From Jatrophihabitans sp. (lineage in GTDB: Bacteria; Actinomycetota; Actinomycetes; Mycobacteriales; Jatrophihabitantaceae): a stretch of DNA of 64,000 bases. Numbering within the stretch: the first letter of the stretch is position 1; each line of letters begins with the position of its first letter. The position numbers and the translations under genes were made by a program. Where the stretch lies: assembly GCA_036399055.1 (NCBI GenBank), contig DASWNX010000026.1, positions 124,001 to 188,000 on the forward strand, read 5' to 3'. Positions 1-64,000 of the stretch are shown here, piece after piece. The notes under the pieces are model-generated. The model was not told the DNA's origin and did no database searches. It worked only from the letters and a program-made list of their open reading frames with translations.

Positions 1-2
1 CG

Positions 3-554
3 ATAGTCGTGGTCTCTGACCCTGAGCTGCGAGCCGGTCTCACCAGGGCCACCAACGGCCAACCGCACCCGCAAGAGGCGCCCGTCACGCTGGTTTTCGT
101 CGCTGAGTGCGAGGCCTGGCGAGAGAACCTCGATGACGTCTATGACCAGGCACGCCAGCGAAAAGCCTGGAACGACAAGTTCATCGCCATGTTTCAGGAG
201 TCCGGCCCAGAATTTCAGCAGGACCTCGCTGAACGCGGGCTGCTCCGGGAGTACGCGGTGAAGGACGCCATGATCGCAGCCACCTACCTGATGATCGCGG
301 CAGCCGACGCAGGCCTGGCCACCTCACCGATGAACGGCTGGAACGAGGACGAGGTGAAGAAGGTCATCGGGATCGCCGATCGCGACGACCTCGCCATCGC
401 ACTGCTCGTCCCGGTGGGACTACCCGCGGAGCAGCGACGGCACCCCGGTCGCAAGCCTTTCGAGCACAAAGTCTTTCAGCAGCAGTACGGCATGCAAGAA
501 ATCAATCCGGTTCGATCAGCGCACGTCACGAATACGAAGGAAGAGTCTTCATGA
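3..554 (+). CDS. Nitroreductase-family protein, 5' end cut by window edge
   Basis: The frame is open at the left edge, so the N-terminus (roughly 45 residues by comparison with the family) is missing; the GTG at 9 is unlikely to be the true start. The visible part has the nitroreductase pattern: a V-V-S-D-P-E-L strand and helix, AxVTLVFVAE, then a central helix with M-I-A-A-A-D-A-G-L and a C-terminal PVGLP segment with H-P-G-R-K-P, typical of FMN-dependent NAD(P)H oxidoreductases of about 200 residues. The stop overlaps the next start as ATGA, which implies translational coupling. In this cluster it could oxidise or reduce a heterocycle intermediate; that role is inference. Confidence 0.8.
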   Translation: MVVVSDPELRAGLTRATNGQPHPQEAPVTLVFVAECEAWRENLDDVYDQARQRKAWNDKFIAMFQESGPEFQQDLAERGLLREYAVKDAMIAATYLMIAAADAGLATSPMNGWNEDEVKKVIGIADRDDLAIALLVPVGLPAEQRRHPGRKPFEHKVFQQQYGMQEINPVRSAHVTNTKEESS

Positions 555-1225
555 AGCGGTTGACCCAGGTCGCGGGAATCATCGACAAGGACGAAGCAGT
601 CATGCTGTGCGAGGAAGGCGTCGACTGGCTCGGCTTCCCTCTACGCCTGCCCTCAGGCAAGAACGACATCTCTGAGACTGACGCCACGTCCATCATCGCC
701 CAACTCCTCCCGTCGCACTCGGGAGTGTTGATCAGCTATCTCACCGACGCCGACGAGATCGGAACGTTCTGCGCCGAGCTCGGAGTCACGGCCGTGCAGT
801 TGCACGGTGATGTGGAGGCAGCGCAGCTGCGCAAGCTGAAGGCCGCATACCCCCAGCTGTACGTGCTCAAGAGCCTGGTGGTCCGCGAGGACAACGCGGC
901 GGAGCTGCTGGCGCTGGTAGACGAGGTGGCGGAGTTCGTTGACATGTTCATCACCGACACCTACAACCCTGCCACCGGCGCCAAGGGAGCCACCGGGCTG
1001 ACCCATGACTGGTCAGTCAGCGCCGAGCTGGTCCGACGCTCTCCGAAGCCGTTGATGATGGCCGGCGGCCTGAACGCCGACAACGTCGCCGACGCGATCC
1101 TGCGTGTGCGGCCCGCTGCCGTCGACGCCCATACCGGCCTCGAAGGCGCCGACGGACGCAAGGACCGTGAGAAGGTCCGCAAGTTCGTCGCGGAGTCACG
1201 ACGGGCCTTCGCGCAGATCGACTGA
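551..1225 (+). CDS. TrpF-like (phosphoribosylanthranilate isomerase fold) protein lacking the catalytic Cys
   Basis: The 224-residue protein has the TrpF barrel landmarks: GVDWLGFP near residue 25, VQLHGD near 80, a FITDT strand near 126 carrying the acid Asp, MAGGL near 173 and VDAHTGLEG near 195 followed by KD..K. The N-terminal KICG signature of true TrpF, whose Cys is the general base, reads Q-V-A-G here, so Ala8 replaces the Cys. It is therefore probably not a tryptophan-pathway isomerase, and no other trp genes are near. It is co-translated with the upstream nitroreductase by an ATGA overlap and lies before a phosphoribosyltransferase, so a sugar-phosphate or C-nucleoside step is a reasonable guess only. 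Confidence 0.82.
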   Translation: MKRLTQVAGIIDKDEAVMLCEEGVDWLGFPLRLPSGKNDISETDATSIIAQLLPSHSGVLISYLTDADEIGTFCAELGVTAVQLHGDVEAAQLRKLKAAYPQLYVLKSLVVREDNAAELLALVDEVAEFVDMFITDTYNPATGAKGATGLTHDWSVSAELVRRSPKPLMMAGGLNADNVADAILRVRPAAVDAHTGLEGADGRKDREKVRKFVAESRRAFAQID

Positions 1226-1290
1226 TCCCAGCGGCGCCGGCCGTCGACGTCCGCCTCTTTCCCTGCCTCAAACAAGCCTTGGAGAATCCC

Positions 1291-1965
1291 ATGACAGCTG
1301 GTAGCAACGTTTACCTGCTACCACAGAGCAACTATCTGCGGTCGATGCACACCATCATCCGTGATCGGCAGGGCTCCCGAGCGGACTTCGTCGCCTGTTC
1401 GCACCGGATCATCCAGCTCCTGCTGGAGGCGAGCGTGGAACTGTTGCCCTTTGACAAGCGCGACGTGACGACTCCTGTGGGTGAGACCTATCTCGGGCTC
1501 AGCCTGGCCGCGAAGCTCTGCGCCGTCTCGGTGATTCGGGCTGGGGAGAGCATGGAGACCGAGGTGCGCGATCTCCTTCCGGGAGTGCGAATCGGCAAGA
1601 TACTCATCCAGCGGGACAAGACGACAAAGTTGCCAACGCTCTACTACTCCCACCTTCCCGATGACATCGCCGAGCGACATGTGCTGCTGCTGGAGCCGAT
1701 GCTGGCCACCGGTGGATCAGCGCTGGCAGCAATCGGCGTCCTGCTCGCCGCCGGAGTCACCGAGGACAACATCATCTTCGTCAACTTCCTGGCCGCGCCC
1801 GAAGGAATCGAGGTCGTGAGCCAGGCCCATCCTGGCGTGAGGATCGTCACCTCCTCGATCGAGGACCGGCTCAATGACAACGCCTACATGATTCCCGGCA
1901 TCGGCGACTTCGGAGACCGCTACTTCGGAACGGTCGATTGCGGCGCCAGCGGAGTGACGGCATGA
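1291..1965 (+). CDS. Uracil phosphoribosyltransferase-like protein
   Basis: The protein is a type I phosphoribosyltransferase: VSVIRAGESM near residue 75, the PRPP-binding loop LLLEPMLATGGSA near 130, and the uracil-site segment IPGIGDFGDRYFGT at the C-terminus. These match uracil PRTase (uracil + PRPP gives UMP + PPi) and length fits (224 residues). I chose ATG 1291 because GGAGA at 1281 is correctly spaced; an in-frame TTG at 1279 overlaps that site. Uracil PRTase homologues are reported in minimycin-type C-nucleoside clusters. Here it may act on a uracil-like ring or give self-protection; that is inference. Its stop overlaps the next gene. Confidence 0.85.
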   Translation: MTAGSNVYLLPQSNYLRSMHTIIRDRQGSRADFVACSHRIIQLLLEASVELLPFDKRDVTTPVGETYLGLSLAAKLCAVSVIRAGESMETEVRDLLPGVRIGKILIQRDKTTKLPTLYYSHLPDDIAERHVLLLEPMLATGGSALAAIGVLLAAGVTEDNIIFVNFLAAPEGIEVVSQAHPGVRIVTSSIEDRLNDNAYMIPGIGDFGDRYFGTVDCGASGVTA

Positions 1966-2882
1966 GGGGCAACCCGGTCCTCTGGAACTCCGCGCTGACA
2001 GCACTGGCGCCGGTGGTGTGGGGCAGCACCTATGTGGTCACCACCGAGCTGCTGCCGCCTGACCGCCCGCTGCTGGCAGCCATGCTGCGCGCGCTGCCGG
2101 CTGGGCTGGTGCTGCTCGCTATCGGCCGTGTCCTGCCTCGCGGGATGTGGTGGTGGCGTGCGCTGGTGCTGGGTGTGCTCAACATCGGCGCCTTCTTCTA
2201 CTTCCTCTTCGTCGCTGCCGATCGGCTGCCCGGCGGTGTCGCGGCTCTCGTGCTCTCCATGCAACCGATGGTGGTGCTGGTGCTGGCAGCGGTGCTGCTC
2301 AAGAACGGGATCAAGCCGGTGCAGGTGGCCGCGTGCGCGCTCGGAGTGCTGGGAGTGGGGCTGCTGGTCTTGCGAGCGCAGGCCGCTTTGGACACTTTCG
2401 GCGTCATCGCCGGGCTCCTCGGAGCCGTGAGCATGGCTGCCGGAATCGTGTTCACCAAGCGATGGGGCCGCCCTGAGGGAGTGGGCCTGCTCACCTTCAC
2501 CGGCTGGCAGCTCACAGTCGGCGGCCTGGTGTTGCTGCCGGTCATGTCGACCGTCGAAGGCCTGCCTGACCATCTCACCGGCAAGAACATCACCGGGTTC
2601 CTCTACCTCGGCGTGATCGGCGCGCTGGTCGCCTACGCGATCTGGTTCCGCGGCATCGAGCGGTTGCCCGCGCTTGCCGTGTCATTTCTCGGCTTCGCCA
2701 GCCCGTTAGCCGCGACAGTCCTGGGATACCTGTTCCTGGAGCAGGCGCTGTCAGCGTGGCAGGCGATTGGCGCCGTGGCTGTGATCGCGGCGGTCGTCAT
2801 GGCTCAACCACGACATCGGGAGCAAGCGCCGGCGCCTACGCCGGAGGCAAAAGAGCCGATCCATCATCACCAGCTCTCTTAG
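1962..2882 (+). CDS. EamA/DMT-family transporter, probable exporter
   Basis: About ten hydrophobic segments in two repeated halves, with the drug/metabolite transporter hallmarks: APVVWGSTYV in the first helix, RALPAGLVLL in the second, and GALVAYAIWFRGIERLPA in the second half. The usual length for the family is about 300 residues. ATG 1962 is preferred over the upstream frame start at 1938 because it overlaps the preceding stop as ATGA and follows GGAG at 1951. The C-terminus ends in a His-rich tail. One TTA leucine codon lies at 2706. In this setting it is most likely the efflux pump for the cluster product. Confidence 0.85.
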   Translation: MRGNPVLWNSALTALAPVVWGSTYVVTTELLPPDRPLLAAMLRALPAGLVLLAIGRVLPRGMWWWRALVLGVLNIGAFFYFLFVAADRLPGGVAALVLSMQPMVVLVLAAVLLKNGIKPVQVAACALGVLGVGLLVLRAQAALDTFGVIAGLLGAVSMAAGIVFTKRWGRPEGVGLLTFTGWQLTVGGLVLLPVMSTVEGLPDHLTGKNITGFLYLGVIGALVAYAIWFRGIERLPALAVSFLGFASPLAATVLGYLFLEQALSAWQAIGAVAVIAAVVMAQPRHREQAPAPTPEAKEPIHHHQLS

Positions 2883-2930
2883 AGATCGGCAGATGTCCGC
2901 ACGCCCAGTAGACCGTCGAAGGTGAGTCAG

Positions 2931-3881
2931 ATGAACGCGCGCGGCACGATTCCGCTGGTATTCAGTGAAGAGGTCTCAGAGGCTTTGCAGAGCGGCGGTC
3001 CTGTGGTGGCGTTGGAGTCCAACGTCATCACCCATGGCCTTCCGTATCCAGACAATGCCGCGACCGCCATCAAGGTCGAGGCTGCCGTCCGGGCCGGAGG
3101 CGCCGTCCCGGCGACGATCTGCCTTGACGCCGGCCAGATCGTCATCGGCATGAATGAGACGCAGATCGAGCGTTTCGCGTCGGCGACCGGAATTCCGAAG
3201 GTCAGCAGCAGGGATCTGCCCATCATCCTGGCGCAGGGCGGAATGGGCGCCACTAGTGTCGCGTCGTCCCTGGTCGCGGCCCAGCTCGCGGGCGTCGCTT
3301 TCTTCTCCTCAGCCGGCTTGGGCGGAGTCCACCGCGGCGCCGAGACGACGATGGACATCTCTTCCGATCTCATCCAGCTCACCCGCTCGAAGGTGGCGGT
3401 CGTGTGCGCGGGTGCCAAGAACATCCTTGACCTCAACCTGACCATGGAGTACTTGGAGACCCAGTGCGTACCGGTGATCTCCTACCGCTCAGATGACTTT
3501 CCTGCCTTCTACTGTGTTTCCAGCGGTATCCGCAGCCCGCACCGGATCGATGACGAAGAGGTCATCGCCCGCGTCGTAGAGACGCACTGGGCAGCGGGCA
3601 ATCACAGCGGCGTCGTCATCACCACCCCGCCGCGCGCTGAAGACGCCGTAGATCGCGACGAGGCTGAGGCGGCGATCCGGCAAGCGCTGGTCGCCGCCGA
3701 GAAGGACTCGATCAGAGGTAACGCGATAACCAAATACCTGATGCGCGCGGTCGACCGGGCCACCGGAGGAAAAGCCGCCGCGGCCAACATGGCGGTGCTC
3801 ATCAGCACTGCCGAAGTCGGCGGGCGCCTGGCGACCGCGCACGCCCGCATTCGCCATAACGACTCAACCCAGATGGGATAA
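2931..3881 (+). CDS. psuG: Pseudouridine-5'-phosphate glycosidase (PsuG) family C-glycosynthase
   Basis: PsuG reversibly joins uracil and ribose 5-phosphate through a C-C bond. The protein keeps the catalytic set known from E. coli PsuG: Glu29 in [10 protein letters not shown], Lys90 in KVSSRDLP, Asp146 in DISSDL, and Lys163 in [20 protein letters not shown] near 131-138 is also intact. In E. coli these are Glu31, Lys93, Asp149 and Lys166. ATG 2931 follows AAGG at 2919 with good spacing; a GTG at 2922 lies inside that site. Placed beside an indigoidine-type NRPS and a uracil PRTase, it is best read as the C-glycosylating enzyme of a C-nucleoside pathway rather than a pseudouridine salvage gene. 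No pseudouridine kinase (PsuK) or phosphatase is in view. Confidence 0.9.
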
Positions 3882-3888
3882 CAGGCTC

Positions 3889-4956
3889 ATGCCCACACTC
3901 TTCGACTCCATCACTCTCGGCAAGCTCACCCTGAACAACCGCCTTGTCATGGCCCCCATGACGCGCAACCGCGCCAGCGTCAACGGCAACGCCACCGAAC
4001 TGATGGCCTCCTACTACGCCCAGCGCGCCACAGCGGGTCTGATCATCACTGAGGGGGTCCAGCCCAGTCAGGTAGGCCAGGGTTACATGAACACCCCCGG
4101 CATGCACACCAACGAACACGTCACCTGCTGGCGGGCCGTCACTGACGCTGTGCATGAGGCCGGTGGCACGATCGTGGTGCAGCTGATGCACGCCGGTCGC
4201 ATCGGCCATCCCGCGTTATACCCCAGCGCGCACGGCAGCGTCGCGCCCTCTGCGATCGCCGCCACCGGGCAGACCTTCACCTCCGACGGCCCGGTCGACT
4301 ACCTGGTTCCTCACGAGTTGTCCCTCGCCGAGATCGACGAGACCGTCACCGACTTCGTCGCCGCGTCGCGAAACGCTCTGGACGCCGGCTTCGACGGTGT
4401 GGAGTTGCACGCAGGCAACGGCTTTCTGCTCCATCAATTCCTGGCCGACAACACCAACCAGCGCACCGACGGGTACGGCGGGTCGCTGACTGGTCGGATC
4501 CGATTTCTCATGGAGGTGGTGGAAGCGGTCGCCGAGGCGATCGGAGGCGACCGGGTGGGAATGCGACTGTCGCCGGCCAACACCTACAACGACATGGCCG
4601 AAGGCGATACGCCGGAGTTGTACCGGGCAGTCGTCCGCGCATTGCCGCCACTGGCCTTCCTCCACGTCTCCGAGACCGGCGACCGGGCCCCCACCCGGGC
4701 AATCCGCGAGCTTTGGCAAGGCGGGCTTATCGTGAACCCGCATCCGACCGCGGACTCCTTTCCCTCGACTCCAGAGTCGGCCCAACAGGCTTTGGACGAT
4801 GGTGTCGCTGACGCGGTCGCCTTAGGCGCCCTGTATCTGGCGAATCCGGACTTGCCTGATCGCATCCGAGCCGGCGGGCCGTTCAACCTCGGCGACCCGG
4901 ACACCTTTTACGGTGGCGATCACCGCGGCTACACCGATTACCCGGCGCTGGTCTGA
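3889..4956 (+). CDS. Old yellow enzyme family alkene reductase / NADH:flavin oxidoreductase
   Basis: An FMN barrel of 355 residues, the normal length for the OYE/NemA group. It shows the N-terminal LFDSITLGKLTLNNRLVMAPMTRNRA pattern, VQLMHAGRIGHP near 100, the active-site HAGNGFLLHQFL near 176 with the substrate-binding His and Asn, and YGGSLTGRIRFLMEV. These enzymes reduce activated C=C bonds with NAD(P)H. It starts 7 bp after psuG and so is likely in the same transcript. Two TTA leucine codons (4216 and 4822) are rare in such GC-rich DNA and occur in other genes of this cluster. A redox tailoring role on the heterocycle is inferred. Confidence 0.88.
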   Translation: MPTLFDSITLGKLTLNNRLVMAPMTRNRASVNGNATELMASYYAQRATAGLIITEGVQPSQVGQGYMNTPGMHTNEHVTCWRAVTDAVHEAGGTIVVQLMHAGRIGHPALYPSAHGSVAPSAIAATGQTFTSDGPVDYLVPHELSLAEIDETVTDFVAASRNALDAGFDGVELHAGNGFLLHQFLADNTNQRTDGYGGSLTGRIRFLMEVVEAVAEAIGGDRVGMRLSPANTYNDMAEGDTPELYRAVVRALPPLAFLHVSETGDRAPTRAIRELWQGGLIVNPHPTADSFPSTPESAQQALDDGVADAVALGALYLANPDLPDRIRAGGPFNLGDPDTFYGGDHRGYTDYPALV

Positions 4957-4968
4957 CGGACAGCCCGG

Positions 4969-5001
4969 CCGCGGTGATTTATCGCGGGTTTTCCACCGCG
5001 G
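4969..5001 (+). terminator. Hairpin after the OYE gene
   Basis: A perfect 8-bp stem (CCGCGGTG at 4969-4976 pairing with CACCGCGG at 4994-5001) with a 17-nt loop, 12 bp downstream of the OYE stop. There is no clear T-run, so it may be a weak terminator or attenuator between the first six genes and the NRPS. Confidence 0.45.
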
Positions 5002-5094
5002 CTCTTAGCTGCGCTAGTCGCTGAAAGGCAGACTCGCGGTTTTGTGCTGCTCTAATACCGGCCAGTTTAGCGCGATTAGCTCACACTATTACTA

Positions 5095-5125
5095 TTGTCC
5101 GATATGCTTTAAATAGTGATACAGT
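5095..5125 (+). promoter_or_regulatory. Candidate promoter in AT-rich leader of the NRPS gene
   Basis: The 258-bp gap before the NRPS contains a markedly AT-rich stretch around 5040-5130, unlike the rest of the window. TTGTCC at 5095 and TACAGT at 5120, spaced 19 bp, could form -35 and -10 boxes. This is a weak pattern match only. Confidence 0.25.
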
Positions 5126-5214
5126 TACCGAACCCGGACGTCGAGTAAGGTAAACCGAACCTATCGGCGGCTCCACGCGCGGCTCAGCGTGACAAAGATT
5201 ATCGCGGGCCGCTT

Positions 5215-8200
5215 ATGGCACACCCTGTGATGCCATATCAATCACGCGTAACCGCGACCCTAGATGGGACAACTGTGATCGGCTCCGATGAGAGAGCACT
5301 CGTAACCACAACGTTCAACCAGACGCAATGCGCTTTTCCCGCTGATAAGAGCTTGCCCGACCTGCTCATGGAGCAGGTGAGAATCCATGTCAATGACGTG
5401 GCCGTGTTCAACGATAGCGACAGCCTCACTTTTGGTGAACTAGCCGATCGCAGCGCCGACATCGCGTGTTATCTGGAACACGTCGGGGTGCTTGCCCATG
5501 AATGCGTCGGCGTGTTCGTCGATCCCTCAATAGAGTTGGTGGTCAGCGCCTGGGGAGTTCTGTTCGCAGGTTGCGCCTACCTGCCGTTGTCCCCGGAATA
5601 CCCCGACGATCGTCTTCGGTACATGATCGAGGATGTCCCAGCGAAGGTCGTCTTCACCCAGGACCATCTGACATCCAGACTTGCCGAGATAGCGCCGCCG
5701 GGGACCCGGGTGATCACCATGGGCGACGTGGTCACCTATGCGGCCTCGCACCGGCGTCAACCCCCAGCGGAGCTCGAGCCGAGCAGTCTGGCCTACATCA
5801 TCTACACCTCTGGCAGCACCGGCAAGCCCAAGGGCGTGCAGATAGAGCACCGCAGCGTCGTCAACCAGATGCACTGGTTGAAGACCTCGTTCGGGCTGGG
5901 CCATGGCGAGGTCGTCCTGCAGAAGACGCCGATGAGCTTCGACGCTGCCCAATGGGAGATTCTCGCGCCCTGCTGCGGCGGCGCCGTCCTGGTAGGAGCG
6001 CCGGGAATCCACCGGGACCCCGAAAAGCTGATCGAGACGATAACCAAGCACAACGTCACCACTCTGCAGTGCGTTCCCACGCTGTTGCAGGCTTTGCTCG
6101 ACACTGAGCAGCTGCACACCTGCAGTTCGCTGGTGCACCTCTTCAGCGGTGGCGAGGCGTTATCCAGTGAGCTTGCCAACAATTGCCTGGAAGCCTTGCC
6201 GGCATGTGACCTGGTCAATTTGTACGGGCCCACCGAGTGCACCATCAACTCGTCGGCATTCACGGTGAACCGGGACACAGTCGCCGAGGGACCCGCGACG
6301 ATCTCAATCGGCTCCCCCGTGTTCAACACGCAATTTTACATCCTTGACCGTTCACAGTCGCCCACGGCGATTGGCGAAACCGGTGAGTTATACATCGGCG
6401 GCGTGCAGGTCGCTCGCGGCTACCTGAATCGACCCGAGATGTCAGCCGCCAAATTCGTGGCTAATCCCTTCTTCGCCGACTACGGCCAGCCCACGCTGTA
6501 CAAGACGGGAGACCTCGCGTATTGGAATCCCGACGGGACCGTTCAGTTCGTCGGCCGGACGGACAATCAGGTGAAGCTCCGCGGCTTCCGCGTCGAGCTC
6601 GACGAGATCAAGGTCGCGATCGACGCTCACGAGTGGGTGAAGAATTCCGCGATGGTCGTGTACACCGACGCTGGAACCGGCTTTCAGAATTTGACGTCAT
6701 TCATCGAGTTGAATCCAAAAGAAGCAGCCGTCATGGATCAGGACAATCATGGCGCTCATCATCAGTCCAAATCGAGCAAGCTGCAGATCAAGGCCCAACT
6801 GTCCAACATGGGCTGCCGCGACGCCGATGAGGTCACCGGCAAGACGGTGCTGGACCTTCCCAGCAAGGAATCGACTCAGCACCAACGTCAGCAGGCCTTC
6901 GCCCGCAAGACTTACCGGTTCTTCGAGGGTGACGCGGTCACCAAGGCAGATATCTTGCGGTTGCTCCAACCCGAGCGCAAGGAAGTGAAAGCGCGCGGCG
7001 TGGACGAGTTGCGGCTGGCCGAGCTCGGAGAGCTGCTGCGGTACTTCGGCCAGCATCTCAGCGGAGAGCGGCTGCTTCCCAAGTACGGGTACGCCTCTCC
7101 GGGTTCGCTGTACGCGACGCAGATGTACTTCGAGATCCACCACACGGCGGGCTTGGACTCCGGTTACTACTACTACCAGCCGGTGCTCCACCAGCTCATC
7201 CTGATCAGACCAGCGGCTCCGGCCGCGGCTGCGCGGGTGAAGGTCCATTTCGTCGGAAAGCGGCGGGCCATCGAGCCGGTTTACAAGAACAACATCCAAG
7301 AGGTGCTTGAGATCGAGGCCGGGCACATGCTCGGGCTCTTCGACAGCGTCCTGCCTGACTACGGGTTGAGCGTCGAAGAACGCGACTACGCCCCGAGCAC
7401 CATGGCAAACCTCGAGTGCTCTGCCGATGACTATTACCTGGGCTCGTATGAGCTGTCGCCGTATCAGCCTCGGGACGACCACGACACTGAGGTCTACGTT
7501 CAGGCCCGTCCGGGTCGCGTGGCAGACCTGCCTTCGGGTCAGTACCTCTACCGCGACGGCGACCTCGTCAAGGTGTCCGACGAGATCGTGCTCAAGAAGC
7601 ATGTGATAGCCATCAACCAGCAGGTGTATGAGAGATCCAGTGTCGGCATCACGGTGATGGGCAAGTCCCGGTTGGATTGGCGAAGCTACATCGCGCTCGG
7701 CCGAAGGCTCCAGCAACTGGAGATGAACGAGCTCAACCTCGGGTTCATGTCCTCTGGCTACAGCTCCAAGAGCAGCAACGACCTGCCTTCGGCCGTAAGG
7801 ATCGAGAGCATCCTGCGAGCCAGCGACCTGGAGGTCGGCCCCTCGTACTTCGCCGTCGGTGGCGCCGTCAGCCCTGAGCAGGTGCGTAGCGAGGGGATGA
7901 AGGAAGACGTCGTGCACATGAAGGGCCCCGCGGAGATGATCAAGGACGACCTTGTCAACTTCTTGCCGGACTACATGCTGCCCAACAACGTGTACGTGGT
8001 GGACAAGTTGCCACTCACTACCAACGGCAAGATCTCCTATCCCGAGCTCAAGCACTTGGCCGTCACGAAAGCCGCGCTCACCGACCGACCTTTCGTCGCG
8101 GCCCGGACGGAGACCGAGAAGCGCATCAGCCGCATGTGGCAGAAGGCTATGAAGCGGGACACCGTGTCGATGCATGACGACTTCTTCGAGTCCGGCGGCA

Positions 8201-9195
8201 ACTCGCTCATCGCGGTGGGCCTGGTGAACAGGATCAACAGAGAGTTGCGCAGCACGCTGCCCTTGCAGGTGCTCTTCGAAGCTCCGACGATCGAGAAGCT
8301 GGCGTTGTTGCTCGATGACGAGCAGGCCGAGCAGCCTTCACGCTTGGTGCGGCTGCACAGCAAGGGATCGAAGAAGCCGGTCTATTGCTGGCCCGGGCTG
8401 GGCGGTTACACCATGAACCTGCGGGTGCTGGCCGGCAAGTTCGGCGACGAACGGCCGTTCTACGGCGTGCAGGCGCACGGCGTCAACGCCGGAGAGAGTC
8501 CTCACACCACCATTCAAGCGATGGCGGCAGCGGACATCGAACTGATGAAACGCACCCAGCCGGCCGGCCCGTACACCCTGTGGGGATACTCCTTCGGCGC
8601 ACGGGTGGCTTTCGAGGCGGCCTATCAACTTGAGCAAGCCGGCGATCAGGTCGAGAGCCTGTGCCTGGTGGCTTCTGGCTCGCCGGCGGTCCGCACCGAG
8701 GACGAGGCTCGCTACGGCCGCGAGACCGCCTACCGCAACAAGGCTTACGTGGCAATCCTGTTCTCAGTCTTCTCCGGAACCGTTCGTGGTCCCGTGCTGG
8801 ATGAGTGCTTCGAGGTCGCCACGGACGACGAGAGCTTCGCGCGCTTCATCGCTGATCACTACAAGAGCCTCGACCTCGCCCTGATCCGGCGAATCATCGA
8901 CGTCGTGCGACTGACCTACCAGTTCGAGTACAACGCCGAGGAGCTCGCGCAACGCAAGCTTCGCGCTCCCATCACCCTGTTCAAGGCGCGCGGTGACAAT
9001 CTCTCGTTCCTGGAGCACGCGGACGCTCAGATGTCGGCAGACATCACCGTTGTCAACCTGCGAGCCGATCACTACAGCGTGCTGAGAGAACCGGACATCG
9101 GTGAGCTGGTCAGGAAGATCGGCCTTTCCGCCGGTGATCACGAGGCAGAGCCGCGCGCGAGCATCAGGACTCCTGCCACCACGGCTCGACGCTGA
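5215..9195 (+). CDS. Indigoidine-synthetase-type NRPS (A-Ox-T-TE)
   Basis: A single-module NRPS of 1326 residues that matches IndC/BpsA in order and length (about 1280). Adenylation core motifs are YTSGSTGKPKG near 197, NLYGPTECT near 336, YKTGDLAYW near 430 and NQVKLRGFRVELDEI near 450. An oxidase domain is inserted between A8 and A10 (about 500-920), recognised by ARKTYRFFEG, LPKYGYASPGSLYATQ and GFMSSGYSSK. A10 (TTNGKI) is near 935, the carrier Ser997 is in FESGGNSL, and thioesterase Ser1126 is in GYSFG with a C-terminal DHYS. Such enzymes cyclise and oxidise L-glutamine. Two TTA codons (6160, 6388) hint at bldA-like control. Weak ribosome site; ATG 5215 fits the family. Confidence 0.93.
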   Translation: MAHPVMPYQSRVTATLDGTTVIGSDERALVTTTFNQTQCAFPADKSLPDLLMEQVRIHVNDVAVFNDSDSLTFGELADRSADIACYLEHVGVLAHECVGVFVDPSIELVVSAWGVLFAGCAYLPLSPEYPDDRLRYMIEDVPAKVVFTQDHLTSRLAEIAPPGTRVITMGDVVTYAASHRRQPPAELEPSSLAYIIYTSGSTGKPKGVQIEHRSVVNQMHWLKTSFGLGHGEVVLQKTPMSFDAAQWEILAPCCGGAVLVGAPGIHRDPEKLIETITKHNVTTLQCVPTLLQALLDTEQLHTCSSLVHLFSGGEALSSELANNCLEALPACDLVNLYGPTECTINSSAFTVNRDTVAEGPATISIGSPVFNTQFYILDRSQSPTAIGETGELYIGGVQVARGYLNRPEMSAAKFVANPFFADYGQPTLYKTGDLAYWNPDGTVQFVGRTDNQVKLRGFRVELDEIKVAIDAHEWVKNSAMVVYTDAGTGFQNLTSFIELNPKEAAVMDQDNHGAHHQSKSSKLQIKAQLSNMGCRDADEVTGKTVLDLPSKESTQHQRQQAFARKTYRFFEGDAVTKADILRLLQPERKEVKARGVDELRLAELGELLRYFGQHLSGERLLPKYGYASPGSLYATQMYFEIHHTAGLDSGYYYYQPVLHQLILIRPAAPAAAARVKVHFVGKRRAIEPVYKNNIQEVLEIEAGHMLGLFDSVLPDYGLSVEERDYAPSTMANLECSADDYYLGSYELSPYQPRDDHDTEVYVQARPGRVADLPSGQYLYRDGDLVKVSDEIVLKKHVIAINQQVYERSSVGITVMGKSRLDWRSYIALGRRLQQLEMNELNLGFMSSGYSSKSSNDLPSAVRIESILRASDLEVGPSYFAVGGAVSPEQVRSEGMKEDVVHMKGPAEMIKDDLVNFLPDYMLPNNVYVVDKLPLTTNGKISYPELKHLAVTKAALTDRPFVAARTETEKRISRMWQKAMKRDTVSMHDDFFESGGNSLIAVGLVNRINRELRSTLPLQVLFEAPTIEKLALLLDDEQAEQPSRLVRLHSKGSKKPVYCWPGLGGYTMNLRVLAGKFGDERPFYGVQAHGVNAGESPHTTIQAMAAADIELMKRTQPAGPYTLWGYSFGARVAFEAAYQLEQAGDQVESLCLVASGSPAVRTEDEARYGRETAYRNKAYVAILFSVFSGTVRGPVLDECFEVATDDESFARFIADHYKSLDLALIRRIIDVVRLTYQFEYNAEELAQRKLRAPITLFKARGDNLSFLEHADAQMSADITVVNLRADHYSVLREPDIGELVRKIGLSAGDHEAEPRASIRTPATTARR

Positions 9196-9246
9196 GGCTT
9201 CGGCCCGCTCACCTGGCGAGCTCGAATCCATTGCCGCCACACACCG

Positions 9247-9286
9247 AAGGCACTTCCGGTCGGCTTGTTCCGACCGGAAGTGCCTT
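9247..9286. terminator. Strong bidirectional terminator
   Basis: A perfect 17-bp inverted repeat (9247-9263 and 9270-9286) with a 6-nt loop and terminal AAGG/CCTT ends lies between the convergent NRPS and ABC permease genes. It marks the right boundary of the NRPS cluster and probably serves both strands. Confidence 0.85.
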
Positions 9287-9317
9287 GGATTGACCGCGAC
9301 CGCGGCCGGCCCGACTC

Positions 9318-10130
9318 CTACTTGACCTCGGACCTCATCACGCGCCAGACCCCGACCACCAGAGGGATCAGCAGCCAGATCATTCCGGTGACGCCGATGT
9401 GCGCCCACTCCTCGCCGGTCGGCGAGCCGTTGAACAGCGCGCCTTGGGCGTAGCTGACGTCGACCCACGGGCGCAGGCTGTCGAACCAGTCCTGGCTGAC
9501 GGCTAGCACCCCGAAGATAGTGGGCAGCAGCAGCGAGTAGACGAAGTAGGCGACGATGGCGCCTGAGGAGCTGCGGATGAGCACGCCGAGCATGAAGCCG
9601 GTCAGCAGACCCAGGACGTTGCCCAGCACGATGTAGAGGCATTGGGCCAAGGACATGTCCCACACCAGGGGCGTGCCGGTGATCGTGGTGCCCACCAGGT
9701 TGCCCAGGGCCCCGATTGTGAAGGCCAGCAGCATGGAGACGACCGCGACGACTACCGAGGCGATCGCCTTGGCGGCGATGACCCGGCTCCGGTGGGGCAC
9801 CAGGGTGAACGTGGTCAACCCGCTGCGCTGGCTCCACTCGCTGGTGACCGACAGGATCGCCACCATCGGAAGGATGACCGCCATCGGAAAGCCGATCGCC
9901 GTGCCGAAGGTCGCGTAGGTGAGCTCGCTGTCCGGGGCGAACAGGATCACCGCGGTGGTAGCCAGCAGCGCCGCGATGACGATGCTTGCCATCAGCCAGA
10001 AACCCGAGCGGGTGTCGAACATCTTGCGCAGTTCGACCTTGATCACCCTGGTCAGCGGCACTCGGGCAACCGGCGCCCGCCGGATGATCTGACGCTGTTC
10101 GAGGACCGGTTCGACGTGGACGGCGGTCAT
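9318..10130 (-). CDS. ABC-2 type permease
   Basis: A 270-residue protein with a cytoplasmic N-terminus and about six membrane helices, arranged like the membrane subunits of ABC-2 exporters (VIKVELRKMFDTRSG, then TM pairs; a SxWSQRSGLTTFTLVPHRSRVIAAK loop near residue 100 is typical). It overlaps the upstream ATPase by the ATGA junction at 10127-10130, so the two form one exporter. Substrate unknown; drug or lipid export are the usual options in actinobacteria. It is the partner of the gene at 10127-11026 and is convergent with the NRPS, separated by a strong terminator. Confidence 0.85.
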   Translation of the reverse strand: MTAVHVEPVLEQRQIIRRAPVARVPLTRVIKVELRKMFDTRSGFWLMASIVIAALLATTAVILFAPDSELTYATFGTAIGFPMAVILPMVAILSVTSEWSQRSGLTTFTLVPHRSRVIAAKAIASVVVAVVSMLLAFTIGALGNLVGTTITGTPLVWDMSLAQCLYIVLGNVLGLLTGFMLGVLIRSSSGAIVAYFVYSLLLPTIFGVLAVSQDWFDSLRPWVDVSYAQGALFNGSPTGEEWAHIGVTGMIWLLIPLVVGVWRVMRSEVK

Positions 10131-11026
10131 GCCGCTGCTCCTTCTCTTTGGTTAGTGGCAGTGAGTTCGAGGAACATCTCCTCCAGGCCGGCGCCGTCGG
10201 CGGGCCGCAGTTCGGTGAGGGCGATTCCCGCCTTCAGCGCGAGGGTTCCGACCAGCGCGGGACCGGCGTCGGTGCGCAGCGCGCCGTCAGCTGACCGGGT
10301 GACGACCAGTCCCCACGCGCTCAGGGCCCGTTCCAGCTCGCTCAGCTCTGCAGCCCGGACCACGGTCCCGGCGGCCTGCAGCAGTTCGGTCTTGGCGCCC
10401 TGCGAGACGATTCGGCCGTTGCCGATCACCACGATGTCATCGGCGATGACCTCGATCTCGTGCAGCAGGTGCGAGGACAGCAGGACGGTTCCGCCCCGGT
10501 TGGCGTAGTCGCGAAGCAGGTCACGCATCCAGCGGATGCCGGCCGGGTCCAGGCCGTTGGCGGGCTCATCGAGGATCAGCACCTCCGGATCGCCGATCAG
10601 GGCGGTGGCGATGCCGAGGCGCTGACGCATCCCGAGGGAGTAGGCGCCGACCCGGCGGTCGGCCTCGGCAGCGGTCAGGCTGACCAGCTCGATCATGTCG
10701 CGGACCCGGGCCGCCGGCAGCCCCATCGTCTGCTGGGCGATGGTGAGGATCTCGCGCCCGGTGCGACCGGCGTGCTGGGCGGAGGCGTCGAGCAGGACGC
10801 CGACCTCCAGTCCAGGGTTGGGAAGGTCGCGGTACCTGCGTCCGGCGATGGTGACGGTTCCCGCCGTGGGCGGGGTGAGGCCGACGATGATCCGCATGGT
10901 GGTCGACTTGCCGGCGCCGTTCGGACCGAGGAACCCGGTCACCCGGCCGGCCCGGGCCGTGAAGCTGACGCCTTCGACGGCGGTGTGCGCGCCGTACTTC
11001 TTGGTGAGTGAATCGACTGTGATCAT
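10127..11026 (-). CDS. ABC transporter ATP-binding protein
   Basis: Nucleotide-binding subunit with Walker A GPNGAGKST near residue 40, a degenerate signature Y-S-L-G-M-R-Q-R near 130, Walker B LILDEPANGLDP and the H-loop SSHLLHE. The CcmA/NatA-like C-terminal extension reaches residue 299. I chose the ATG at 11026 (MITVDSLTKKYG) because the family starts there and GAGG lies upstream; the frame stays open about 56 codons further upstream without family similarity. Drives the ABC-2 permease with which it overlaps by 4 bp. Confidence 0.88.
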   Translation of the reverse strand: MITVDSLTKKYGAHTAVEGVSFTARAGRVTGFLGPNGAGKSTTMRIIVGLTPPTAGTVTIAGRRYRDLPNPGLEVGVLLDASAQHAGRTGREILTIAQQTMGLPAARVRDMIELVSLTAAEADRRVGAYSLGMRQRLGIATALIGDPEVLILDEPANGLDPAGIRWMRDLLRDYANRGGTVLLSSHLLHEIEVIADDIVVIGNGRIVSQGAKTELLQAAGTVVRAAELSELERALSAWGLVVTRSADGALRTDAGPALVGTLALKAGIALTELRPADGAGLEEMFLELTATNQREGAAA

Positions 11027-11218
11027 GCAGGAAATCCTCGCCGTGACGCGAGGCCAAGACATCGGGGACGGCCCTGAGAACAACCCTCGCCCTGGTGTCG
11101 GGGGGTAAGGGTCCGCCCGGGGACGCGGTTTCAGGGCCGCTGCGTCCAGGTCAGGCAGACGTTGCAACTGAGCAGTGGTGTCACCTCTTGCCAAGGCGTC
11201 TGCAAGGAGTCACGATAA

Positions 11219-11235
11219 GCCCACTCGAAGTGGGC
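11219..11235. other. Hairpin in the divergent intergenic region
   Basis: The 279-bp gap 11027-11305 separates divergent genes and must hold their promoters, which I cannot place. A 7-bp perfect stem (GCCCACT / AGTGGGC) with a CGA loop lies about 70 bp before the protease start and could be a leader hairpin or an operator. Confidence 0.35.
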
Positions 11236-11305
11236 AAGGCGGTCACATCGGGCTCAGGAGCACAGACCCCGTCACCCCTGCACTCATCCGCACAAGGAGC
11301 GTCCC

Positions 11306-12193
11306 ATGCGTCGTCGTCTCGGTATCCCTCTCATCGCGGTGGCCGCCGCGATGCTGACATTCGGGTCCGGACCCGCGTCAGCGATCAGCACCTACAACTC
11401 GGAGCCGGCCCCCGAGCGCACCGAGACCGGCGCGATGCTGGTTCTGCAGGACACCGACGGCGACGGCGCCAATGACGACTTCGACTGGTACTGCAGCGGC
11501 GCCATGGTCGACCGCAACACCTACCTGACGGCCGCGCACTGCGTTGTCGACTGGCCGGCGGGAGCTAAGTTCTACGTGTCCCTGGACCAGAACGTTCAGG
11601 GCGAACTCGATCGCTCCCAGGCGCTGGGGCTGCACGGCGCCGCCCAGGCCCAATGGTTCCTCGACCACGGCCACGCCGTCGAGGGCGACCCCGCCCACGA
11701 CTCGGCATACCCGGGCAACCAGTCGAACTCCCATGACATCGCCGTCATCGACTTCGCCCGCCGCGCCGTCACGCCCGCCAACCGGTGGGCCTTCAAGCCG
11801 GCCACCCTGCCGACCGCCGGAATGCTGGACGCGCTCAGCGCCAAGTCCCTCGACAACAGCGTCTGGACCGCCGTCGGGTACGGCACCGAAGAAGCCACTA
11901 CCGGCCCCGGTGGCCAGACACACCCGGGCGGCGGCGTCCGGCTCAAGGCCGAACTCGGCTTCGCCGCGCTCAATGACACCTGGATCCGGCTGGCGATGAT
12001 CGAGTCCCAGGGTTATGGCGGTGCCTGCTACGGCGACTCCGGCGGCCCGAACTTCATCACGATCAGCCGCACGCTGATCCTGGCGGGCACCACGATCACC
12101 GGTGACACGCCTTGCTACTCCACCAACGTGGCCTATCGCCTGGACACGGCCTCTGCCCGATCGTTCCTGGCGCCGTACGTGACGCTTCCCTAA
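11306..12193 (+). CDS. Secreted trypsin-like serine protease
   Basis: A Sec signal peptide (MRRRLGIPLIAVAAAMLTFG...ASA, cleavage near residue 27) precedes an S1-family domain. The catalytic triad is visible: His in LTAAHC near 76, Asp in SHDIAVIDF near 150 and Ser in ACYGDSGGP near 248. Cys pairs around TAAHC and GACYGDSGGPNF fit the usual disulphides. Length 295 residues fits a single-domain extracellular protease without a pro-peptide of note. ATG 11306 follows AAGGAG at 11294-11299. No linked inhibitor or substrate gene is apparent. Confidence 0.9.
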   Translation: MRRRLGIPLIAVAAAMLTFGSGPASAISTYNSEPAPERTETGAMLVLQDTDGDGANDDFDWYCSGAMVDRNTYLTAAHCVVDWPAGAKFYVSLDQNVQGELDRSQALGLHGAAQAQWFLDHGHAVEGDPAHDSAYPGNQSNSHDIAVIDFARRAVTPANRWAFKPATLPTAGMLDALSAKSLDNSVWTAVGYGTEEATTGPGGQTHPGGGVRLKAELGFAALNDTWIRLAMIESQGYGGACYGDSGGPNFITISRTLILAGTTITGDTPCYSTNVAYRLDTASARSFLAPYVTLP

Positions 12194-12271
12194 CTGGCGA
12201 ACAGCAGCGGCCTCCAGCCGTCCCGCGCGCAGACATCGGCGTGGGACCGTCGCTGGGGGCCGCTGTCATTC

Positions 12272-12290
12272 CGGCGGCTCGCAGCCGCCG
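12272..12290 (+). terminator. Hairpin after the protease gene
   Basis: An 8-bp GC stem (CGGCGGCT / AGCCGCCG) with a 3-nt loop, about 80 bp after the protease stop. It has no T-run; probable terminator of the protease transcript. Confidence 0.45.
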
Positions 12291-12416
12291 AACCGGCCGC
12301 GACGGCGGCAGCCACCCCTGTGGCGGTGTTCGCGCCCGGCTATCTGACTATCCGCATACGGTATCGTTCAACGTTGCGGTCAGTGAGGTAGCGCGGTCGA
12401 AAGGGAGCGGTAAACG

Positions 12417-13430
12417 GTGGCGGGTCTGAGGTACCTCGTGACAGGTGGTGCCGGATTCATCGGCTCCAATTTCGTGCATTCGATATTGTCGAGCGGCTCT
12501 GCCGCGTCGGTGATCGTTCTCGACGCATTCACCTATGCCGCTAATGGACTGAGCCTGGCCGACGTCAGCGACGACATCGAAGTGGTCACCGGCGATATCT
12601 GCGACACCTCGGTGCTGGACCCACTGGTGGCGCGAAGCGACGTCGTGGTCCATTTCGCCGCCGAGTCCCACAACGACGTGGCGCTGACCTCGCCCGGTCG
12701 GTTCATCCAGAGCAACCTGATCGGCGCCTACGAGGTGCTGCAAGCCGTCCGCAAGCACGAGCGACGGCTGCATCACATCTCCACCGACGAGGTTTTCGGC
12801 GACCTGGAGCTCGATGACCCGGCGTCATTCACCGAAGACACCCCCTACCGGCCCTCAAGCCCCTACTCCGCGACGAAGGCCGGCGCCGACCACCTGGTGC
12901 GGGCCTGGGTGCGCTCGTTCGGCATCGCCGCCACGATATCGAACTGCTCGAACAATTACGGCCCGCGCCAGCACGTCGAGAAATTCATCCCGCGCCAGAT
13001 CACCAACGCGCTGGACGGAATTCCATTCAAGGTCTACGGCGGCGGCCGCAATGTCCGCGACTGGATTCATGTGGACGACCACAATTCCGCCGTCCTGACG
13101 ATAATCGACAAAGGGCGCCTCGGTGAGACGTACCTGATCGGCGCCAATGGCGAGCGGTCGAATCTGCAGGTGGTGGAATCACTGGCCCGATTGATGTCGG
13201 TGACGGTCCCCATTGAATTTGTGACCGACCGGGCCGGACATGACCTGCGCTATGCCATCGACGCCACGCGGCTGCGGACCGAACTCGACTGGCGCCCGCG
13301 CTTTGAGGACTTCGAGGCGGGCCTGGCGGCGACGATCGAGTGGTACCGGGAGAACGAGAGCTGGTGGCGGCCGGCCAAGGCGCCCACCGAGAACTACTAC
13401 CAGGGTGTGGAAGTGAGCGACCGGATCTGA
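12417..13430 (+). CDS. dTDP-glucose 4,6-dehydratase-like (RmlB family) extended SDR
   Basis: Extended short-chain dehydrogenase of 337 residues with the NAD-binding TGGAGFIGSN at 9-18, HFAAESHND near 80, the RmlB active-site STDEVFGDL near 121 (Thr-Asp-Glu), and YSATKAG near 145 with the catalytic Tyr and Lys; NYGPRQHVEKFIPR follows. RmlB removes water from dTDP-glucose to make the 4-keto-6-deoxy sugar. The GTG start at 12417 follows AAGGGAG. No rmlA, rmlC or rmlD is adjacent, so it may serve a special deoxysugar or another NDP-hexose. The next gene (PhyH) is on the same strand 51 bp away. Confidence 0.88.
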   Translation: MAGLRYLVTGGAGFIGSNFVHSILSSGSAASVIVLDAFTYAANGLSLADVSDDIEVVTGDICDTSVLDPLVARSDVVVHFAAESHNDVALTSPGRFIQSNLIGAYEVLQAVRKHERRLHHISTDEVFGDLELDDPASFTEDTPYRPSSPYSATKAGADHLVRAWVRSFGIAATISNCSNNYGPRQHVEKFIPRQITNALDGIPFKVYGGGRNVRDWIHVDDHNSAVLTIIDKGRLGETYLIGANGERSNLQVVESLARLMSVTVPIEFVTDRAGHDLRYAIDATRLRTELDWRPRFEDFEAGLAATIEWYRENESWWRPAKAPTENYYQGVEVSDRI

Positions 13431-13481
13431 GGCCCAGCGCGTACTCTTTCGGAGAATAGCCAGTGTTATACGGAGGATCCG

Positions 13482-14342
13482 ATGACTCGCACCGTGCCGT
13501 CCAAGGGCCAGCCAGTCAGTTCCCAGGTCAGTGACGCCGACATCGCCGAGGCGGTGCGCGCGCTTCACACCGACGGGGTGGTGGGTCGCAAAGGCGCCTT
13601 CTCGCGGGAGTGGGTGCAGACCCTCGGCGAGGACGTGATGGCTGCCTTCACCGAAGCTCGCAGCCGGCCGCATGGCGCCGTCGGCCGTGGCCCGAACCGT
13701 TGGTATGTCGAGATCCACCCGCAGGCGCTGCGGGGCTTCGTCGAGCTGGCCAGCCACCCGTGGGTGCAGGCCGTCAGCGAGGCGGTGCTGGGCCCGGACT
13801 ACCGGATCGTCGAAGTCGGCTTCGACATCCCCTTCCCGGGTGCGATGAACCAGCCCTGGCACCGGGACTTTCCCAGCCCGCCGCAGACCCGCGACGAGCG
13901 ACGGCTGACCTCGCTCGCCTTCAACGTGACCACCGTGGACACCACTGAGGACATGGGTCCTTTCGAGATCGCACTCGGCACGCAGTTCGATGACAGCCCG
14001 GATTTCGAGCACGGCATGTTTCCGCCCAAGTCCTACTACCCGCGCTATGAGGAGCGCGCCGTCCGCAAGTACCCACAGGTGGGTGACATCTCGGCACGTT
14101 CGGCGCTGACGATTCACCGTGGCACCACCAATCACTCGGACAAGCTGCGCCCGGTGCTGGTGCTGGGGGTGGACGGGCCCGAGGCGAACAACGCCGAGCA
14201 CCACGACCTCGCGGTCACCAAGGACTACTGGCAGACGCTGCCTGAGGCGATCCGGCGGCGCCTGAACTGCCCGATCGTCGATGAGCTGGTCCCGATCACG
14301 CAGAAGCACACCATCGAGGGCCTGGTCATGGGTGAGGCCTGA
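13482..14342 (+). CDS. Phytanoyl-CoA dioxygenase (PhyH) family Fe(II)/2OG oxygenase
   Basis: A 286-residue double-stranded beta-helix oxygenase. The metal-binding HxD is in QPWHRDFP near residue 127, and the distal His is in ALTIHRGTTNHS near 213, followed by an Arg (KLRPVLVLG) that could hold 2-oxoglutarate. ATG 13482 has a strong GGAGG at 13474. PhyH proteins hydroxylate diverse small molecules, lipids or sugars in bacteria. Its place directly after an NDP-sugar dehydratase suggests a sugar or glycolipid substrate; that is inference. A second PhyH protein is encoded at 56411. Confidence 0.85.
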   Translation: MTRTVPSKGQPVSSQVSDADIAEAVRALHTDGVVGRKGAFSREWVQTLGEDVMAAFTEARSRPHGAVGRGPNRWYVEIHPQALRGFVELASHPWVQAVSEAVLGPDYRIVEVGFDIPFPGAMNQPWHRDFPSPPQTRDERRLTSLAFNVTTVDTTEDMGPFEIALGTQFDDSPDFEHGMFPPKSYYPRYEERAVRKYPQVGDISARSALTIHRGTTNHSDKLRPVLVLGVDGPEANNAEHHDLAVTKDYWQTLPEAIRRRLNCPIVDELVPITQKHTIEGLVMGEA

Positions 14343-14422
14343 AGCTCCCGGTGATCTCGGCAAGCTCATCCGTGGCCGCTGAGTCCGCTTGACGGCCCAC
14401 CGTGCCGGTGCTCTGATGTGGC

Positions 14423-15529
14423 ATGGTCGACACCGTTATGACGAGTCCTGCTCGCCAGCCCCGTAGGCTCGCCGGTCGCCGCCGCATCGCGTTGCTGTCG
14501 GCGTTGTTCCTGATACCGGGCGCGGTGGCGGTGGGCACGGAACGGGCCAGCACCGCCGTCGCCGCCACCTGCACGCTGAAGAACCCGGTCCTGCCCGCCG
14601 GCGCGGACCCCTCGATCTGGTACCGCAACGGCACCTACTACCTGGTCCAGTCCGACGGCGCACGCAGCATCAACCTTCGGGCCTCTACGACGCTGGCCGG
14701 GTTGAACACCGCGACCCGCCGGGTCATCTGGACCGCGCCGCTGGGCACCGACCACAGCGCTGAGATCTGGGCGCCGGAACTGGAATACCTCAACGGGCGC
14801 TGGATCATCTACTTCGCCGGCGCGACCGACAAGGGCGGCGACCCGGCCACGAACAACACCCACCGCATCTTCGCGATCACCGCCAACACCCAGGACCCGC
14901 TGGGTAGCTGGACCTTCTTCGGCAAGATCAGCGACTCGACGAACCAGTGGGCCATCGATGCCACCGTGTTCTACTACAACAACAGCTGGTGGATGCTGTG
15001 GTCGGGAACGCCGACCGGCAATGGCGGGGCGCCCCCGCAGCAGCTCTACATCGCCCATATGAGCGACCCGCTGCATATCGACCAGGACTACCGACGGCTG
15101 ATCGCCAACCCGGACCAACCCTGGGAGACCTCGGTGCAGGCGATCGAGGAAGGGCCGGAAGCCTGGATCGGGCCGAACAACGCCCTGACCATCGTCTACA
15201 ACGCCAATGCCAGTTGGACCACGTCCTACAGCCTCGGCGAGCTGGTCTACAAGGGCGGCGACCTGACCACCTACCTGTCCTACACCAAGCGCGGGCCGGT
15301 CTTCTCCTCCGCCAACGGCGTCTACGGCACCGCCGGCGCCTCGTTGCCGGTGCCCGGCGCCAACGGCAAGAACTGGCTCGTCTACCACGCCAAGACCAGC
15401 ACGGCCAACGGCTGGAACGACCGGGCGATCTTCGCCCAGCCGGCCGGCTGGAACACCGACGGAACGCCTGCCTTCGGCATCCCCAGCGGCTACCGGTCCT
15501 ACGACGAGGCTGCTCAACTGCCCTGTTGA
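14423..15529 (+). CDS. Secreted GH43-family glycoside hydrolase
   Basis: A signal peptide with basic start (RRLAGRRRIALLSALFLIPGAVAV) leads into a five-bladed propeller of the GH43 type. Candidate catalytic residues are Asp in PAGADPSIW near 62, the pKa-modulating Asp in WAIDATVFY near 178, and Glu in AIEEGPEAW near 241. GH43 enzymes remove arabinose or xylose from arabinan and xylan; exact specificity cannot be read. A second ATG at 14438 is possible. It is convergent with another secreted GH43 gene and close to a sugar ABC importer, which suggests extracellular pentose-polymer breakdown and uptake. Confidence 0.85.
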   Translation: MVDTVMTSPARQPRRLAGRRRIALLSALFLIPGAVAVGTERASTAVAATCTLKNPVLPAGADPSIWYRNGTYYLVQSDGARSINLRASTTLAGLNTATRRVIWTAPLGTDHSAEIWAPELEYLNGRWIIYFAGATDKGGDPATNNTHRIFAITANTQDPLGSWTFFGKISDSTNQWAIDATVFYYNNSWWMLWSGTPTGNGGAPPQQLYIAHMSDPLHIDQDYRRLIANPDQPWETSVQAIEEGPEAWIGPNNALTIVYNANASWTTSYSLGELVYKGGDLTTYLSYTKRGPVFSSANGVYGTAGASLPVPGANGKNWLVYHAKTSTANGWNDRAIFAQPAGWNTDGTPAFGIPSGYRSYDEAAQLPC

Positions 15530-15553
15530 GCAGCTGGCCAGCATGAGTCCGCA

Positions 15554-15585
15554 GCGTGGGCAGGGCCCTGAGCCCCCGCCCACGC
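15554..15585. terminator. Bidirectional terminator between convergent GH43 genes
   Basis: GCGTGGGC (15554-15561) pairs with GCCCACGC (15578-15585), and an inner GGGC/GCCC extends the stem after a small bulge. It sits in the 91-bp space between two convergent genes. Confidence 0.65.
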
Positions 15586-15620
15586 CGCGGCTTCTACTCA
15601 GCCGACAACCGAGGTGTCAG

Positions 15621-17459
15621 TCAGTCCATCCAGTGCGGCGAGACGTGCACGGCGCTGACCCGGACGTAGTCGAAGTTGCTGCTGAAACCGGCGCCGCCCA
15701 TGGAGACCAGGCCGATCTTGGTGTTCGGGGAGTTCGCCTGGGTCCAGGTGGCGCCCTTGTCCCACTGCCGGCCGTCCAGGCTGGTGTACGCGGTGTAGCG
15801 CTCACCGATCCGCACGATCCGCAGGTAGGTGGTGATGCCGACCGGCCCGACCACGGCATTGCCGTAGCTGGGGTACCCGGCGGGCACCGGCGACACCTGC
15901 TTGCCGAACTCGGTCTGCCTGGTGTTCCAGATCGAGGCCGAGGAGAGCTTGAGGTAGTTGCCGTCATCGTTGTAGATGACCAGCCCACCCTGGACGTAGT
16001 TGTAGCAGCAGCCCTCCGGCGGGGTGGTGACCCTGACCTTGGTCTCCACGACGTAGTCGCCCTTGGGCGCCGGTTCGGTCAGCACCGAGGCCAGCGGGGT
16101 GGCGGGCGGGTGGATGTCGGCGGCCTGGGTCTTCCAGCGCAACTGCCCGCTGTCGAGGCGGTAGCTGCCGGCCTCCGGCTGCCGGATCCAGGTCCACTGC
16201 TTGGACAGCGTGTCGGACCGGAACTCATCCGACAGCGACTTGTAGAGCCGGGTCGGGCGCGGCTCCTGGACGAATCGCGGCTTGTAGGCGGTCCGCTGTC
16301 CAGGCTGCGCGGCCGGGCCGGGCATCGGCGAGTCTGACGGGCCGCGGCCGGCACGCACCGTGGGCCAACCCTGCCTCCAGTCGAGCGGGTCGATCAGCGC
16401 CGGCCGCTTGGTGTAGCCGACCTCATCGGCGTAGTAGGGGTCGTTGCGGTCGACGGCGTGGTAGATCATCCAGTCCTGACCGGAGAAGTCGGTGATCACC
16501 GTGTGGTGACCGGCGCCCACCCATCGGTTCCCGTTCTGGGCCAGCACCGGGGTGCCGCCGACCCGGCCGGCCAGGATGGAGACGCCGTGGCGGTCCACGA
16601 ACGGTCCGAGCGGGCTGCGCGAGCGTGCCGCGAACACCGAGTACCCGGTCAGCGGGCCGGCGCAGCAGTTGGTGGCCGAGGCCAGCAGGTAGTACCAGCC
16701 GTCCCGCTTGATGATCTGGGTGCCCTCGTAGCGGTTGTCGATCGCGACCTGGGTCTGACTTGCCGGATCGGTGGAGAGTCCATCGGCCGAGAGCCGCCGA
16801 ACCGAGATGCCACCGAAGTAGCTGCCGAAATAGAGATAGCTGACGCCGTTGGCGTTGAGCACCTCGGGGTCGAAGATCCAGCGGCGGCTGCCGGGAGCGC
16901 CCTGTGGCTCCACCACCTGCTGCCCGCTGTCGGTCCACGGACCGGTCGGGCTGTCGCTGGTGGCCACGCCGATCGCCGAGCCGCCCCCGGGCAGCGAGGT
17001 GTCCGACGCGCCGTAATACAGCATGTACTTGCCGTTGCGGTACACGATTTCCGGCGCCCAGACGAACCCGGTCACCCAGGCCGGCTTGGTCGGGAAGGCG
17101 TCACCCTCATAGGTCCAGTTGATCAGGTCCAGCGAGCTGAACATCGGAACGTTGTGCAGCACCGGGCTGCCGGTGGGGCCGACCTCGCTCGCGGTGAGCG
17201 CGTCGGTGGTGCAGTAGAGGTACCAGTGCCGATCCGTGCCCTGCCCGCGCAGGACGTCGGGGTCGGCACAGCTCTCGGCGAGGGCGCCGGAGGGCAGCCG
17301 GAGTTTGAGCGGGTTGGTGTAAGAGGGAGCGACCTGGTGCTTGCTCTGCTGCTTCACCGTGGACGTCGTGCTCGCCGGGGCCGGACTGGCGACCGCGACG
17401 GTCGAGGCCGCCGTGGCCAACGCAAGCATCGGCAGGACGATCTTTCTGGACCAGCGCAT
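15621..17459 (-). CDS. Secreted GH43 enzyme with C-terminal beta-sandwich domain
   Basis: A 612-residue secreted protein: signal peptide to about residue 30, a GH43 propeller (about 45-370) and a C-terminal concanavalin-like domain (about 410-612, DEFRSDTLSKQWTW to the end). Likely catalytic residues are Asp in ESCADPDVL, Asp in WIFDPEVLN and Glu in RYEGTQII. A linker rich in Pro joins the two domains. I chose ATG 17459 since GGAGG lies just upstream; a TTG at 17465 is also in frame. Probably an arabinan or arabinoxylan-degrading enzyme acting outside the cell, divergent from the sugar importer operon that begins at 18035. Confidence 0.87.
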   Translation of the reverse strand: MRWSRKIVLPMLALATAASTVAVASPAPASTTSTVKQQSKHQVAPSYTNPLKLRLPSGALAESCADPDVLRGQGTDRHWYLYCTTDALTASEVGPTGSPVLHNVPMFSSLDLINWTYEGDAFPTKPAWVTGFVWAPEIVYRNGKYMLYYGASDTSLPGGGSAIGVATSDSPTGPWTDSGQQVVEPQGAPGSRRWIFDPEVLNANGVSYLYFGSYFGGISVRRLSADGLSTDPASQTQVAIDNRYEGTQIIKRDGWYYLLASATNCCAGPLTGYSVFAARSRSPLGPFVDRHGVSILAGRVGGTPVLAQNGNRWVGAGHHTVITDFSGQDWMIYHAVDRNDPYYADEVGYTKRPALIDPLDWRQGWPTVRAGRGPSDSPMPGPAAQPGQRTAYKPRFVQEPRPTRLYKSLSDEFRSDTLSKQWTWIRQPEAGSYRLDSGQLRWKTQAADIHPPATPLASVLTEPAPKGDYVVETKVRVTTPPEGCCYNYVQGGLVIYNDDGNYLKLSSASIWNTRQTEFGKQVSPVPAGYPSYGNAVVGPVGITTYLRIVRIGERYTAYTSLDGRQWDKGATWTQANSPNTKIGLVSMGGAGFSSNFDYVRVSAVHVSPHWMD

Positions 17460-18034
17460 GGACAACCTCCGAGCAATGGGCGACGGCGAGCCGTCTTGCC
17501 ATCCTGACCCAGGCTTTTAGCGATGTAAAGGGTGGTGCGCGGGCTTGTCTGGACACCCGAGTCCCGGGGCGCTCACGCAGAGCGGCAGCCGAACAACCCT
17601 CCGCCGAAACCTCCCAGGTATCCATTGTCTCAAGCAGATATCCGGCGTTATAGAGCCAGTGCGAGCCCGTCCTCACACAGGGCAGGCGGTGGCGGGCAGT
17701 CGGGCTGTCCGGAATATCCGGATGTGGCATGGCTGCCAAGCCTGTACTTCGGCACAGATTGATACCGATGCGCTGCAGCCGGTGCTCGCGATCAACACTG
17801 CCGCTACCTTCAATTGGGAGATCAAAGACTTGCTGATCTCCATGGTCAAACGAGACCAGCAGGAGCCCTCCCGATAGGGGACGCCTTGGCGAGCCTCTGG
17901 CAGTGCGCTTGGACCGCGCCCGAGATGACTTCGCTAACCGGCCACCGTCGGATCTCAGCCCCCTGACGCTCGGCCACGGCGCGCCTGCTTCGCTCACCCC
18001 GACGTCTGACTCTCACCCATCAAGGAGACTTTCG
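17460..18034. promoter_or_regulatory. 575-bp divergent regulatory region between GH43 and sugar importer
   Basis: No convincing gene is present; a 110-codon frame at 17545 has no family features. Near the GH43 start is a palindrome, GACGGC-GA-GCCGTC (17482-17495), and just beyond it an imperfect LacI-like element TTTTAGCGATGTAAAG (17515-17530). Either could be an operator for sugar control. The importer ribosome site AAGGAG is at 18022. The operator readings are weak. Confidence 0.35.
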
Positions 18035-19372
18035 ATGAACCAGCTCAACGTTCCGCTGTCCCGGCGCGGCTTCATGGGGGCGGCCGGAGCCGTCGGAGGC
18101 GCGCTCGCACTCGCTGCCTGCGGCGGTAAGAGCACACCCCCGGGCGCCGCCGGCGGGCCGACCGCGTCGGGGGCGGGCACCGCCTACAACGGCCCCAACG
18201 TGAGCCTGGCGTTCTGGAACGGCTGGACCGGCGCCGACGGCGAGTACGCCAAGCAGATGGTCACGAAGTTCAACTCCGAGACCAAGAACGTCAAAGTCAA
18301 CATGAACGTCTTCCAGTGGGCGGACTTCTTCCAGAAGATGCCGGCGGCGGTCACCAGTGGAAACGGCCCGGACATCGCAGTCATGCACATCGACGCCATC
18401 CCGACCCAGGCGGCCCAGCGGGTCATCGTGCCGATCGACGCGGTCGCCAACAGCCTGAAGCTGAACCAGGGGGATTACGCCGAGGCCGTCTGGAATGGCG
18501 GCATGTACAAGGACAGGCGCTACGGCATTCCGATCGACGTGCACTGCCTGGGCCTGTTCTACAACAAGGACGTGTTCGAAAAGGCCGGACTCGACCCGGA
18601 GAAGCCGCCGACCAACAAGGATGAGTACATGGCCGCCGTGGAGGCCATGAAGTCCAAGGGGATTCAAGGCAGCTGGGTCAGCCCGTTCCAGTTCACCGGC
18701 GGCCTGATGTACCAGTCGCTGCTGTGGCAGTTCGGCGGCGAGCTGTTCAACGAAGACGTCACTAAGGCGACCTGGGACTCCGAGGGCGGCATCGCGGCGC
18801 TGACCTTCATGACCGACCTGGTCAAGAACGGCTACAGCCCCAAGAACGTCGGCCAGGACGCCGACTACGTCGCGCTGAAGAACGGCCGCAACGCACTGAA
18901 CTGGCAGGGTATCTGGCAGGTGAACGAGGTCACCAAGCTGACCACCGCCAAGATCGGCCTGGCCGAGCTGCCCAAGATCGGTGACAAGGGCGGCGTCTGG
19001 GGCAACTCTCACCAGTTCGTGCTGCCGCGCACCCAGGGCAGTGACCCGAACAAGGTGGATGCCTCGGCCTACTTCGTCAACTGGTTCACCCAGAACAGCG
19101 CCGACTGGGCCAAGAGCGGCAAGGTCCCGGCTGTCGAGAAGCTGGCCGAAAGCTCGGAGTTCACCTCGATCGAGGGTCTGCAGCCGTTCGCCAAGGAGGT
19201 GCCGGACGTGCACTTCCCGCCCGCCGTGGCCGGCATCAGCGACGCCATGACGGCGATGTACGACGCGGTCAACGCCGCGGTGCTCGGTAAGTCCGATCCC
19301 GCCTCGGCCCTGCGCAGCGCGGCCAACAAGGCGTCGCAGATCCTGGCGCAGAACAAGAAGAAGTACGGCTGA
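18035..19372 (+). CDS. Sugar ABC transporter substrate-binding lipoprotein
   Basis: A 445-residue extracellular solute-binding protein (family 1). The N-terminus has a twin-arginine motif (LSRRGFM) followed by the lipobox LAAC, so it is probably exported folded by Tat and lipid-anchored. The mature part starts with a GPNVSLAFWNGWTGADG strand and contains GNGPDIAVMHID and YGIPIDVHCLGLFYNKD, typical of maltose/oligosaccharide binders. ATG 18035 has AAGGAG at 18022. The two permeases follow at once. Its position next to two GH43 enzymes suggests arabino- or xylo-oligosaccharides. Confidence 0.9.
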   Translation: MNQLNVPLSRRGFMGAAGAVGGALALAACGGKSTPPGAAGGPTASGAGTAYNGPNVSLAFWNGWTGADGEYAKQMVTKFNSETKNVKVNMNVFQWADFFQKMPAAVTSGNGPDIAVMHIDAIPTQAAQRVIVPIDAVANSLKLNQGDYAEAVWNGGMYKDRRYGIPIDVHCLGLFYNKDVFEKAGLDPEKPPTNKDEYMAAVEAMKSKGIQGSWVSPFQFTGGLMYQSLLWQFGGELFNEDVTKATWDSEGGIAALTFMTDLVKNGYSPKNVGQDADYVALKNGRNALNWQGIWQVNEVTKLTTAKIGLAELPKIGDKGGVWGNSHQFVLPRTQGSDPNKVDASAYFVNWFTQNSADWAKSGKVPAVEKLAESSEFTSIEGLQPFAKEVPDVHFPPAVAGISDAMTAMYDAVNAAVLGKSDPASALRSAANKASQILAQNKKKYG

Positions 19373-19374
19373 GC

Positions 19375-20322
19375 ATGACGAGCACCACTGAGGCCACCGC
19401 TGTAGAGCGGCCGCCTGTCAGGTCTACTGGCAGGCGGCGCCGCAGTGGTTGGGCGACTCCCTACCTGTTTCTGGCGCCGTACGGCGTGCTGTTCATCGGG
19501 TTCATCCTGCTGCCCGCCGTCTACGGCATCTGGATCAGCCTGCATGACTACAACTACCTGCTGCCGAATCAGCCGTGGGTAGGCCTGAACAACTACCTCG
19601 ACCTGTTCAAGTCGGGCTCGCGTGACGGCGCTGACTTCTGGCGCAGCATCCGGGCCACGGCGATCTTCACGGTCTTCAGCGTGCCGCTGCTGGTGGTCAT
19701 CCCGCTGGCGATCGCCATGCTGCTCAACCGCAAGTTCCCGGGCCGCACCTTCTTTCGCGCTGTCTTCTTCACGCCCTACGTGCTCGGCGTGGCGGTCGTC
19801 GGCGTGCTGTTCCGGTTCCTGCTCGACCCCACCATCGGAATGCTGAACTTCTACCTCGGCAAGATCGGGCTCAGCGGCGATTACCCCTGGACCACCCAGG
19901 TCCCCTGGGCCTGGGTGGGGCTGGTCGGCATGACGGTCTGGTGGACCCTTGGCTTCAACGCGATCATCTACCTGGCCGGCCTGCAGGACATCTCACCGGA
20001 GCTGTACGAGGCCGCCGAGGTGGACGGGGCCACCGCGTGGGACAAATTCCGCAACGTCACCCTGCCGGGACTGCGTCCGGTGTTGCTGTTCGTGCTGACG
20101 CTGACCCTGCTGGCCTCGGCCAACATGTTCGGGCAGTCGTACCTGATCACCAAGGGCGCGCCGGAGAACGCCACCCGGACAGCGATCTACTACATCTCCC
20201 AGGTCGGGCTTCAGCAGTACCGGCAGGGGATCGCCGCGGCGATGAGCTACATCCTGGCCCTGATGCTGATCCTGATCAGCCTGCTGAACTTCAGACTGTT
20301 CCGCGAGAAGGAAGAGTCATGA
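19375..20322 (+). CDS. Sugar ABC permease (MalF/UgpA type)
   Basis: A 315-residue inner-membrane permease with six predicted helices and the cytoplasmic EAA loop (YEAAEVDGATAWDKFRNVTLP) that docks an ATPase. It begins 2 bp after the binding-protein stop. It forms a heterodimer with the next permease, whose start overlaps its stop. Confidence 0.9.
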   Translation: MTSTTEATAVERPPVRSTGRRRRSGWATPYLFLAPYGVLFIGFILLPAVYGIWISLHDYNYLLPNQPWVGLNNYLDLFKSGSRDGADFWRSIRATAIFTVFSVPLLVVIPLAIAMLLNRKFPGRTFFRAVFFTPYVLGVAVVGVLFRFLLDPTIGMLNFYLGKIGLSGDYPWTTQVPWAWVGLVGMTVWWTLGFNAIIYLAGLQDISPELYEAAEVDGATAWDKFRNVTLPGLRPVLLFVLTLTLLASANMFGQSYLITKGAPENATRTAIYYISQVGLQQYRQGIAAAMSYILALMLILISLLNFRLFREKEES

Positions 20323-21242
20323 CGAGCCTCGCACCCGGCGGCGCCACCGCCGCCACCGGTCCCGACCCGCGGGAGCCGGCCCGTAACCGCAACGCTCACT
20401 CGGGCGGGCCGGCCAGAACGCCGCTGGGCCAGGTTCTGTTCTGGCTGATGCTGGCGGTGCTGACCCTGATCTTCCTGGCGCCGCTGGTGTGGATGATCAG
20501 CACGTCGTTCAAGACTCCGGAAGCATCGACCAGCCTGGAGCTGTCCTGGATACCCCAACCCTGGGACATCTCGGCCTACCAGACGCTGTTCAGCGCGGGA
20601 TCGGCCAACCCGGTGCTGCGCTGGTTCTTCAACAGCATGTTCTCCGCGGCGGTGAACGCGGCGCTGATCGTCGCCGTGGACGCCCTCGCCGCCTACGCGT
20701 TGGCCCGGATGGACTTCCCGGGTAAGAAGCTCATCTTCACCAGCGTGATCACCACCATCTTCCTGCCGGCGTTTGTGTTCCTGATCCCCAACTTCCTGAT
20801 CGTGAGCCGGCTGGGTTGGCTGGACTCGTTGTGGGCGATCATCGTGCCCAGCGCGGGCGGCGCTTTCGGGGTGTTCTTCCTCCGGCAGTTCTTCTCCACG
20901 CTGCCCAAGGAACTGGAGGAGGCCGCCATCATCGACGGCGCCAACCAGTGGAAGATCTTCATCAAGGTGATCCTGCCGCTGTCCAGACCGGCCCTGTCGA
21001 CGCTGGCAGTGCTGTCGTTCCTCACCAACTGGAACGACTTCCTGTGGCCGGTGTACGTGCTGTTCAGCCCGGAGACCCAGACCCTGCCGTCCGGCCTGGC
21101 GAAGTTGCAGAACGCGGCGACGGTGAACTACCCGATCATCATGGCCGGCGCCGTGGTGGCCAGCGTTCCGGTGATCATGATCTTCATCATCGCGCAGCGG
21201 CAGGTCATCGAGAGCGTCTCGCGATCTGGCTTGAAGGGGTAA
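20319..21242 (+). CDS. Sugar ABC permease (MalG/UgpE type)
   Basis: A 307-residue second permease with six helices and the EAA loop LEEAAIIDGANQWKIFIKVILP. The ATG at 20319 overlaps the previous stop (ATGA). The Pro/Gly-rich N-terminal 35 residues are unusual but common in actinobacteria. No ATPase gene follows; such actinobacterial importers usually share a genome-wide MsiK-type ATPase. Confidence 0.9.
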   Translation: MTSLAPGGATAATGPDPREPARNRNAHSGGPARTPLGQVLFWLMLAVLTLIFLAPLVWMISTSFKTPEASTSLELSWIPQPWDISAYQTLFSAGSANPVLRWFFNSMFSAAVNAALIVAVDALAAYALARMDFPGKKLIFTSVITTIFLPAFVFLIPNFLIVSRLGWLDSLWAIIVPSAGGAFGVFFLRQFFSTLPKELEEAAIIDGANQWKIFIKVILPLSRPALSTLAVLSFLTNWNDFLWPVYVLFSPETQTLPSGLAKLQNAATVNYPIIMAGAVVASVPVIMIFIIAQRQVIESVSRSGLKG

Positions 21243-21266
21243 GCCACGCCTGGCTCATAGCGCCGC

Positions 21267-22082
21267 TCAGCACACGCCGAGGACCGTGCAGACACTGCTG
21301 TACGCCTCGGCGTTGCTGCGCAGGTAGGCCAACGGCGCCTGGCGCCCTGACGCGATGCGCTCAGCGGTGATCAGCCGGAACAGCGTGGCACGGGCGATCA
21401 TGGACCGGCTCTCGACCGGCTCCACCAGCTCAAAGGCGTGCAGCACTCGCCGGCCGGCGCCGTGCCAGGCCACCGCGTCAGCCACCACGACCGCCAGGCC
21501 GAAGCTGGCCGGTCGCCAATACGGGGTGAAGTCGATGATCCCCGGCGCCGCCGGGTCGGCGAACAGGACGTTGCCGGTCAGGTCGCCATGGATCAGTTGG
21601 CTGGGCCGCCGGGTCGGGCGCAACTGGCTGGCAAGCCGCTCAGCCGGCGCGCGCAGCACGGGATGAGCCGGCAGCTCGCCGGCCCAGCTGAGCCGCTCGG
21701 CGACCGACCAGTGATCATCGCGCTCGGCCAGGAAAGCCGGTTCGGCCACCGCCGCCAGCGCCTGGTGCAGGGCTGCGCCGGCGCTCAGCACGTCCGGCCA
21801 GCGGGTGAGGTCATGGTCGCCGGACAGCCGCTGCCAGGCTGACCAGCCGGCCGCCGTCCAGTCACCGGTGAGGGTTCGCACCGGCTGGCTCAGGCGAAAA
21901 CCCGCTCCTGTCACGGTGGGCGCCACATCGGCGATCCATTCCGCCTCGGCCTGATTGCCGACCGGTTTGAGGATGACCGCACCGGCCTGCCAAGCCCGGC
22001 CCTGACCACCGGCCAGCGGCTGGAGAGGGCTGCCGGCCAGCCCGAAGGCCGCCAGCACGTCGGAACCCGGCACCTGGCGCAC
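21267..22082 (-). CDS. Phosphotransferase/kinase-fold protein (TIGR02569-like)
   Basis: Kinase-fold protein of the aminoglycoside-phosphotransferase group. It has the Brenner motif IHGDLTGNVLF and the metal-binding IIDFTPYWRP; the upstream GGQGRAWQAG and VILKPVG look like the nucleotide loop and conserved Lys. It resembles an actinobacterial family annotated only as TIGR02569. The frame is open to 22244, but that region overlaps the divergent gene at 22212, so I place the start at a GTG at 22082 (22073 is also possible). Substrate unknown. Confidence 0.75.
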   Translation of the reverse strand: MRQVPGSDVLAAFGLAGSPLQPLAGGQGRAWQAGAVILKPVGNQAEAEWIADVAPTVTGAGFRLSQPVRTLTGDWTAAGWSAWQRLSGDHDLTRWPDVLSAGAALHQALAAVAEPAFLAERDDHWSVAERLSWAGELPAHPVLRAPAERLASQLRPTRRPSQLIHGDLTGNVLFADPAAPGIIDFTPYWRPASFGLAVVVADAVAWHGAGRRVLHAFELVEPVESRSMIARATLFRLITAERIASGRQAPLAYLRSNAEAYSSVCTVLGVC

Positions 22083-22211
22083 CCGATCATTCTGTCCTAC
22101 CTGCCACCCCGACGGCCCGCCTTGCGCCAGTGAACGGTCCACGCGAAACTGGGCAGTGGTGAGCGGCCAAGCCACGGCTGGACTCGACCGGGCTGCCAGG
22201 GAGAAGACGAC

Positions 22212-22415
22212 ATGAGCGAGCACGATCAGAACGGCGACGATCACAACCTCGAAGAGGCTGCCAGCGAGGGCCGGCTACCCGGCTTGGAAGAGGCCGAACT
22301 CGCCGAGAGAGAGGGCCGTGACGTGTCCGAGACTCCCGACACCGAGGTGGACGGCACCGCCGACGACGACGCCCCGGCCGGTGGCGTGGTGATGGGCGCG
22401 ATCAACCAACACTGA
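22212..22415 (+). CDS. Small acidic protein of unknown function
   Basis: 67 residues, strongly acidic (E/D-rich throughout), hydrophilic, without Cys or membrane segment. The ATG at 22212 has a good site (GGGAGAAG). It fits the common class of small acidic actinobacterial proteins whose role is not known. It is divergent from the kinase-like gene. Confidence 0.6.
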   Translation: MSEHDQNGDDHNLEEAASEGRLPGLEEAELAEREGRDVSETPDTEVDGTADDDAPAGGVVMGAINQH

Positions 22416-22439
22416 CGTACGCCCAGCGCTGCCTGAGCC

Positions 22440-24236
22440 TCAGCCGTTGCCAGGATCGGGGTCACGCTGGCTGCGCGGTTTGCCGCCGTCCGAGCCGACC
22501 GCGGCCACACCAGCCCGCGCGACGTTCTTGTGGTGACGCTTCTCCGCGTGCGCCTCACGGTCCAGCCGGTCGATGAGGTGGGGGTAATGCGCCTCGAACG
22601 CCGGGCGCTCGGAGCGGATCCTCGGCATCGACGTGAAATTGTGCCGCGGCGGCGGGCAGGAGGTCGCCCACTCCAGTGAGTTGGCGTGCCCCCAGGCGTC
22701 GTCCTGCGTCACGATCTCGCCGAATCGGTACGAGCGGTAGACGTTGTACAGGAACGGCAGCATCGAGGCCCCGAGCACGAAGGACCCCAGGGTGGAGATC
22801 AGGTGCATGGTGGTGAAGTTGTCCGTGGGCAGGTAATCGGCGTAACGCCGGGTCATGCCCGCGTTGCCCAGCCAGTGCTGGATCAAGAAGGTGACGTGGA
22901 ACCCGACGAACGTCAGCCAGAAGTGCAGCTTGCCCAGCCGCTCGTCCATGTAGCGGCCGGTGAACTTCGGAAACCAGAAGTAGATGCCGGCGAAGGCCGC
23001 GAACACGATGGTGCCGAACAGCACGTAGTGGAAGTGCGCCACCACGAAGTAGGTGTCCGAGACGTGGAAGTCCAGGGGCGGCGAGGCGAGGATGACCCCG
23101 GTGAGGCCGCCGAGCAGGAAGGTCACCATAAAGCCGATGGCCCATAACATGGGTGTCTCGAAGGTGATCGAGCCTCGCCACATGGTGCCTATCCAGTTGA
23201 AGAACTTCAGGCCGGTGGGCACCGCGATCAGATACGTCATGAAGGCGAAGAACGGCAGCAGCACCACCCCGGTCGCGTACATGTGATGCGCCCACACCGC
23301 CAGCGACAGCCCGGTGATCCCGAGCGTGGCCAGCACCATGCCCTTGTAGCCGAACAGCGGGGTGCGGCTGAACACTGGGATGACTTCGGTGATGATGCCG
23401 AAGAACGGCAACGCCACGATGTAGACCTCGGGATGGCCGAAGAACCAGAACAGGTGCTGCCACAGGATCGGCCCGCCGTTGCGTGCCTCGAACACCTGAG
23501 CCCCGAGGTGCCGGTCGGCCCACAACACCAGCAGGGCAGCGGTCAGGATCGGGAAGGCCAGCAGCACCAGCAGCGAGGTGGCCAGAATGTTCCAGGTGAA
23601 GATGGGCATCCGGAACATCGTCACGCCGGGCGCTCGCAGGCACAGGATGGTGGTGATCATGTTGACGGAGCCCAGGATGGTGCCCAAGCCGCCGACCGCC
23701 AACCCCATGATCCACATGTCCGGTCCCACGTTGGGAGAGTGCTGCATGTTGCTCAGCGGGGCATAGCCGGTCCAGCCGAAGTCCGGCGCGCCCTGCGGCG
23801 TCAGCGCGCCGGAGACCACGATGAGGCCGCCGAACAGGAACAGCCAGTAAGAAAAAGCGTTCAACCGGGGAAACGCCACATCTGGCGAGCCGATCTGCAG
23901 CGGCACCACCAGGTTCGCGAACGCGAACACCAGCGGCGTCGCGAACAGCAGCAGCATGATCGTGCCGTGCATGGTGAACAGCTGGTTGTACTGCTCCGGC
24001 GACAGGAACTGCATCCCTGGCAGGGCCAACTCTCCCCGCATGACCATGGCGAGAAGGCCACCGAGCATGAAGAAGACGAACGAGGTCACCAGGTACATCT
24101 GACCGATGAGCTTGTGATCGGTGGTGCGCAGCAGCTTCAGAAACACCGAGCCGCGCGGACTCTGCGTCGCAGGATAGGGCCGTACCAGGATGGGCTGTGG
24201 TTCGACGGCCCTGGCGCGATCAGCTATGTCAGTCAT
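22440..24236 (-). CDS. ctaD: Cytochrome c oxidase subunit I
   Basis: Heme-copper oxidase subunit I (598 residues, twelve membrane helices). The metal-site motifs are intact: HGTIMLLLF for a heme-a His, [11 protein letters not shown] with the CuB His and the cross-linking Tyr, HHMYATG with the CuB His pair, and [10 protein letters not shown] with the heme a3 and heme a ligands. ATG 24236 has GGGGA upstream; a frame start at 24275 has no support. It is an orphan: no ctaC, ctaE or qcr genes are in the window, as in several actinobacteria where ctaD stands alone. The response regulator gene lies directly upstream on the same strand. Confidence 0.95.
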
Positions 24237-24329
24237 CTGGTCCCCAGCCGCGCAGTGCTCGAGCGCGCGCGGCAATCAGAAAACGGCCCTTTAAACGGGG
24301 CCCGACTGACTGCTCAGTACCTTAAAAGC

Positions 24330-25061
24330 TTAGACGACTACCCCGTTACGCGCGACGGGCGCCATCCGGGTGACCGCGGCTCCGGCGCGGACGCGAGACG
24401 GCGGCTGCTCAGGCACGGGCAGCAGCCCGAGCTCAAGCGCCCGCAGCGGCAATTGCGTTCGGCGCGAGACGTCCAGGTTGGCGGTGATCCGCTCGATATG
24501 GCTCTTGACCGTCTTCTCCGAGATGAAGAGCTCCCTGGCGAGCTCCTTGTTCGACGTGGTGCCGGCCGCCACCAGGTGCAGCACCTGCCGTTGCCGGGTG
24601 GTCAGCTGAGGAACGGAGCCGGTGCTGGCAGCCACTTCTGGCACGCTCTCTGACCGCACCTCGACCAGTCGCCGGTCGAGCACCGGGCGGACCCCGCTGA
24701 CCGCACGCCGGAGGCAGTCCCACAACTCGGCCCGACTGGCGCCTCTGCAGATATAACCCGCCGCGCCGGCGGCCACGGCCTGCTGGGCCAGCTGCATGTC
24801 GGGATGGCCTGTGTAGACCATGACGACCGCGTCGGGATGGCACTCAAGCAGGTCCTGGATCAACACCAGGCCAGACTCGGCCCCCAACCGCACGTCGACG
24901 GTCACCACATCCGGATAGCGCTGGGCGTACTCGACCAACGCTTCGGCGTTGGTCGCAGCCTGGCCGACGACTGTCGCCCCACTGCTTTCAAGCCGTTGAA
25001 CCACTGCTCGCCGCATCAGGATGCCGGTCTGAACGACCAGCACCCGAATAGATTCGCCCAT
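24330..25061 (-). CDS. NarL/FixJ-type response regulator with an atypical receiver
   Basis: Receiver domain (1-125) and LuxR-type DNA-binding domain (150-215; LTTRQRQVLHLVAAGTTSNK...SEKTVKSHIERI). The phospho-acceptor Asp56 (TVDVRL) and Thr84 are kept, but the acidic pair that binds Mg2+ is Gln11-Thr12 and the conserved Lys is Arg106, so phosphorylation may be weak or absent. There is no sensor kinase nearby. It is 93 bp upstream of ctaD on the same strand, with a small GC hairpin (24285-24302) between them. Control of respiration genes is possible but not shown. Confidence 0.88.
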   Translation of the reverse strand: MGESIRVLVVQTGILMRRAVVQRLESSGATVVGQAATNAEALVEYAQRYPDVVTVDVRLGAESGLVLIQDLLECHPDAVVMVYTGHPDMQLAQQAVAAGAAGYICRGASRAELWDCLRRAVSGVRPVLDRRLVEVRSESVPEVAASTGSVPQLTTRQRQVLHLVAAGTTSNKELARELFISEKTVKSHIERITANLDVSRRTQLPLRALELGLLPVPEQPPSRVRAGAAVTRMAPVARNGVVV

Positions 25062-25171
25062 CGCTGATTACCTCGTGGCACCGGCTCCAAGCTTGGTGGT
25101 TGTTCCACCCGAGCGTTGGCCCCCGCTAGCCCGGCCGTGATGTGAGGAATCTTACACTAATCGCCGGGCTT

Positions 25172-25191
25172 ATAGGGCGGAAAGCGCCTAT
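25172..25191. other. Imperfect hairpin between GH99-like and regulator genes
   Basis: ATAGGGCG pairs with CGCCTAT around a GAAAG loop with one bulged G, in the 185-bp space upstream of the response-regulator gene and downstream of the GH99-like stop. It may be a terminator or a regulator site. Confidence 0.3.
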
Positions 25192-25246
25192 TCCAGCTTG
25201 ATCTCCATTCCCGCATGGCAACGCTGGTTCGGGCGGGTGAACGCCG

Positions 25247-26446
25247 CTATCTGATCAGCGAGCTGAGGGCGTTGAGGTCCTGGTAGCCGTAGCGGGTCAT
25301 CGGATCGATGTAGGAGCCCTCGGTGATCTCATTCCAGCTGATCAGGCCGAAGGCATCGGGACGGGTGGCGCCGTTGCCGTTGTACAGGGTCTTGATCGTC
25401 TGACCGCCGCGTCGTGGGACGCAGGCCGAGCCGCCAGCCAGTTGCTTGTTGTAACCGGGGATGATCGGCGCGACCCACACCTTGGGGGTTCGGTCAGGGT
25501 TGGCCCCGGACGCCCGCACAGCAGCGGCCAGGGTAGCCAGTTGCTTGAAGGACTGGGGATTGCTGTACGGGTTCTGCGAGGACCAGTAGTAGGCGTTGCC
25601 GTCCAGGAAGGGCGCTCGGCTGCTAGACCACGTGGTCTCGTCACCGAGGATCCTCAGCCTGGAGCGCAGCGGGGCGCCGACCGAGGACAGCGTGGAGGCC
25701 GGGTACTTGCGACTGCCCTGCCAGATCACGGTCACCTTCGGCGACCTCGTCCTGTCGAAGGCTGGGTTGGCGCCATAGGTTCTGACAAAGTAGGCCAGGT
25801 CGTTGCTGATGTGAGAGGCCGGCAGCACCTTCGCCGAGGCCTTGTAACTGAGCCAGAGCTTGAACGGGATGCCGGCGGCGTTGACCTTGCCGACCGCGTT
25901 CACCAGAACCCGCAGCCGGGCGCTGTAGGGATTGCTGGCGGCGGTCTGGGTGCTTGACCCGGTCCCGATCCAGTTCACCGCAAAGCCTGTCAGGCCCGCG
26001 GCAGCCGCCTGGCGCACGTCAGCCTCGATGAAGCCTGCGTCATCCTGGCTGTAGATCCTGCCGGGCACGTCGGTGAGAGTGTTGCCGACATAGCGGCTTC
26101 GAGCTCCGCAGCCAGTCGAGTCGAGCGTGGCCGGGAGCGGCAGGGGGCTCGCTGTCACCGGGTAGTTGGGACCCAGCGCGCTCTTCCAATGATTGGCGCT
26201 CCACCACAGGTAGTAATAGGCGAAGACCGGTGGCTTGCCGGCCGTGGTCGTCACCGCTGTGGTAGCGGGCACGCTGGCGGCCGGGGCGGCCATCGCCGGA
26301 AGCAGGCCCAAGCCAAGGGCCACCGATGCAGCCAGAGCGATCAAGCGCAGCCGAGCGCGTCGCGTCGGCGAATCGGTAGGAGAAATATGATCTTCGCGCA
26401 CCAGGACTCCAGGTCCGATAGTCGAGTTCGAGCTGAGCCTGGTCAC
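25247..26446 (-). CDS. Secreted GH99-like glycoside hydrolase
   Basis: A secreted protein of about 399 residues. After a positively charged start and a hydrophobic signal segment (LIALAASVALGLGLLPAMA), it has the GH99/GH71-like barrel pattern: FAYYYLWWSANHW near the start, GLTGFAVNWIGTG in the middle and the C-terminal active-site region LISWNEITEGSYIDP, with the conserved Glu. GH99 enzymes are endo-acting alpha-mannosidases or mannanases. The start is a GTG with several in-frame alternatives, so the N-terminus is uncertain. It resembles the anchored GH99-like protein at 26910 but lacks its C-terminal membrane segment. Confidence 0.75.
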   Translation of the reverse strand: MTRLSSNSTIGPGVLVREDHISPTDSPTRRARLRLIALAASVALGLGLLPAMAAPAASVPATTAVTTTAGKPPVFAYYYLWWSANHWKSALGPNYPVTASPLPLPATLDSTGCGARSRYVGNTLTDVPGRIYSQDDAGFIEADVRQAAAAGLTGFAVNWIGTGSSTQTAASNPYSARLRVLVNAVGKVNAAGIPFKLWLSYKASAKVLPASHISNDLAYFVRTYGANPAFDRTRSPKVTVIWQGSRKYPASTLSSVGAPLRSRLRILGDETTWSSSRAPFLDGNAYYWSSQNPYSNPQSFKQLATLAAAVRASGANPDRTPKVWVAPIIPGYNKQLAGGSACVPRRGGQTIKTLYNGNGATRPDAFGLISWNEITEGSYIDPMTRYGYQDLNALSSLIR

Positions 26447-26592
26447 GAAGCGTAACCGAACTTGTGACGGTAGGTAAATGAATCGAGGAACTTTCGTTCA
26501 TCCCCGTGTAAGGAGCTTTTCGCCCTGACGCCGCTATCCTCAGCTACGGTCGGCTTTGACCGACTGGTCACCGACCGACCCGAGGAGCGTTC

Positions 26593-26853
26593 GTGTTAGC
26601 TGAGGACGGCGCGGAACACCCCGAGTCACACGCCGGAGTGCGGGCCTCGGCTGAGCACATACTCCAGTTGGACCGGCTGATCGCCGACCAGGCGGACGAG
26701 CTGACCGCGGCCGAGGCCGTCTGGCGAGAGCTCCTCGCGCTGTGCGACCTGGCCGAGTGGGCGACAGAGACTGCCGGCGACGGCCGCGCCGTGGTGCTCG
26801 TCGAGGATCTGCGTCGGGTGCTGGCCCGACGCCGCGGGACTGCTGGTAGCTGA
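26593..26853 (+). CDS. Small hypothetical helical protein
   Basis: 86 residues, rich in Ala, Glu, Leu and Arg; probably all alpha-helical. The GTG start follows GAGGAG at 26582. Its stop is 56 bp from that of the convergent GH99-like gene. No recognised domain. Confidence 0.55.
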   Translation: MLAEDGAEHPESHAGVRASAEHILQLDRLIADQADELTAAEAVWRELLALCDLAEWATETAGDGRAVVLVEDLRRVLARRRGTAGS

Positions 26854-26909
26854 TCACGCCTGAGGTGGCGCAGGAGGGCTGGCTCAGATCAGGACTGCGC
26901 GTTTGTGGG

Positions 26910-28175
26910 TCACCCTCTCGAATGCGCCGACTCAGTGCCGCCGACCAGCCCACCGGCTGCCGCCAGCCGGTGCCGCCGCCGCAACCGGCGACCGAGCAGG
27001 GTGAGCCCTGCGATCAGCAGCGTCGGCAGCCCGAGCAGCAGCACCACGGTGGGCACCTGCCGGCCGGGTTCGGTGGCCAGCGGTTGAGCACTGGAATCGA
27101 CAGCGGTCACCGGCTCCGGAGGACGGGTGTTCCGCAATTCGGCCAGGACCTCAAGGTAACGATCTCCATACTTCTTCGAGGGCTCCACGTGCGTGTTCTC
27201 GCTGAACTCGTTCCAGCTGATCAGGCCCAGCGCGTCAGGTGAGGATCTCAGGGCCGTGGCGTACTCGGTGCGCAGCGTGCTGCCGTCGTTGCGGGGCACC
27301 TCTTTCATCCCGCCGACCAGCCTGGCATCGAAGCCAGGGGCGAACGGCGCGATCCAGTACTTGCCGTCGGCGTGCACCGCGGCGCTCATCTCTTTCAACT
27401 TTGTGCCGTAAGTCGGGTTGGTAGCCGGGTTGACCGAGGACCAGTAGTAGGCGTCGCCATCGGTGACATCAGCCAGCCTCCGGTAGCCCGCGACACTCTT
27501 CTCTGTCGACAGCACCAGCAAACCCGGTCGCACCGCCGAGGTGACCCTGGCCACGTCGGCGTGCGAGTACGCCCACGTGCCGCTGAAGATCGACAGCGGC
27601 TTGCCGCCCAGCCGGAGGAAAACCGGATTGCTCGCGAACTCCTTGGCAAAGGTGACGAAGTCAGCAGCAACCTTCGCCACCGGAAGCGGGTTGCGATAGA
27701 AATCCAGGCCCTGATAGATCATGGACAAGCTGAAGTGCTCCTGGGCTGCCACCGTCATCAGCGTCCGCAGCCGCCGGGTGTTGGTGGTGGTGTCCTTCCA
27801 GCTCACGATGAAGCCGGTGATGCCGGCGGCCTTGGCCTGTTGGATGTGCTTGCGCATCACCCAGGGGTCCTCGCTGGAATAGAGGCCGAGCGCGGGCAGG
27901 TCGGTCTTGGCTCGATCCCAGGAATTGGGAACGAACCACTGGTAGTAGTAGGCCAGCAGCGGCGGCACCGACGCCGGAGCCGTGGTCGCAGTGACCTTCG
28001 GCGCGGGAGCCGTGGTCGCGGTGACCTTCGGCGCCGTGGTCGCGGTGACCTTCGGCGCTGCCGTGGCGGCCAGCCTGGCCGGCGCCGGACCGGCCTCCGA
28101 GACTGGCGCCTGGCCCAGTGACACCGCCAACGACAACAGTGCGCCGAGCGCTGTCACCGTGACAGCGCGCCTCAT
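26910..28175 (-). CDS. Membrane-anchored GH99-like protein
   Basis: Last gene of the five-gene coupled operon. It has a signal peptide, a Thr/Ala/Lys-rich repeat linker (three copies of K-V-T-A-T-T-A), then a GH99-like barrel with LAYYYQWFVPNSW, GITGFIVSWKD and LISWNEFSENTHVEP containing the likely catalytic Glu. Near the C-terminus a membrane helix (TVVLLLGLPTLLIAGLTLLG) is followed by Arg-rich residues, so the enzyme is held on the outer face of the membrane. It starts by a 4-bp overlap with the Pro/Thr-repeat gene and a strong GGGAGAAG. The function suggested is trimming or remodelling of a mannose-type surface glycan. Confidence 0.78.
   Translation of the reverse strand: MRRAVTVTALGALLSLAVSLGQAPVSEAGPAPARLAATAAPKVTATTAPKVTATTAPAPKVTATTAPASVPPLLAYYYQWFVPNSWDRAKTDLPALGLYSSEDPWVMRKHIQQAKAAGITGFIVSWKDTTTNTRRLRTLMTVAAQEHFSLSMIYQGLDFYRNPLPVAKVAADFVTFAKEFASNPVFLRLGGKPLSIFSGTWAYSHADVARVTSAVRPGLLVLSTEKSVAGYRRLADVTDGDAYYWSSVNPATNPTYGTKLKEMSAAVHADGKYWIAPFAPGFDARLVGGMKEVPRNDGSTLRTEYATALRSSPDALGLISWNEFSENTHVEPSKKYGDRYLEVLAELRNTRPPEPVTAVDSSAQPLATEPGRQVPTVVLLLGLPTLLIAGLTLLGRRLRRRHRLAAAGGLVGGTESAHSRG
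27979..28056 (-). repeat. 24-bp direct repeats coding for a Thr/Ala linker
   Basis: Three copies of a 24-bp unit (27979-28002, 28009-28032, 28033-28056) encode the repeated A-P-K-V-T-A-T-T linker of the anchored GH99-like protein. Confidence 0.8.
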
Positions 28176-29803
28176 GTGAAAATCTTCTCCCGGGGTAGGA
28201 CGAGGCCGCTTTCACGGCGCGGACGGCTGGCCAGTCGGCGCCAGTACTGGCGCCCGATCACCAACAGCGCGACGGCGATAGCCAGCAGCACTCCGAACAG
28301 GATCGCCAGATCCAGCGCGGTGATCACGATGAGATCCGCGGTCTTGTCCTTGGACAGGCCGAATTGCTGAACGCCCACGACGGCCCGACCGGCCTCAAGC
28401 GTGACCTTGTAACGCCCACGCGGCAGGTTGGTCAGCTTCGCGGTGTGCTGTGCGTCGAGCTGCACCGTCTGCTCGACACCGTCGGGAAAGGTCACCGTTG
28501 CGCTGGTGCCCAGCTTGGTCTTGAAGATCGCGTCATGCCCGGTGATCACCAGGTCGTGGAATTGAGTGGTGAAGGTCGGGTTGTTGGTGCTGGCCGGTGT
28601 GAATCGCTGCCGTCCGGCGTCCACCACGTTGGTGTCACGGACCATCACGCTCTGCAGTGAGTAGGTGACCGGCTCGGCGGAAAGGACGCTGTGAAGAAAC
28701 GCCGGCCGTACCTCGTCCAGCCAAGTCGGCTTGCCCGGCGGCATCGTCACGATTGCCCCGTTGTCACTGCGCGCGGTGATCTTCTGGACCTCGGCCGGGG
28801 GAAGGGCGGTGCCGTCCTGCCGGATCAGACGCGGCAGCACCGATCTCTGCACTGTGAAGGCTGCGGTCACCACGTAGTTCGAACGCATCGGCAGACCGGA
28901 CACCGTGCGCGTGAAAGCCTGGGCCGGGTCCCGCTGGCCGGCCCATCGGTGGAACTCGTACCGCTTTTCCTTGGTGGTGATCGAACTGCTGATGACCGAC
29001 AGCCGGTGGCTGGCGAAGTCGTGCTGGGCGGTGTAGGTGGTGATGCCGTTGGCGCCGGTCACCAGCGGTTGACCGTCGACTGTGAAGCGCACGCCGGCCA
29101 GCGCCGGAACTGTCTTCAACGTCATGGTGATCGGCCACGGCTTGCGGCGGGCTTGCGGGCCACCGGCTTTTCGAGTGGCGCCTGGCTTGGGCCGCAGTGT
29201 CCGGCGCGGCTGCACTCGCGCCGAGGCCTGAGCGCCCGGCCTGGTTTGCTGAACGCCGCTGGTCGGACCACTCGATCCATTGGTGTTCGTGTTGGGGTTG
29301 GGGGCGGACCCGGTCGGCGGATCAGTGGGACCCGTCGGCGGATCGGTCGGGCCCGTCGGCGGATCAGTCGGGCCCGTCGGCGGATCAGTCGGGCCCGTCG
29401 GCGGATCAGTCGGGCCCGTCGGCGGATCAGTCGGCGGATCAGTCGGCGGATCAGTCGGGCCCGTCGGCGGATCAGTCGGCGGATCAGTCGGCGGATCAGT
29501 CGGTGGATCAGTCGGTGGATCAGTCGGCGGATCAGTCGGGCCCGTCGGCGGATCGGTCGGATCGGTCGGATTGGTCGGCGGCCCAGTCGGCGGATCGGCC
29601 GGAGTCGTCGGCAGATCGACCGGTGGATCGGCCGGAGTCGTCGGCAGATCGGCCAGAGCCGAGGATGCCTTAGAACCGGAGCTGATATCACTCGGTTGCC
29701 AGACCGAATAGGAACTGGCCGCTGCCGGTGTGCTCTGGGCGGAGGCGGCGACCAGGGCGGCCACCACCAGCGCCCCTGCCCGCCATGTGCGAGTGGCCAT
29801 CAT
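28172..29803 (-). CDS. Secreted, membrane-anchored Pro/Thr/Asp repeat protein
   Basis: 543 residues: signal peptide (WRAGALVVAALVAASAQSTPAAA), a long low-complexity stalk built of D-P-P-T and T-G-P-T-D-P-P repeats (about residues 50-165), globular beta-rich segments (about 210-490), and a C-terminal membrane helix (LAILFGVLLAIAVALLVIG) with an Arg-rich tail. The stalk is a good candidate for O-glycosylation and for spanning the wall. ATG 29803 overlaps the upstream stop (ATGA) and has GAAGG. It is the middle member of the surface operon. I recognise no enzymatic domain. Confidence 0.8.
   Translation of the reverse strand: MMATRTWRAGALVVAALVAASAQSTPAAASSYSVWQPSDISSGSKASSALADLPTTPADPPVDLPTTPADPPTGPPTNPTDPTDPPTGPTDPPTDPPTDPPTDPPTDPPTDPPTGPTDPPTDPPTDPPTGPTDPPTGPTDPPTGPTDPPTGPTDPPTGPTDPPTGSAPNPNTNTNGSSGPTSGVQQTRPGAQASARVQPRRTLRPKPGATRKAGGPQARRKPWPITMTLKTVPALAGVRFTVDGQPLVTGANGITTYTAQHDFASHRLSVISSSITTKEKRYEFHRWAGQRDPAQAFTRTVSGLPMRSNYVVTAAFTVQRSVLPRLIRQDGTALPPAEVQKITARSDNGAIVTMPPGKPTWLDEVRPAFLHSVLSAEPVTYSLQSVMVRDTNVVDAGRQRFTPASTNNPTFTTQFHDLVITGHDAIFKTKLGTSATVTFPDGVEQTVQLDAQHTAKLTNLPRGRYKVTLEAGRAVVGVQQFGLSKDKTADLIVITALDLAILFGVLLAIAVALLVIGRQYWRRLASRPRRESGLVLPREKIFT
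29312..29660 (-). repeat. Tandem 12-bp and 21-bp coding repeats
   Basis: An array mixing 12-bp units (GGATCAGTCGGC, coding D-P-P-T) and 21-bp units with an inserted GGGCCC block (coding T-G-P-T-D-P-P), followed by a 27-bp direct repeat at 29594 and 29627. All units keep the reading frame of the stalk protein; near-identical copies suggest recent expansion. Confidence 0.9.
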
Positions 29804-31194
29804 GTCTTTGCCTTCACTAGAGCTGACGAGTACGGAGTCCTGTCTTGGGACGGCAGAGCCGGGCCCGGGTTGCGCCGGCTACGCACGACCGCAAACACCA
29901 CCAGCCCGACCACCAGGCACAGCACCACGCCGTAACACCAGAACACCACCGATACCGAGGTGGCCGCAACCTTGGCTACGGCTGGTTCGGCGAACCGGAG
30001 CTCGGCCGGGCGAGGGCCTGACTTGAAGTCGAAAGCGCCGGCGATCGACGTGGCCGCGGCATCGCGTGCGGCCAGCGGCGCCAGGCCCCAGTTGTCCTCG
30101 ATGAAAGCCAGCGGGCTGGTGTAGTCCAGAACCTCTTTGTTGATGTGCCCAGGTCGGGCGTAGGGGCTCACCAGCAGAGCTGGAACCCGCATGCCGTAAC
30201 CCTCGGAGTCAACCTGTGGTGGCCGCACATGGTCATACCAGCCACCGGAACCGTCATAGGAGAGCAAGAATGCCGAGGACTTCCATGCCGTGCTCACCAT
30301 CAGCGAGCCGACCAGGTTGGTGACCAGGCGCTGGCCGCTGGCGATCGACCGTGCCGAGCGCTCGCTGGGGCCGGTGCTGGCGATGTAGGACACCGCCGGC
30401 AGCTTTCCGTTGTCCAGGTCGCGGTAGTACTGGGAGAGGTCCACGATGCGCGAGCTCAAGGCCGGGTCATCGAGGAACCGGGGGTAGTTGAGCAAGGGGA
30501 CCCGCACCGGCTGGGTGGTGGGAGTGGTCCTGGAGTTGGTTCGGTAGGTCTGCTTCGGGTCATAGCCCTGCACGTAGAACTTCCAGTCGACTCCGGCCGC
30601 CTGTAGCCGGTCGAAGATCGTCGGGTGCCGGGCGTAGTCGACCGCGACCGCCTTGGGGCTGCCCGGCGGCGGTGGGCTGCCTGACACCCAGTACGAGCGG
30701 TTGACCCGCTGCCCGGACCTGGTCGAGGAGAAGAAGTGATCGAACAGGACGTAGCGGTCGGCCAGCCCCCAGTAGGTCGGCAGATCGCGCTGGTCGTAAT
30801 AGCCCATCACGGCGCTACCGTCGCGCCCCTGGTTCTGGTAGGCGGCCACGAACCCGTCCATCCGGCCCTCGTCGTACTGGTTGTCCAGCTCCACGGTGCC
30901 CGCCCCCAGCGACTCGACGGTCTTGCCGTGCAGTGAGAAAGGCTCGACGCAGCCCTCGTCGGAGCCGGTGACGACGCGCTTCTGGCAGACGTCCGGCGGG
31001 ATTCCCTCGGCGCCGGGGTACGTGCCGAAGTAGTTGTCGAAGGACCGGTCCCCTTGCAGCATGTAGACGAAGTGCTCGATCGGGGTCTGCAAGGCGGAAC
31101 TGGTAGGCGCCGCGGTGGCGACCGGCACGGGCAGCAACGCGGTCAGCAGGACCGCTCCAACGGCGGCTGGCAGTCTTCTCATGTTTCTTCTCAT
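29800..31194 (-). CDS. Anchored phosphoesterase (phospholipase C/acid phosphatase family)
   Basis: 464 residues: signal peptide (to about 29), phosphoesterase domain, and a C-terminal membrane helix (VVFWCYGVVLCLVVGLVVFAV) followed by RSRR. The family signature usually written Q-E-N-R-S-F-D-H-Y-F-G reads Q-G-D-R-S-F-D-N-Y-F-G (47-57), and the metal motif Y-D-E-H-G-G reads Y-D-G-S-G-G near 314. Several metal ligands therefore seem altered, and activity is uncertain. ATG 31194 overlaps the upstream stop (ATGA); an ATG at 31182 is an alternative. Substrate may be a polyprenyl- or glycolipid-phosphate in this glycan operon (inference). Confidence 0.85.
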   Translation of the reverse strand: MRRNMRRLPAAVGAVLLTALLPVPVATAAPTSSALQTPIEHFVYMLQGDRSFDNYFGTYPGAEGIPPDVCQKRVVTGSDEGCVEPFSLHGKTVESLGAGTVELDNQYDEGRMDGFVAAYQNQGRDGSAVMGYYDQRDLPTYWGLADRYVLFDHFFSSTRSGQRVNRSYWVSGSPPPPGSPKAVAVDYARHPTIFDRLQAAGVDWKFYVQGYDPKQTYRTNSRTTPTTQPVRVPLLNYPRFLDDPALSSRIVDLSQYYRDLDNGKLPAVSYIASTGPSERSARSIASGQRLVTNLVGSLMVSTAWKSSAFLLSYDGSGGWYDHVRPPQVDSEGYGMRVPALLVSPYARPGHINKEVLDYTSPLAFIEDNWGLAPLAARDAAATSIAGAFDFKSGPRPAELRFAEPAVAKVAATSVSVVFWCYGVVLCLVVGLVVFAVVRSRRNPGPALPSQDRTPYSSALVKAKT

Positions 31195-32813
31195 GCTGGA
31201 CGCACCCGATAGATCACGACGACCGGCACTTCGACGGGCTGGCCTGACTTCGCCCTGACGGTGACCGGCGAGGTGAACACCGCCACGCCGTGGTACTTGG
31301 CGACCAGCGCGGTCAACTTCGCGCTGAAGGACGGCGAGCGCCCAGCGGTGTAGGAGTCCCAGACCAAGTACTGGAACCGGGCCTGGCGCATCGCCAGATC
31401 CGGATTGGGCACCGGCTGGTACGAGGGGTTGCGATTGGCCGGGTCAGTGCTCACCGACAGCGCGAACACCCGCCGGTGACCGTAGAACTGCAGGACATTG
31501 GCCATCGACGGCCCGATCGCCAGCAGCTGGGTGCTGGGCGGCACGTTCTGTTCCAGCCAGCGCCCTGCCTCGCGACCGCCCGGCAGGCCGCCGGTGCCGG
31601 CCAGGTAGGTGCCGCTGGTGGAGGGCTGGATGCGTGACCAGGTCGGAACCAGCAGGCTGATCACCAGCACCAGCACCAGGGCCAAGGAGGCGCCGGTCGC
31701 GATCTTCTGGCCCCGGCGCCGCAGCGCGGCCAGCGTGCTGACCCGGACGACAGCACGCGCGGCGAGGATGGCGATCACCGGTGCGATCGGAAGCAGGTAC
31801 TGATAACCCTTGACAGGCCACACGGTGAAGAACACCACCGGCACCGCCAGCCAGGTGAGCAGCAGCCGCTCACGCCAGGTGTTGTGCCCCCGCGACAACA
31901 CCAGGCCAACGACGGCCAGCAGCAGCGTCAGCCAGCCGAACGCCGGCGGCAGCACCTCGGCGTAGAACCAGGGCTCGTGGTTGGACCGGCGAAAGAGCTG
32001 CCATAACAGGTAATTCTGACCGGAACTGGCCCGATCCGACAGCGACATCGACAGCGGGAAGGCCGCGACCACTGCGATCATCACCAGCAGGCCCAGGCCG
32101 ACGTGGCGCAGCCGGATCCGGACCGAGGGGGTGAGGGCGAAGAAGGCGTACAGACCGCCCACCAGCACCAGGCTGGTCTCCTTGGCCAGCACCGTCAGGC
32201 CCATCACCGCGCAACTGGCGAGCATCCAGTGCAGGGCGGCCGACTCGACGTACCGCGCGACGCAGTACAGCACCAGCGTGGCGCACAGCGTCATCAGGCC
32301 GTCCAGCAGCACCTGGCGGCTGACCACCACGTGATAGGGCATCACAGCGATGATCAGGGCCGCCAGCAGCCCGATCCGGTGGTCATAGAGCCGCCGTCCC
32401 AGCAGGTAGGTCGCCAGCACGGCCGCGACCCCGATCCCAGCCGCGACCGCTCGGGCAGCCCAGTCGCTGACCCCGCCGTACTGGCCGAAGGACACCAGGA
32501 GCTGCAGAAGCACCGGATGGGCCCGGAACACCGGAAACATCTGCCGCAGCACGTCATCGCCGGCCAGCGACGCGGCCGTGCCGGTGTAGACGGCCTCATC
32601 GCTGTTGAAGCCCACCCGATCCAGCTGCCAGAACCGCAGAAAGGCGGCCAGGCAGAGGGTCAGCGCCACGGGCAGCGCCGTCCGCAGCCGTGGGTTGTCG
32701 AGCAGAGCAGTCCAAGACCGACCGCCCGGGCGCGCTTCGCGCCGGGCGGCCAGGCTTTCGCGGGCCGGAGCCAGGACCGCGGACAGGAAAGCCGGTTCGG
32801 TGTTGCTCGTCAT
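31191..32813 (-). CDS. GT39/ArnT-like membrane glycosyltransferase
   Basis: 540 residues with about eleven membrane helices and a C-terminal extracytoplasmic part. The first loop after helix 1 carries N-S-D-E-A-V-Y-T-G, matching the catalytic Asp-Glu of dolichyl-phosphate-mannose protein mannosyltransferases and ArnT. Such enzymes move a sugar from a polyprenyl phosphate to protein or lipid outside the membrane. The upstream gene encodes a GT2 likely to make the polyprenyl-phosphate sugar, which fits. Both junctions are 4-bp overlaps. Confidence 0.87.
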   Translation of the reverse strand: MTSNTEPAFLSAVLAPARESLAARREARPGGRSWTALLDNPRLRTALPVALTLCLAAFLRFWQLDRVGFNSDEAVYTGTAASLAGDDVLRQMFPVFRAHPVLLQLLVSFGQYGGVSDWAARAVAAGIGVAAVLATYLLGRRLYDHRIGLLAALIIAVMPYHVVVSRQVLLDGLMTLCATLVLYCVARYVESAALHWMLASCAVMGLTVLAKETSLVLVGGLYAFFALTPSVRIRLRHVGLGLLVMIAVVAAFPLSMSLSDRASSGQNYLLWQLFRRSNHEPWFYAEVLPPAFGWLTLLLAVVGLVLSRGHNTWRERLLLTWLAVPVVFFTVWPVKGYQYLLPIAPVIAILAARAVVRVSTLAALRRRGQKIATGASLALVLVLVISLLVPTWSRIQPSTSGTYLAGTGGLPGGREAGRWLEQNVPPSTQLLAIGPSMANVLQFYGHRRVFALSVSTDPANRNPSYQPVPNPDLAMRQARFQYLVWDSYTAGRSPSFSAKLTALVAKYHGVAVFTSPVTVRAKSGQPVEVPVVVIYRVRPA

Positions 32814-35434
32814 GCGGGGGCCGGCAGGACGGCCGGCCCGTTGACCGGCGGATCGACGACCGGCGAAGCGGCCGGAGCGGCAGTCGGCGCGGCGACCGGC
32901 ACAGCCGGCACGACCTCGGCCGCCTGCTGGGTGTCCGCGGTCTCGCTCCGGAGCAGGCCGGCGATGTCCTCGGCCCAGGAGAAGGTGTCAGATCCCAGCC
33001 TGCGCACCCGGATGCCGGTCATCGCCTGCGTCAGGATCTGGCGCTCCTTGCGGCGCAGCTCGGCGTAGTCGTCGTCACCGATCACGATCGAGGGCGCCAT
33101 CTGGCGGAACGGCGGGAATCCGTAGGCGTCATCGGTGTTCTCCACCAGCGTCTGGATGGCCTCGTCGAACGGGATGTCGGCCAGCACCGGCTCGCCACGC
33201 TCGATCACGAACAGGTTCTCGATCTGGGTGTTGCGGATGACGTTGCACTCCACCAGACGGTCGACGTTGTACTTCGGCGGCGGCACGATGCGCTGGGTCA
33301 AGGAGTTGATGCCCATGATCGGGATGTTCAGGCCGGCCAGCACCAGGCCGAAGTTGCGGCCCTCCTTGGAGTGCAGCCTGCTCTGCAGCTTCAGCCGCCG
33401 CCACTCGGCCGCTGTCAAGTCACCGGCCTGCACCGCCCGCAGGGTGTGGTGGCTGATCGTCAGCGGCTTGGGGAAGCAGGTGGCGTGGCCGTCGGGGTGC
33501 AGGATGGTCATGTCGTCGGAAAGGAACTTGGCGCCGTGCTCGCGCAAGAGCTTGAGGACGCTGCCGGTCTTGCCGGTGTCGGTGCGGGCCGACAGCAACA
33601 AGCCGCGGCCGTCGACTTCCAGGCAGGCCGAGTGCAGCAGGATCACCCCTCGAGACACCGCGATGAACCGCAGCAGCGCCTCGATCACGTTGGTGTAGAG
33701 CACGTGCGGCGAGCGTGCCAGCGTGGGCGAGCAGGTGACCTCGATCTTGTCGCCGATGTCGACTCGGAAGTTCGCGCCGAGCCGGCCGAAGTGCTCGGAG
33801 TAGCTGACACCGGCGGGCGCCATGTGCTGAGTCATCAGTGCACGGGTCCGCGGACCGGCGCCGACCTGGTCGATGCGGATGCTCAGGTCGACGTCGTTGC
33901 CCAGCCACTGGGCACGGAAGTACTCCAGCTCCTTCAGCGGCACCTGCGAGCCGACGCTGAGCACGCCGTCGATGGAGTAGCGGTAGGGCAGGTAACGACT
34001 GGTCGCGCTGACCGGACGGCGGGCCTGCTGGTGACCGGTCCGGGAGCCGGTGACCTGCTCGGCCTGCTCGGCCTGCTCGGCGGACTCGATCGCCGCAGGA
34101 CGCTGCACGCCGGTCAGGTCGACGGTGATGCGCATCGGCTGCTTCTCCACGACCTGCTCGTCGGGCTTGGCGTAGATCGCCGAGTCCGCGACCACGAACC
34201 GCACCAGGAACAGCAGCGCCAGGGTGATCACGTTGGCCACCAGCAGGTTGGCCGAGAACACCCCCACCAGCAGCGCCAGCAACGGCAGCCGGGGCAGCAG
34301 CGCCAGGTGGTTGAGCAAGAAGAACCGGACGCCGCGTCCGAGCCGGGTTCCAGGCTTGTCCCCCCGGAAGACGAACTTCTCGGTGAGCACGAAGTTCCAG
34401 CTGGTGGACACCTCGGTCGCCAACACCGCGGCGATCAGGTAATGGGGGTGCACCACATACTCGGAGAAGAACCAGAGGGCGGCGGTGTTGACCCCGATGC
34501 CGGTGGCCCCGACCGCGCCGAAGGCCAGCAGCCGGGCGAACCGGCCGGCGCCATTGTCGGTGGAGGACCGGCGCACCTGGTTGCGCAGGACCAGCAGCCG
34601 AAGTCGCAGCATGTGACGAACGAACCGCAGACCCTCACGCAGCGATGCCTTGCTCTCACCAGCGACCCTGGTGCCGAACACGAACGGGACCTCGGCCACT
34701 TGCAACCGGGGTTGGCGGATCATCAGCTCGAGCAGGATCTTGAAACCGATCGGGTCCAGCCGGTCCAGGTCCAGCGCGGCCAACCGGACGGCGAAGAAGC
34801 CCGACATCGGATCGGAGATCCTCGACAGCCGCCGCGGGAACACCGCCTTGGTCACCCGGGTGGCCAGGCCCGAGACCGCGCGCCGGTAGCCATCGGCCAA
34901 CCCGTCAGAAGCGCCTGAGCCGAGGTAGCGAGTGCCCGCCACCAGGTCCAACTGCCTGGCCTGTCCGACCTGGACGAGCCTTGCCGCCAGCTCCGGCGGG
35001 TGCTGCAGGTCGCCGTCCATCACGACCGCCCAGGTTCCCCGGGCGTGCTTGAGCCCGGCCACCACCGCACCGCCGAGCCCGCCAGCCCTGGCGCCGGCCG
35101 GCCGGTGCAGCAGCCGCACCGCCAGACCGCACTCACGAGCCGACTGCCGGATCACCTCAGGCGTGCCGTCGCCGCTGTCATCGACGAAGAGCACCTCGGC
35201 GGGAATGCCGCCGAGGCTGTCGGCCAATGAGGACAGCAACGGGCGCACCGAGCCTTCCTCATTCCGGGTCGGCACGATGATGGTGAACCACGGCGCCGCG
35301 TCAGGCGGTAGGAGGGTCAGGTCCTGCGGCTCACACACCGCTTCGACCTGCTTATCCACCCCGTCCTGAATCGTCTCGGGACGTGCGGCGTCAACAATTC
35401 TGGTCAAGAGAAGCCCCCCGCTTCGATTACTCAC
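32810..35434 (-). CDS. Three-domain fusion: GT2 polyprenyl-phosphate glycosyltransferase, GtrA, HprK-like P-loop domain
   Basis: 874 residues. Residues about 48-290 are a GT2 domain of the dolichyl-phosphate mannose synthase type (IIVPTRNEEGSV, VDDSGDGT, VMDGDLQHPPE, SDPMSGFFAVR). Residues about 305-430 hold four helices of a GtrA domain, thought to flip polyprenyl-linked sugars. After a Glu/Ala-rich linker, residues about 480-830 form a domain with a P-loop A-R-T-D-T-G-K-T (Lys622) and F-L-S-D-D near 637, as in HPr kinase/phosphorylase-like proteins. The end is Pro/Ala/Val-rich. First gene of the five-gene operon. The GTG start has a poor ribosome site, so the N-terminus is uncertain. Confidence 0.83.
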   Translation of the reverse strand: MSNRSGGLLLTRIVDAARPETIQDGVDKQVEAVCEPQDLTLLPPDAAPWFTIIVPTRNEEGSVRPLLSSLADSLGGIPAEVLFVDDSGDGTPEVIRQSARECGLAVRLLHRPAGARAGGLGGAVVAGLKHARGTWAVVMDGDLQHPPELAARLVQVGQARQLDLVAGTRYLGSGASDGLADGYRRAVSGLATRVTKAVFPRRLSRISDPMSGFFAVRLAALDLDRLDPIGFKILLELMIRQPRLQVAEVPFVFGTRVAGESKASLREGLRFVRHMLRLRLLVLRNQVRRSSTDNGAGRFARLLAFGAVGATGIGVNTAALWFFSEYVVHPHYLIAAVLATEVSTSWNFVLTEKFVFRGDKPGTRLGRGVRFFLLNHLALLPRLPLLALLVGVFSANLLVANVITLALLFLVRFVVADSAIYAKPDEQVVEKQPMRITVDLTGVQRPAAIESAEQAEQAEQVTGSRTGHQQARRPVSATSRYLPYRYSIDGVLSVGSQVPLKELEYFRAQWLGNDVDLSIRIDQVGAGPRTRALMTQHMAPAGVSYSEHFGRLGANFRVDIGDKIEVTCSPTLARSPHVLYTNVIEALLRFIAVSRGVILLHSACLEVDGRGLLLSARTDTGKTGSVLKLLREHGAKFLSDDMTILHPDGHATCFPKPLTISHHTLRAVQAGDLTAAEWRRLKLQSRLHSKEGRNFGLVLAGLNIPIMGINSLTQRIVPPPKYNVDRLVECNVIRNTQIENLFVIERGEPVLADIPFDEAIQTLVENTDDAYGFPPFRQMAPSIVIGDDDYAELRRKERQILTQAMTGIRVRRLGSDTFSWAEDIAGLLRSETADTQQAAEVVPAVPVAAPTAAPAASPVVDPPVNGPAVLPAPA

Positions 35435-35697
35435 GACGGAAGCACGCTGCCTGTGCCAGAACCCGTCGGCAAGAGATAGCTCTCCGAGACGCGCTCAGGA
35501 GAGTCGATCAAAAGTTAAACCCCGTTCAGCTATTCGCGCAACCTAGTGTGAACAGTGCCTTTGGCTTGAGAACCAAAGAGATACAGCAAGTTAAAGCCAT
35601 GTTTCAGCCTCAGCTTCAGCGCAGTTCAAGGGCCTAGACAATCCGGATGGACCACCAAATCCGCACTAAGGGAAAGTTGCGCGTTCAATTCCGCTAC

Positions 35698-35733
35698 GTG
35701 ACGTTCCCTAAAGTGGTGACGTTCACTGAAGTG
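35698..35733. repeat. Tandem 18-bp repeat, possible regulator-binding iterons
   Basis: Two adjacent 18-bp copies, GTGACGTTCCCTAAAGTG and GTGACGTTCACTGAAGTG, identical at 16 positions, about 265 bp upstream of the surface operon. A degenerate inverted copy occurs near 35674. The arrangement suits an activator or repressor site. Confidence 0.5.
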
Positions 35734-35844
35734 CGACGACGACATCTGCGTGATCAACTGAGCACGTTAGGTGAATGACTCGTCCCACAATCCCCTAATG
35801 CTGACAGCTCAATCGCGTCGAACGATGGTCACGCCGCACGACAT

Positions 35845-35858
35845 GCGAGCCGGCTCGC
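35845..35858. promoter_or_regulatory. 14-bp perfect palindrome
   Basis: GCGAGCCGGCTCGC is perfectly self-complementary and lies in the divergent non-coding region, about 260 bp before the ligase start. It could be an operator; chance is not excluded in GC-rich DNA. Confidence 0.3.
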
Positions 35859-36120
35859 GAGTGCGCCACCTCGGCGCCAGTCACACAGCAGGTGTCGGAT
35901 TGCCCGTCTAGATCGGCTGGCGCCGACTGCGGGTCATGGTTGACCAAGGTGGCCGCCTACCCATCGTCGCCCTCGGCGCGCGACATAGATAGCCGCAATC
36001 CAGTTAAGCAGCCGCTACCATGCGTGATCGCGGAAGTGGTGGAAACTGACGCCGGCTGCGCGGACAGTCAGCTTGGTGTCGGCGCGCTGCTGGCTGCCGA
36101 ACATCTGCCAGGCTGAGTCT

Positions 36121-37680
36121 ATGCAACTCTCCCTGGTCGCGGCCACCTCCGACGAGTTGGCGGCCACGGCTGCCCGTGGCGAGAAGGTGGCCAAGCTGGC
36201 AGCGCTGCTGCGCACCTGTTCGGCGATCGAAGCGGCGACCGTGGTGTCGTGGCTTTCCGGAGAACTGACCCAGCGACAGATCGGCGTGGGATGGGCGGCG
36301 TTGCGCTCGTTGCCGCCGCCGGCGGCCGAGCCCAGCCTCGACGTGGCAGCAGTGGAAACCGCCCTGACCGAGATCGGCGGCACTGTCGGAAGCGGCTCGC
36401 AGGGTCGCCGGCGGCAGTTGCTGCACGCGCTGTTCGCCGCGGCCACCCACCGTGAACAGCGCTTCCTCACCCGGCTGCTCACCGGAGACCTGCGGCAGGG
36501 CGCCCTGGCCGGTGTGATGACCGACGCGCTTGCCCGAGCCGCGGATCTGCCGCTGGCCCACGTGCGGCGCGCGGCCATGCTCAGCGCCAGCCTGCCGATG
36601 GTCGCGGCTTCGGCGCTGAGCGGTGGCAGCGAGGCGCTGGCCGGCTTCGGCCTGCGGGTCGGCCACCCGGTGAGCCCGATGCTGGCCCAGACCGCGGCCA
36701 GCATCGACGAGGCACTAGGTCGGCTCGGCGCGCGGGCGGCCTTGGAATGGAAGCTGGACGGCATCCGGGTGCAGATCCACCGTGCCGAGGACGACGTCTG
36801 GATCTTCACCCGTGGCTTGGAGGACGTGACAGCCCGGCTTCCAGAGGTGGTCGAGACGGTGCGCGGCATGGCCGCCACTCGATTCGTCGTCGACGGCGAG
36901 GTGTTGGCGCTGCGCGACAACGGCCGGCCGGCGCCGTTTCAGGAGACCGCGGCGCGGGTGGGCGCCAGGTCCGCACCCACCGACCCACGCTCTGCCCGGC
37001 TGACCGTCTTTCTCTTCGACGTGCTGCACGTCCACGGCGTCGACACCCTCGACGAGCCGGCCGAGCGCCGGGCCGAGATCCTCGCCGAGCTGGTCCCGCC
37101 GGCGAACCGGGTCAAGCGGCTAGTCACCGCCGACCCTGCTCAGGCCCAGGCATTTCTCGACGACGTCCTCGCGCACGGACACGAGGGGGTGGTGGCCAAA
37201 TCACTGACCGCGCCGTACGAGGCCGGTCGCCGCGGAGCCGGCTGGCTGAAGGTCAAGCCGGTGCACACCCTGGATCTGGTGGTGCTGGCCGTCGAATGGG
37301 GATCGGGCCGGCGGCGGGGCATGCTCTCCAACATCCACCTCGGAGCCAGGGATGAGAGCACCGGGGGTTTCGTCATGCTGGGCAAGACGTTCAAGGGCAT
37401 GACCGACGCGATGCTGAGCTGGCAGACCGAGCGGTTCGGAGAACTCGCTGCCGGGCCGACCGATGACTGGGTGGTCCGGCTGCGTCCGGAGCAGGTCGTG
37501 GAGATCGCCTTCGACGGCGTGCAGCGCTCCTCGCGGTACCCCGGGGGTGTGGCGCTGCGCTTCGCGCGGGTGCTGCGCTACCGGCAGGACAAGACCGCCG
37601 CCGAGGCGGACACCATCGAGACGGTCCGCGCCTTCGCCACCGCAGCCGGCCTGGACGAGCAGGCTGACCGAGCGGACTGA
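36121..37680 (+). CDS. ATP-dependent DNA ligase (LigB-like)
   Basis: 519 residues, the size of mycobacterial LigB-type ligases. The N-terminal helical domain (1-200) precedes the adenylation motif I E-W-K-L-D-G-I-R with the nucleotide-linked Lys near 219; later motifs include [36 protein letters not shown] and GWLKVKP (motif V). The OB-fold ends with [28 protein letters not shown] 36121 is chosen over an upstream frame start at 36073. It seals nicks and supplements NAD-dependent LigA. Monocistronic as far as visible. Confidence 0.93.
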
Positions 37681-37690
37681 CCGAGCGGAC
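37665..37690 (+). repeat. 13-bp tandem duplication across the ligase stop codon
   Basis: TGACCGAGCGGAC occurs twice in direct succession (37665-37677 and 37678-37690). The second copy supplies the stop TGA in frame, while the first reads through in another frame. Confidence 0.85.
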
Positions 37691-37714
37691 GGGTGAGCTC
37701 CTGAAAGGAATGAG

Positions 37715-38749
37715 CTACCAGGGCAGCACGCAGCTCGGGCTCGGCAGCTCCAGCGAGCTCACCGGCCCGGCCGGAAGACCGGTGTCGGTCGCCACCGGCA
37801 CCCCGACAAGGGTGTGCGAGAGCTGGTTGGCGATGTAGAGCCGGTTCCCATCCAGCGCCAGGTGACGCGGTGAGCGGCCATAGGAGTCGAACTCGGCCAC
37901 CGGCGTGACGCCGTCGCCGTCCTGCCGCAACACCGTGATCCGGTCGGCGCCGCGATGCGAGGCGTACAGCAGGCCCGGCCGGGGCCCGGCGATCAGGGCT
38001 GCGGACAAGGCGCCGGAGGACAGCGGCTCGGCGTGGCCGGCGACCGAGGACAGCAGTCGAGCCGGCAACCGCCACTGCAGGGTGCTGACCGAGTTGTCCA
38101 GCTCGCCGAGCACGTAACCCCGCCCGGCGGCAGGGTCCAGCAGCAGCTGCCTGGCGCCGCTGCCGGGCGGCAGGCTCACCTCGTCGACCAGGGCGTAGGC
38201 GCCTGCCCGGTGGTGGTAGCGCCACAACCGATCACTTCCGAGGTCAGCCACCGTCAGCTCGTCCCCGCCCGCGGCGAAACTCACCTGATGGGCGTGCGGG
38301 CTGTCCTGGCGCTCGGCGTTCGGGCCGCTGCCGTGCAACCGCAACAGCTGCGCATGCGGCCGCACCGCGCCGTCGTCGTCCAGCGGATGGATCGCCACGC
38401 TGCCGCTGCTGTAGTTGGCCACCGCCAGCAGCCGCCCCGACGGGTGCAGCGCCAGATGGCAGGGATGAGCTCCGCCGGTGGGTTGCCAGCCGAGTGACCG
38501 CAGCCCCGGCTCTGCCCGGGAGCCGGTCCTGCCGAAGGCGCTGACCCGGCCGGGGTCGGTCTCGTTCACCGCGTAGAGCCGCTCTCCGTCGGCTGAGAGC
38601 GCCAGGAAGGAGGGCGACTCAGTGGCCGCCAGCACTCCCCGGTCGGCCAGCTCTCCGTCGAACTCGCTCACCAGCCGGATGCCCTGCCCGGCGCCCGTGG
38701 GAGGTGTGTAGCCGCCCACCAGCAGCAAGCCGCTGACGGAGCTGGTCAC
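37715..38749 (-). CDS. Lactonase-family beta-propeller protein (6-phosphogluconolactonase-like)
   Basis: 344 residues built of repeating WD-like blades, with features of the YbhE/lactonase family: FLALSADGERLYAVNE, GGAHPCHLALHPSGRLLAVANYSSGSVAIHPL, HAHQVSFAAGGDELTVADLGSDRLW and SPRHLALDGNRLYIANQLSHT. Members hydrolyse 6-phosphogluconolactone or other sugar lactones. The GTG start has AAGGAAG upstream. It is divergent from a GH2 gene, so a role in sugar-acid catabolism is plausible. Confidence 0.85.
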   Translation of the reverse strand: MTSSVSGLLLVGGYTPPTGAGQGIRLVSEFDGELADRGVLAATESPSFLALSADGERLYAVNETDPGRVSAFGRTGSRAEPGLRSLGWQPTGGAHPCHLALHPSGRLLAVANYSSGSVAIHPLDDDGAVRPHAQLLRLHGSGPNAERQDSPHAHQVSFAAGGDELTVADLGSDRLWRYHHRAGAYALVDEVSLPPGSGARQLLLDPAAGRGYVLGELDNSVSTLQWRLPARLLSSVAGHAEPLSSGALSAALIAGPRPGLLYASHRGADRITVLRQDGDGVTPVAEFDSYGRSPRHLALDGNRLYIANQLSHTLVGVPVATDTGLPAGPVSSLELPSPSCVLPW

Positions 38750-38823
38750 AGTTTCTTCCTTTGGGCGGTGTATGCGGTTTCGACTTCCGGCTCTGGCCGC
38801 ATGCCACTACCGTAGCGTCGGTG

Positions 38824-40722
38824 ATGGCAGAACCCGGAACAGGCGTGCACCCCCGACCCCAATTGACCCGCGACCGATGGTTCGACCTGTCCGGGGAGTG
38901 GCAGTTCTCCTATGACGACTCCGATGTCGGTCTGACCAGGTGCTGGTACCAGAACTGGCTGGAGTCCCAGGGCGTGGCCGAGCGCGCCATCACGGTGCCG
39001 TTCCCACCCGAGTCGGTCGCGAGCGGGATCGGCGACACCAGCTATCACCGGGTGCTGTGGTACCGGCGCGTCTTCACCTCGCCGCACCAGTCCGGCGAGC
39101 GGCTGCTGCTGCACTTCGGCGCCGTGGACTACTCCGCCCAGGTCTGGGTGAACGGCCAGCTGGTGGCACAGCACACCGGCGGCCACACTCCCTTCCACGC
39201 CGACATCACCGATGCGCTGGTGGGCTCGGACGAGCAGGTGGTGGTGGTCCGCGTGGTCGATGACCCGCACGACCTCGAGCAGCCTCGCGGCAAGCAGGAC
39301 TGGCAGGAGGAGCCGCATGCCATCTGGTACGAGCGCACCAGCGGCATCTGGAAGTCGGTCTGGCTCGAGCCGGCGCCGGCAACCCGCATCGAGCAGCTGC
39401 GCTGGACCCCCGATGTCGAGACGGCCACGCTGCGCCTTGACGTTCGGCTGAACCAGGTGGCCCAGCAGCCGTTGCGGCTACGGCTGCTGCTGACCCACGA
39501 GGGCGTCGAACTGGCCGACAGCACGGTGTCGGTGCTCAGGGGCCGCGCCTCGATCTCGGTGCGGCTGCCGCAGGCTGACATGAGCCTGGAACGGCAGCGG
39601 ATGCTGTGGTCACCGGACACACCCAACCTCTTCGACGCCGAGGTCAAGCTGTACGCCGCCGGCGACAAGTCAGAGACCGCCGAGCCGATCGACCTGGTCG
39701 GCAGCTACGCCGCGATGCGCAGCATCGAGGCCTCGAAGAACCGGATCCTGCTCAACGGCCGCCCGTACTTCCTGCGGTTGGTGCTCGACCAGTGCTACTG
39801 GACCGAGTCCCACCTGGCGATCCCCGATCCCGACGCCGCCCGCCGGGAGGTGGAGCTGGTGCGCAGCCTCGGCTTCAACGGGGTCCGACTGCATCAGAAG
39901 GTGGCCGATCCGAGCTTCCTCTACTGGTGTGACCGTTTGGGCCTGCTGGTGTGGGCCGAGATGCCGGCCGCCTACGAGTTCACCACTCGAACGGTGGACC
40001 GCATCACCCGAGAATGGCTGGAGATCCAGCAACGGGACTACAGCCACCCGTGCATCATCGCCTGGGTGCCGGTCAACGAGAGCTGGGGAGTGCCCAACCT
40101 GGCCAGCTCCGCACCGCAGCGCAGCTTCGTCGCAGCGCTCTACCACCTGACCAAGGCACTGGACCCGACCCGGTTGGTGGTGGGCAACGACGGCTGGGAG
40201 CAGGTCGTCACCGACGTCATCACCGTGCACGACTACACCTCGCGCGCCGAGGTGCTGCGACAGCGCTACGGCAGCGACGCCGGCATGATCGACACCCTGG
40301 AGGACGTTCAGCCGGGATACCGAACGGTGTTGCTGCCCGGCATGTCCCGCGACGGCCACCCGGTGATGATCACCGAGTTCGGCGGGATCTCGCACGACGG
40401 CGACGGGGGCCCGTCCTGGCATGGCTACTCGGTGGCCCGCACTTCGGAGGAGTTGCTCGAGCGTTACCGCGCCCTGGTCGACGCGCTGCTCGACGCACCC
40501 GCCATCAGCGGCTTCTGCTACACCCAGTTCACCGACACCCTGCAGGAGAAGAACGGGCTGCTGACCGCTGACCGCAAGCCCAAGGCGGACCTGGCGACGC
40601 TGCGCTCGATCACGCGCCGACCCTCGGCCGCGGTTCCGGCCGACGAGATCGGCTCGTTCGACTACGGCGACTACCCGCCCACGGTGATGGACACCCAGAT
40701 CAGCTACGGCGGCGCGCCCTAG
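38824..40722 (+). CDS. GH2-family beta-glycosidase
   Basis: Glycoside hydrolase family 2 with three domains: sugar-binding jelly roll (1-170; FDLSGEWQFSYDD, DYSAQVWVNGQLV), immunoglobulin-like sandwich (about 190-290) and TIM barrel (about 310-600). The acid/base Glu is in V-N-E-S-W-G near 420 and the nucleophile Glu in I-T-E-F-G-G near 518. Substrate could be a beta-galactoside, beta-glucuronide or beta-mannoside. No signal peptide is seen, so it is probably cytoplasmic. ATG 38824 is preferred to the frame start at 38761. Confidence 0.9.
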   Translation: MAEPGTGVHPRPQLTRDRWFDLSGEWQFSYDDSDVGLTRCWYQNWLESQGVAERAITVPFPPESVASGIGDTSYHRVLWYRRVFTSPHQSGERLLLHFGAVDYSAQVWVNGQLVAQHTGGHTPFHADITDALVGSDEQVVVVRVVDDPHDLEQPRGKQDWQEEPHAIWYERTSGIWKSVWLEPAPATRIEQLRWTPDVETATLRLDVRLNQVAQQPLRLRLLLTHEGVELADSTVSVLRGRASISVRLPQADMSLERQRMLWSPDTPNLFDAEVKLYAAGDKSETAEPIDLVGSYAAMRSIEASKNRILLNGRPYFLRLVLDQCYWTESHLAIPDPDAARREVELVRSLGFNGVRLHQKVADPSFLYWCDRLGLLVWAEMPAAYEFTTRTVDRITREWLEIQQRDYSHPCIIAWVPVNESWGVPNLASSAPQRSFVAALYHLTKALDPTRLVVGNDGWEQVVTDVITVHDYTSRAEVLRQRYGSDAGMIDTLEDVQPGYRTVLLPGMSRDGHPVMITEFGGISHDGDGGPSWHGYSVARTSEELLERYRALVDALLDAPAISGFCYTQFTDTLQEKNGLLTADRKPKADLATLRSITRRPSAAVPADEIGSFDYGDYPPTVMDTQISYGGAP

Positions 40723-40744
40723 CCGGCGGTCCAGGCGCTCTCGA

Positions 40745-41758
40745 CTACTCCACCGCCAGCCGCGGCAGGTCGGTGTCGGGGTCCCACCGCAAGGGCGCCA
40801 CCGCGAACTGGCGCGACGCTGCAGGCGCGCTGCGGAAGTGGTAGCACAGAAACGGCTGGCCGTCGCTGGTGATCACGCTGCAGTGGCCTGGGCCGAACAG
40901 GTTGGCCGCCGGCTCGGGCCCGAGCAGGCTGGCCTTCGGCGTCGGGCTGAGGTCCAGCCACTGCTCGTCGTCCGGGTCCTGCGCTATCACGCCGATTCCG
41001 TAGAAGTCGGCGAAGTTGCCGCCGCTGTAGAGCACCACCTCACGCCCGCGTGGTGAGGTGATCACCGCGGGCCCCTCGATCGTCGACCAGCGCACCGTCT
41101 CCGACCGGTCCCAGCGCACTCCGGGGATGTCTTTCCACGGCATCGAGCGCTGGGCGTCGTACAGCTGCCACTGCGCACGTGGTCTGGCGATCACCGAGGG
41201 CTCGGACTCCAGCCGCCGCAGATCCGGGCTGATCCGGGCCCGGACGATGCCGGTTCCATAGGGCTCGTCGCTGACGAAGTCGACAGCGAAGTACAGCCAG
41301 GTGATGCCGTCGGCGTCGGTGTGGACGTCGGGATCGATCGCGAAGTCGAGCTCAGGGGTCAGGACCTCTCCAGAGTCGGTGAACGGCCCGGCCGGCGAGG
41401 CGCTGTCGGCCCGTCGCAACCGGTGCTCCTGGTGACCCTCGGTCTCACCGGCGCCTTTGGCGCGGGAGTAGAGCATCACCCAGGGCCGCTCCAGCCCGGG
41501 CACGTGCCGGACACAGGGCGCCCAGCACCACTGGTCCACGCCGAGCCCCGGATAGCTGTCACCCACTCGCTGCCACCCGGCTGGGTCCAGAAGGCTGTTG
41601 GACCCATAGACCGGAAAGCCGGGCGCGGAGACGTAGACGTAGAACCGGAACGGATGCTCTGAACGCTGATCCGCGGGTGTCTGGAGGAGGAAGGGGTCAC
41701 CCTGATCGACCGCCGGCTCCGGCACGAACGCCACACCCAGGGCCGCCATCGATGTCAC
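40745..41758 (-). CDS. GH43-like (five-bladed propeller) glycosidase, cytoplasmic
   Basis: About 337 residues without a signal peptide. It shows the GH43/GH117-type pattern: QWCWAPCVRHV, FAIDPDVHTDADG with Asp, and WSTIEGPAVI with the candidate acid Glu, plus NLFGPGHCSVI. The start is unclear; a GTG at 41758 fits GGAG spacing, and an ATG at 41749 is possible. It lies 54 bp after glf on the same strand and may be the last gene of that operon. Probably hydrolyses a furanosidic or arabinose-type linkage. Confidence 0.78.
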   Translation of the reverse strand: MTSMAALGVAFVPEPAVDQGDPFLLQTPADQRSEHPFRFYVYVSAPGFPVYGSNSLLDPAGWQRVGDSYPGLGVDQWCWAPCVRHVPGLERPWVMLYSRAKGAGETEGHQEHRLRRADSASPAGPFTDSGEVLTPELDFAIDPDVHTDADGITWLYFAVDFVSDEPYGTGIVRARISPDLRRLESEPSVIARPRAQWQLYDAQRSMPWKDIPGVRWDRSETVRWSTIEGPAVITSPRGREVVLYSGGNFADFYGIGVIAQDPDDEQWLDLSPTPKASLLGPEPAANLFGPGHCSVITSDGQPFLCYHFRSAPAASRQFAVAPLRWDPDTDLPRLAVE

Positions 41759-41812
41759 GTGAAGATCTCCATCCACCAGGTGCGCCCGACGTATCGTGCC
41801 AGGCCGTGCCGG

Positions 41813-43286
<1,474 letters not shown>

Positions 43287-43290
<4 letters not shown>

Positions 43291-44456
43291 ACCGAGACCT
43301 CCACCTGATCGGAGCGGGGATCGGCAGCGGCATCGGCATGCTCATCGAGCAGCTTCGCCATTGCGCAAGCAATGTGATCCCATTCCTGACGGGCTTGGAT
43401 CGGTCGCACCCGTTGATCGCGCTCAGCCACCGGATGGGTCAGAACCTCACGGCAGGCCGCGGCGAACTCGTCCCCATTGTCGGCTAGATGCACAACGTCA
43501 GTGTAGTCGCTCACCACGTCCGGCACCCTGGTGGAGACGACGGGCAGGCCGGCTGCCAGGTACTCCAGGGTCTTGGTGGGGCTGATCGCGCGGGTGGCCT
43601 CGTTCAGGGCGAACGGCATCAGCGCCACGTCGAAGCCGGCCATGATCTGCGGCAACTCCGGATAGGCCACCATTCCCAGGTACTCGATGTTCGGCGCCTG
43701 CGGCAGGGTGGCCTCATCGATCTTGGCCACCGGGCCGACCACCCGAACCGTCCAGTCGGAAAGCTCGCGGGCCAGGTCAGCGAGGAGGTCGAGGTCCACC
43801 CGCTCATCCACCACGCCGACGTAACCTGCAACCTTGCGGCTGCGCGGGGTGCGCAACAAGCGGGAGGAGGCGTAGTGCCGGCTCTCCACGCCGCTGGGGA
43901 ACAGATGCACCGCATGCTGGCGCTGGCTCAGCGCCGCCCGGTACAGCGAGCGACCGCCGGTGAAGACCACGTCAGCGGCGCTGAGCAACTGCCGCTGGCG
44001 GGACCGGAGCCCGTCCGGGGCGTGCCGGAAGGAGGACAGGTCATCCATCACGTCGTAGACCAGCCGCCCGCCGGCAAGGGGCTGGGCGAGGTCGAGGGCC
44101 ATCGGGGTGTACAGCCACAGATCCGGCGTCGGCCGGCAGCCCTGCTCGGCGAGCAGCTGCGCCAGCAGCGCCGGATAGCCGACGGCACGCGGGTCGTTGA
44201 AGCTGATGGAGCCGGTCGGATCGTTCTTGCCCGTCACCTCCAGCCAGATCCGGGTGATCCCGTCCACCTCCTCGGAACAGATGGTCGGCTGCCCGACGTC
44301 GCCGGCGATCGGCTCCTCGACGAACCAGGTGCGAGCGCCGGAGCGGGCCCGCTGCTGGGCGAAGCGGGACACCAGGTGCTGGGGTCGCTGCCATACCCAG
44401 GGCCAGCGAAGGTGGGACAGCACTACCAGGTCTGGCTGGGAGCGAAGGTCGTTCAT
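43287..44456 (-). CDS. GT4-like glycosyltransferase
   Basis: 389 residues with a GT-B fold. The N-terminal part begins L-S-H-L-R-W-P-W-V-W-Q-R-P-Q-H-L, typical of the TuaH-like group; the C-terminal nucleotide-sugar site contains GYVGVVDERVD, PNIEYLGMVAYPELP, MPFALNEATRAISPTKTLEYLAAGLPVVST. It is likely to add the galactofuranose made by Glf or another sugar. Overlaps the GH1-like gene upstream and the small CxxC gene downstream. Confidence 0.87.
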
Positions 44457-45808
44457 CGAGCACTCCTCTTTCCGGGCGGCGGGACAACGACGGCGGCGGT
44501 CGCCAGACTCTCGGGGGGGTCCTGCCAGGGCCAGTGGTCAAGGCCGGTGAGCACGCCGGACAGCAAGGCGTCGCACGGCGGCTGGAATCGGTAGGCGGGC
44601 AAGTCCTCGGCGCCGGCGCCGAGGGCGACCTTCTCCCACGCCTCGGTGAAGCCGGTCCGCTCGCGGCTCTTGGTGTCGGGGTCGATGCTCAGCACGCCGA
44701 CCGGGTCGACGCGACCGGCGGTGCGGGCCAGCAGCGAGTCCCAGTCGCAGGAGTCGACCTGGGGAAACCAGCAGAAGCCGTGCAACGGCACACCCCGTTC
44801 CAGGGCGAGGTCGTACTGCTCGATCATGTAACGCAGCCAGGAGATCCGGTCGGTGGGCTGGCCACGCAGGTTGGTCTCGGTCAGCATCATCGGCAGGCCG
44901 TACCGGTGGGAGTACTGCTCGGCGACCGCGGCGAACCCGATCGGATGCGGCGAGGGCGCGTGCGCGCCGGACTCGTCGTAGTACCACTCGGAGTGGCAGT
45001 AGTAGTCCAGCCCCAGGACATCGATCCGGCGGGGCGGCAGCTCCATCAGCGCTTCGCCGCCGGCTCGGAGGAACTGGGCCAGAAAGGGCCGGGCCGGGTC
45101 GAGGTCGTGCCCCAGCATCAGGTCCAGAAGGAGGTGCCGCCGGTCGTTGGCCGTCTGGACGTAGGGCTGGCACGACGGGCTGCCGGCGTGGTGCTCTGCG
45201 GTGTCGACCCAGACGTGGTGGGCGTCGGGGAGCAGCTCGGCCCAGCATTCGGCGGCCTGGTTCACCGCCGGCAGCACCGAGCGGGCAAGCCGGACGAACC
45301 CTTCCATGCCGCGGTCATAGGGCGGCCACAATCCCTCGTGCCCGGCCAGGAAAAGGGTCGCGAACGGCTCGTTGAACAGCGTGTAGGCCGACAGCCATGG
45401 GTACCGCACCGCCACCGCCTCGGCGTAGGCCACCATCGCCGGGCCGAACTCGCGGTCGCGGAAGCCGTCGCGCAGCCAGTCGGGATAGCTGGTGTGGTGG
45501 ACCAGGTCGATGATCGGCACGGCCCCGGCCTCGCGCAGGTGCTCAAGGACCCGGTCGCTCTCGGACCAGTCGAACCGACCGGGCTCAGGTTGGATCTGCT
45601 GCCAGCGCAGCGGGTACCTCAGGTGCCGGACGCCGGCCCCCAGCAGGTCCTCGAGGTCGTCCCGCCAGAGTTGGGAATGCCCGGTGACCTCAAGCAGGTC
45701 GGTGCGGTATCCGGGCAGGTAGGTGCTCTCAAAACCGGCCACGACGGTTCTGCCCCTGGCAGGCAGTGGGGAGAGATCAGTGATGGGTGAGACAGCTGTA
45801 CGCAACAC
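44453..45808 (-). CDS. GH1-like glycosidase-fold protein
   Basis: 451 residues with a TIM barrel of the GH1 type: RYPLRWQQIQPEPGRFDW, Y-T-L-F-N-E-P with the acid/base Glu, and M-L-T-E-T-N with the nucleophile Glu. GH1 usually hydrolyses beta-glucosides or galactosides; this protein sits in a synthesis operon and could trim or proofread the glycan. First gene of the four-gene coupled set; the start is a GTG with a close AAGGGG, and alternatives exist. Confidence 0.75.
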   Translation of the reverse strand: MLRTAVSPITDLSPLPARGRTVVAGFESTYLPGYRTDLLEVTGHSQLWRDDLEDLLGAGVRHLRYPLRWQQIQPEPGRFDWSESDRVLEHLREAGAVPIIDLVHHTSYPDWLRDGFRDREFGPAMVAYAEAVAVRYPWLSAYTLFNEPFATLFLAGHEGLWPPYDRGMEGFVRLARSVLPAVNQAAECWAELLPDAHHVWVDTAEHHAGSPSCQPYVQTANDRRHLLLDLMLGHDLDPARPFLAQFLRAGGEALMELPPRRIDVLGLDYYCHSEWYYDESGAHAPSPHPIGFAAVAEQYSHRYGLPMMLTETNLRGQPTDRISWLRYMIEQYDLALERGVPLHGFCWFPQVDSCDWDSLLARTAGRVDPVGVLSIDPDTKSRERTGFTEAWEKVALGAGAEDLPAYRFQPPCDALLSGVLTGLDHWPWQDPPESLATAAVVVPPPGKRSAR

Positions 45809-46125
45809 GGCCCCTTACGCAGCAAGCAGTTTCTCAACTATTGCTAGGCATACACGCGCTGCCGAGAGAGGCAGGCGGATCGGGCTGCGGTTCCAGCTAC
45901 CAGCACAATACCTTGCCGGGCATACGGTTTGCCACTGATGGTCAGGGTGTGCGCCCAACGGTCGGCGTCTGATGGCAGGCACGCTCATGCCGTGAACGCG
46001 GTCCCCAGCACGGCAGCGGACTCGGCGAGGAAGCTGTTTACGTCATGTTTATAAGGACGTCACTGGCTGGACGGGCTCAGCGTCGGCGCGCGACGCCGTC
46101 GCTCGGACCAGCCGCCGAACGCGGC
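45809..46125. other. 317-bp intergenic region upstream of the GH1-like operon
   Basis: Contains no supported gene. It should hold the promoter of the glf operon; the segment around 46035-46060 (GTTTACGTCATGTTTATAAGGACGTCAC) is AT-rich for this DNA, with two copies of ACGTCA. No firm promoter call is possible. Confidence 0.35.
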
Positions 46126-46344
46126 TCAGTCCGCTGGGTGAGCCTCGTGCTCGGGCAGCTGATCCTGGCGGTCGGGGGTCTGAGCCGAGTCGTGCAAGGT
46201 CCGCTCGGGGTCCTCGGTTCGCGCGTCGGAGTCCTCGAGGATGATCTCAGCCTGACGATGCGGATCATCGCTGCCAGCGGCCAACTCCTCGGGCGCCAGC
46301 TGCGCGCGCGACTCGATGCGGCTTTCGTCCGGGTGCTCCATCAT
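46126..46344 (-). CDS. Small acidic conserved actinobacterial protein
   Basis: 72 residues: M-M-E-H-P-D-E-S-R-I-E-S-R, then A-P-E-E-L-A-A-G-S-D-D-P and A-E-I-I-L-E-D-S-D-A-R-T-E-D-P. I recall this blocky pattern (HPDxxRIESR, then GSDDPxxQAxxIL) from small proteins common in actinobacteria with no assigned role. Hydrophilic and acidic, probably disordered. The DNA between 46345 and 46515 holds no other gene. Confidence 0.65.
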   Translation of the reverse strand: MMEHPDESRIESRAQLAPEELAAGSDDPHRQAEIILEDSDARTEDPERTLHDSAQTPDRQDQLPEHEAHPAD

Positions 46345-46515
46345 CGGCCCAGGCTACCGGAGAACCTCAGAGCATAAGGGCCACGGCGGCCAGGGACGGT
46401 CCCCCAGCGGGGCGCGCTCGGTGTTGGACGGCTCAGTTGGTCCGGACCGGCCGGCTTTGCCACAATGGCGGGTGAGGTCCAAGCGGGCAGCGCGGCCATG
46501 CGGAGGTTGTTGAAG

Positions 46516-46902
46516 ATGTTCGGCAGCTATCAGGAGTTCTTTCCGTACTACGTCGCCATGCACTCCAAGCCGCTGACCCGCAGGCTGCATTTCGCGGGCA
46601 CCGTGTCCGGGCTGGCCCTGAGCGTGCTGGGACTGCTGACCGGCCGCCGCCGGCTACTGGCTGCGCTGCCGGTGCTCGGCTATGGCGTGGCGTGGCCGAG
46701 CCACTGGCTGGTCCAGGGCAACAACCCGGCGAGCTTCGGCCATCCGCTGTGGTCGCTGCGCGGTGACTTTCAGATGATCGCGATGATGTCTCGCGGCCGT
46801 GATCGGGAGTTGACTCTCATCGCCCGGGACTGGCTTGCCGAGCACCCGGAGCACCGCACCGCCTCGAACTGGACCGAGCCCGTCGTCCGGCTGGTCGCCT
46901 GA
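46516..46902 (+). CDS. DUF962 / Mpo1-like membrane protein
   Basis: 128 residues with the family pattern YQEFFPYYVAMHSKPLTRRLHFAGT, two helices, then WPSHWLVQGNNPASFGHPLWSLRGDF; the conserved His residues are those proposed to bind iron in yeast Mpo1, which oxidises 2-hydroxy fatty acids. ATG 46516 follows GGAGG at 46502 with 9-bp spacing and matches the family start; the frame is open to 46465. Confidence 0.85.
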   Translation: MFGSYQEFFPYYVAMHSKPLTRRLHFAGTVSGLALSVLGLLTGRRRLLAALPVLGYGVAWPSHWLVQGNNPASFGHPLWSLRGDFQMIAMMSRGRDRELTLIARDWLAEHPEHRTASNWTEPVVRLVA

Positions 46903-46936
46903 GCGAAGGTCATCATCGCCTGAGCGAAGGTCACCA
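46895..46936. repeat. 21-bp tandem duplication spanning the DUF962 stop
   Basis: Two 21-bp copies beginning TCGCCTGAGCGAAGGTCA (46895-46915 and 46916-46936), differing at one base. Each copy contains a TGA on the plus strand and a TCA that ends the convergent DUF2516 gene, so both stops lie in the duplicated segment. Confidence 0.9.
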
Positions 46937-47227
46937 GCGCGACGGGCCGCTGATCTCACGAACAGCGGGCCGGACGTCAGCGAGGTAGACGCAGCTGACG
47001 ATGATGCCGATGTAGGCCAGCAGGTTGGTGACGTTCTGCAACAAAGCCACCGGCGCCACCGCGACCGCGGTAAGCAGGATCCAGGTGGGCTTGGTCAACT
47101 TGCCGGCAGCCGGAAACGCCGGGGCCTTGCGCGTGACGCAGTCGACCAGCGCCCAGAGCTGCAAGGCCAGCACCCCCAGGAACAGAACCAGGAGCAGGCC
47201 GTTCTCGATGTTGTGGATGGTCTGCAC
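46931..47227 (-). CDS. DUF2516-family small membrane protein
   Basis: 98 residues with three helices: an N-terminal helix (IENGLLLVLFLGVLALQLWALVDCVTR) followed by two C-terminal ones. It matches the DUF2516 family and the position of Rv0476 downstream of hbhA in M. tuberculosis. A strong hairpin separates it from the HbhA-like gene. Role unknown. Confidence 0.8.
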   Translation of the reverse strand: MQTIHNIENGLLLVLFLGVLALQLWALVDCVTRKAPAFPAAGKLTKPTWILLTAVAVAPVALLQNVTNLLAYIGIIVSCVYLADVRPAVREISGPSRW

Positions 47228-47251
47228 GCCTACCAGCCTAATCCACGAATA

Positions 47252-47292
47252 GCTGTGCCCCGGCCCGTAATCACTCAGGGCCGGGGCACAGC
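47252..47292. terminator. Strong terminator hairpin after the HbhA-like gene
   Basis: A perfect 15-bp stem (47252-47266 with 47278-47292) and an 11-nt loop just after the HbhA-like stop and before DUF2516 on the minus strand. No long T-run, but the stem is very stable. Confidence 0.75.
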
Positions 47293-47305
47293 GGCTATCG
47301 AGGGG

Positions 47306-48199
47306 TCAGGCCTTCTTGGCCGGAGCCTTGCCAGCGGTGGCCTTGGACGCAGACGTCTTGCCAGCGGTGGCCTTGGACGCGGACGTCTTGCCGGCGGTGG
47401 CCTTGGACGCGGGCGCCTTGCCGGCGGTGGCCTTGGACGCGGGCGCCTTGCCGGCGGCGCTCCGCTTGGCGGCCGTGCTCTTACGGGCCGGCGAGCTGGC
47501 GCTCGCGGCGCTGCGGCCGTTGGCCGCGCCACGGCGGGCGGCGGGCTTGCGGCCGGCCCGCGGGGTCGTGGCCGGCTCACCGAGGTCGGCGTCCTTGATC
47601 GCGTCAAAGGCCGAGTCGAGATACGGAACGACCTCTGAGCGCACCGAGCCCAGCGCCGGCGCGAGCCGGGACTGGATCGCCGAGGACGCGCCGTCCAGCT
47701 CGTCGCGCAGCTTGGTGACCCGGGGGTCCTTGCGCAGGTCGGCCAGCTTGGCCTCGCCACGGGCGGTCAGCATGCCGAAGGCCTGCTTGGCGTTGTCCAG
47801 GTAGGCGTTGGCGCCGGTGACCGCGACAGCCGACAGGGCCGGCAGCGCCCGGACCGAGCCCAGGCCGGCGTCGAGCCGCTCGCGCATGTCGGTGATCCGG
47901 GCCAGGGCGTCGTCCTGGGTGCGGCTGAGCAGTGCCTTGCCGGTCTCCTGGGCCTTGGCGACGTTGTCGACGGCGTCGGAGGGCAGGGACTCCACTCGCT
48001 TGCCGACGGTCTCGGCCCGCTTGGTGAGGGTCTCGGCGACCATGTCGGCTGCCCCGAGGGCGGCGAGCACCGGCTTGGGGGCGTCGGCGGTCAGCCGCTT
48101 GTTGGCGTTGTTGACGACGGCGCCGGCCTGGCTGAGCGCGCTCTTGCCCTGCTCCAGGGCCAGATCGGCGTAGGCGCGGGCGTCAGTGACGATCGACAT
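47306..48199 (-). CDS. HbhA-like protein with Lys/Ala repeat tail
   Basis: 297 residues. The N-terminal 200 residues are helical and coiled-coil-like (A-R-A-Y-A-D-L-A-L-E-Q-G-K onward); the C-terminus (about 225-297) is Lys/Ala/Pro-rich with four 10-residue repeats K-A-T-A-G-K-x-x-A-S, as in heparin-binding haemagglutinin. Such tails bind polyanions or nucleic acid, and in mycobacteria the protein also affects lipid bodies and adhesion. ATG 48199 follows AAGGAG; the longer frame to 48301 overlaps the XRE gene. Its neighbours match the Rv0474-Rv0476 order. Confidence 0.85.
   Translation of the reverse strand: MSIVTDARAYADLALEQGKSALSQAGAVVNNANKRLTADAPKPVLAALGAADMVAETLTKRAETVGKRVESLPSDAVDNVAKAQETGKALLSRTQDDALARITDMRERLDAGLGSVRALPALSAVAVTGANAYLDNAKQAFGMLTARGEAKLADLRKDPRVTKLRDELDGASSAIQSRLAPALGSVRSEVVPYLDSAFDAIKDADLGEPATTPRAGRKPAARRGAANGRSAASASSPARKSTAAKRSAAGKAPASKATAGKAPASKATAGKTSASKATAGKTSASKATAGKAPAKKA
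47341..47460 (-). repeat. Four 30-bp tandem repeats in the HbhA-like tail
   Basis: Four exact-length 30-bp units (47341, 47371, 47401, 47431) code for the 10-residue Lys/Ala motif. The units fall into two near-identical pairs, consistent with stepwise duplication. Confidence 0.9.
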
Positions 48200-48203
48200 G
48201 CGG

Positions 48204-48644
48204 TTACTCCTTCTCAGATGCCGCGTCAGCGGCGTTCGGCCGTGCTGCGGCGAGCGTCGGGTCGACGCCTGCAGCGCGGTTCTCACGGCGGAAAGACTCA
48301 TAGATCTCGACGAGGACGTTCTTCTGGCGCTCGGTCAGCCCCTGGTCGGCCAGCAGGACCGGGATCAGCTCCGATTCCGACACCCGGTCCTCGAGGATGC
48401 CGGCCCGGACGTAGAGCTGCTCGGCCGAGATCCGCAGGCCTTTGGCGATCTGCTGCAGGATCTCAGCACTCGGCTTTCGCAATCCACGCTCGACCTGCGA
48501 GAGGTAGGGATTGGAGACGCCGGCCAACTTGGACAGCTGACGCAGCGAGACCTGGGCCTGCTGGCGCTGCTCGCGGATGAAGTCACCGATGGTTCCGACG
48601 CCGATGATCGGCGCCTTGGCGGCTGTCTCCTTGATCCCGTCCAC
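48204..48644 (-). CDS. XRE-family transcriptional regulator (Rv0474-like)
   Basis: 146 residues with a helix-turn-helix (IREQRQQAQVSLRQLSKLAGVSNPYLSQVERGLRKPS) and a C-terminal helical region that includes LTERQKNVLVEIYESFRREN. It lies 4 bp upstream of the HbhA-like gene, as Rv0474 does upstream of hbhA. I chose the GTG at 48644, which has GAGG 8 bp upstream; the frame is open to 48716 but would cover the palindromic sites. Probably regulates its own operon through these sites. Confidence 0.85.
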   Translation of the reverse strand: MDGIKETAAKAPIIGVGTIGDFIREQRQQAQVSLRQLSKLAGVSNPYLSQVERGLRKPSAEILQQIAKGLRISAEQLYVRAGILEDRVSESELIPVLLADQGLTERQKNVLVEIYESFRRENRAAGVDPTLAAARPNAADAASEKE

Positions 48645-49010
48645 GTTCACGTCCTCTACCCTGCTCGACAGTGCTAGCAATTGCAAGCGGGCTGCTAGCA
48701 GTGTGGGGCGGCTCATAGGCTGTCACGAGGCGGCACGAAGCGCCGACGCAGCCATCGGACCCAGCCCACACCGGTCGCGGCGGCGCCAACCCGCCGGTGA
48801 CGGGCACTGTCGGCGTACGGCGGTCCGGCCACATTCGGGAAAGTAGACCCTGGGTCGACTGCTGACACATGATCCACTCACCCATCCGTATGGCCGGCCG
48901 GGCGGCGACTGGGACTGCGCTAATCTCGGCCTAGCTGAAACCAGACAGCTGCCCTTCGAGCACACGGGCGACGTGGCGATTCGGAGCTGCCCGCCCGGGT
49001 TAGGCCCCCC
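48645..49010. other. 366-bp divergent region between XRE regulator and Rieske genes
   Basis: Holds the twin TGCTAGCA sites near the XRE start and no supported gene. The rest (48720-49010) is GC-rich and unremarkable; the Rieske gene must be transcribed from here. Confidence 0.4.
48672..48700. promoter_or_regulatory. Twin TGCTAGCA palindromes, probable operator
   Basis: Two perfect 8-bp palindromes TGCTAGCA (48672-48679 and 48693-48700) are exactly 21 bp apart, two helical turns, with TTGCAA between them. They sit 28-56 bp upstream of the XRE start, ideal for autoregulation by a dimeric or tetrameric regulator. Confidence 0.6.
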
Positions 49011-49916
49011 ATGTTGAGTTGGCGAATCAACCGCACCCTCGACGCTCTGATCGGGCGGATCGAGCGAACCACTGCGCTGGACCCGGTAGCTGACAAGGCC
49101 GCCGCGTTGCTGCTCAAGCCGCTGGACGCCTCGACGCCGCTGCGCAACGCGCTCAGCGGAACGGCCGCCGGGCACCCGCTGCACCCGGTGCTGGTGGTCG
49201 TGCCGATCGGCTCCTGGCTGGGCGCCAGCTACCTCGACCTGACCGGGGGGCCGGCAGCCCGGGCCGCGGCCACCAAGCTGGTGGGCCTCGGGCTCGCCGC
49301 GGCGGTGCCCACCGCGCTCAGCGGAGCCAACGACTGGGCCTACGTCCGGGGCGCTGAGCGCCGGGTTGGTTTCGTGCACGCGGCGGGCAACTACGTCGCC
49401 ATAGGCCTCTATGCCGGCAGCTGGTTCGCCCGTCGCCGGCAGCACGCCGCCCTGGGCGCCGCACTCGCCGGCGGCGGCGCGGCGCTGCTGGGGGTGACCG
49501 GCTGGCTGGGCGGGCATCTCAGTTACGCGCGAGGCGTCGGCGTGGACACCACCGCCTTCGACGGCGCGTCCGCCGACTGGGTCGACGTGCTGCGCGAAGA
49601 GGAGCTAGTCGAGGACCAGCCGACGCTGGTGCGCGATGGCAGGGTGCCGGTGCTGCTGGTGCGCACCGGCGGCAAGCTTTACGCCATCGCTGATCGGTGC
49701 ACCCACCGCGGCGCCCCGCTGCACGAGGGCGAGTTCGCCGACGGCTGCATCGTCTGCCCCTGGCATTACAGCAAATTCCGGGTCAGCGACGGGCAGTTGC
49801 TGGCCGGTCCGGCGACCCGCAGCCAGCAGGCCTATGAGGTGCGCACCCGCTACGGATCGATTCAGCTGCGCCACGTCGACGAGCCCGGCTCCCTGCGCAC
49901 CGACCCGGTCAGGTGA
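49011..49916 (+). CDS. DUF2231 membrane domain fused to Rieske [2Fe-2S] domain
   Basis: 301 residues. Residues 40-175 carry about four membrane helices of the DUF2231 type (AGHPLHPVLVVVPIGSWLGA is the hallmark). Residues about 195-290 form a Rieske domain with C-T-H-R near 223 and C-P-W-H near 243, which bind the iron-sulphur cluster. It may transfer electrons at the membrane. It is convergent with the DUF72 gene. Confidence 0.9.
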   Translation: MLSWRINRTLDALIGRIERTTALDPVADKAAALLLKPLDASTPLRNALSGTAAGHPLHPVLVVVPIGSWLGASYLDLTGGPAARAAATKLVGLGLAAAVPTALSGANDWAYVRGAERRVGFVHAAGNYVAIGLYAGSWFARRRQHAALGAALAGGGAALLGVTGWLGGHLSYARGVGVDTTAFDGASADWVDVLREEELVEDQPTLVRDGRVPVLLVRTGGKLYAIADRCTHRGAPLHEGEFADGCIVCPWHYSKFRVSDGQLLAGPATRSQQAYEVRTRYGSIQLRHVDEPGSLRTDPVR

Positions 49917-49932
49917 GAGCCTCGCTCGCGGC

Positions 49933-50781
49933 TCAGGACGGCCCGGGCGTCGGAGATGTCAAGGCGGCCCGGGCGTCCAGTCGAGCCTGCAGCGCCTGGG
50001 CGTCATAGGGCGCGCGCACCTTGACGTCGTTGTCGAAGTACACGAACACGTCCAGGCCGGCGCTGGTCCAGGCCTGCACCCGGTCCGCCCAGACCGCCAG
50101 CTCGGCGTCGTCGTAGCCGCTGGTGTAAAGCTCCTTGGCGCCGTGCAGCCGCACGTAGACGAAGTCGGCCGTGACGTCGAAGAGCTGCGGCCAGCGGCCG
50201 GCCGTGTCAGCCACCACCAGCGCGACGCCGAGTTCACGCAGCAACTGGGCGAAGGCCGGCGTGCGGTAGCTGTCGTGCCTGATCTCCAGGGCGTGCCGCA
50301 GCGGCCGGTCCTCCAGCACGCCGGTCCAGGCCCGTCCGGCCAGCCTGTCATCGTGGCGGCGGGCCAGGTAGGCGGCTTCGCCGGTGGAGGCCGGCAGCCC
50401 GGTGAAGAAGTCGGTCAGCCGGTCGGGGTCAAAGGGCAGCGTCGGCGGCAGCTGCCACAGCAGCGGCCCCAGCTTGTCCTGCAGGGCCAGCACCCCGGAG
50501 GCGAAGAAGTTGGCCAGCGGAGTCTGGACGTCGCGCAGCTTCTTCATGTGGGTGATGAAACGGCCGCCCTTGACCGAGAACACGAAGCCCGGCGGGGTCT
50601 GGGCCGCCCAACGATGGAAGCTGGTCGGCCGCTGCAAGGAGTAGAACGAGCCGTTGACCTCGATCGAGGACAGCCGGGAGGCGGCGTAGGACAGCTCCTG
50701 CTTGTGCGGCAGGCCCTTGGGATAGAAGTCCCCCCGCCAGGGCTGGTAGATCCAACCGGAGATGCCGATCCAGGCGTTCAT
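49933..50781 (-). CDS. DUF72 family protein
   Basis: 282 residues with the DUF72 barrel features: IGISGWIYQPWRGDFYP at the start, SSIEVNGSFYSLQRPTSF, FSVKGGRFITHMKKL, and the C-terminal DFVYVRLHGAKELYTSGYDDAEL. Function is unproven; the family is related to TIM-barrel metal enzymes. Ends 16 bp from the convergent Rieske stop. Confidence 0.9.
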   Translation of the reverse strand: MNAWIGISGWIYQPWRGDFYPKGLPHKQELSYAASRLSSIEVNGSFYSLQRPTSFHRWAAQTPPGFVFSVKGGRFITHMKKLRDVQTPLANFFASGVLALQDKLGPLLWQLPPTLPFDPDRLTDFFTGLPASTGEAAYLARRHDDRLAGRAWTGVLEDRPLRHALEIRHDSYRTPAFAQLLRELGVALVVADTAGRWPQLFDVTADFVYVRLHGAKELYTSGYDDAELAVWADRVQAWTSAGLDVFVYFDNDVKVRAPYDAQALQARLDARAALTSPTPGPS

Positions 50782-50883
50782 GGCTCATAACCTAGGTCCG
50801 CCGAGGAGATTGGCGAACCCGGCCTGACATCGGGGGCGGGTGTGCCAGGCTGGGCTCCCGCCGCCGAAGAAGGGATCTCCACC

Positions 50884-51387
50884 GTGGCAGAAGCTGAGGA
50901 CTCCGGTTCCAAGCGCCGAGACGAGTCAGAGGCCGACAGGCTCGATCGCAACTACGGCGAGTTGCTGCAGGAACTGCGGGTGGCTGAGACCGGTGTGCAG
51001 ATCCTGTTCGCCTTCATGCTCTCGATCGCGTTCCAGGAGCGGTTTCAGAGCCTGGACGACGTCCAGCGCACCATCTACGTGATCACCCTGCTGTTCTGCA
51101 CGCTGTCCATCGCGCTGCTGGTCGCGCCGGTGGCCTTCCACCGGCTGGTGTTCCGGCAAGGCCTGAAGGACGAGTTGGTGCTCATCACCAACAAGCTGGC
51201 GCTGGCTGGCACCACCTTCCTGCTGCTGGCAGTGCTCAGCGGCGTCCTGCTGATCTTCGACCACGTGGTCGGACGGGTCTTCGCCATCGTGGTGACCTCG
51301 CTGCTGTCCGTGGTGTTCATCAGCCTGTGGCTGGTCCTGCCGCTGCAGCGCCGAAGGGCCGACGAGCGCCAGCAGGATCGAGCCTGA
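50884..51387 (+). CDS. DUF6328-family membrane protein
   Basis: 167 residues: acidic N-terminus, then about four helices. The block LDRNYGELLQELRVAETGVQILFAFMLSIAFQERF matches the family. GTG 50884 is favoured; the frame is open to 50842. Its stop abuts the stop of the next convergent gene (TGA|TCA) with no space. Role unknown. Confidence 0.8.
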   Translation: MAEAEDSGSKRRDESEADRLDRNYGELLQELRVAETGVQILFAFMLSIAFQERFQSLDDVQRTIYVITLLFCTLSIALLVAPVAFHRLVFRQGLKDELVLITNKLALAGTTFLLLAVLSGVLLIFDHVVGRVFAIVVTSLLSVVFISLWLVLPLQRRRADERQQDRA

Positions 51388-53373
51388 TCACCCCGTCGAC
51401 AGCGTCAGGGCGCTGAATCGGACGGAGCCCGCCTCGTTGAAGGCGATGGCCGGGCAGGAGAAGTCGCCGAGGTAGCCGGCCGGCCATCCGGCCGCCGCCG
51501 GCATCCTGACTATCAGCGGGCCGCCGGCCAGCGCCCGGGGCACCCGGTAGGAGGCTTGGCCGCAGCTGACTGTCAACGGCGAGAAGCTCTTGTCCACCGC
51601 GCGGCCCAGCCTGATCAGCGGGTTGACCTGGCTCGGCGTGAACGACATCACCAGCAGCTGGCGCGCGCCGACCTCGGGCAGGTCGATCCTGGCCCCTCTG
51701 GCGAGCGTCCGAGCCGGCATGGCAGTCGCGGGCCGGCATCGGTCAGTGGACTTTCTCAGCAGCAGCCAGCGCGCGTCGGACAGCTCGGGGCGGTAGCCGC
51801 ACACCTCGGTGAGGACATATCGCGGTGAGTCCCACAGCGGATTGCGCCCGTCGATCGCGCCGACGGCCGAGCGGAGGACTCGCTGATCGCCGGCCGCGCG
51901 GCTGAGGGCCTCAGCATTGCGCCGGTCCAGGCCGAGCGTGTAGGCGGCGTAGGTCTGGAACACCGGAACGGGCCGCCACGTCAGGTCATAGGCCCAGGGC
52001 AGCGACGACTCGAACGAGTCCACCGCCACCGGGTGATCGGCCACCGCCGCCCTCAGCTCACCGGACAGCCCGTACGCCTGCTGGGCCTGGCGCTGCGCCT
52101 GGCTCAGGGTGGCTTTCTGGTACCGGGCGTCGGTCACCACCTGGACCCGGTCCGCCCACGCTGCCATCGCCTGAGACGGTTCGGTCGGCAGCCAGCTTCG
52201 TGCCGCCAGCAGCACGGTCACCACGAGAACAGCTGCCCGAAACGCCAGGTTTCCAGCGGGGTCCCTGACGGCTAGGCCTGTGACGATGCTCTTGGCTGTG
52301 CTCGCGCTCTTGGCGGTGTTCGCGGCGCTGCCCCTGGCGGCCAGAGACCACGCCAGCACCGGCGCCGCGGTGAGAAAGAAGAACGGGTTGCGCCCAGGTT
52401 GATGCCGGCCCGCCACCTCCCGGAAGCCGAGGTACAGCAGGAGCGCTGACACCAGCAGCACTCCGATCAGGGGCCGCAATCCCTCAGCACGCCAGCTGCG
52501 GACGAAGTACCCCCCGATCACGGCCACGACAGCGCCCAGCACCGCATAGGGCAGCACGTTCGGCTTGTCCTCCAGCGCCATCGCCTCGGTGTAGCCGGCC
52601 GCGATCTGCACCGAGCCTGCAAACCAGCCGGGGTAGTCGGTCAAGGCCTGGCCGGCGAGCAACCAGGCCAGCGTGGTGGCGAGCAGCCAGCTGAGCCCGG
52701 CCACCGCGGCCTGCCGGCCTTTATGACCGGCGCCGAAGGCGAGGCACACCGCGGCGATCGCGGTGGCCACGACGCCGACCGAGAACTTGACCTGAACCAG
52801 CACAGCGGCCTCGGCCGCGAGTGTCGGGGGCAGCCAGCCGTGCTGACCGGGCGGCCGCTCAGCGCTGAGGTAAAGCAGCGCAAGGGCGCCGGTCGCCATC
52901 AGCAGCACCGCGCTCATCGAATTGGCCTGGGCGATCAGCGCGACCAGGCCGGCCGCCGCGACCGCTGCCCGGTTCACCGTGGTGACCCGGCGGAACAGGT
53001 AGGAGAAGGCCAGCCACGCCAGGCTCACGGCAAAGACCGCGAACACCGTCCCGAGCACCAGGTTCGCCCGGCTGGTCGCGTGGGGATGATCGAGAAACCC
53101 CCAGGGCCCCATGGTGAAAAGCAAATCCGGGCCGAACCTCAGCCCCTGCCGAGGGGCCAGGTTCAGCGCTGTCATCCAGCTCGGATCAAGCCCGGCTCCG
53201 GGCGTGATGGCGCTCATCGGGGCAGTCAGGCTCACGCAGGCCAGCAGCATCGCCGCCGGCAAACCGGCTGACTCGCCAGCCGCACGGCGCAGCGACGCGA
53301 AGGCCGACCGGCCCGTTGATACCGCCCGAGGCGACCTCGCGGTGTTAGGTTGCGCCTTATCTGCGGTTTGCAC
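51388..53373 (-). CDS. Multi-pass membrane protein, GT-C-like
   Basis: 661 residues: about eleven helices up to residue 400, then an extracytoplasmic C-terminal half with Cys residues. The first loop (GLDPSWMTALNLAPRQGLRFGPDLLFTMGPWGFL) has the D..W pattern seen in predicted GT-C glycosyltransferases, but I see no clear Asp-Glu site. It may act in assembly of the same surface glycan as the neighbouring glycosyltransferase. The GTG start has no clear ribosome site. Confidence 0.65.
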   Translation of the reverse strand: MQTADKAQPNTARSPRAVSTGRSAFASLRRAAGESAGLPAAMLLACVSLTAPMSAITPGAGLDPSWMTALNLAPRQGLRFGPDLLFTMGPWGFLDHPHATSRANLVLGTVFAVFAVSLAWLAFSYLFRRVTTVNRAAVAAAGLVALIAQANSMSAVLLMATGALALLYLSAERPPGQHGWLPPTLAAEAAVLVQVKFSVGVVATAIAAVCLAFGAGHKGRQAAVAGLSWLLATTLAWLLAGQALTDYPGWFAGSVQIAAGYTEAMALEDKPNVLPYAVLGAVVAVIGGYFVRSWRAEGLRPLIGVLLVSALLLYLGFREVAGRHQPGRNPFFFLTAAPVLAWSLAARGSAANTAKSASTAKSIVTGLAVRDPAGNLAFRAAVLVVTVLLAARSWLPTEPSQAMAAWADRVQVVTDARYQKATLSQAQRQAQQAYGLSGELRAAVADHPVAVDSFESSLPWAYDLTWRPVPVFQTYAAYTLGLDRRNAEALSRAAGDQRVLRSAVGAIDGRNPLWDSPRYVLTEVCGYRPELSDARWLLLRKSTDRCRPATAMPARTLARGARIDLPEVGARQLLVMSFTPSQVNPLIRLGRAVDKSFSPLTVSCGQASYRVPRALAGGPLIVRMPAAAGWPAGYLGDFSCPAIAFNEAGSVRFSALTLSTG

Positions 53374-53462
53374 GCTGGCTGACGATACCGCTCGTCTACC
53401 CGGCCGCAGCCGATGAACATCAGCCCAGTCGATTGAGCAATCGAGGGACGGAGCGACGAACG

Positions 53463-56414
53463 GTGCACGCTGTCACCATCGCGGCGCGCAACTACCTGGC
53501 CATGGCCCGCACCCTGGCGCGTTCGTTCCTGGCCTGCAATCCCGACTCGCACTTCAGCGTGCTGGTGGTTGACGCGCTGCCCGGTGAGATACCCAGCACG
53601 GACGGCTTCGAGGTGGTGACGCCCCACGAACTCAGCCTGGAGCCGGCCGAGTTGAGCAGGATGGCGTTGCTCTACGACATCACCGAGCTCTCGACCGCGC
53701 TGAAGCCCTGGGCACTGGAATTGCTGCTCGACCGCGGCGCCGACGTCGCGGTCTACCTGGACCCCGACATCTACGTCTACAGCGCGCTGGACGAGATCGA
53801 GCGTGCCGCCCTCGACAGCACCATCCTGCTCACCCCGCACACGGTCAGCCCGATGCGCCGGGACAGCCTGCGGCCATCCGAGGCAGACATCATGGGCGCC
53901 GGCGTCTACAACTTGGGTTTCATCGCCGTCAACAAGGACGCGCGCGCCATGCTGGGGTGGTGGCAGGAGCGGCTGCGCCGGGACTCGATCTCAGCGCCTG
54001 AGCAGATGCTGTTCACCGACCAGCGCTGGATCGACCTGGTGCCGGGTTACTTCGACCACGGCGTGCTGCGCGATCCGGGCTACAACGTCGCGTACTGGAA
54101 CCTCGACAGCCGCCGGATCGAGTGGGACGGCCAGGCCTACCAGGTCGATTCCCGGCCGTTGCGGTTCTTCCACTTCAGCGGCTACAACCCCGACACGCCC
54201 TGGATTCTGAGCAAGTACGTCGCCGACCGTCCCCGGGTCCTGCTGAGCGAACACCCGACTGTTCGGCGACTGTGCGATGAGTACGCGGCCGCTCTCAAGC
54301 ACGAAGGCTTCGACCGGTCACTCGGCACGCCCTACCGCTTCGGCCGTCTCAACGACGGCACGGCCGTCACCTCGATGATGCGTCGCGCCTACCGCAGCGC
54401 GGTGGTCGAGGCCGAGCTGGCCGGCGACCCCTACCCGCCGATGCCCTTCCGCGACGATGACGCCGACGTGCTGGCCTGGTTCAGCGCGCCGGTGGCCGAG
54501 GGCAGCTGGGTCAACCGGCTGGTGGAAAGCCTGTGGCGCAACCGGCCTGACCTTCAGCTGGCCTTCCCCGACATCTTCGGCGTCGACCAGGCGCCGCTGC
54601 TGGCCTGGTGCCTGACCTCGGGGGTGCGCGAAGCGCAACTGTCAGCGGCGCTGCTGCCCACCGAGGCGCTGGCTGCCAACGGCGCCCTACCGGTCATCAG
54701 CTCCGACGTGCTCGGGGTGAACCTGGCCGGTTACTTTCGGACCGAGACCGGCGTCGGCCAGATCGGGCGGTTGCTGGCCGACGTGGTGCGGGCGACCGGG
54801 CTGCCCTATGTCACCCTCACCAGCGCCCGGACCTTGAGCCGCCAGCAGGCCGCGTTCACCGAAGAAGTCAGCGAAGTCCGCTACCCCATCACCATCGCCT
54901 CGATCAACGCCGACCAGTTCCCGCTCTGGGCCAGCGAGGCAGGAAGCTCGCTGCTGGCGGGGCGGCACACTATCGGCGTCTGGGCCTGGGAAGTCGAGGA
55001 CTTCCCCGACAGCTTCGACACCGCCATCGAATTGGTCGATGAGATCTGGGCGATCTCGGAATTCGTCCGGACGGCGATCGCCCGCAAGACCGACAAGCCG
55101 GTGTATGTGATCCCCTATCCGGTCCCGGAGCTGCCCCGGACCGCGGAGCTGGACCGGGATGCGCTCAGGCTGCCGGATCGGCCGTACCTGCTGTATATGT
55201 TCGACTACTTCAGTGTCTTTGAAAGGAAGAACCCGGTCGGCCTGGTCGAGGCGTTCACCGCTGCCTTCGCCGACGGCCAGGGCCCCGAGCTGGTCATCAA
55301 GAGCGTCAACGGAGAGCGTTTCCGCAGTCAACGCGAACAACTGCTCAGCGCCTGCCGTGGGCGTTCGGACATCCACCTCATCGAGGACTACCTCGACGCC
55401 GACGTGGTCGGGTCGTTGATAGCGCACTGCGCGGCCTACGTCTCGCTGCACCGGGCTGAGGGCCTGGGGTTGACCATGTCTGAGGCGATGTCGGCGGGCC
55501 GGCCCGTGATCGCCACCGGTTACTCCGGAAACCTCGACTTCATGAACGACGAGAACAGCTTGCTGGTCGGATACGAGCTGGCCGAGATTCCGGCGAGCGC
55601 GCGCCCGTACGGCCCGCCGACCCGGTGGGCCGAACCGGACCACGCCGAGGCGGTCCGCCACCTGCGCTGGGTGTTCGAGCACCCCGGCGAGGCCGAGCGG
55701 CTGGGAGCGCGCGCTCAGGAGGTCATGCGCAGCAGCCACGGCCTCGATCGCAGTGTCCGCTTCGTGATGGAACGGGTGCGGCAGATCGAGCAGTCCCTCA
55801 ACGCCGAACCGCCAGAGCCTGCTCAGCCGGCGCCGGTCCCGGAATCCAGACCCACGCTTGCCCTGCGCGCCTGCCACCGGCTGCTCGACACCCCCTTGCA
55901 GGTGCGGACCCGGCCCGGCGGCCTGTCCCGCGCGTCCCGATTCTTCCAGCGAGCGCTCAACCGGCTGCTGGCCAGCCATGACGAGCAGCTCAACATCCGT
56001 CTCAACGCCATCCTGGACGCGACCGACGCCGTCTCCGAGCACGTCGAGCAGGAACTGGACTCCGCAGTCGAGGGCCTGCGTGAGCGCCTGAGCGAGGTGC
56101 GGCAAACGGTTGCCCAGTTACAGGCGGCCGCCGGCCAGCAGCACAGCGCCATCTCGGGCCTGCAGTCGCTGGTGGCCAGCATCGGCGCCCATCACCAGGC
56201 CCTTGCCGAGCGCACCGACGTGCTGAGCACCATGGCGGCCGAGGCCGGCGCCGAGAGCACCGCCCAGACCTCCCGGCTGGACGCTCTGAGCGAGCTCGCC
56301 GACGGCGCTCGGCTTGGCATCGAAGGGCATCGCCGGCAGTTGGTCGACGTCGTTGAGCGCCTGGACGCGATGGCTGCGCAACTGACCCAGGCAAGCCCCG
56401 AGGAGATCCAGTGA
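53463..56414 (+). CDS. Large bifunctional glycosyltransferase (GT8-like + GT4-like) with coiled-coil tail
   Basis: 983 residues. Residues 1-270: nucleotide-sugar transferase with TIAARNYLAMARTLARSFL, a D-P-D metal site in VYLDPDIYVYS, and FHFSGYNPDTPW. Residues about 420-790: GT-B domain with ETGVGQIGRLLAD, HTIGVWAWEVEDFPD, LLYMFDYFSVFERKNP and EGLGLTMSEAMSAGRPVIATGYSGN. Residues about 840-980: coiled coil. GTG 53463 has GGAG; an in-frame TTG lies at 53433. The stop overlaps the PhyH gene start. A two-sugar addition to a surface polysaccharide is likely. Confidence 0.88.
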   Translation: MHAVTIAARNYLAMARTLARSFLACNPDSHFSVLVVDALPGEIPSTDGFEVVTPHELSLEPAELSRMALLYDITELSTALKPWALELLLDRGADVAVYLDPDIYVYSALDEIERAALDSTILLTPHTVSPMRRDSLRPSEADIMGAGVYNLGFIAVNKDARAMLGWWQERLRRDSISAPEQMLFTDQRWIDLVPGYFDHGVLRDPGYNVAYWNLDSRRIEWDGQAYQVDSRPLRFFHFSGYNPDTPWILSKYVADRPRVLLSEHPTVRRLCDEYAAALKHEGFDRSLGTPYRFGRLNDGTAVTSMMRRAYRSAVVEAELAGDPYPPMPFRDDDADVLAWFSAPVAEGSWVNRLVESLWRNRPDLQLAFPDIFGVDQAPLLAWCLTSGVREAQLSAALLPTEALAANGALPVISSDVLGVNLAGYFRTETGVGQIGRLLADVVRATGLPYVTLTSARTLSRQQAAFTEEVSEVRYPITIASINADQFPLWASEAGSSLLAGRHTIGVWAWEVEDFPDSFDTAIELVDEIWAISEFVRTAIARKTDKPVYVIPYPVPELPRTAELDRDALRLPDRPYLLYMFDYFSVFERKNPVGLVEAFTAAFADGQGPELVIKSVNGERFRSQREQLLSACRGRSDIHLIEDYLDADVVGSLIAHCAAYVSLHRAEGLGLTMSEAMSAGRPVIATGYSGNLDFMNDENSLLVGYELAEIPASARPYGPPTRWAEPDHAEAVRHLRWVFEHPGEAERLGARAQEVMRSSHGLDRSVRFVMERVRQIEQSLNAEPPEPAQPAPVPESRPTLALRACHRLLDTPLQVRTRPGGLSRASRFFQRALNRLLASHDEQLNIRLNAILDATDAVSEHVEQELDSAVEGLRERLSEVRQTVAQLQAAAGQQHSAISGLQSLVASIGAHHQALAERTDVLSTMAAEAGAESTAQTSRLDALSELADGARLGIEGHRRQLVDVVERLDAMAAQLTQASPEEIQ

Positions 56415-57502
56415 CCATGACGCAATCCGATTCGCCGCAGGCCCACATCTCCGACGAGCAATGGGATCAGTACTTTCGGCAGGGCTTTCTGCACCTTGGC
56501 CGGCTGGTGGACGCCGACGAGCTTCAACGGTTGTGCGCTCGGGTCGATGACCTGGCTTTGGGTCAGGTGGTGAACCCGCAGGTCCAGGTGCAGCTGGACA
56601 CCGGCGGCCGTTACGAGGATCTGCCGGACGTGACGGCGCAGCCGGCCGCCGGCACCTTGCTGTACCGCAAGGTGCAAGGCCTGGAAACCGACGAGCTGTT
56701 CCGCTCGGTGCTGCGCAGCCCGGTGCTCGCCGAGATCGCCGCGCACCACTACGGCCCCCACACCTCGGCATCGCTGTTTCGAGCGATGGTGATGAACAAG
56801 CCCGCCGCGCAGGGCACCGTGCTGCCCTGGCATCAGGACGGCGGCGACGTCTGGGCGCTCGACCGCGACCCACTGATCACGATCTGGATGGCGCTGGACG
56901 ACGCGACGGCCGCCAACGGTTGCGTGGAGGTGATCCCGGGCAGTCACCGGCTCGGCCTGGTGAGCGCCCAGGGCAGCACCCTCAGCGACCAGGACGCGCA
57001 GCGGCACTGCCCGCAGGATCAGGTGCTGCCGCTGGAAGTGCCGGCCGGGCACGCGGTGCTCATGCACAATTGGCTCATTCACCGGTCGGGAGTGAACCCG
57101 ACGCCGATGCCGCGGCGAGCCTTCACCGCCTGCTACCTGGACTCGCGCACCCGCAATATCCTCACCGGCGAGCACTTCCCGCTGATCCTTGGCGCCTCAA
57201 CCGGCCCTTCGCATCCCTACCTCGACCTGCTGCGCGAGGAGCAGGCCGCCCAGGCGGCGAGCGCGGACTCAGCAGCCGAGTACGCCCTGAGTTTGAAGGC
57301 GGACAACGCCGTGCTGCAGGAGTCGATCAGGTCAGCGACCGAGTACGCGCGCAGCCTGGAGGCCGAGGTGGCCCGGTTGCGAGCACCGGTCGCTGCTCCG
57401 CCGCCGCCCGCGGGGGTGGCTGAGCTATCGTCGGCTCTGGCCAAGGCGGGTCTCCAGCGCGGCCGCGTGCTGCTCCGCCGTTTCCGCTCGGTCGAGCAGT
57501 GA
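56411..57502 (+). CDS. PhyH-family dioxygenase with coiled-coil tail
   Basis: 363 residues: Fe(II)/2OG oxygenase domain (1-275) with HxD in L-P-W-H-Q-D-G near 139, distal His in NWLIHRSGVNPT near 221 and Arg after it. The tail (about 280-350) is a heptad-like helix with E-Y-A-L-S-L and E-Y-A-R-S-L repeats. It begins with a GTGA overlap of the glycosyltransferase stop (ATG at 56417 is also possible), and its last 78 bp overlap the 3' end of the convergent pyruvyltransferase gene. It may hydroxylate a sugar or lipid. Confidence 0.87.
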   Translation: MTMTQSDSPQAHISDEQWDQYFRQGFLHLGRLVDADELQRLCARVDDLALGQVVNPQVQVQLDTGGRYEDLPDVTAQPAAGTLLYRKVQGLETDELFRSVLRSPVLAEIAAHHYGPHTSASLFRAMVMNKPAAQGTVLPWHQDGGDVWALDRDPLITIWMALDDATAANGCVEVIPGSHRLGLVSAQGSTLSDQDAQRHCPQDQVLPLEVPAGHAVLMHNWLIHRSGVNPTPMPRRAFTACYLDSRTRNILTGEHFPLILGASTGPSHPYLDLLREEQAAQAASADSAAEYALSLKADNAVLQESIRSATEYARSLEAEVARLRAPVAAPPPPAGVAELSSALAKAGLQRGRVLLRRFRSVEQ

Positions 57503-58984
57503 CGCCGCGTACTGCTCGGCGATCTCGGCCCTGCGCAGCAGCGAGCGCACGTAGGGCTCGTGGCGTTCGGCCTGTTCCTGCAACGACAACGCGTACCGCT
57601 CGGCCTGTTCGGCTTGCTGCCTCAGTGCTGACCGCTCGCTGAGCGCGGCGCCCAGCTCGGCCTCGGAGAGTTCGATGAAGTCCGGCAGCTTCGGCTCGGA
57701 CCACTGCGGCCTGATCGGCTGGCCCCCCGGCGCGAGCTCGCCGTCGACCAGTCCGGCGAGCAGTGCCCCCAGCCGAACGCTCGCCTGCTCGCCAGCGTCG
57801 GTCGGCAACTGCGCGGCCAGGTGGCGACGCTGCCCCCACAGTTCGGTGGCCGCCGGCAGCAGTCGGCCGGCGACGGCGTTCTCGACCGACAACCGCCAGT
57901 CGGCCATGCCGTAGTGGCTCAGAGCGCCGATTCCTTTCATGGCGGTGTAGGCGTCCTGGTGCAGAAAGAGCATCGGCGTCTGGCAACTGCCGGCGAACAC
58001 CACCGGGTGGTAGCGGCTGCTGATCACCAGCTCAGCCCGGCGGCAGTACTCGATCGCCTGCGACGCCGACGGCAGCGGCACTACGACGGCCGTGCGGTCA
58101 CTGCCCAGCTCGGCCAGCCGCGCGTCGAAGGCGGCAGCGACCCGGTGCGCGGCGGCGACGTCCTGAAGCGGCGCGCCACCGAGGTCACCGGCGTGAGGCA
58201 CCAGCACCACGCCGGCGCCGGTCAGGTGGCTGTGCTCGGCCAGCTGGACGGCGATGGCGCTCAACGCGCCATCGCCGAGGTCGTTGAGGGTGACGGCGAG
58301 GAACGGGGGCCGCAGATCTCCGGCATCACCAGTGCCAAGCGCGGCGTCGGCGGGCGAGGCCTCTGAGCAGAGCGCCGCCGCGTCGTCGTTGCCCAGCACG
58401 AGCCGCTCCCCCGGCACGCCCAGAAGCTGCGCCAGGGCATAGGACCACTTCTCGCGGACGCCCACCGCCACGGCGGCGTCGAGCAGCTCGACCACCAGTG
58501 GTCGCACTTCGGCGCCGAACCGCGGCCCGATGCTCTGGCCGGTGAGGGCCATCGGCACGCCTAGCCGGCGGGCCAACCGGCTCAGCGCCACCCGCTCGTA
58601 GACCAGCGCCGGCCAGGACTGGCTGAGGTTTCCGCCGCCGGCGATGACGAGGGCGGTCGCGCCGGACATGAGCTGACGAAGCCGCTGGCCGGGACCGGGC
58701 GCGGTGACCGCCAACGAGTCGAGTTCGGCCAGCATCGCTGCCCGGCTGGCTTCGTCGGGGCAGTCCTGGAAGCCGAAGGGCGCAGTCGAGGGATGGCCGA
58801 ACCGGGCAGCGGCGCTCTGTGGGCTTGCCGACACCACAGTCCAGTCGGCGTCGATCCCGGCGCGTTCGGCCGCCGCCAGCAGCCCGAACAGCATCGCGTC
58901 GTCTCCGACGTGGTAGTCGGCGACGCTGCCCACGTCACCGGCCACCAGCAAGCGTGGCCGGGGCCTGTCAGGATCGGTTGGCAC
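57425..58984 (-). CDS. Polysaccharide pyruvyltransferase-family protein with coiled-coil tail
   Basis: 519 residues: GT-B-like domain of the PS_pyruv_trans family (1-390), with G-D-D-A-M-L near 28, IAGGGNLSQSWP, TGQSIGPRFG and ELVISSRYHPVVFAGSCQTPM, followed by a tail of E-Q-A-E-R-Y-A-L-S-L type repeats (about 440-515). The family adds a ketal pyruvate to surface glycans. The tail resembles that of the convergent PhyH protein, and the two genes overlap by 78 bp at their 3' ends. GTG start. Confidence 0.85.
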   Translation of the reverse strand: MPTDPDRPRPRLLVAGDVGSVADYHVGDDAMLFGLLAAAERAGIDADWTVVSASPQSAAARFGHPSTAPFGFQDCPDEASRAAMLAELDSLAVTAPGPGQRLRQLMSGATALVIAGGGNLSQSWPALVYERVALSRLARRLGVPMALTGQSIGPRFGAEVRPLVVELLDAAVAVGVREKWSYALAQLLGVPGERLVLGNDDAAALCSEASPADAALGTGDAGDLRPPFLAVTLNDLGDGALSAIAVQLAEHSHLTGAGVVLVPHAGDLGGAPLQDVAAAHRVAAAFDARLAELGSDRTAVVVPLPSASQAIEYCRRAELVISSRYHPVVFAGSCQTPMLFLHQDAYTAMKGIGALSHYGMADWRLSVENAVAGRLLPAATELWGQRRHLAAQLPTDAGEQASVRLGALLAGLVDGELAPGGQPIRPQWSEPKLPDFIELSEAELGAALSERSALRQQAEQAERYALSLQEQAERHEPYVRSLLRRAEIAEQYAASLLDRAETAEQHAAALETRLGQSRR

Positions 58985-59080
58985 GGGAGGAGCTTAGCCA
59001 GCCGCGAGCCCCGCCCGCCCGGCTCGCCGTGACGGCCATGACATCCCAGACCTCAGAGCAGGCGCCACGGCCGTGCGCGG

Positions 59081-59800
59081 TCAGCGGTAAGGGTGGCGGG
59101 TGAGCGCGGCATGCACCATGTTCGTCAGCGTCACGATGTCGAAGACGGGCAGTCCGAGGCGCTGCTGGATGTCATGGGCGAACGGGACCAGGTCGGTGCA
59201 CTCGATCACCAGGGCGCCTAGGTCGGGGTTGGCCCGCGCCAACTCCTCGACCTGGCTGAGCACGTCGGCTTTCAGCCGCTCGACGTCGAGCTCGACCCGG
59301 CGCCCTTCGAGCATGACCTCCCGAAACTCGGTCGAGGACTCCATCCCGATGACGCAGACTTCGACGTCCTGGGCCCCGATGGCCGCCAGGTGCCGCGGCG
59401 TCAGCGACACCTGCTTGGCCACCAGCAACCCGACCTTCCGATCGGCGGAGATCATCCGGCGCACCATCGGCAGCTGGGTCAGGCTGGAGGCGAACAGCGG
59501 AACGGTCACCGCGTCGGCCAGCTGCTTCTGAAACAGCACCAGGAAGCCGCAGCCGGTGGTGATGGCGGCTGCGCCGCGCGCCTGCAGCTTCTGGGCGGCC
59601 CGGCAGAACGGCTCGATCAGGCTCGGATCGGCCTGGGTGACCACCCGCTCGGCGGTGGCGCCCCGGACGACCTCGTAGAGAACCGGAAAGCCGAAGGTGC
59701 TCCGATTGCGGATGTGTCCCGGGATCTTGGTGAAGATGGTCTCCAGGCCGATCACCCCGATCGGCGCGCTGGACGGGCTGCCGGAGAGGGCGGCGGTCAT
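59081..59800 (-). CDS. Asp/Glu/hydantoin racemase-like protein
   Basis: 239 residues. The two cofactor-independent racemase cysteines are present: Cys84 in T-T-G-C-G-F and Cys201 in V-I-E-C-T-D-L, with the N-terminal PIGVIGLET strand. Such enzymes invert an alpha-carbon (aspartate, glutamate or related). Its start overlaps the stop of the FAD oxidoreductase by 4 bp, so the two are coupled; a racemase that supplies a D-amino acid to the oxidoreductase is a simple hypothesis. Last gene of the shell operon; the pyruvyltransferase follows after 96 bp. Confidence 0.87.
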   Translation of the reverse strand: MTAALSGSPSSAPIGVIGLETIFTKIPGHIRNRSTFGFPVLYEVVRGATAERVVTQADPSLIEPFCRAAQKLQARGAAAITTGCGFLVLFQKQLADAVTVPLFASSLTQLPMVRRMISADRKVGLLVAKQVSLTPRHLAAIGAQDVEVCVIGMESSTEFREVMLEGRRVELDVERLKADVLSQVEELARANPDLGALVIECTDLVPFAHDIQQRLGLPVFDIVTLTNMVHAALTRHPYR

Positions 59801-61128
59801 CGGAGTCCTCCTACGGGCTGGGCGGCGCGGGGACGCAGCCAGGGCGGTGGCGTGTTGTAGCGGTCCAGCCGGAACGGCGCCAGGTCCATCGACGGCTGGC
59901 TGCCCTCGATCAGCTGAGCGACCAGCTGCCCGCCCACCGGAGTCAGGCCCATGCCGCTGTGGCCATGGCCGGCGGCCACGGTGAGGTTGTCATAGGCCGG
60001 CGCCCGGCCGATGAACGGCAGGCTGTCCGGGGTGCAAGGCCGCAGCCCGGCCCACACCTGCAGCGTCTCGGTGCGTGACATGGCGGGCAGGTGGGCGTGC
60101 ACGGTCTGCAGCATGCGCCCGACCCGCCGCCGCGAGATCGAGGTGTCCATGCCGCTCAGCGCCATGTCGCCCCCGTAACGCAGCTGATCGGTGAACGGCC
60201 GCACCGCGACCGTCCCCTCCACCAGCAACACCAGTCCGCGCGGGGCGTTGTCGGGCCTGCGCACCGTGATGCTGTAGCCCTTGATCGGCTGCAGCTCAAG
60301 ATTGACATCCAGCAGCCGCGCGAGCGTCCCCGACCAGCTGCCCGCCGCCACCACGATCTCGCGCGGGCGGAAGTCCCCGCGGTCGGTGCGCAGGCCCAGA
60401 ACCGTGCGCCCGGACACCTCGAAGCCCTCGACCGCGCAGTTCTCGACCAGGTCGACGCCCATCTCGGTCAGCGTCCGAGCCAGCGAGACGATGAAGCTGG
60501 GCACTCGCAGAAAGCCGGCGCCCTCGTTGTACAGCGCGCCGGCGATGTCGAACTCGGTGTCCGGTTCCAGCGCCCGCAGCTCGTCCGGTTCCAGGACGCG
60601 CAGCCGCACCCCGGCGGCCAAGGCCCGTGGCAGCGCCTGGCGAGCCCGTGCGAAGGCGTCGGCTGTCTTGTAGGCCTGGACCACGCCGGTCGCGGTGAAG
60701 TCAGGGTGCGGCAAGTCGCTGACCCGCAAGCCGTGCAGGATCTCCAGGCTGCGCCGCTTGAGCTCGGCCATCACGCTCGCGCTGCGCCGGACCTGCTCCG
60801 GCCGGCCCGCCCGGTGCAGCTGCCACAACCAGTGCAACCGCCGGCGGTCCAGGGTCGGCGGCAGCGCCAACCGGTCGTCCGGCCGTAGCGCCGAGAGCAA
60901 TCCGCGGCGCAGCACCGCCGGTCCGGCCAGCGGAACACCGCCGTTGGCCACGAAACCGGTGTTGCCGTACGAGCAGGCCACCGGGTCGCCCACCGCGTCC
61001 CGGTCGAGCACGGTGACGGTGTGCCCCGCCAGGCGCAGGAAGTAGGCGCACCAGAGCCCGGCGGCGCCGCCCCCGATCACCAACACGTCCGGCTCGTGGG
61101 ACGAGCCGGTCAGCGGCCGGTCGGGCAC
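59797..61128 (-). CDS. FAD-dependent D-amino-acid dehydrogenase/oxidase-like protein (DadA/DAO family)
   Basis: 443 residues with the FAD motif VIGGGAAG (17-24), E-D-type hinge VTVLDRDAVGD, RREIVVAAGSWSG-like block (PREIVVAAGSWSGTL) and the C-terminal VWAGLRPCTPDSLPFIGR and GHGHSGMGLTPVGG. These mark DadA-like enzymes, which oxidise D-amino acids or secondary amines. It starts 7 bp downstream of the shell-protein gene and overlaps the racemase. The last residues, A-Q-P-V-G-G-L-R, resemble the I-G-S-L-R cargo peptides of Family 1 encapsulins, so it may be the cargo; this is inference. Confidence 0.88.
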   Translation of the reverse strand: MPDRPLTGSSHEPDVLVIGGGAAGLWCAYFLRLAGHTVTVLDRDAVGDPVACSYGNTGFVANGGVPLAGPAVLRRGLLSALRPDDRLALPPTLDRRRLHWLWQLHRAGRPEQVRRSASVMAELKRRSLEILHGLRVSDLPHPDFTATGVVQAYKTADAFARARQALPRALAAGVRLRVLEPDELRALEPDTEFDIAGALYNEGAGFLRVPSFIVSLARTLTEMGVDLVENCAVEGFEVSGRTVLGLRTDRGDFRPREIVVAAGSWSGTLARLLDVNLELQPIKGYSITVRRPDNAPRGLVLLVEGTVAVRPFTDQLRYGGDMALSGMDTSISRRRVGRMLQTVHAHLPAMSRTETLQVWAGLRPCTPDSLPFIGRAPAYDNLTVAAGHGHSGMGLTPVGGQLVAQLIEGSQPSMDLAPFRLDRYNTPPPWLRPRAAQPVGGLR

Positions 61129-61135
61129 CGTGGGC

Positions 61136-62017
61136 CTACAAGGTCACCAGGTAGAAGGTGAACGGCAGGTTCACCACCACCCGCTCGTAGATCTCGGCCT
61201 TCACCGCGATGCCGGGTCGGTTGAACGTCCCCGGTGGCGGCTCGGCGAATCGGATCGTCGACCGGCCGGCGTCAAAGAGCTCCGCGCCATGGCCGAAGTC
61301 ACCGACCAGCGCCGTGCCGGGCTCCACGAGGCGAGTCCGGACGATGAACACGCCATTGCGTTCCAGCGTGTCCATCAATCGGCTGCTCTCCAGGTACCGG
61401 TAGTAATCAACCGGGTTGAGGACCAGCCCGTCCGCGGTGCAACCCATCTGCTCGATCTCGTCGCAGGCCGCCATGATCGTCGAGGTGAACGGCGCCTTGG
61501 AGGTGATCCGAGGGATCTGCGGCATACTCAGCAAGCCGGTCTCACCGCACAAGATCGTGTAGTTCTCCGCGGTGCACAGCCGGATGATCAACCGGTAGTT
61601 GATGAAGGACTCGAAGGCGTGCGCGTCCTGCCACAGGCCGTCGGGCACCTGCACCCACGCCGTGGTGGTCAGCAGTTCAGGGATGGGCGACAGGTGAAAG
61701 TGATTGGCCAGCTCCCGCCGTTCCTGGCCGAACGTCACCTCAGGGTCTCCGGGCTGCCGGGTGGTCTCGTGCCAGTAGAGCTGCCTGGGGTCTTCGGACA
61801 GGTTGACGATCTTGAGCATGTTCCGGACCGGAAAGCGCGGCTTACGGCGCAAGCTGGGCAGCGCGTCGGTGACGGTCACATCGAAGTCGACCACCGCGTC
61901 GAGGCCGTCCTTGCGGTAAGCCTCGAAGAAGTGGCGACCCGGCGACATCTGCGACCGTCGATCGGCCACGACCTCGCCGAGGGTCCGTTTGACGGTTATG
62001 GTTTGTGGGATTGACAT
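61136..62017 (-). CDS. HK97-fold encapsulin-like shell protein
   Basis: 293 residues that read as an HK97 major-capsid fold. Residues 60-115 look like the E-loop (PRFPVRNMLKIV...YWHETTR); 116-160 the spine-helix region (AWVQVPDGLWQDA, FESFINYRLIIRL, ENYTILCGE); 195-208 the GLVLNPVDYYRY helix; 231-258 VEPGTALVGDF..GAELFD; 270-293 AVKAEIYERVVV and FYLVTL, the usual capsid C-terminus. No phage protease, portal, terminase or tail gene is near. Operon neighbours are metabolic, as for Family 3 encapsulins. No cyclic-nucleotide-binding insert of Family 2 is seen. AGGA upstream of ATG 62017. Confidence 0.88.
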   Translation of the reverse strand: MSIPQTITVKRTLGEVVADRRSQMSPGRHFFEAYRKDGLDAVVDFDVTVTDALPSLRRKPRFPVRNMLKIVNLSEDPRQLYWHETTRQPGDPEVTFGQERRELANHFHLSPIPELLTTTAWVQVPDGLWQDAHAFESFINYRLIIRLCTAENYTILCGETGLLSMPQIPRITSKAPFTSTIMAACDEIEQMGCTADGLVLNPVDYYRYLESSRLMDTLERNGVFIVRTRLVEPGTALVGDFGHGAELFDAGRSTIRFAEPPPGTFNRPGIAVKAEIYERVVVNLPFTFYLVTL

Positions 62018-62044
62018 GTCTTCCTCTCGATTCGCACAAGGTGA

Positions 62045-62902
62045 TCAGGTGGTGGCGCCGGCCGGCTTGCGGGCGACGAAGACGCCCCAGCCGAATTCGC
62101 CACGGTCGATCGCCAGCTGTATCTCCGAACACGAGCCGGCGAAGGCGAGAATCCACTCCCGGGCCGCCGGGTCGTCAGTGGCTTGGGCTCGCTGGATCGC
62201 CACGGTCCGGAGCACGCCGTAGGTCTGCCTGATGTGGGTCACCAGGTTGCGTGCCGACAGCACCTGGAAGCCGGCGCGCTCCAAAGCGGCCTGGTAGTCG
62301 AGGAAGGAGTAACCGCTGCTCCAGCGAACCCGGTCATAGACATGGGTACGGGCCTGCTCGCTGATGTCCTGCTTCGGTTGCAGGAAATCGGAGAATGCGA
62401 AGACGCCGCCAGGCGCCAGCACCCGGTAGACCTCTGCATGACTACGCGGCTTGTCCGGCACCAGGAACAGCGCGTCCTGGCTGACCACATGGCTGAACGT
62501 GCCGTCGGCATAAGGCATCTTCGTCGCCGAGCCATGGGTGAAGGCCAGCTCAAGACCGGCCCGCCGCTCGGATGCCGACTGTCGCTGGGCGAATCTCACC
62601 CGCTCCAGACTCAGATCCAACCCCTCACCCCGGCAGCCGTAGCGCTGTGCCAGGTGAAACAGGAAATTGCCGCAACCACAGCCGACATCCAGCACATAGG
62701 ACTGCGAGGTGACGCCTGCCTCGGCGGCGAGCAGGTCAGAGGTGCGTTCAGCCGCCGCCCGGTAGTCCTCGTCCTCGGGACCGGCGAAGTAACCGGTATG
62801 CAGCACGCCCTCGCTGTCCCAGAAGCTCAGATAGGTCTGGGTGGTCTCGTCGAAGAAGCCCTCCACGTCATGCTCGGTGAAGGACTGGCCGGTGGTGGTC
62901 AT
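62045..62902 (-). CDS. Class I SAM-dependent methyltransferase
   Basis: 285 residues with motif I Y-V-L-D-V-G-C-G-C-G-N near 70, G-L-D-L-S-L motif II near 97 and a post-I DALFLVPDKPR and post-III FAFSDF. The overall shape is like the UbiE / glycine-sarcosine N-methyltransferase group; substrate unknown. A strong AAAGGAAG site precedes ATG 62902. It is 27 bp upstream of the shell gene and 45 bp downstream of the SDR gene, in the same operon. Possibly N- or O-methylates the substrate of the FAD enzyme. Confidence 0.88.
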   Translation of the reverse strand: MTTTGQSFTEHDVEGFFDETTQTYLSFWDSEGVLHTGYFAGPEDEDYRAAAERTSDLLAAEAGVTSQSYVLDVGCGCGNFLFHLAQRYGCRGEGLDLSLERVRFAQRQSASERRAGLELAFTHGSATKMPYADGTFSHVVSQDALFLVPDKPRSHAEVYRVLAPGGVFAFSDFLQPKQDISEQARTHVYDRVRWSSGYSFLDYQAALERAGFQVLSARNLVTHIRQTYGVLRTVAIQRAQATDDPAAREWILAFAGSCSEIQLAIDRGEFGWGVFVARKPAGATT

Positions 62903-62947
62903 GATCTTCCTTTCTCCAACGTGCGTGTGCGCGACGGTGAAGCTGCC

Positions 62948-63784
62948 TCAGGTGAAGGTGAAGGCGCCCGGGGCGGCGCCGGTCAGGTGCGGCAGGTCCG
63001 GTCCGACCACGCCGGCCCCGCCGTCGATCAGGTGGACCGCGCCGGTGACGAAGGAGGCGCGCTCGCTGGCCAGGAACGCGGCGACCGCGCCGACCTCGTC
63101 CGGACGTGCCAACCGGCCCACCGCGCTGTGCTCTCCCATCGCCGCGAGAGTGGCCTCGACGGTGGTTGAATCACCTGCCAGCCTGGCAGCGGCCCGTTCC
63201 ATCGGAGGGGTGCGCACGCCGCCTGGCGCCAGGACGTTGACCGTGATGCTCTCCCGGCCGAGATCGGCGGCCAGCCCTTGAGCGAAGCGCACCACCGCCG
63301 CCCTGGTGACCCCGGACAGGGTCAGCGGCCCGATCGGCGCGACGGCGGTCTCGGAGGCCACGAACAGCAGCCGTCCCCAGCCCGCGCTTCGCAGATGCGG
63401 CACCGCGGCCAGCGCCACGGCGACCGCCGGGTAGAGCACCTTGTCCACCGCGGCCTGGTAGTCGGCGAACTCGAACCGCGACGCGGGACCGATCGGCGGG
63501 CTGCCGCCGCTGACCAACACGATGTGCAGCGCCCCGAACTCGGCGGCCACCTCATCCACCCAACGCCGGGCGGCCTCGGGGTCGGTCAGGTCCAGGCTGG
63601 CGCCGGTGACCCGGCCGCGGGCCACCTCTTTGACGCTGCCGACGGCCGCGTCCAACTGCTCGACGCCCCGGGCCGCGATCGCCACATGCGCGCCTTCACG
63701 GGCCAGCTCGGTGGCCACCGCCAAACCGATCCCGCTCGAACCGCCGGCGACCAGCGCCACCTTGTCCTCAAGACCCAGATCCAC
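62948..63784 (-). CDS. Atypical short-chain dehydrogenase/reductase
   Basis: 278 residues: Rossmann motif V-A-G-G-S-S-G-I-G (12-20) with the usual Thr changed to Ala, VSGGSP replacing NNAG, Ser144, and at the Tyr-x3-Lys site Ser157-G-V-T-Arg161. The C-terminal ITVNVLAPGGVRTPP and FVTGAVHLIDGG are normal. The altered active site occurs in a known subset of SDRs whose chemistry is not clear. GTG 63784 gives the typical family N-terminus; GTG 63793 is possible. The start overlaps the upstream partial frame by 17 bp. Confidence 0.85.
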   Translation of the reverse strand: MDLGLEDKVALVAGGSSGIGLAVATELAREGAHVAIAARGVEQLDAAVGSVKEVARGRVTGASLDLTDPEAARRWVDEVAAEFGALHIVLVSGGSPPIGPASRFEFADYQAAVDKVLYPAVAVALAAVPHLRSAGWGRLLFVASETAVAPIGPLTLSGVTRAAVVRFAQGLAADLGRESITVNVLAPGGVRTPPMERAAARLAGDSTTVEATLAAMGEHSAVGRLARPDEVGAVAAFLASERASFVTGAVHLIDGGAGVVGPDLPHLTGAAPGAFTFT

Positions 63785-64000
63785 CGGGCGCACCCCCCGA
63801 CCCCAGGTTCGGTGAGGAGGCTTGTGAGCTGACCGCGGCCGCCGGCTGAACGGGCCGGGGTCTGACCCGCAAACCACCCCGGTGCCGGTAGCCGTAGCGC
63901 CAGGACATCGGCCAGGACAGCAGCATGGCGGCCAGCCGGGCCTGTCGGGGCAACCCGCGGGTCCAGGAGTCGTCGTGCGGCCGGATGACGGTGGCCCCGG
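63768..64000 (-). CDS. Partial gene, C-terminal end only
   Basis: The frame is open from the right edge to a stop at 63768 (GATVIRPHDDSWTRG..., then R-L-A-A-M-L-L-S-W-P-M-S-W-R-Y-G-Y). It is 77 codons in view. A Trp/Arg-rich C-terminus that ends in a Pro/Ser-rich tail resembles a protein end, but the family cannot be told. Likely the gene before the SDR in the operon. Confidence 0.45.
   Translation of the reverse strand, partial: GATVIRPHDDSWTRGLPRQARLAAMLLSWPMSWRYGYRHRGGLRVRPRPVQPAAAVSSQASSPNLGSGGAPGGSGS

What the first reader, a model, noticed from the sequence alone, without database searches (positions are those of the whole stretch)
59081..63784. Encapsulin-like HK97 shell protein inside a five-enzyme metabolic operon
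Seen: a 293-residue protein whose order of blocks (E-loop, spine helix, LVGDF region, AVKAE...VVV end) follows the HK97 major capsid. It is embedded on one strand with SDR, methyltransferase, FAD amine oxidoreductase and racemase, with gaps of 45, 27 and 7 bp and one 4-bp overlap. There are no phage genes in 64 kb. Known: Family 3 encapsulins ('natural product encapsulins') were described by genome mining in actinobacterial biosynthetic clusters; as far as I recall their cargo and chemistry are mostly not characterised. Inference: a nanocompartment that encloses one of these enzymes, perhaps an amine oxidation step releasing H2O2 or a reactive imine. The combination with a racemase and a DadA-like enzyme may be new.
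Basis: partly seen in the sequence, partly recalled or inferred. Interest (0 to 1): 0.95.

Follow-up and report, generated by a model that had tools for sequence, protein, structure and literature searches.

The report
Protein shell in a sulfation operon
An actinobacterium carries a gene for a virus-capsid-like shell protein (a Family 3 encapsulin) inside an eight-gene metabolic operon that recurs across many actinobacteria, and the shell likely encloses the neighbouring dehydrogenase-like enzyme, whose conserved C-terminal tail is predicted to be the loading tag.

Summary
The 293-residue protein scores 309.5 bits against NCBI's Family 3 encapsulin model, cut-off 180. Its predicted fold matches HK97 capsids and encapsulins. 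The genome has no phage-portal match.

The order aminotransferase-exporter-sulfotransferase-SDR-methyltransferase-shell-FAD oxidoreductase-racemase recurs, with some genes missing or moved, at 44 distinct loci, nearly all actinobacterial. Sulfotransferase/SDR pairs beside Family 3 shells are in print (PMC8346489), so this is a member of a known kind.

New here is a cargo candidate. All 43 distinct SDRs of this type have a 15-22 residue C-terminal tail (28 with LPH, 27 ending D[T/V][Y/F]x). The other shell-linked SDRs (10 rows, one duplicate) and 19 of 19 SDRs elsewhere have 4-10 residues there. I infer that it loads the SDR into the shell. Against this: the FAD oxidoreductase's distances track the shell best, the tail is diverged in Nocardia, and a lid or contact role also fits. 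Cargo and product are untested.

The parts
61136..62017 (-). Family 3 encapsulin shell protein, 293 aa
   Evidence: NF041188 309.5 bits vs cut-off 180; HK97 fold in AF2 model; several listed relatives carry the NCBI name 'family 3 encapsulin nanocompartment shell protein'
62948..63784 (-). SDR-like protein, 278 aa, GTG start; catalytic YxxxK replaced by SxxxR; candidate cargo
   Evidence: Pfam adh_short_C2 4.5e-40; SxxxR in 54 of 54 shell-linked SDR rows, two of them duplicates; also in solved 2z1n
62951..63016 (-). C-terminal 22-residue tail of the SDR after DGG, candidate cargo-loading peptide; it has the LPHLT part but not the common DT(Y/F)T ending
62045..62902 (-). SAM-dependent methyltransferase, 285 aa
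   Evidence: Pfam Methyltransf_25 5.6e-19; best solved relative D-glucose O-methyltransferase 6uv6, E 2.6e-23
59797..61128 (-). FAD-dependent oxidoreductase, DadA/glycine oxidase-like, 443 aa
   Evidence: Pfam DAO 2e-65; NF001933 234.7 bits, below its cut-off 383; best solved relative glycine oxidase 4ysh
59081..59800 (-). Asp/Glu racemase-family protein, 239 aa, both family cysteines kept
   Evidence: NF005679 278.9 bits, cut-off 231; both Cys in 42 of 42 aligned rows, one a duplicate
63768..64000 (-). C-terminal end of the sulfotransferase gene; its start lies 790 bases beyond the window (L013:7769-8791), preceded in the operon by MFS exporter (L013:8804-9970) and DegT aminotransferase (L013:9967-11307)
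   Evidence: Pfam Sulfotransfer_3 6.5e-12, MFS_1 7.5e-44, DegT_DnrJ_EryC1 8.1e-56; places
57425..58984 (-). Polysaccharide pyruvyl transferase-like gene, 96 bp downstream of the racemase; lineage-specific neighbour, probably not part of the conserved unit
   Evidence: PF04230 3.5e-26; found at 2 of 44 type I loci, this one included

Best explanation
The protein matches the Family 3 encapsulin shell family and is predicted to assemble into an HK97-type shell that likely encloses the neighbouring SDR-like enzyme through that enzyme's conserved C-terminal tail, within an eight-gene operon that would make, sulfate and export a small amine. Shown here: family match, predicted fold, conserved gene order, the operon-type-specific SDR tail, intact motifs in aminotransferase, sulfotransferase and racemase. 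Inferred: (1) the DegT enzyme aminates a ketone precursor; (2) the FAD enzyme and the two-cysteine racemase adjust an amino-acid-like centre; (3) the methyltransferase adds a methyl group where present; (4) the SDR and sulfotransferase act together, the SDR inside the shell, to make and cap a reactive or labile hydroxyl/carbonyl intermediate; (5) the MFS protein exports the product. The SDR lacks the canonical Tyr-Lys pair, so its chemistry is probably not an ordinary ketone reduction.
For: Family and fold. Conserved unit at 44 distinct type I loci: shell 44, SDR 43, sulfotransferase 43 (the one locus without both, L033, starts inside the operon at a contig end), racemase 41, aminotransferase 40, FAD enzyme 40, exporter 37, methyltransferase 33 (places). 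At L063-L070 (shells 31-34% identical) only sulfotransferase-SDR-shell of these genes is found. SDR tail of 15-22 residues at 43 of 43 distinct type I SDRs (34 of 44 rows exactly 20), against 5-6 at 10 of 10 other shell-linked rows (one duplicate) and 4-10 at 19 of 19 SDRs not beside a shell in related genomes. In the 120 best SDR relatives, whose genomic context is unknown, 104 tails are exactly 20 residues; of these His10 is kept in 104, Leu11 in 103, Pro6 in 101, Thr18 in 101. Last 20 columns, mean top-residue frequency: SDR 0.62, sulfotransferase 0.28, aminotransferase 0.45, FAD enzyme 0.47. The tail is the least confident part of the SDR model (block means 68, 63, 59). It persists where FAD enzyme and racemase are missing. 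The GPxLPH-type DNA pattern occurs once in the genome, in this SDR.
Against: Mirror-tree correlation with the shell is lowest for the SDR (0.76, level with the aminotransferase's 0.77) and highest for the FAD enzyme (0.90) among five genes at 33 loci. Type II SDRs sit next to the shell without any tail, so the tail cannot be the loading signal for the whole family. The motif varies even within type I: LPH in 28 and a D[T/V][Y/F]x ending in 27 of 43; all ten Nocardia SDRs lack both, and this window's own tail lacks the second part. Last-20 conservation is higher in methyltransferase (0.82), racemase (0.66) and shell (0.87); I judge those columns to be fold, untested. A mostly fixed length without a variable linker is as expected of a subunit contact or active-site lid as of a targeting peptide. 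The SDR model is a monomer, so a tail ordered only in a tetramer would look disordered. The comparison with solved SDRs spans model residues 1-263 and barely tests the tail. No shell-tail complex could be modelled. No data on assembly, cargo or product.
Confidence: 0.38

Rival explanations
1. The FAD oxidoreductase is the cargo: the shell contains H2O2 or a reactive imine from amine oxidation.
For: Its gene follows the shell gene with a median gap of 10 bp (39 loci) and its distances track the shell best, r = 0.90 at 33 loci. It is present at 40 of 44 type I loci.
Against: Missing at L033, L052, L059, L060; no match at L063-L070. No conserved N- or C-terminal extension: last-20 mean 0.47, tails variable. 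It is the fastest-evolving of the six genes compared (mean distance 0.388), which may itself raise the correlation.
Confidence: 0.2
2. The SDR tail is a lid or subunit contact that completes the unusual SxxxR active site, for instance through its conserved histidine, and has nothing to do with the shell; cargo is another enzyme or several.
For: 20-residue length in 104 of 120 relatives, with His in 104 of these 104; Nocardia tails keep a His at the matching place although the rest has diverged; the canonical YxxxK is missing in 54 of 54 shell-linked SDR rows.
Against: The His is absent from the tails of L050, L052, L059 and L060. SxxxR SDRs without a tail exist beside type II shells and away from shells (6 of 19 controls) and in solved 2z1n, so the unusual motif does not need a tail.
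Confidence: 0.27
3. The sulfotransferase, alone or with the SDR, is the cargo; sulfation happens inside the shell.
For: With the SDR it is the only other gene kept at type I (43 of 44) and L063-L070 loci; a different sulfotransferase family (PF19798) precedes the shell gene at L019.
Against: C-terminal region poorly conserved (0.28). No match to the operon's sulfotransferase beside the shell at L016.
Confidence: 0.12
4. Captured prophage capsid gene without compartment function.
For: Weak similarity to phage capsid proteins (28% to Curtobacterium phage CliffHanger, E 4e-10).
Against: Conserved operon at 44 loci; no portal match in the genome while the control search found one in 4 of 14 genomes; no viral-contig relative.
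Confidence: 0.01

Closest known systems
Family 3 'natural product' encapsulins (Andreas and Giessen 2021, PMC8346489)
   Same: Shell family (NF041188), mostly actinobacterial hosts, sulfotransferase and SDR partners; that paper already proposes sequestration of reactive intermediates and notes extended termini on tailoring enzymes (section 9)
   Different: No NRPS, PKS or carrier protein among the eight conserved genes; a DegT aminotransferase, FAD oxidoreductase and two-cysteine racemase instead; a specific cargo tail is proposed here. Which of its six classes this is could not be checked (figures and supplements not held)
Family 3 systems with LysW-type carrier genes, here seen in Actinomadura (L064)
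   Same: Sulfotransferase-SDR-shell trio in the same order, NF041188 300 bits
   Different: Shell about 32% identical, SDR without tail, neighbours LysX-like ATP-grasp, amino acid kinase, M20 peptidase, Asn synthase; that these mark a LysW-type pathway is my reading, no LysW gene was looked for
SDR aminopropanol dehydrogenase of RMM bacterial microcompartments (6ci8/6ci9)
   Different: Different, non-HK97 shell type (recalled)
APE0912 (2z1n), SDR with SxxxR
   Different: The 260-residue chain ends within a few residues of its DGG: no C-terminal tail

Membership tests
Family 3 encapsulin | Shell protein scores over the curated NF041188 cut-off | tested here: met
   309.5 bits, cut-off 180
Family 3 encapsulin | HK97 fold | tested here: met
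Family 3 encapsulin | Embedded in a biosynthetic-type cluster with sulfotransferase and SDR | tested here: met
Family 3 encapsulin | No phage structural genes around | tested here: met
   No portal match in the genome; of the ten frames scanned in L013 to the right of the SDR, those with Pfam matches are metabolic, transport, selenocysteine or restriction-modification genes
Family 3 encapsulin | Pfam PF05065 annotation seen in some members | tested here: inconclusive
   No Pfam match for this protein; 5 of 120 listed homologues carry PF05065
Family 3 encapsulin | Self-assembly into shells | not testable with these tools
   Needs electron microscopy
Family 3 encapsulin | Dedicated cargo loading | not testable with these tools
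   Candidate tail found, no binding data
Family 1 encapsulin | PF04454 (Linocin_M18) | tested here: not met
   No match in the genome (control found 3 of 14) or in the protein's Pfam scan
Phage major capsid protein | Neighbouring portal or other phage structural genes | tested here: not met
   (portal only); conserved metabolic neighbours

The most novel reading that the evidence does not exclude
The operon-specific C-terminal tail (commonly GP-x-LPHLT...DT(Y/F)T, 20 residues) on a tetrad-less SDR is the first cargo-loading peptide found for Family 3 encapsulins, and the shell encloses an SDR with non-canonical chemistry that hands a labile intermediate to a sulfotransferase in an operon spread across Streptosporangium, Micromonospora, Nonomuraea and Jatrophihabitans-like bacteria.
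Probability: 0.33. Interest if true: 0.75.

Novelty: new member of a known kind. Interest (0 to 1): 0.45.

Why it matters
The 2021 paper that defined Family 3 encapsulins left their cargo and role open (PMC8346489, section 9), and passages of papers from 2024 and 2025 say that Family 3 still lacks experimental validation or characterisation (PMC10960027, PMC11202242, PMC12140327). A compact operon conserved at 44 loci, with one enzyme carrying an operon-specific tail, turns 'what is inside?' into a two-plasmid E. coli experiment.

Tried and rejected
Prophage capsid: rejected. Family 1 shell: rejected. No match on plasmids. Catalytically normal SDR: rejected, since 54 of 54 shell-linked SDR rows lack YxxxK; but the SxxxR form is not specific to shells (6 of 19 controls; 2z1n), so I dropped a first idea that it marks encapsulin SDRs. 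SDR-shell fusion in Actinomadura: an extraction artefact, where the frame was read past the SDR stop; corrected. Mirror-tree as support for the SDR: it came out against it and is reported so. Solved SDRs as a test of the tail: most rows were aligned with low-confidence stretches left out, so it is not counted as support. My first motif for the racemase's first cysteine matched only 4 of 41 because it was too narrow; the aligned column is Cys in 42 of 42. Other motif checks: sulfotransferase RDP motif 42 of 43, FAD motif 38 of 40, methyltransferase DxGCG 30 of 33. PDB chains titled as a Family 3 encapsulin: none among the listed matches. A phylum sample gave only 2 of 396 genomes over the cut-off, so it added no new loci.

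Literature: searches. PMC8346489: abstract, outline, passages and the whole of section 9 seen. PMC8229669, PMC10960027, PMC12140327, PMC11202242: passages around 'family 3' only. PMC12203961 and PMC12766979: passages around 'encapsulin' only, not about Family 3. All others only in search listings.

Rows dropped: L056 was removed from type I counts as a duplicate of L017; L020 and L063 are one place (same SDR) and count as two rows where 10 or 54 rows are given; and 70 sequences of unusual length were left out (numbers used are printed there); L061 (contig end, 41%), L071 and L072 (25% matches) were not counted in any class. The scan is pattern-based (71 stretches, 52 relatives), so loci without those peptide patterns are missed.

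Full report
Observation. The 293-residue protein has no Pfam match beyond chance level but scores 309.5 bits against NCBIfam's NF041188 'family 3 encapsulin nanocompartment shell protein', cut-off 180. Its AF2 model (pLDDT 83, pTM 0.80) finds phage proheads first and encapsulins further down; Family 1 and Family 2 shells are both among the structural matches. The sequence search of the PDB gives eight phage capsid sequences (E 5.5e-6 to 0.029, best 9lbm) and one chance match at 0.35. So it is a Family 3 encapsulin shell by sequence and predicted fold.

Not a prophage. The genome has no portal match, while the same search finds one in 4 of 14 control genomes. Of 139 phage records with a match, the 15 listed are 24.6-28.2% identical (best E 4e-10, Curtobacterium phage CliffHanger). 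A scan of IMG/VR matched 50 stretches by pattern, none of them a relative. No plasmid record matches.

The operon is longer than the window. The window ends inside it. On locus L013, beyond the right edge, lie a sulfotransferase (PF13469), an MFS exporter and a DegT/DnrJ/EryC1 aminotransferase, closely packed on the same strand: aminotransferase and exporter overlap by 4 bp, the exporter-sulfotransferase gap is 12 bp, sulfotransferase and SDR overlap by 17 bp (places). The unit is aminotransferase - exporter - sulfotransferase - SDR - methyltransferase - shell - FAD oxidoreductase - racemase, about 8.2 kb.

Distribution. A pattern-based scan of species genomes gave 52 loci with a related shell, read together with the own locus and six stretches of related genomes. 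Forty-four distinct loci form 'type I': the window's own and 43 with shells 61-82% identical to it. They are in Jatrophihabitans-like bacteria, Micromonospora, Nocardia, Streptosporangium, Planomonospora, Nonomuraea, Streptosporangiaceae and others; one MAG is labelled Chloroflexi (L050). Gene counts out of 44: shell 44, SDR 43, sulfotransferase 43, racemase 41, aminotransferase 40, FAD enzyme 40, exporter 37, methyltransferase 33. All ten Nocardia loci lack the methyltransferase, as does L053; L052, L059 and L060 lack FAD enzyme, racemase and exporter; L033 lacks the FAD enzyme; L021 and L054 lack the exporter. At L050, L052, L059 and L060 the aminotransferase match lies on the other strand, downstream. 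Further absences at L017, L026, L033 and L041 are at contig ends. The more distant 'type II' shells of Fodinicola and Actinomadura (L063-L070, 31-34% identical) have only sulfotransferase-SDR-shell of these genes; in L064 these sit beside LysX-like, amino acid kinase, M20 peptidase and Asn synthase genes. Among related genomes 6 of 61, and in an even sample of the phylum 2 of 396 (this genome included in both), carry a shell over the cut-off. The window's genus is likely Jatrophihabitans-like: locus L056, with the same length and gene places as same-genus G008's contig, is a Pseudonocardiales MAG, and the best homologue of the shell with a named organism is from Jatrophihabitans sp..

Enzymes. 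Both family cysteines of the racemase are kept in 42 of 42 aligned rows, one a duplicate. The aminotransferase's Lys motif is kept in 40 of 40 and the sulfotransferase's N-terminal GWCRxGST in 43 of 43 (that these are the PLP lysine and the PAPS-binding loop is recalled). The SDR is unusual: Ser and Arg replace the catalytic Tyr and Lys in 54 of 54 shell-linked rows and YxxxK is absent in 120 of 120 best relatives. The solved 2z1n shares this; I recall an SDR subgroup lacking the catalytic tetrad (cd05344), from no call. The paper's idea that SDR and sulfotransferase act in succession on a hydroxyl group (PMC8346489, section 9) therefore needs care.

Cargo candidate. All 43 distinct type I SDRs have 15-22 residues after the last DGG (34 of 44 rows exactly 20), against 5-6 in the other shell-linked SDRs (10 of 10 rows, one duplicate) and 4-10 in 19 SDRs found elsewhere in related genomes. 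In the 120 best relatives (context unknown) 104 tails are exactly 20 residues with a two-part motif: Gly5 103, Pro6 101, Leu8 101, Pro9 82, His10 104, Leu11 103, Thr12 94, Asp17 94, Thr18 101, Tyr/Phe19 103 of 104. The tails of sulfotransferase, aminotransferase and FAD enzyme are less conserved (0.28, 0.45, 0.47 against 0.62). In the SDR model the tail is the least confident part. The tail stays where the FAD enzyme is lost. I infer that it loads the SDR into the shell.

Against it. Pairwise distances of the FAD enzyme track the shell best (0.90), those of the SDR and the aminotransferase least (0.76, 0.77), at 33 loci. Type II SDRs have no tail although adjacent to their shell. Among the 43 distinct type I SDRs, LPH is present in 28 and a D[T/V][Y/F]x ending in 27; all ten Nocardia lack both, and the window's own tail ends differently. 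A mostly fixed length and a mostly kept His also fit a lid or contact element. The C-termini of methyltransferase, racemase and shell are more conserved still (0.82, 0.66, 0.87), which I ascribe to the fold. The comparison with solved SDRs barely tests the tail. None of this can be settled without a complex model or an experiment, hence 0.38.

Known or new. The family, its hosts and its sulfotransferase/SDR partners are in print (PMC8346489), and NCBI names such shells automatically. Passages of papers from 2024 and 2025 state that Family 3 lacks experimental validation or characterisation. This is a new member of a known kind; the gene-by-gene definition of the conserved unit, the missing SDR tetrad and the tail are what I add. 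My library searches showed no later work on Family 3 itself, but most subscription papers and preprints are not held.

Noticed in passing
L016:9313-12405 (related genome G002): A second, diverged Family 3 shell (30% identical, NF041188 306 bits) with an SxxxR SDR beside it, next to an IS1595-type transposase, in a genome that also has the type I operon.
   Followed up: partly
window 53433-58984: Large glycosyltransferase, PhyH-type dioxygenase and polysaccharide pyruvyl transferase left of the operon; the last is kept beside the operon in one same-genus genome (L015:17459-19021, 78%).
   Followed up: partly
L013:14083-15678: Selenocysteine synthase SelA gene upstream of the operon, beyond the window; neighbouring frames look like further selenocysteine genes (not tested).
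   Followed up: no
L013:16885-18932: DNA methylase next to an SfiI-like restriction enzyme, with lower third-position GC than its neighbours.
   Followed up: no
L044:9584-10870: The shell frame is split in two at this Nocardia locus; draft-sequence error or decay.
   Followed up: no
L064:4600-8094: Lantibiotic dehydratase-like gene beside the type II Family 3 cluster of Actinomadura harenae.
   Followed up: no
L019:9141-12794: A Family 3 shell (41% identical, 334 bits) preceded by an aldo/keto reductase and a PF19798 sulfotransferase, with no match to the SDR, and followed by a match to the operon's exporter (49%); this suggests that oxidoreductase plus sulfotransferase is the constant theme.
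   Followed up: partly
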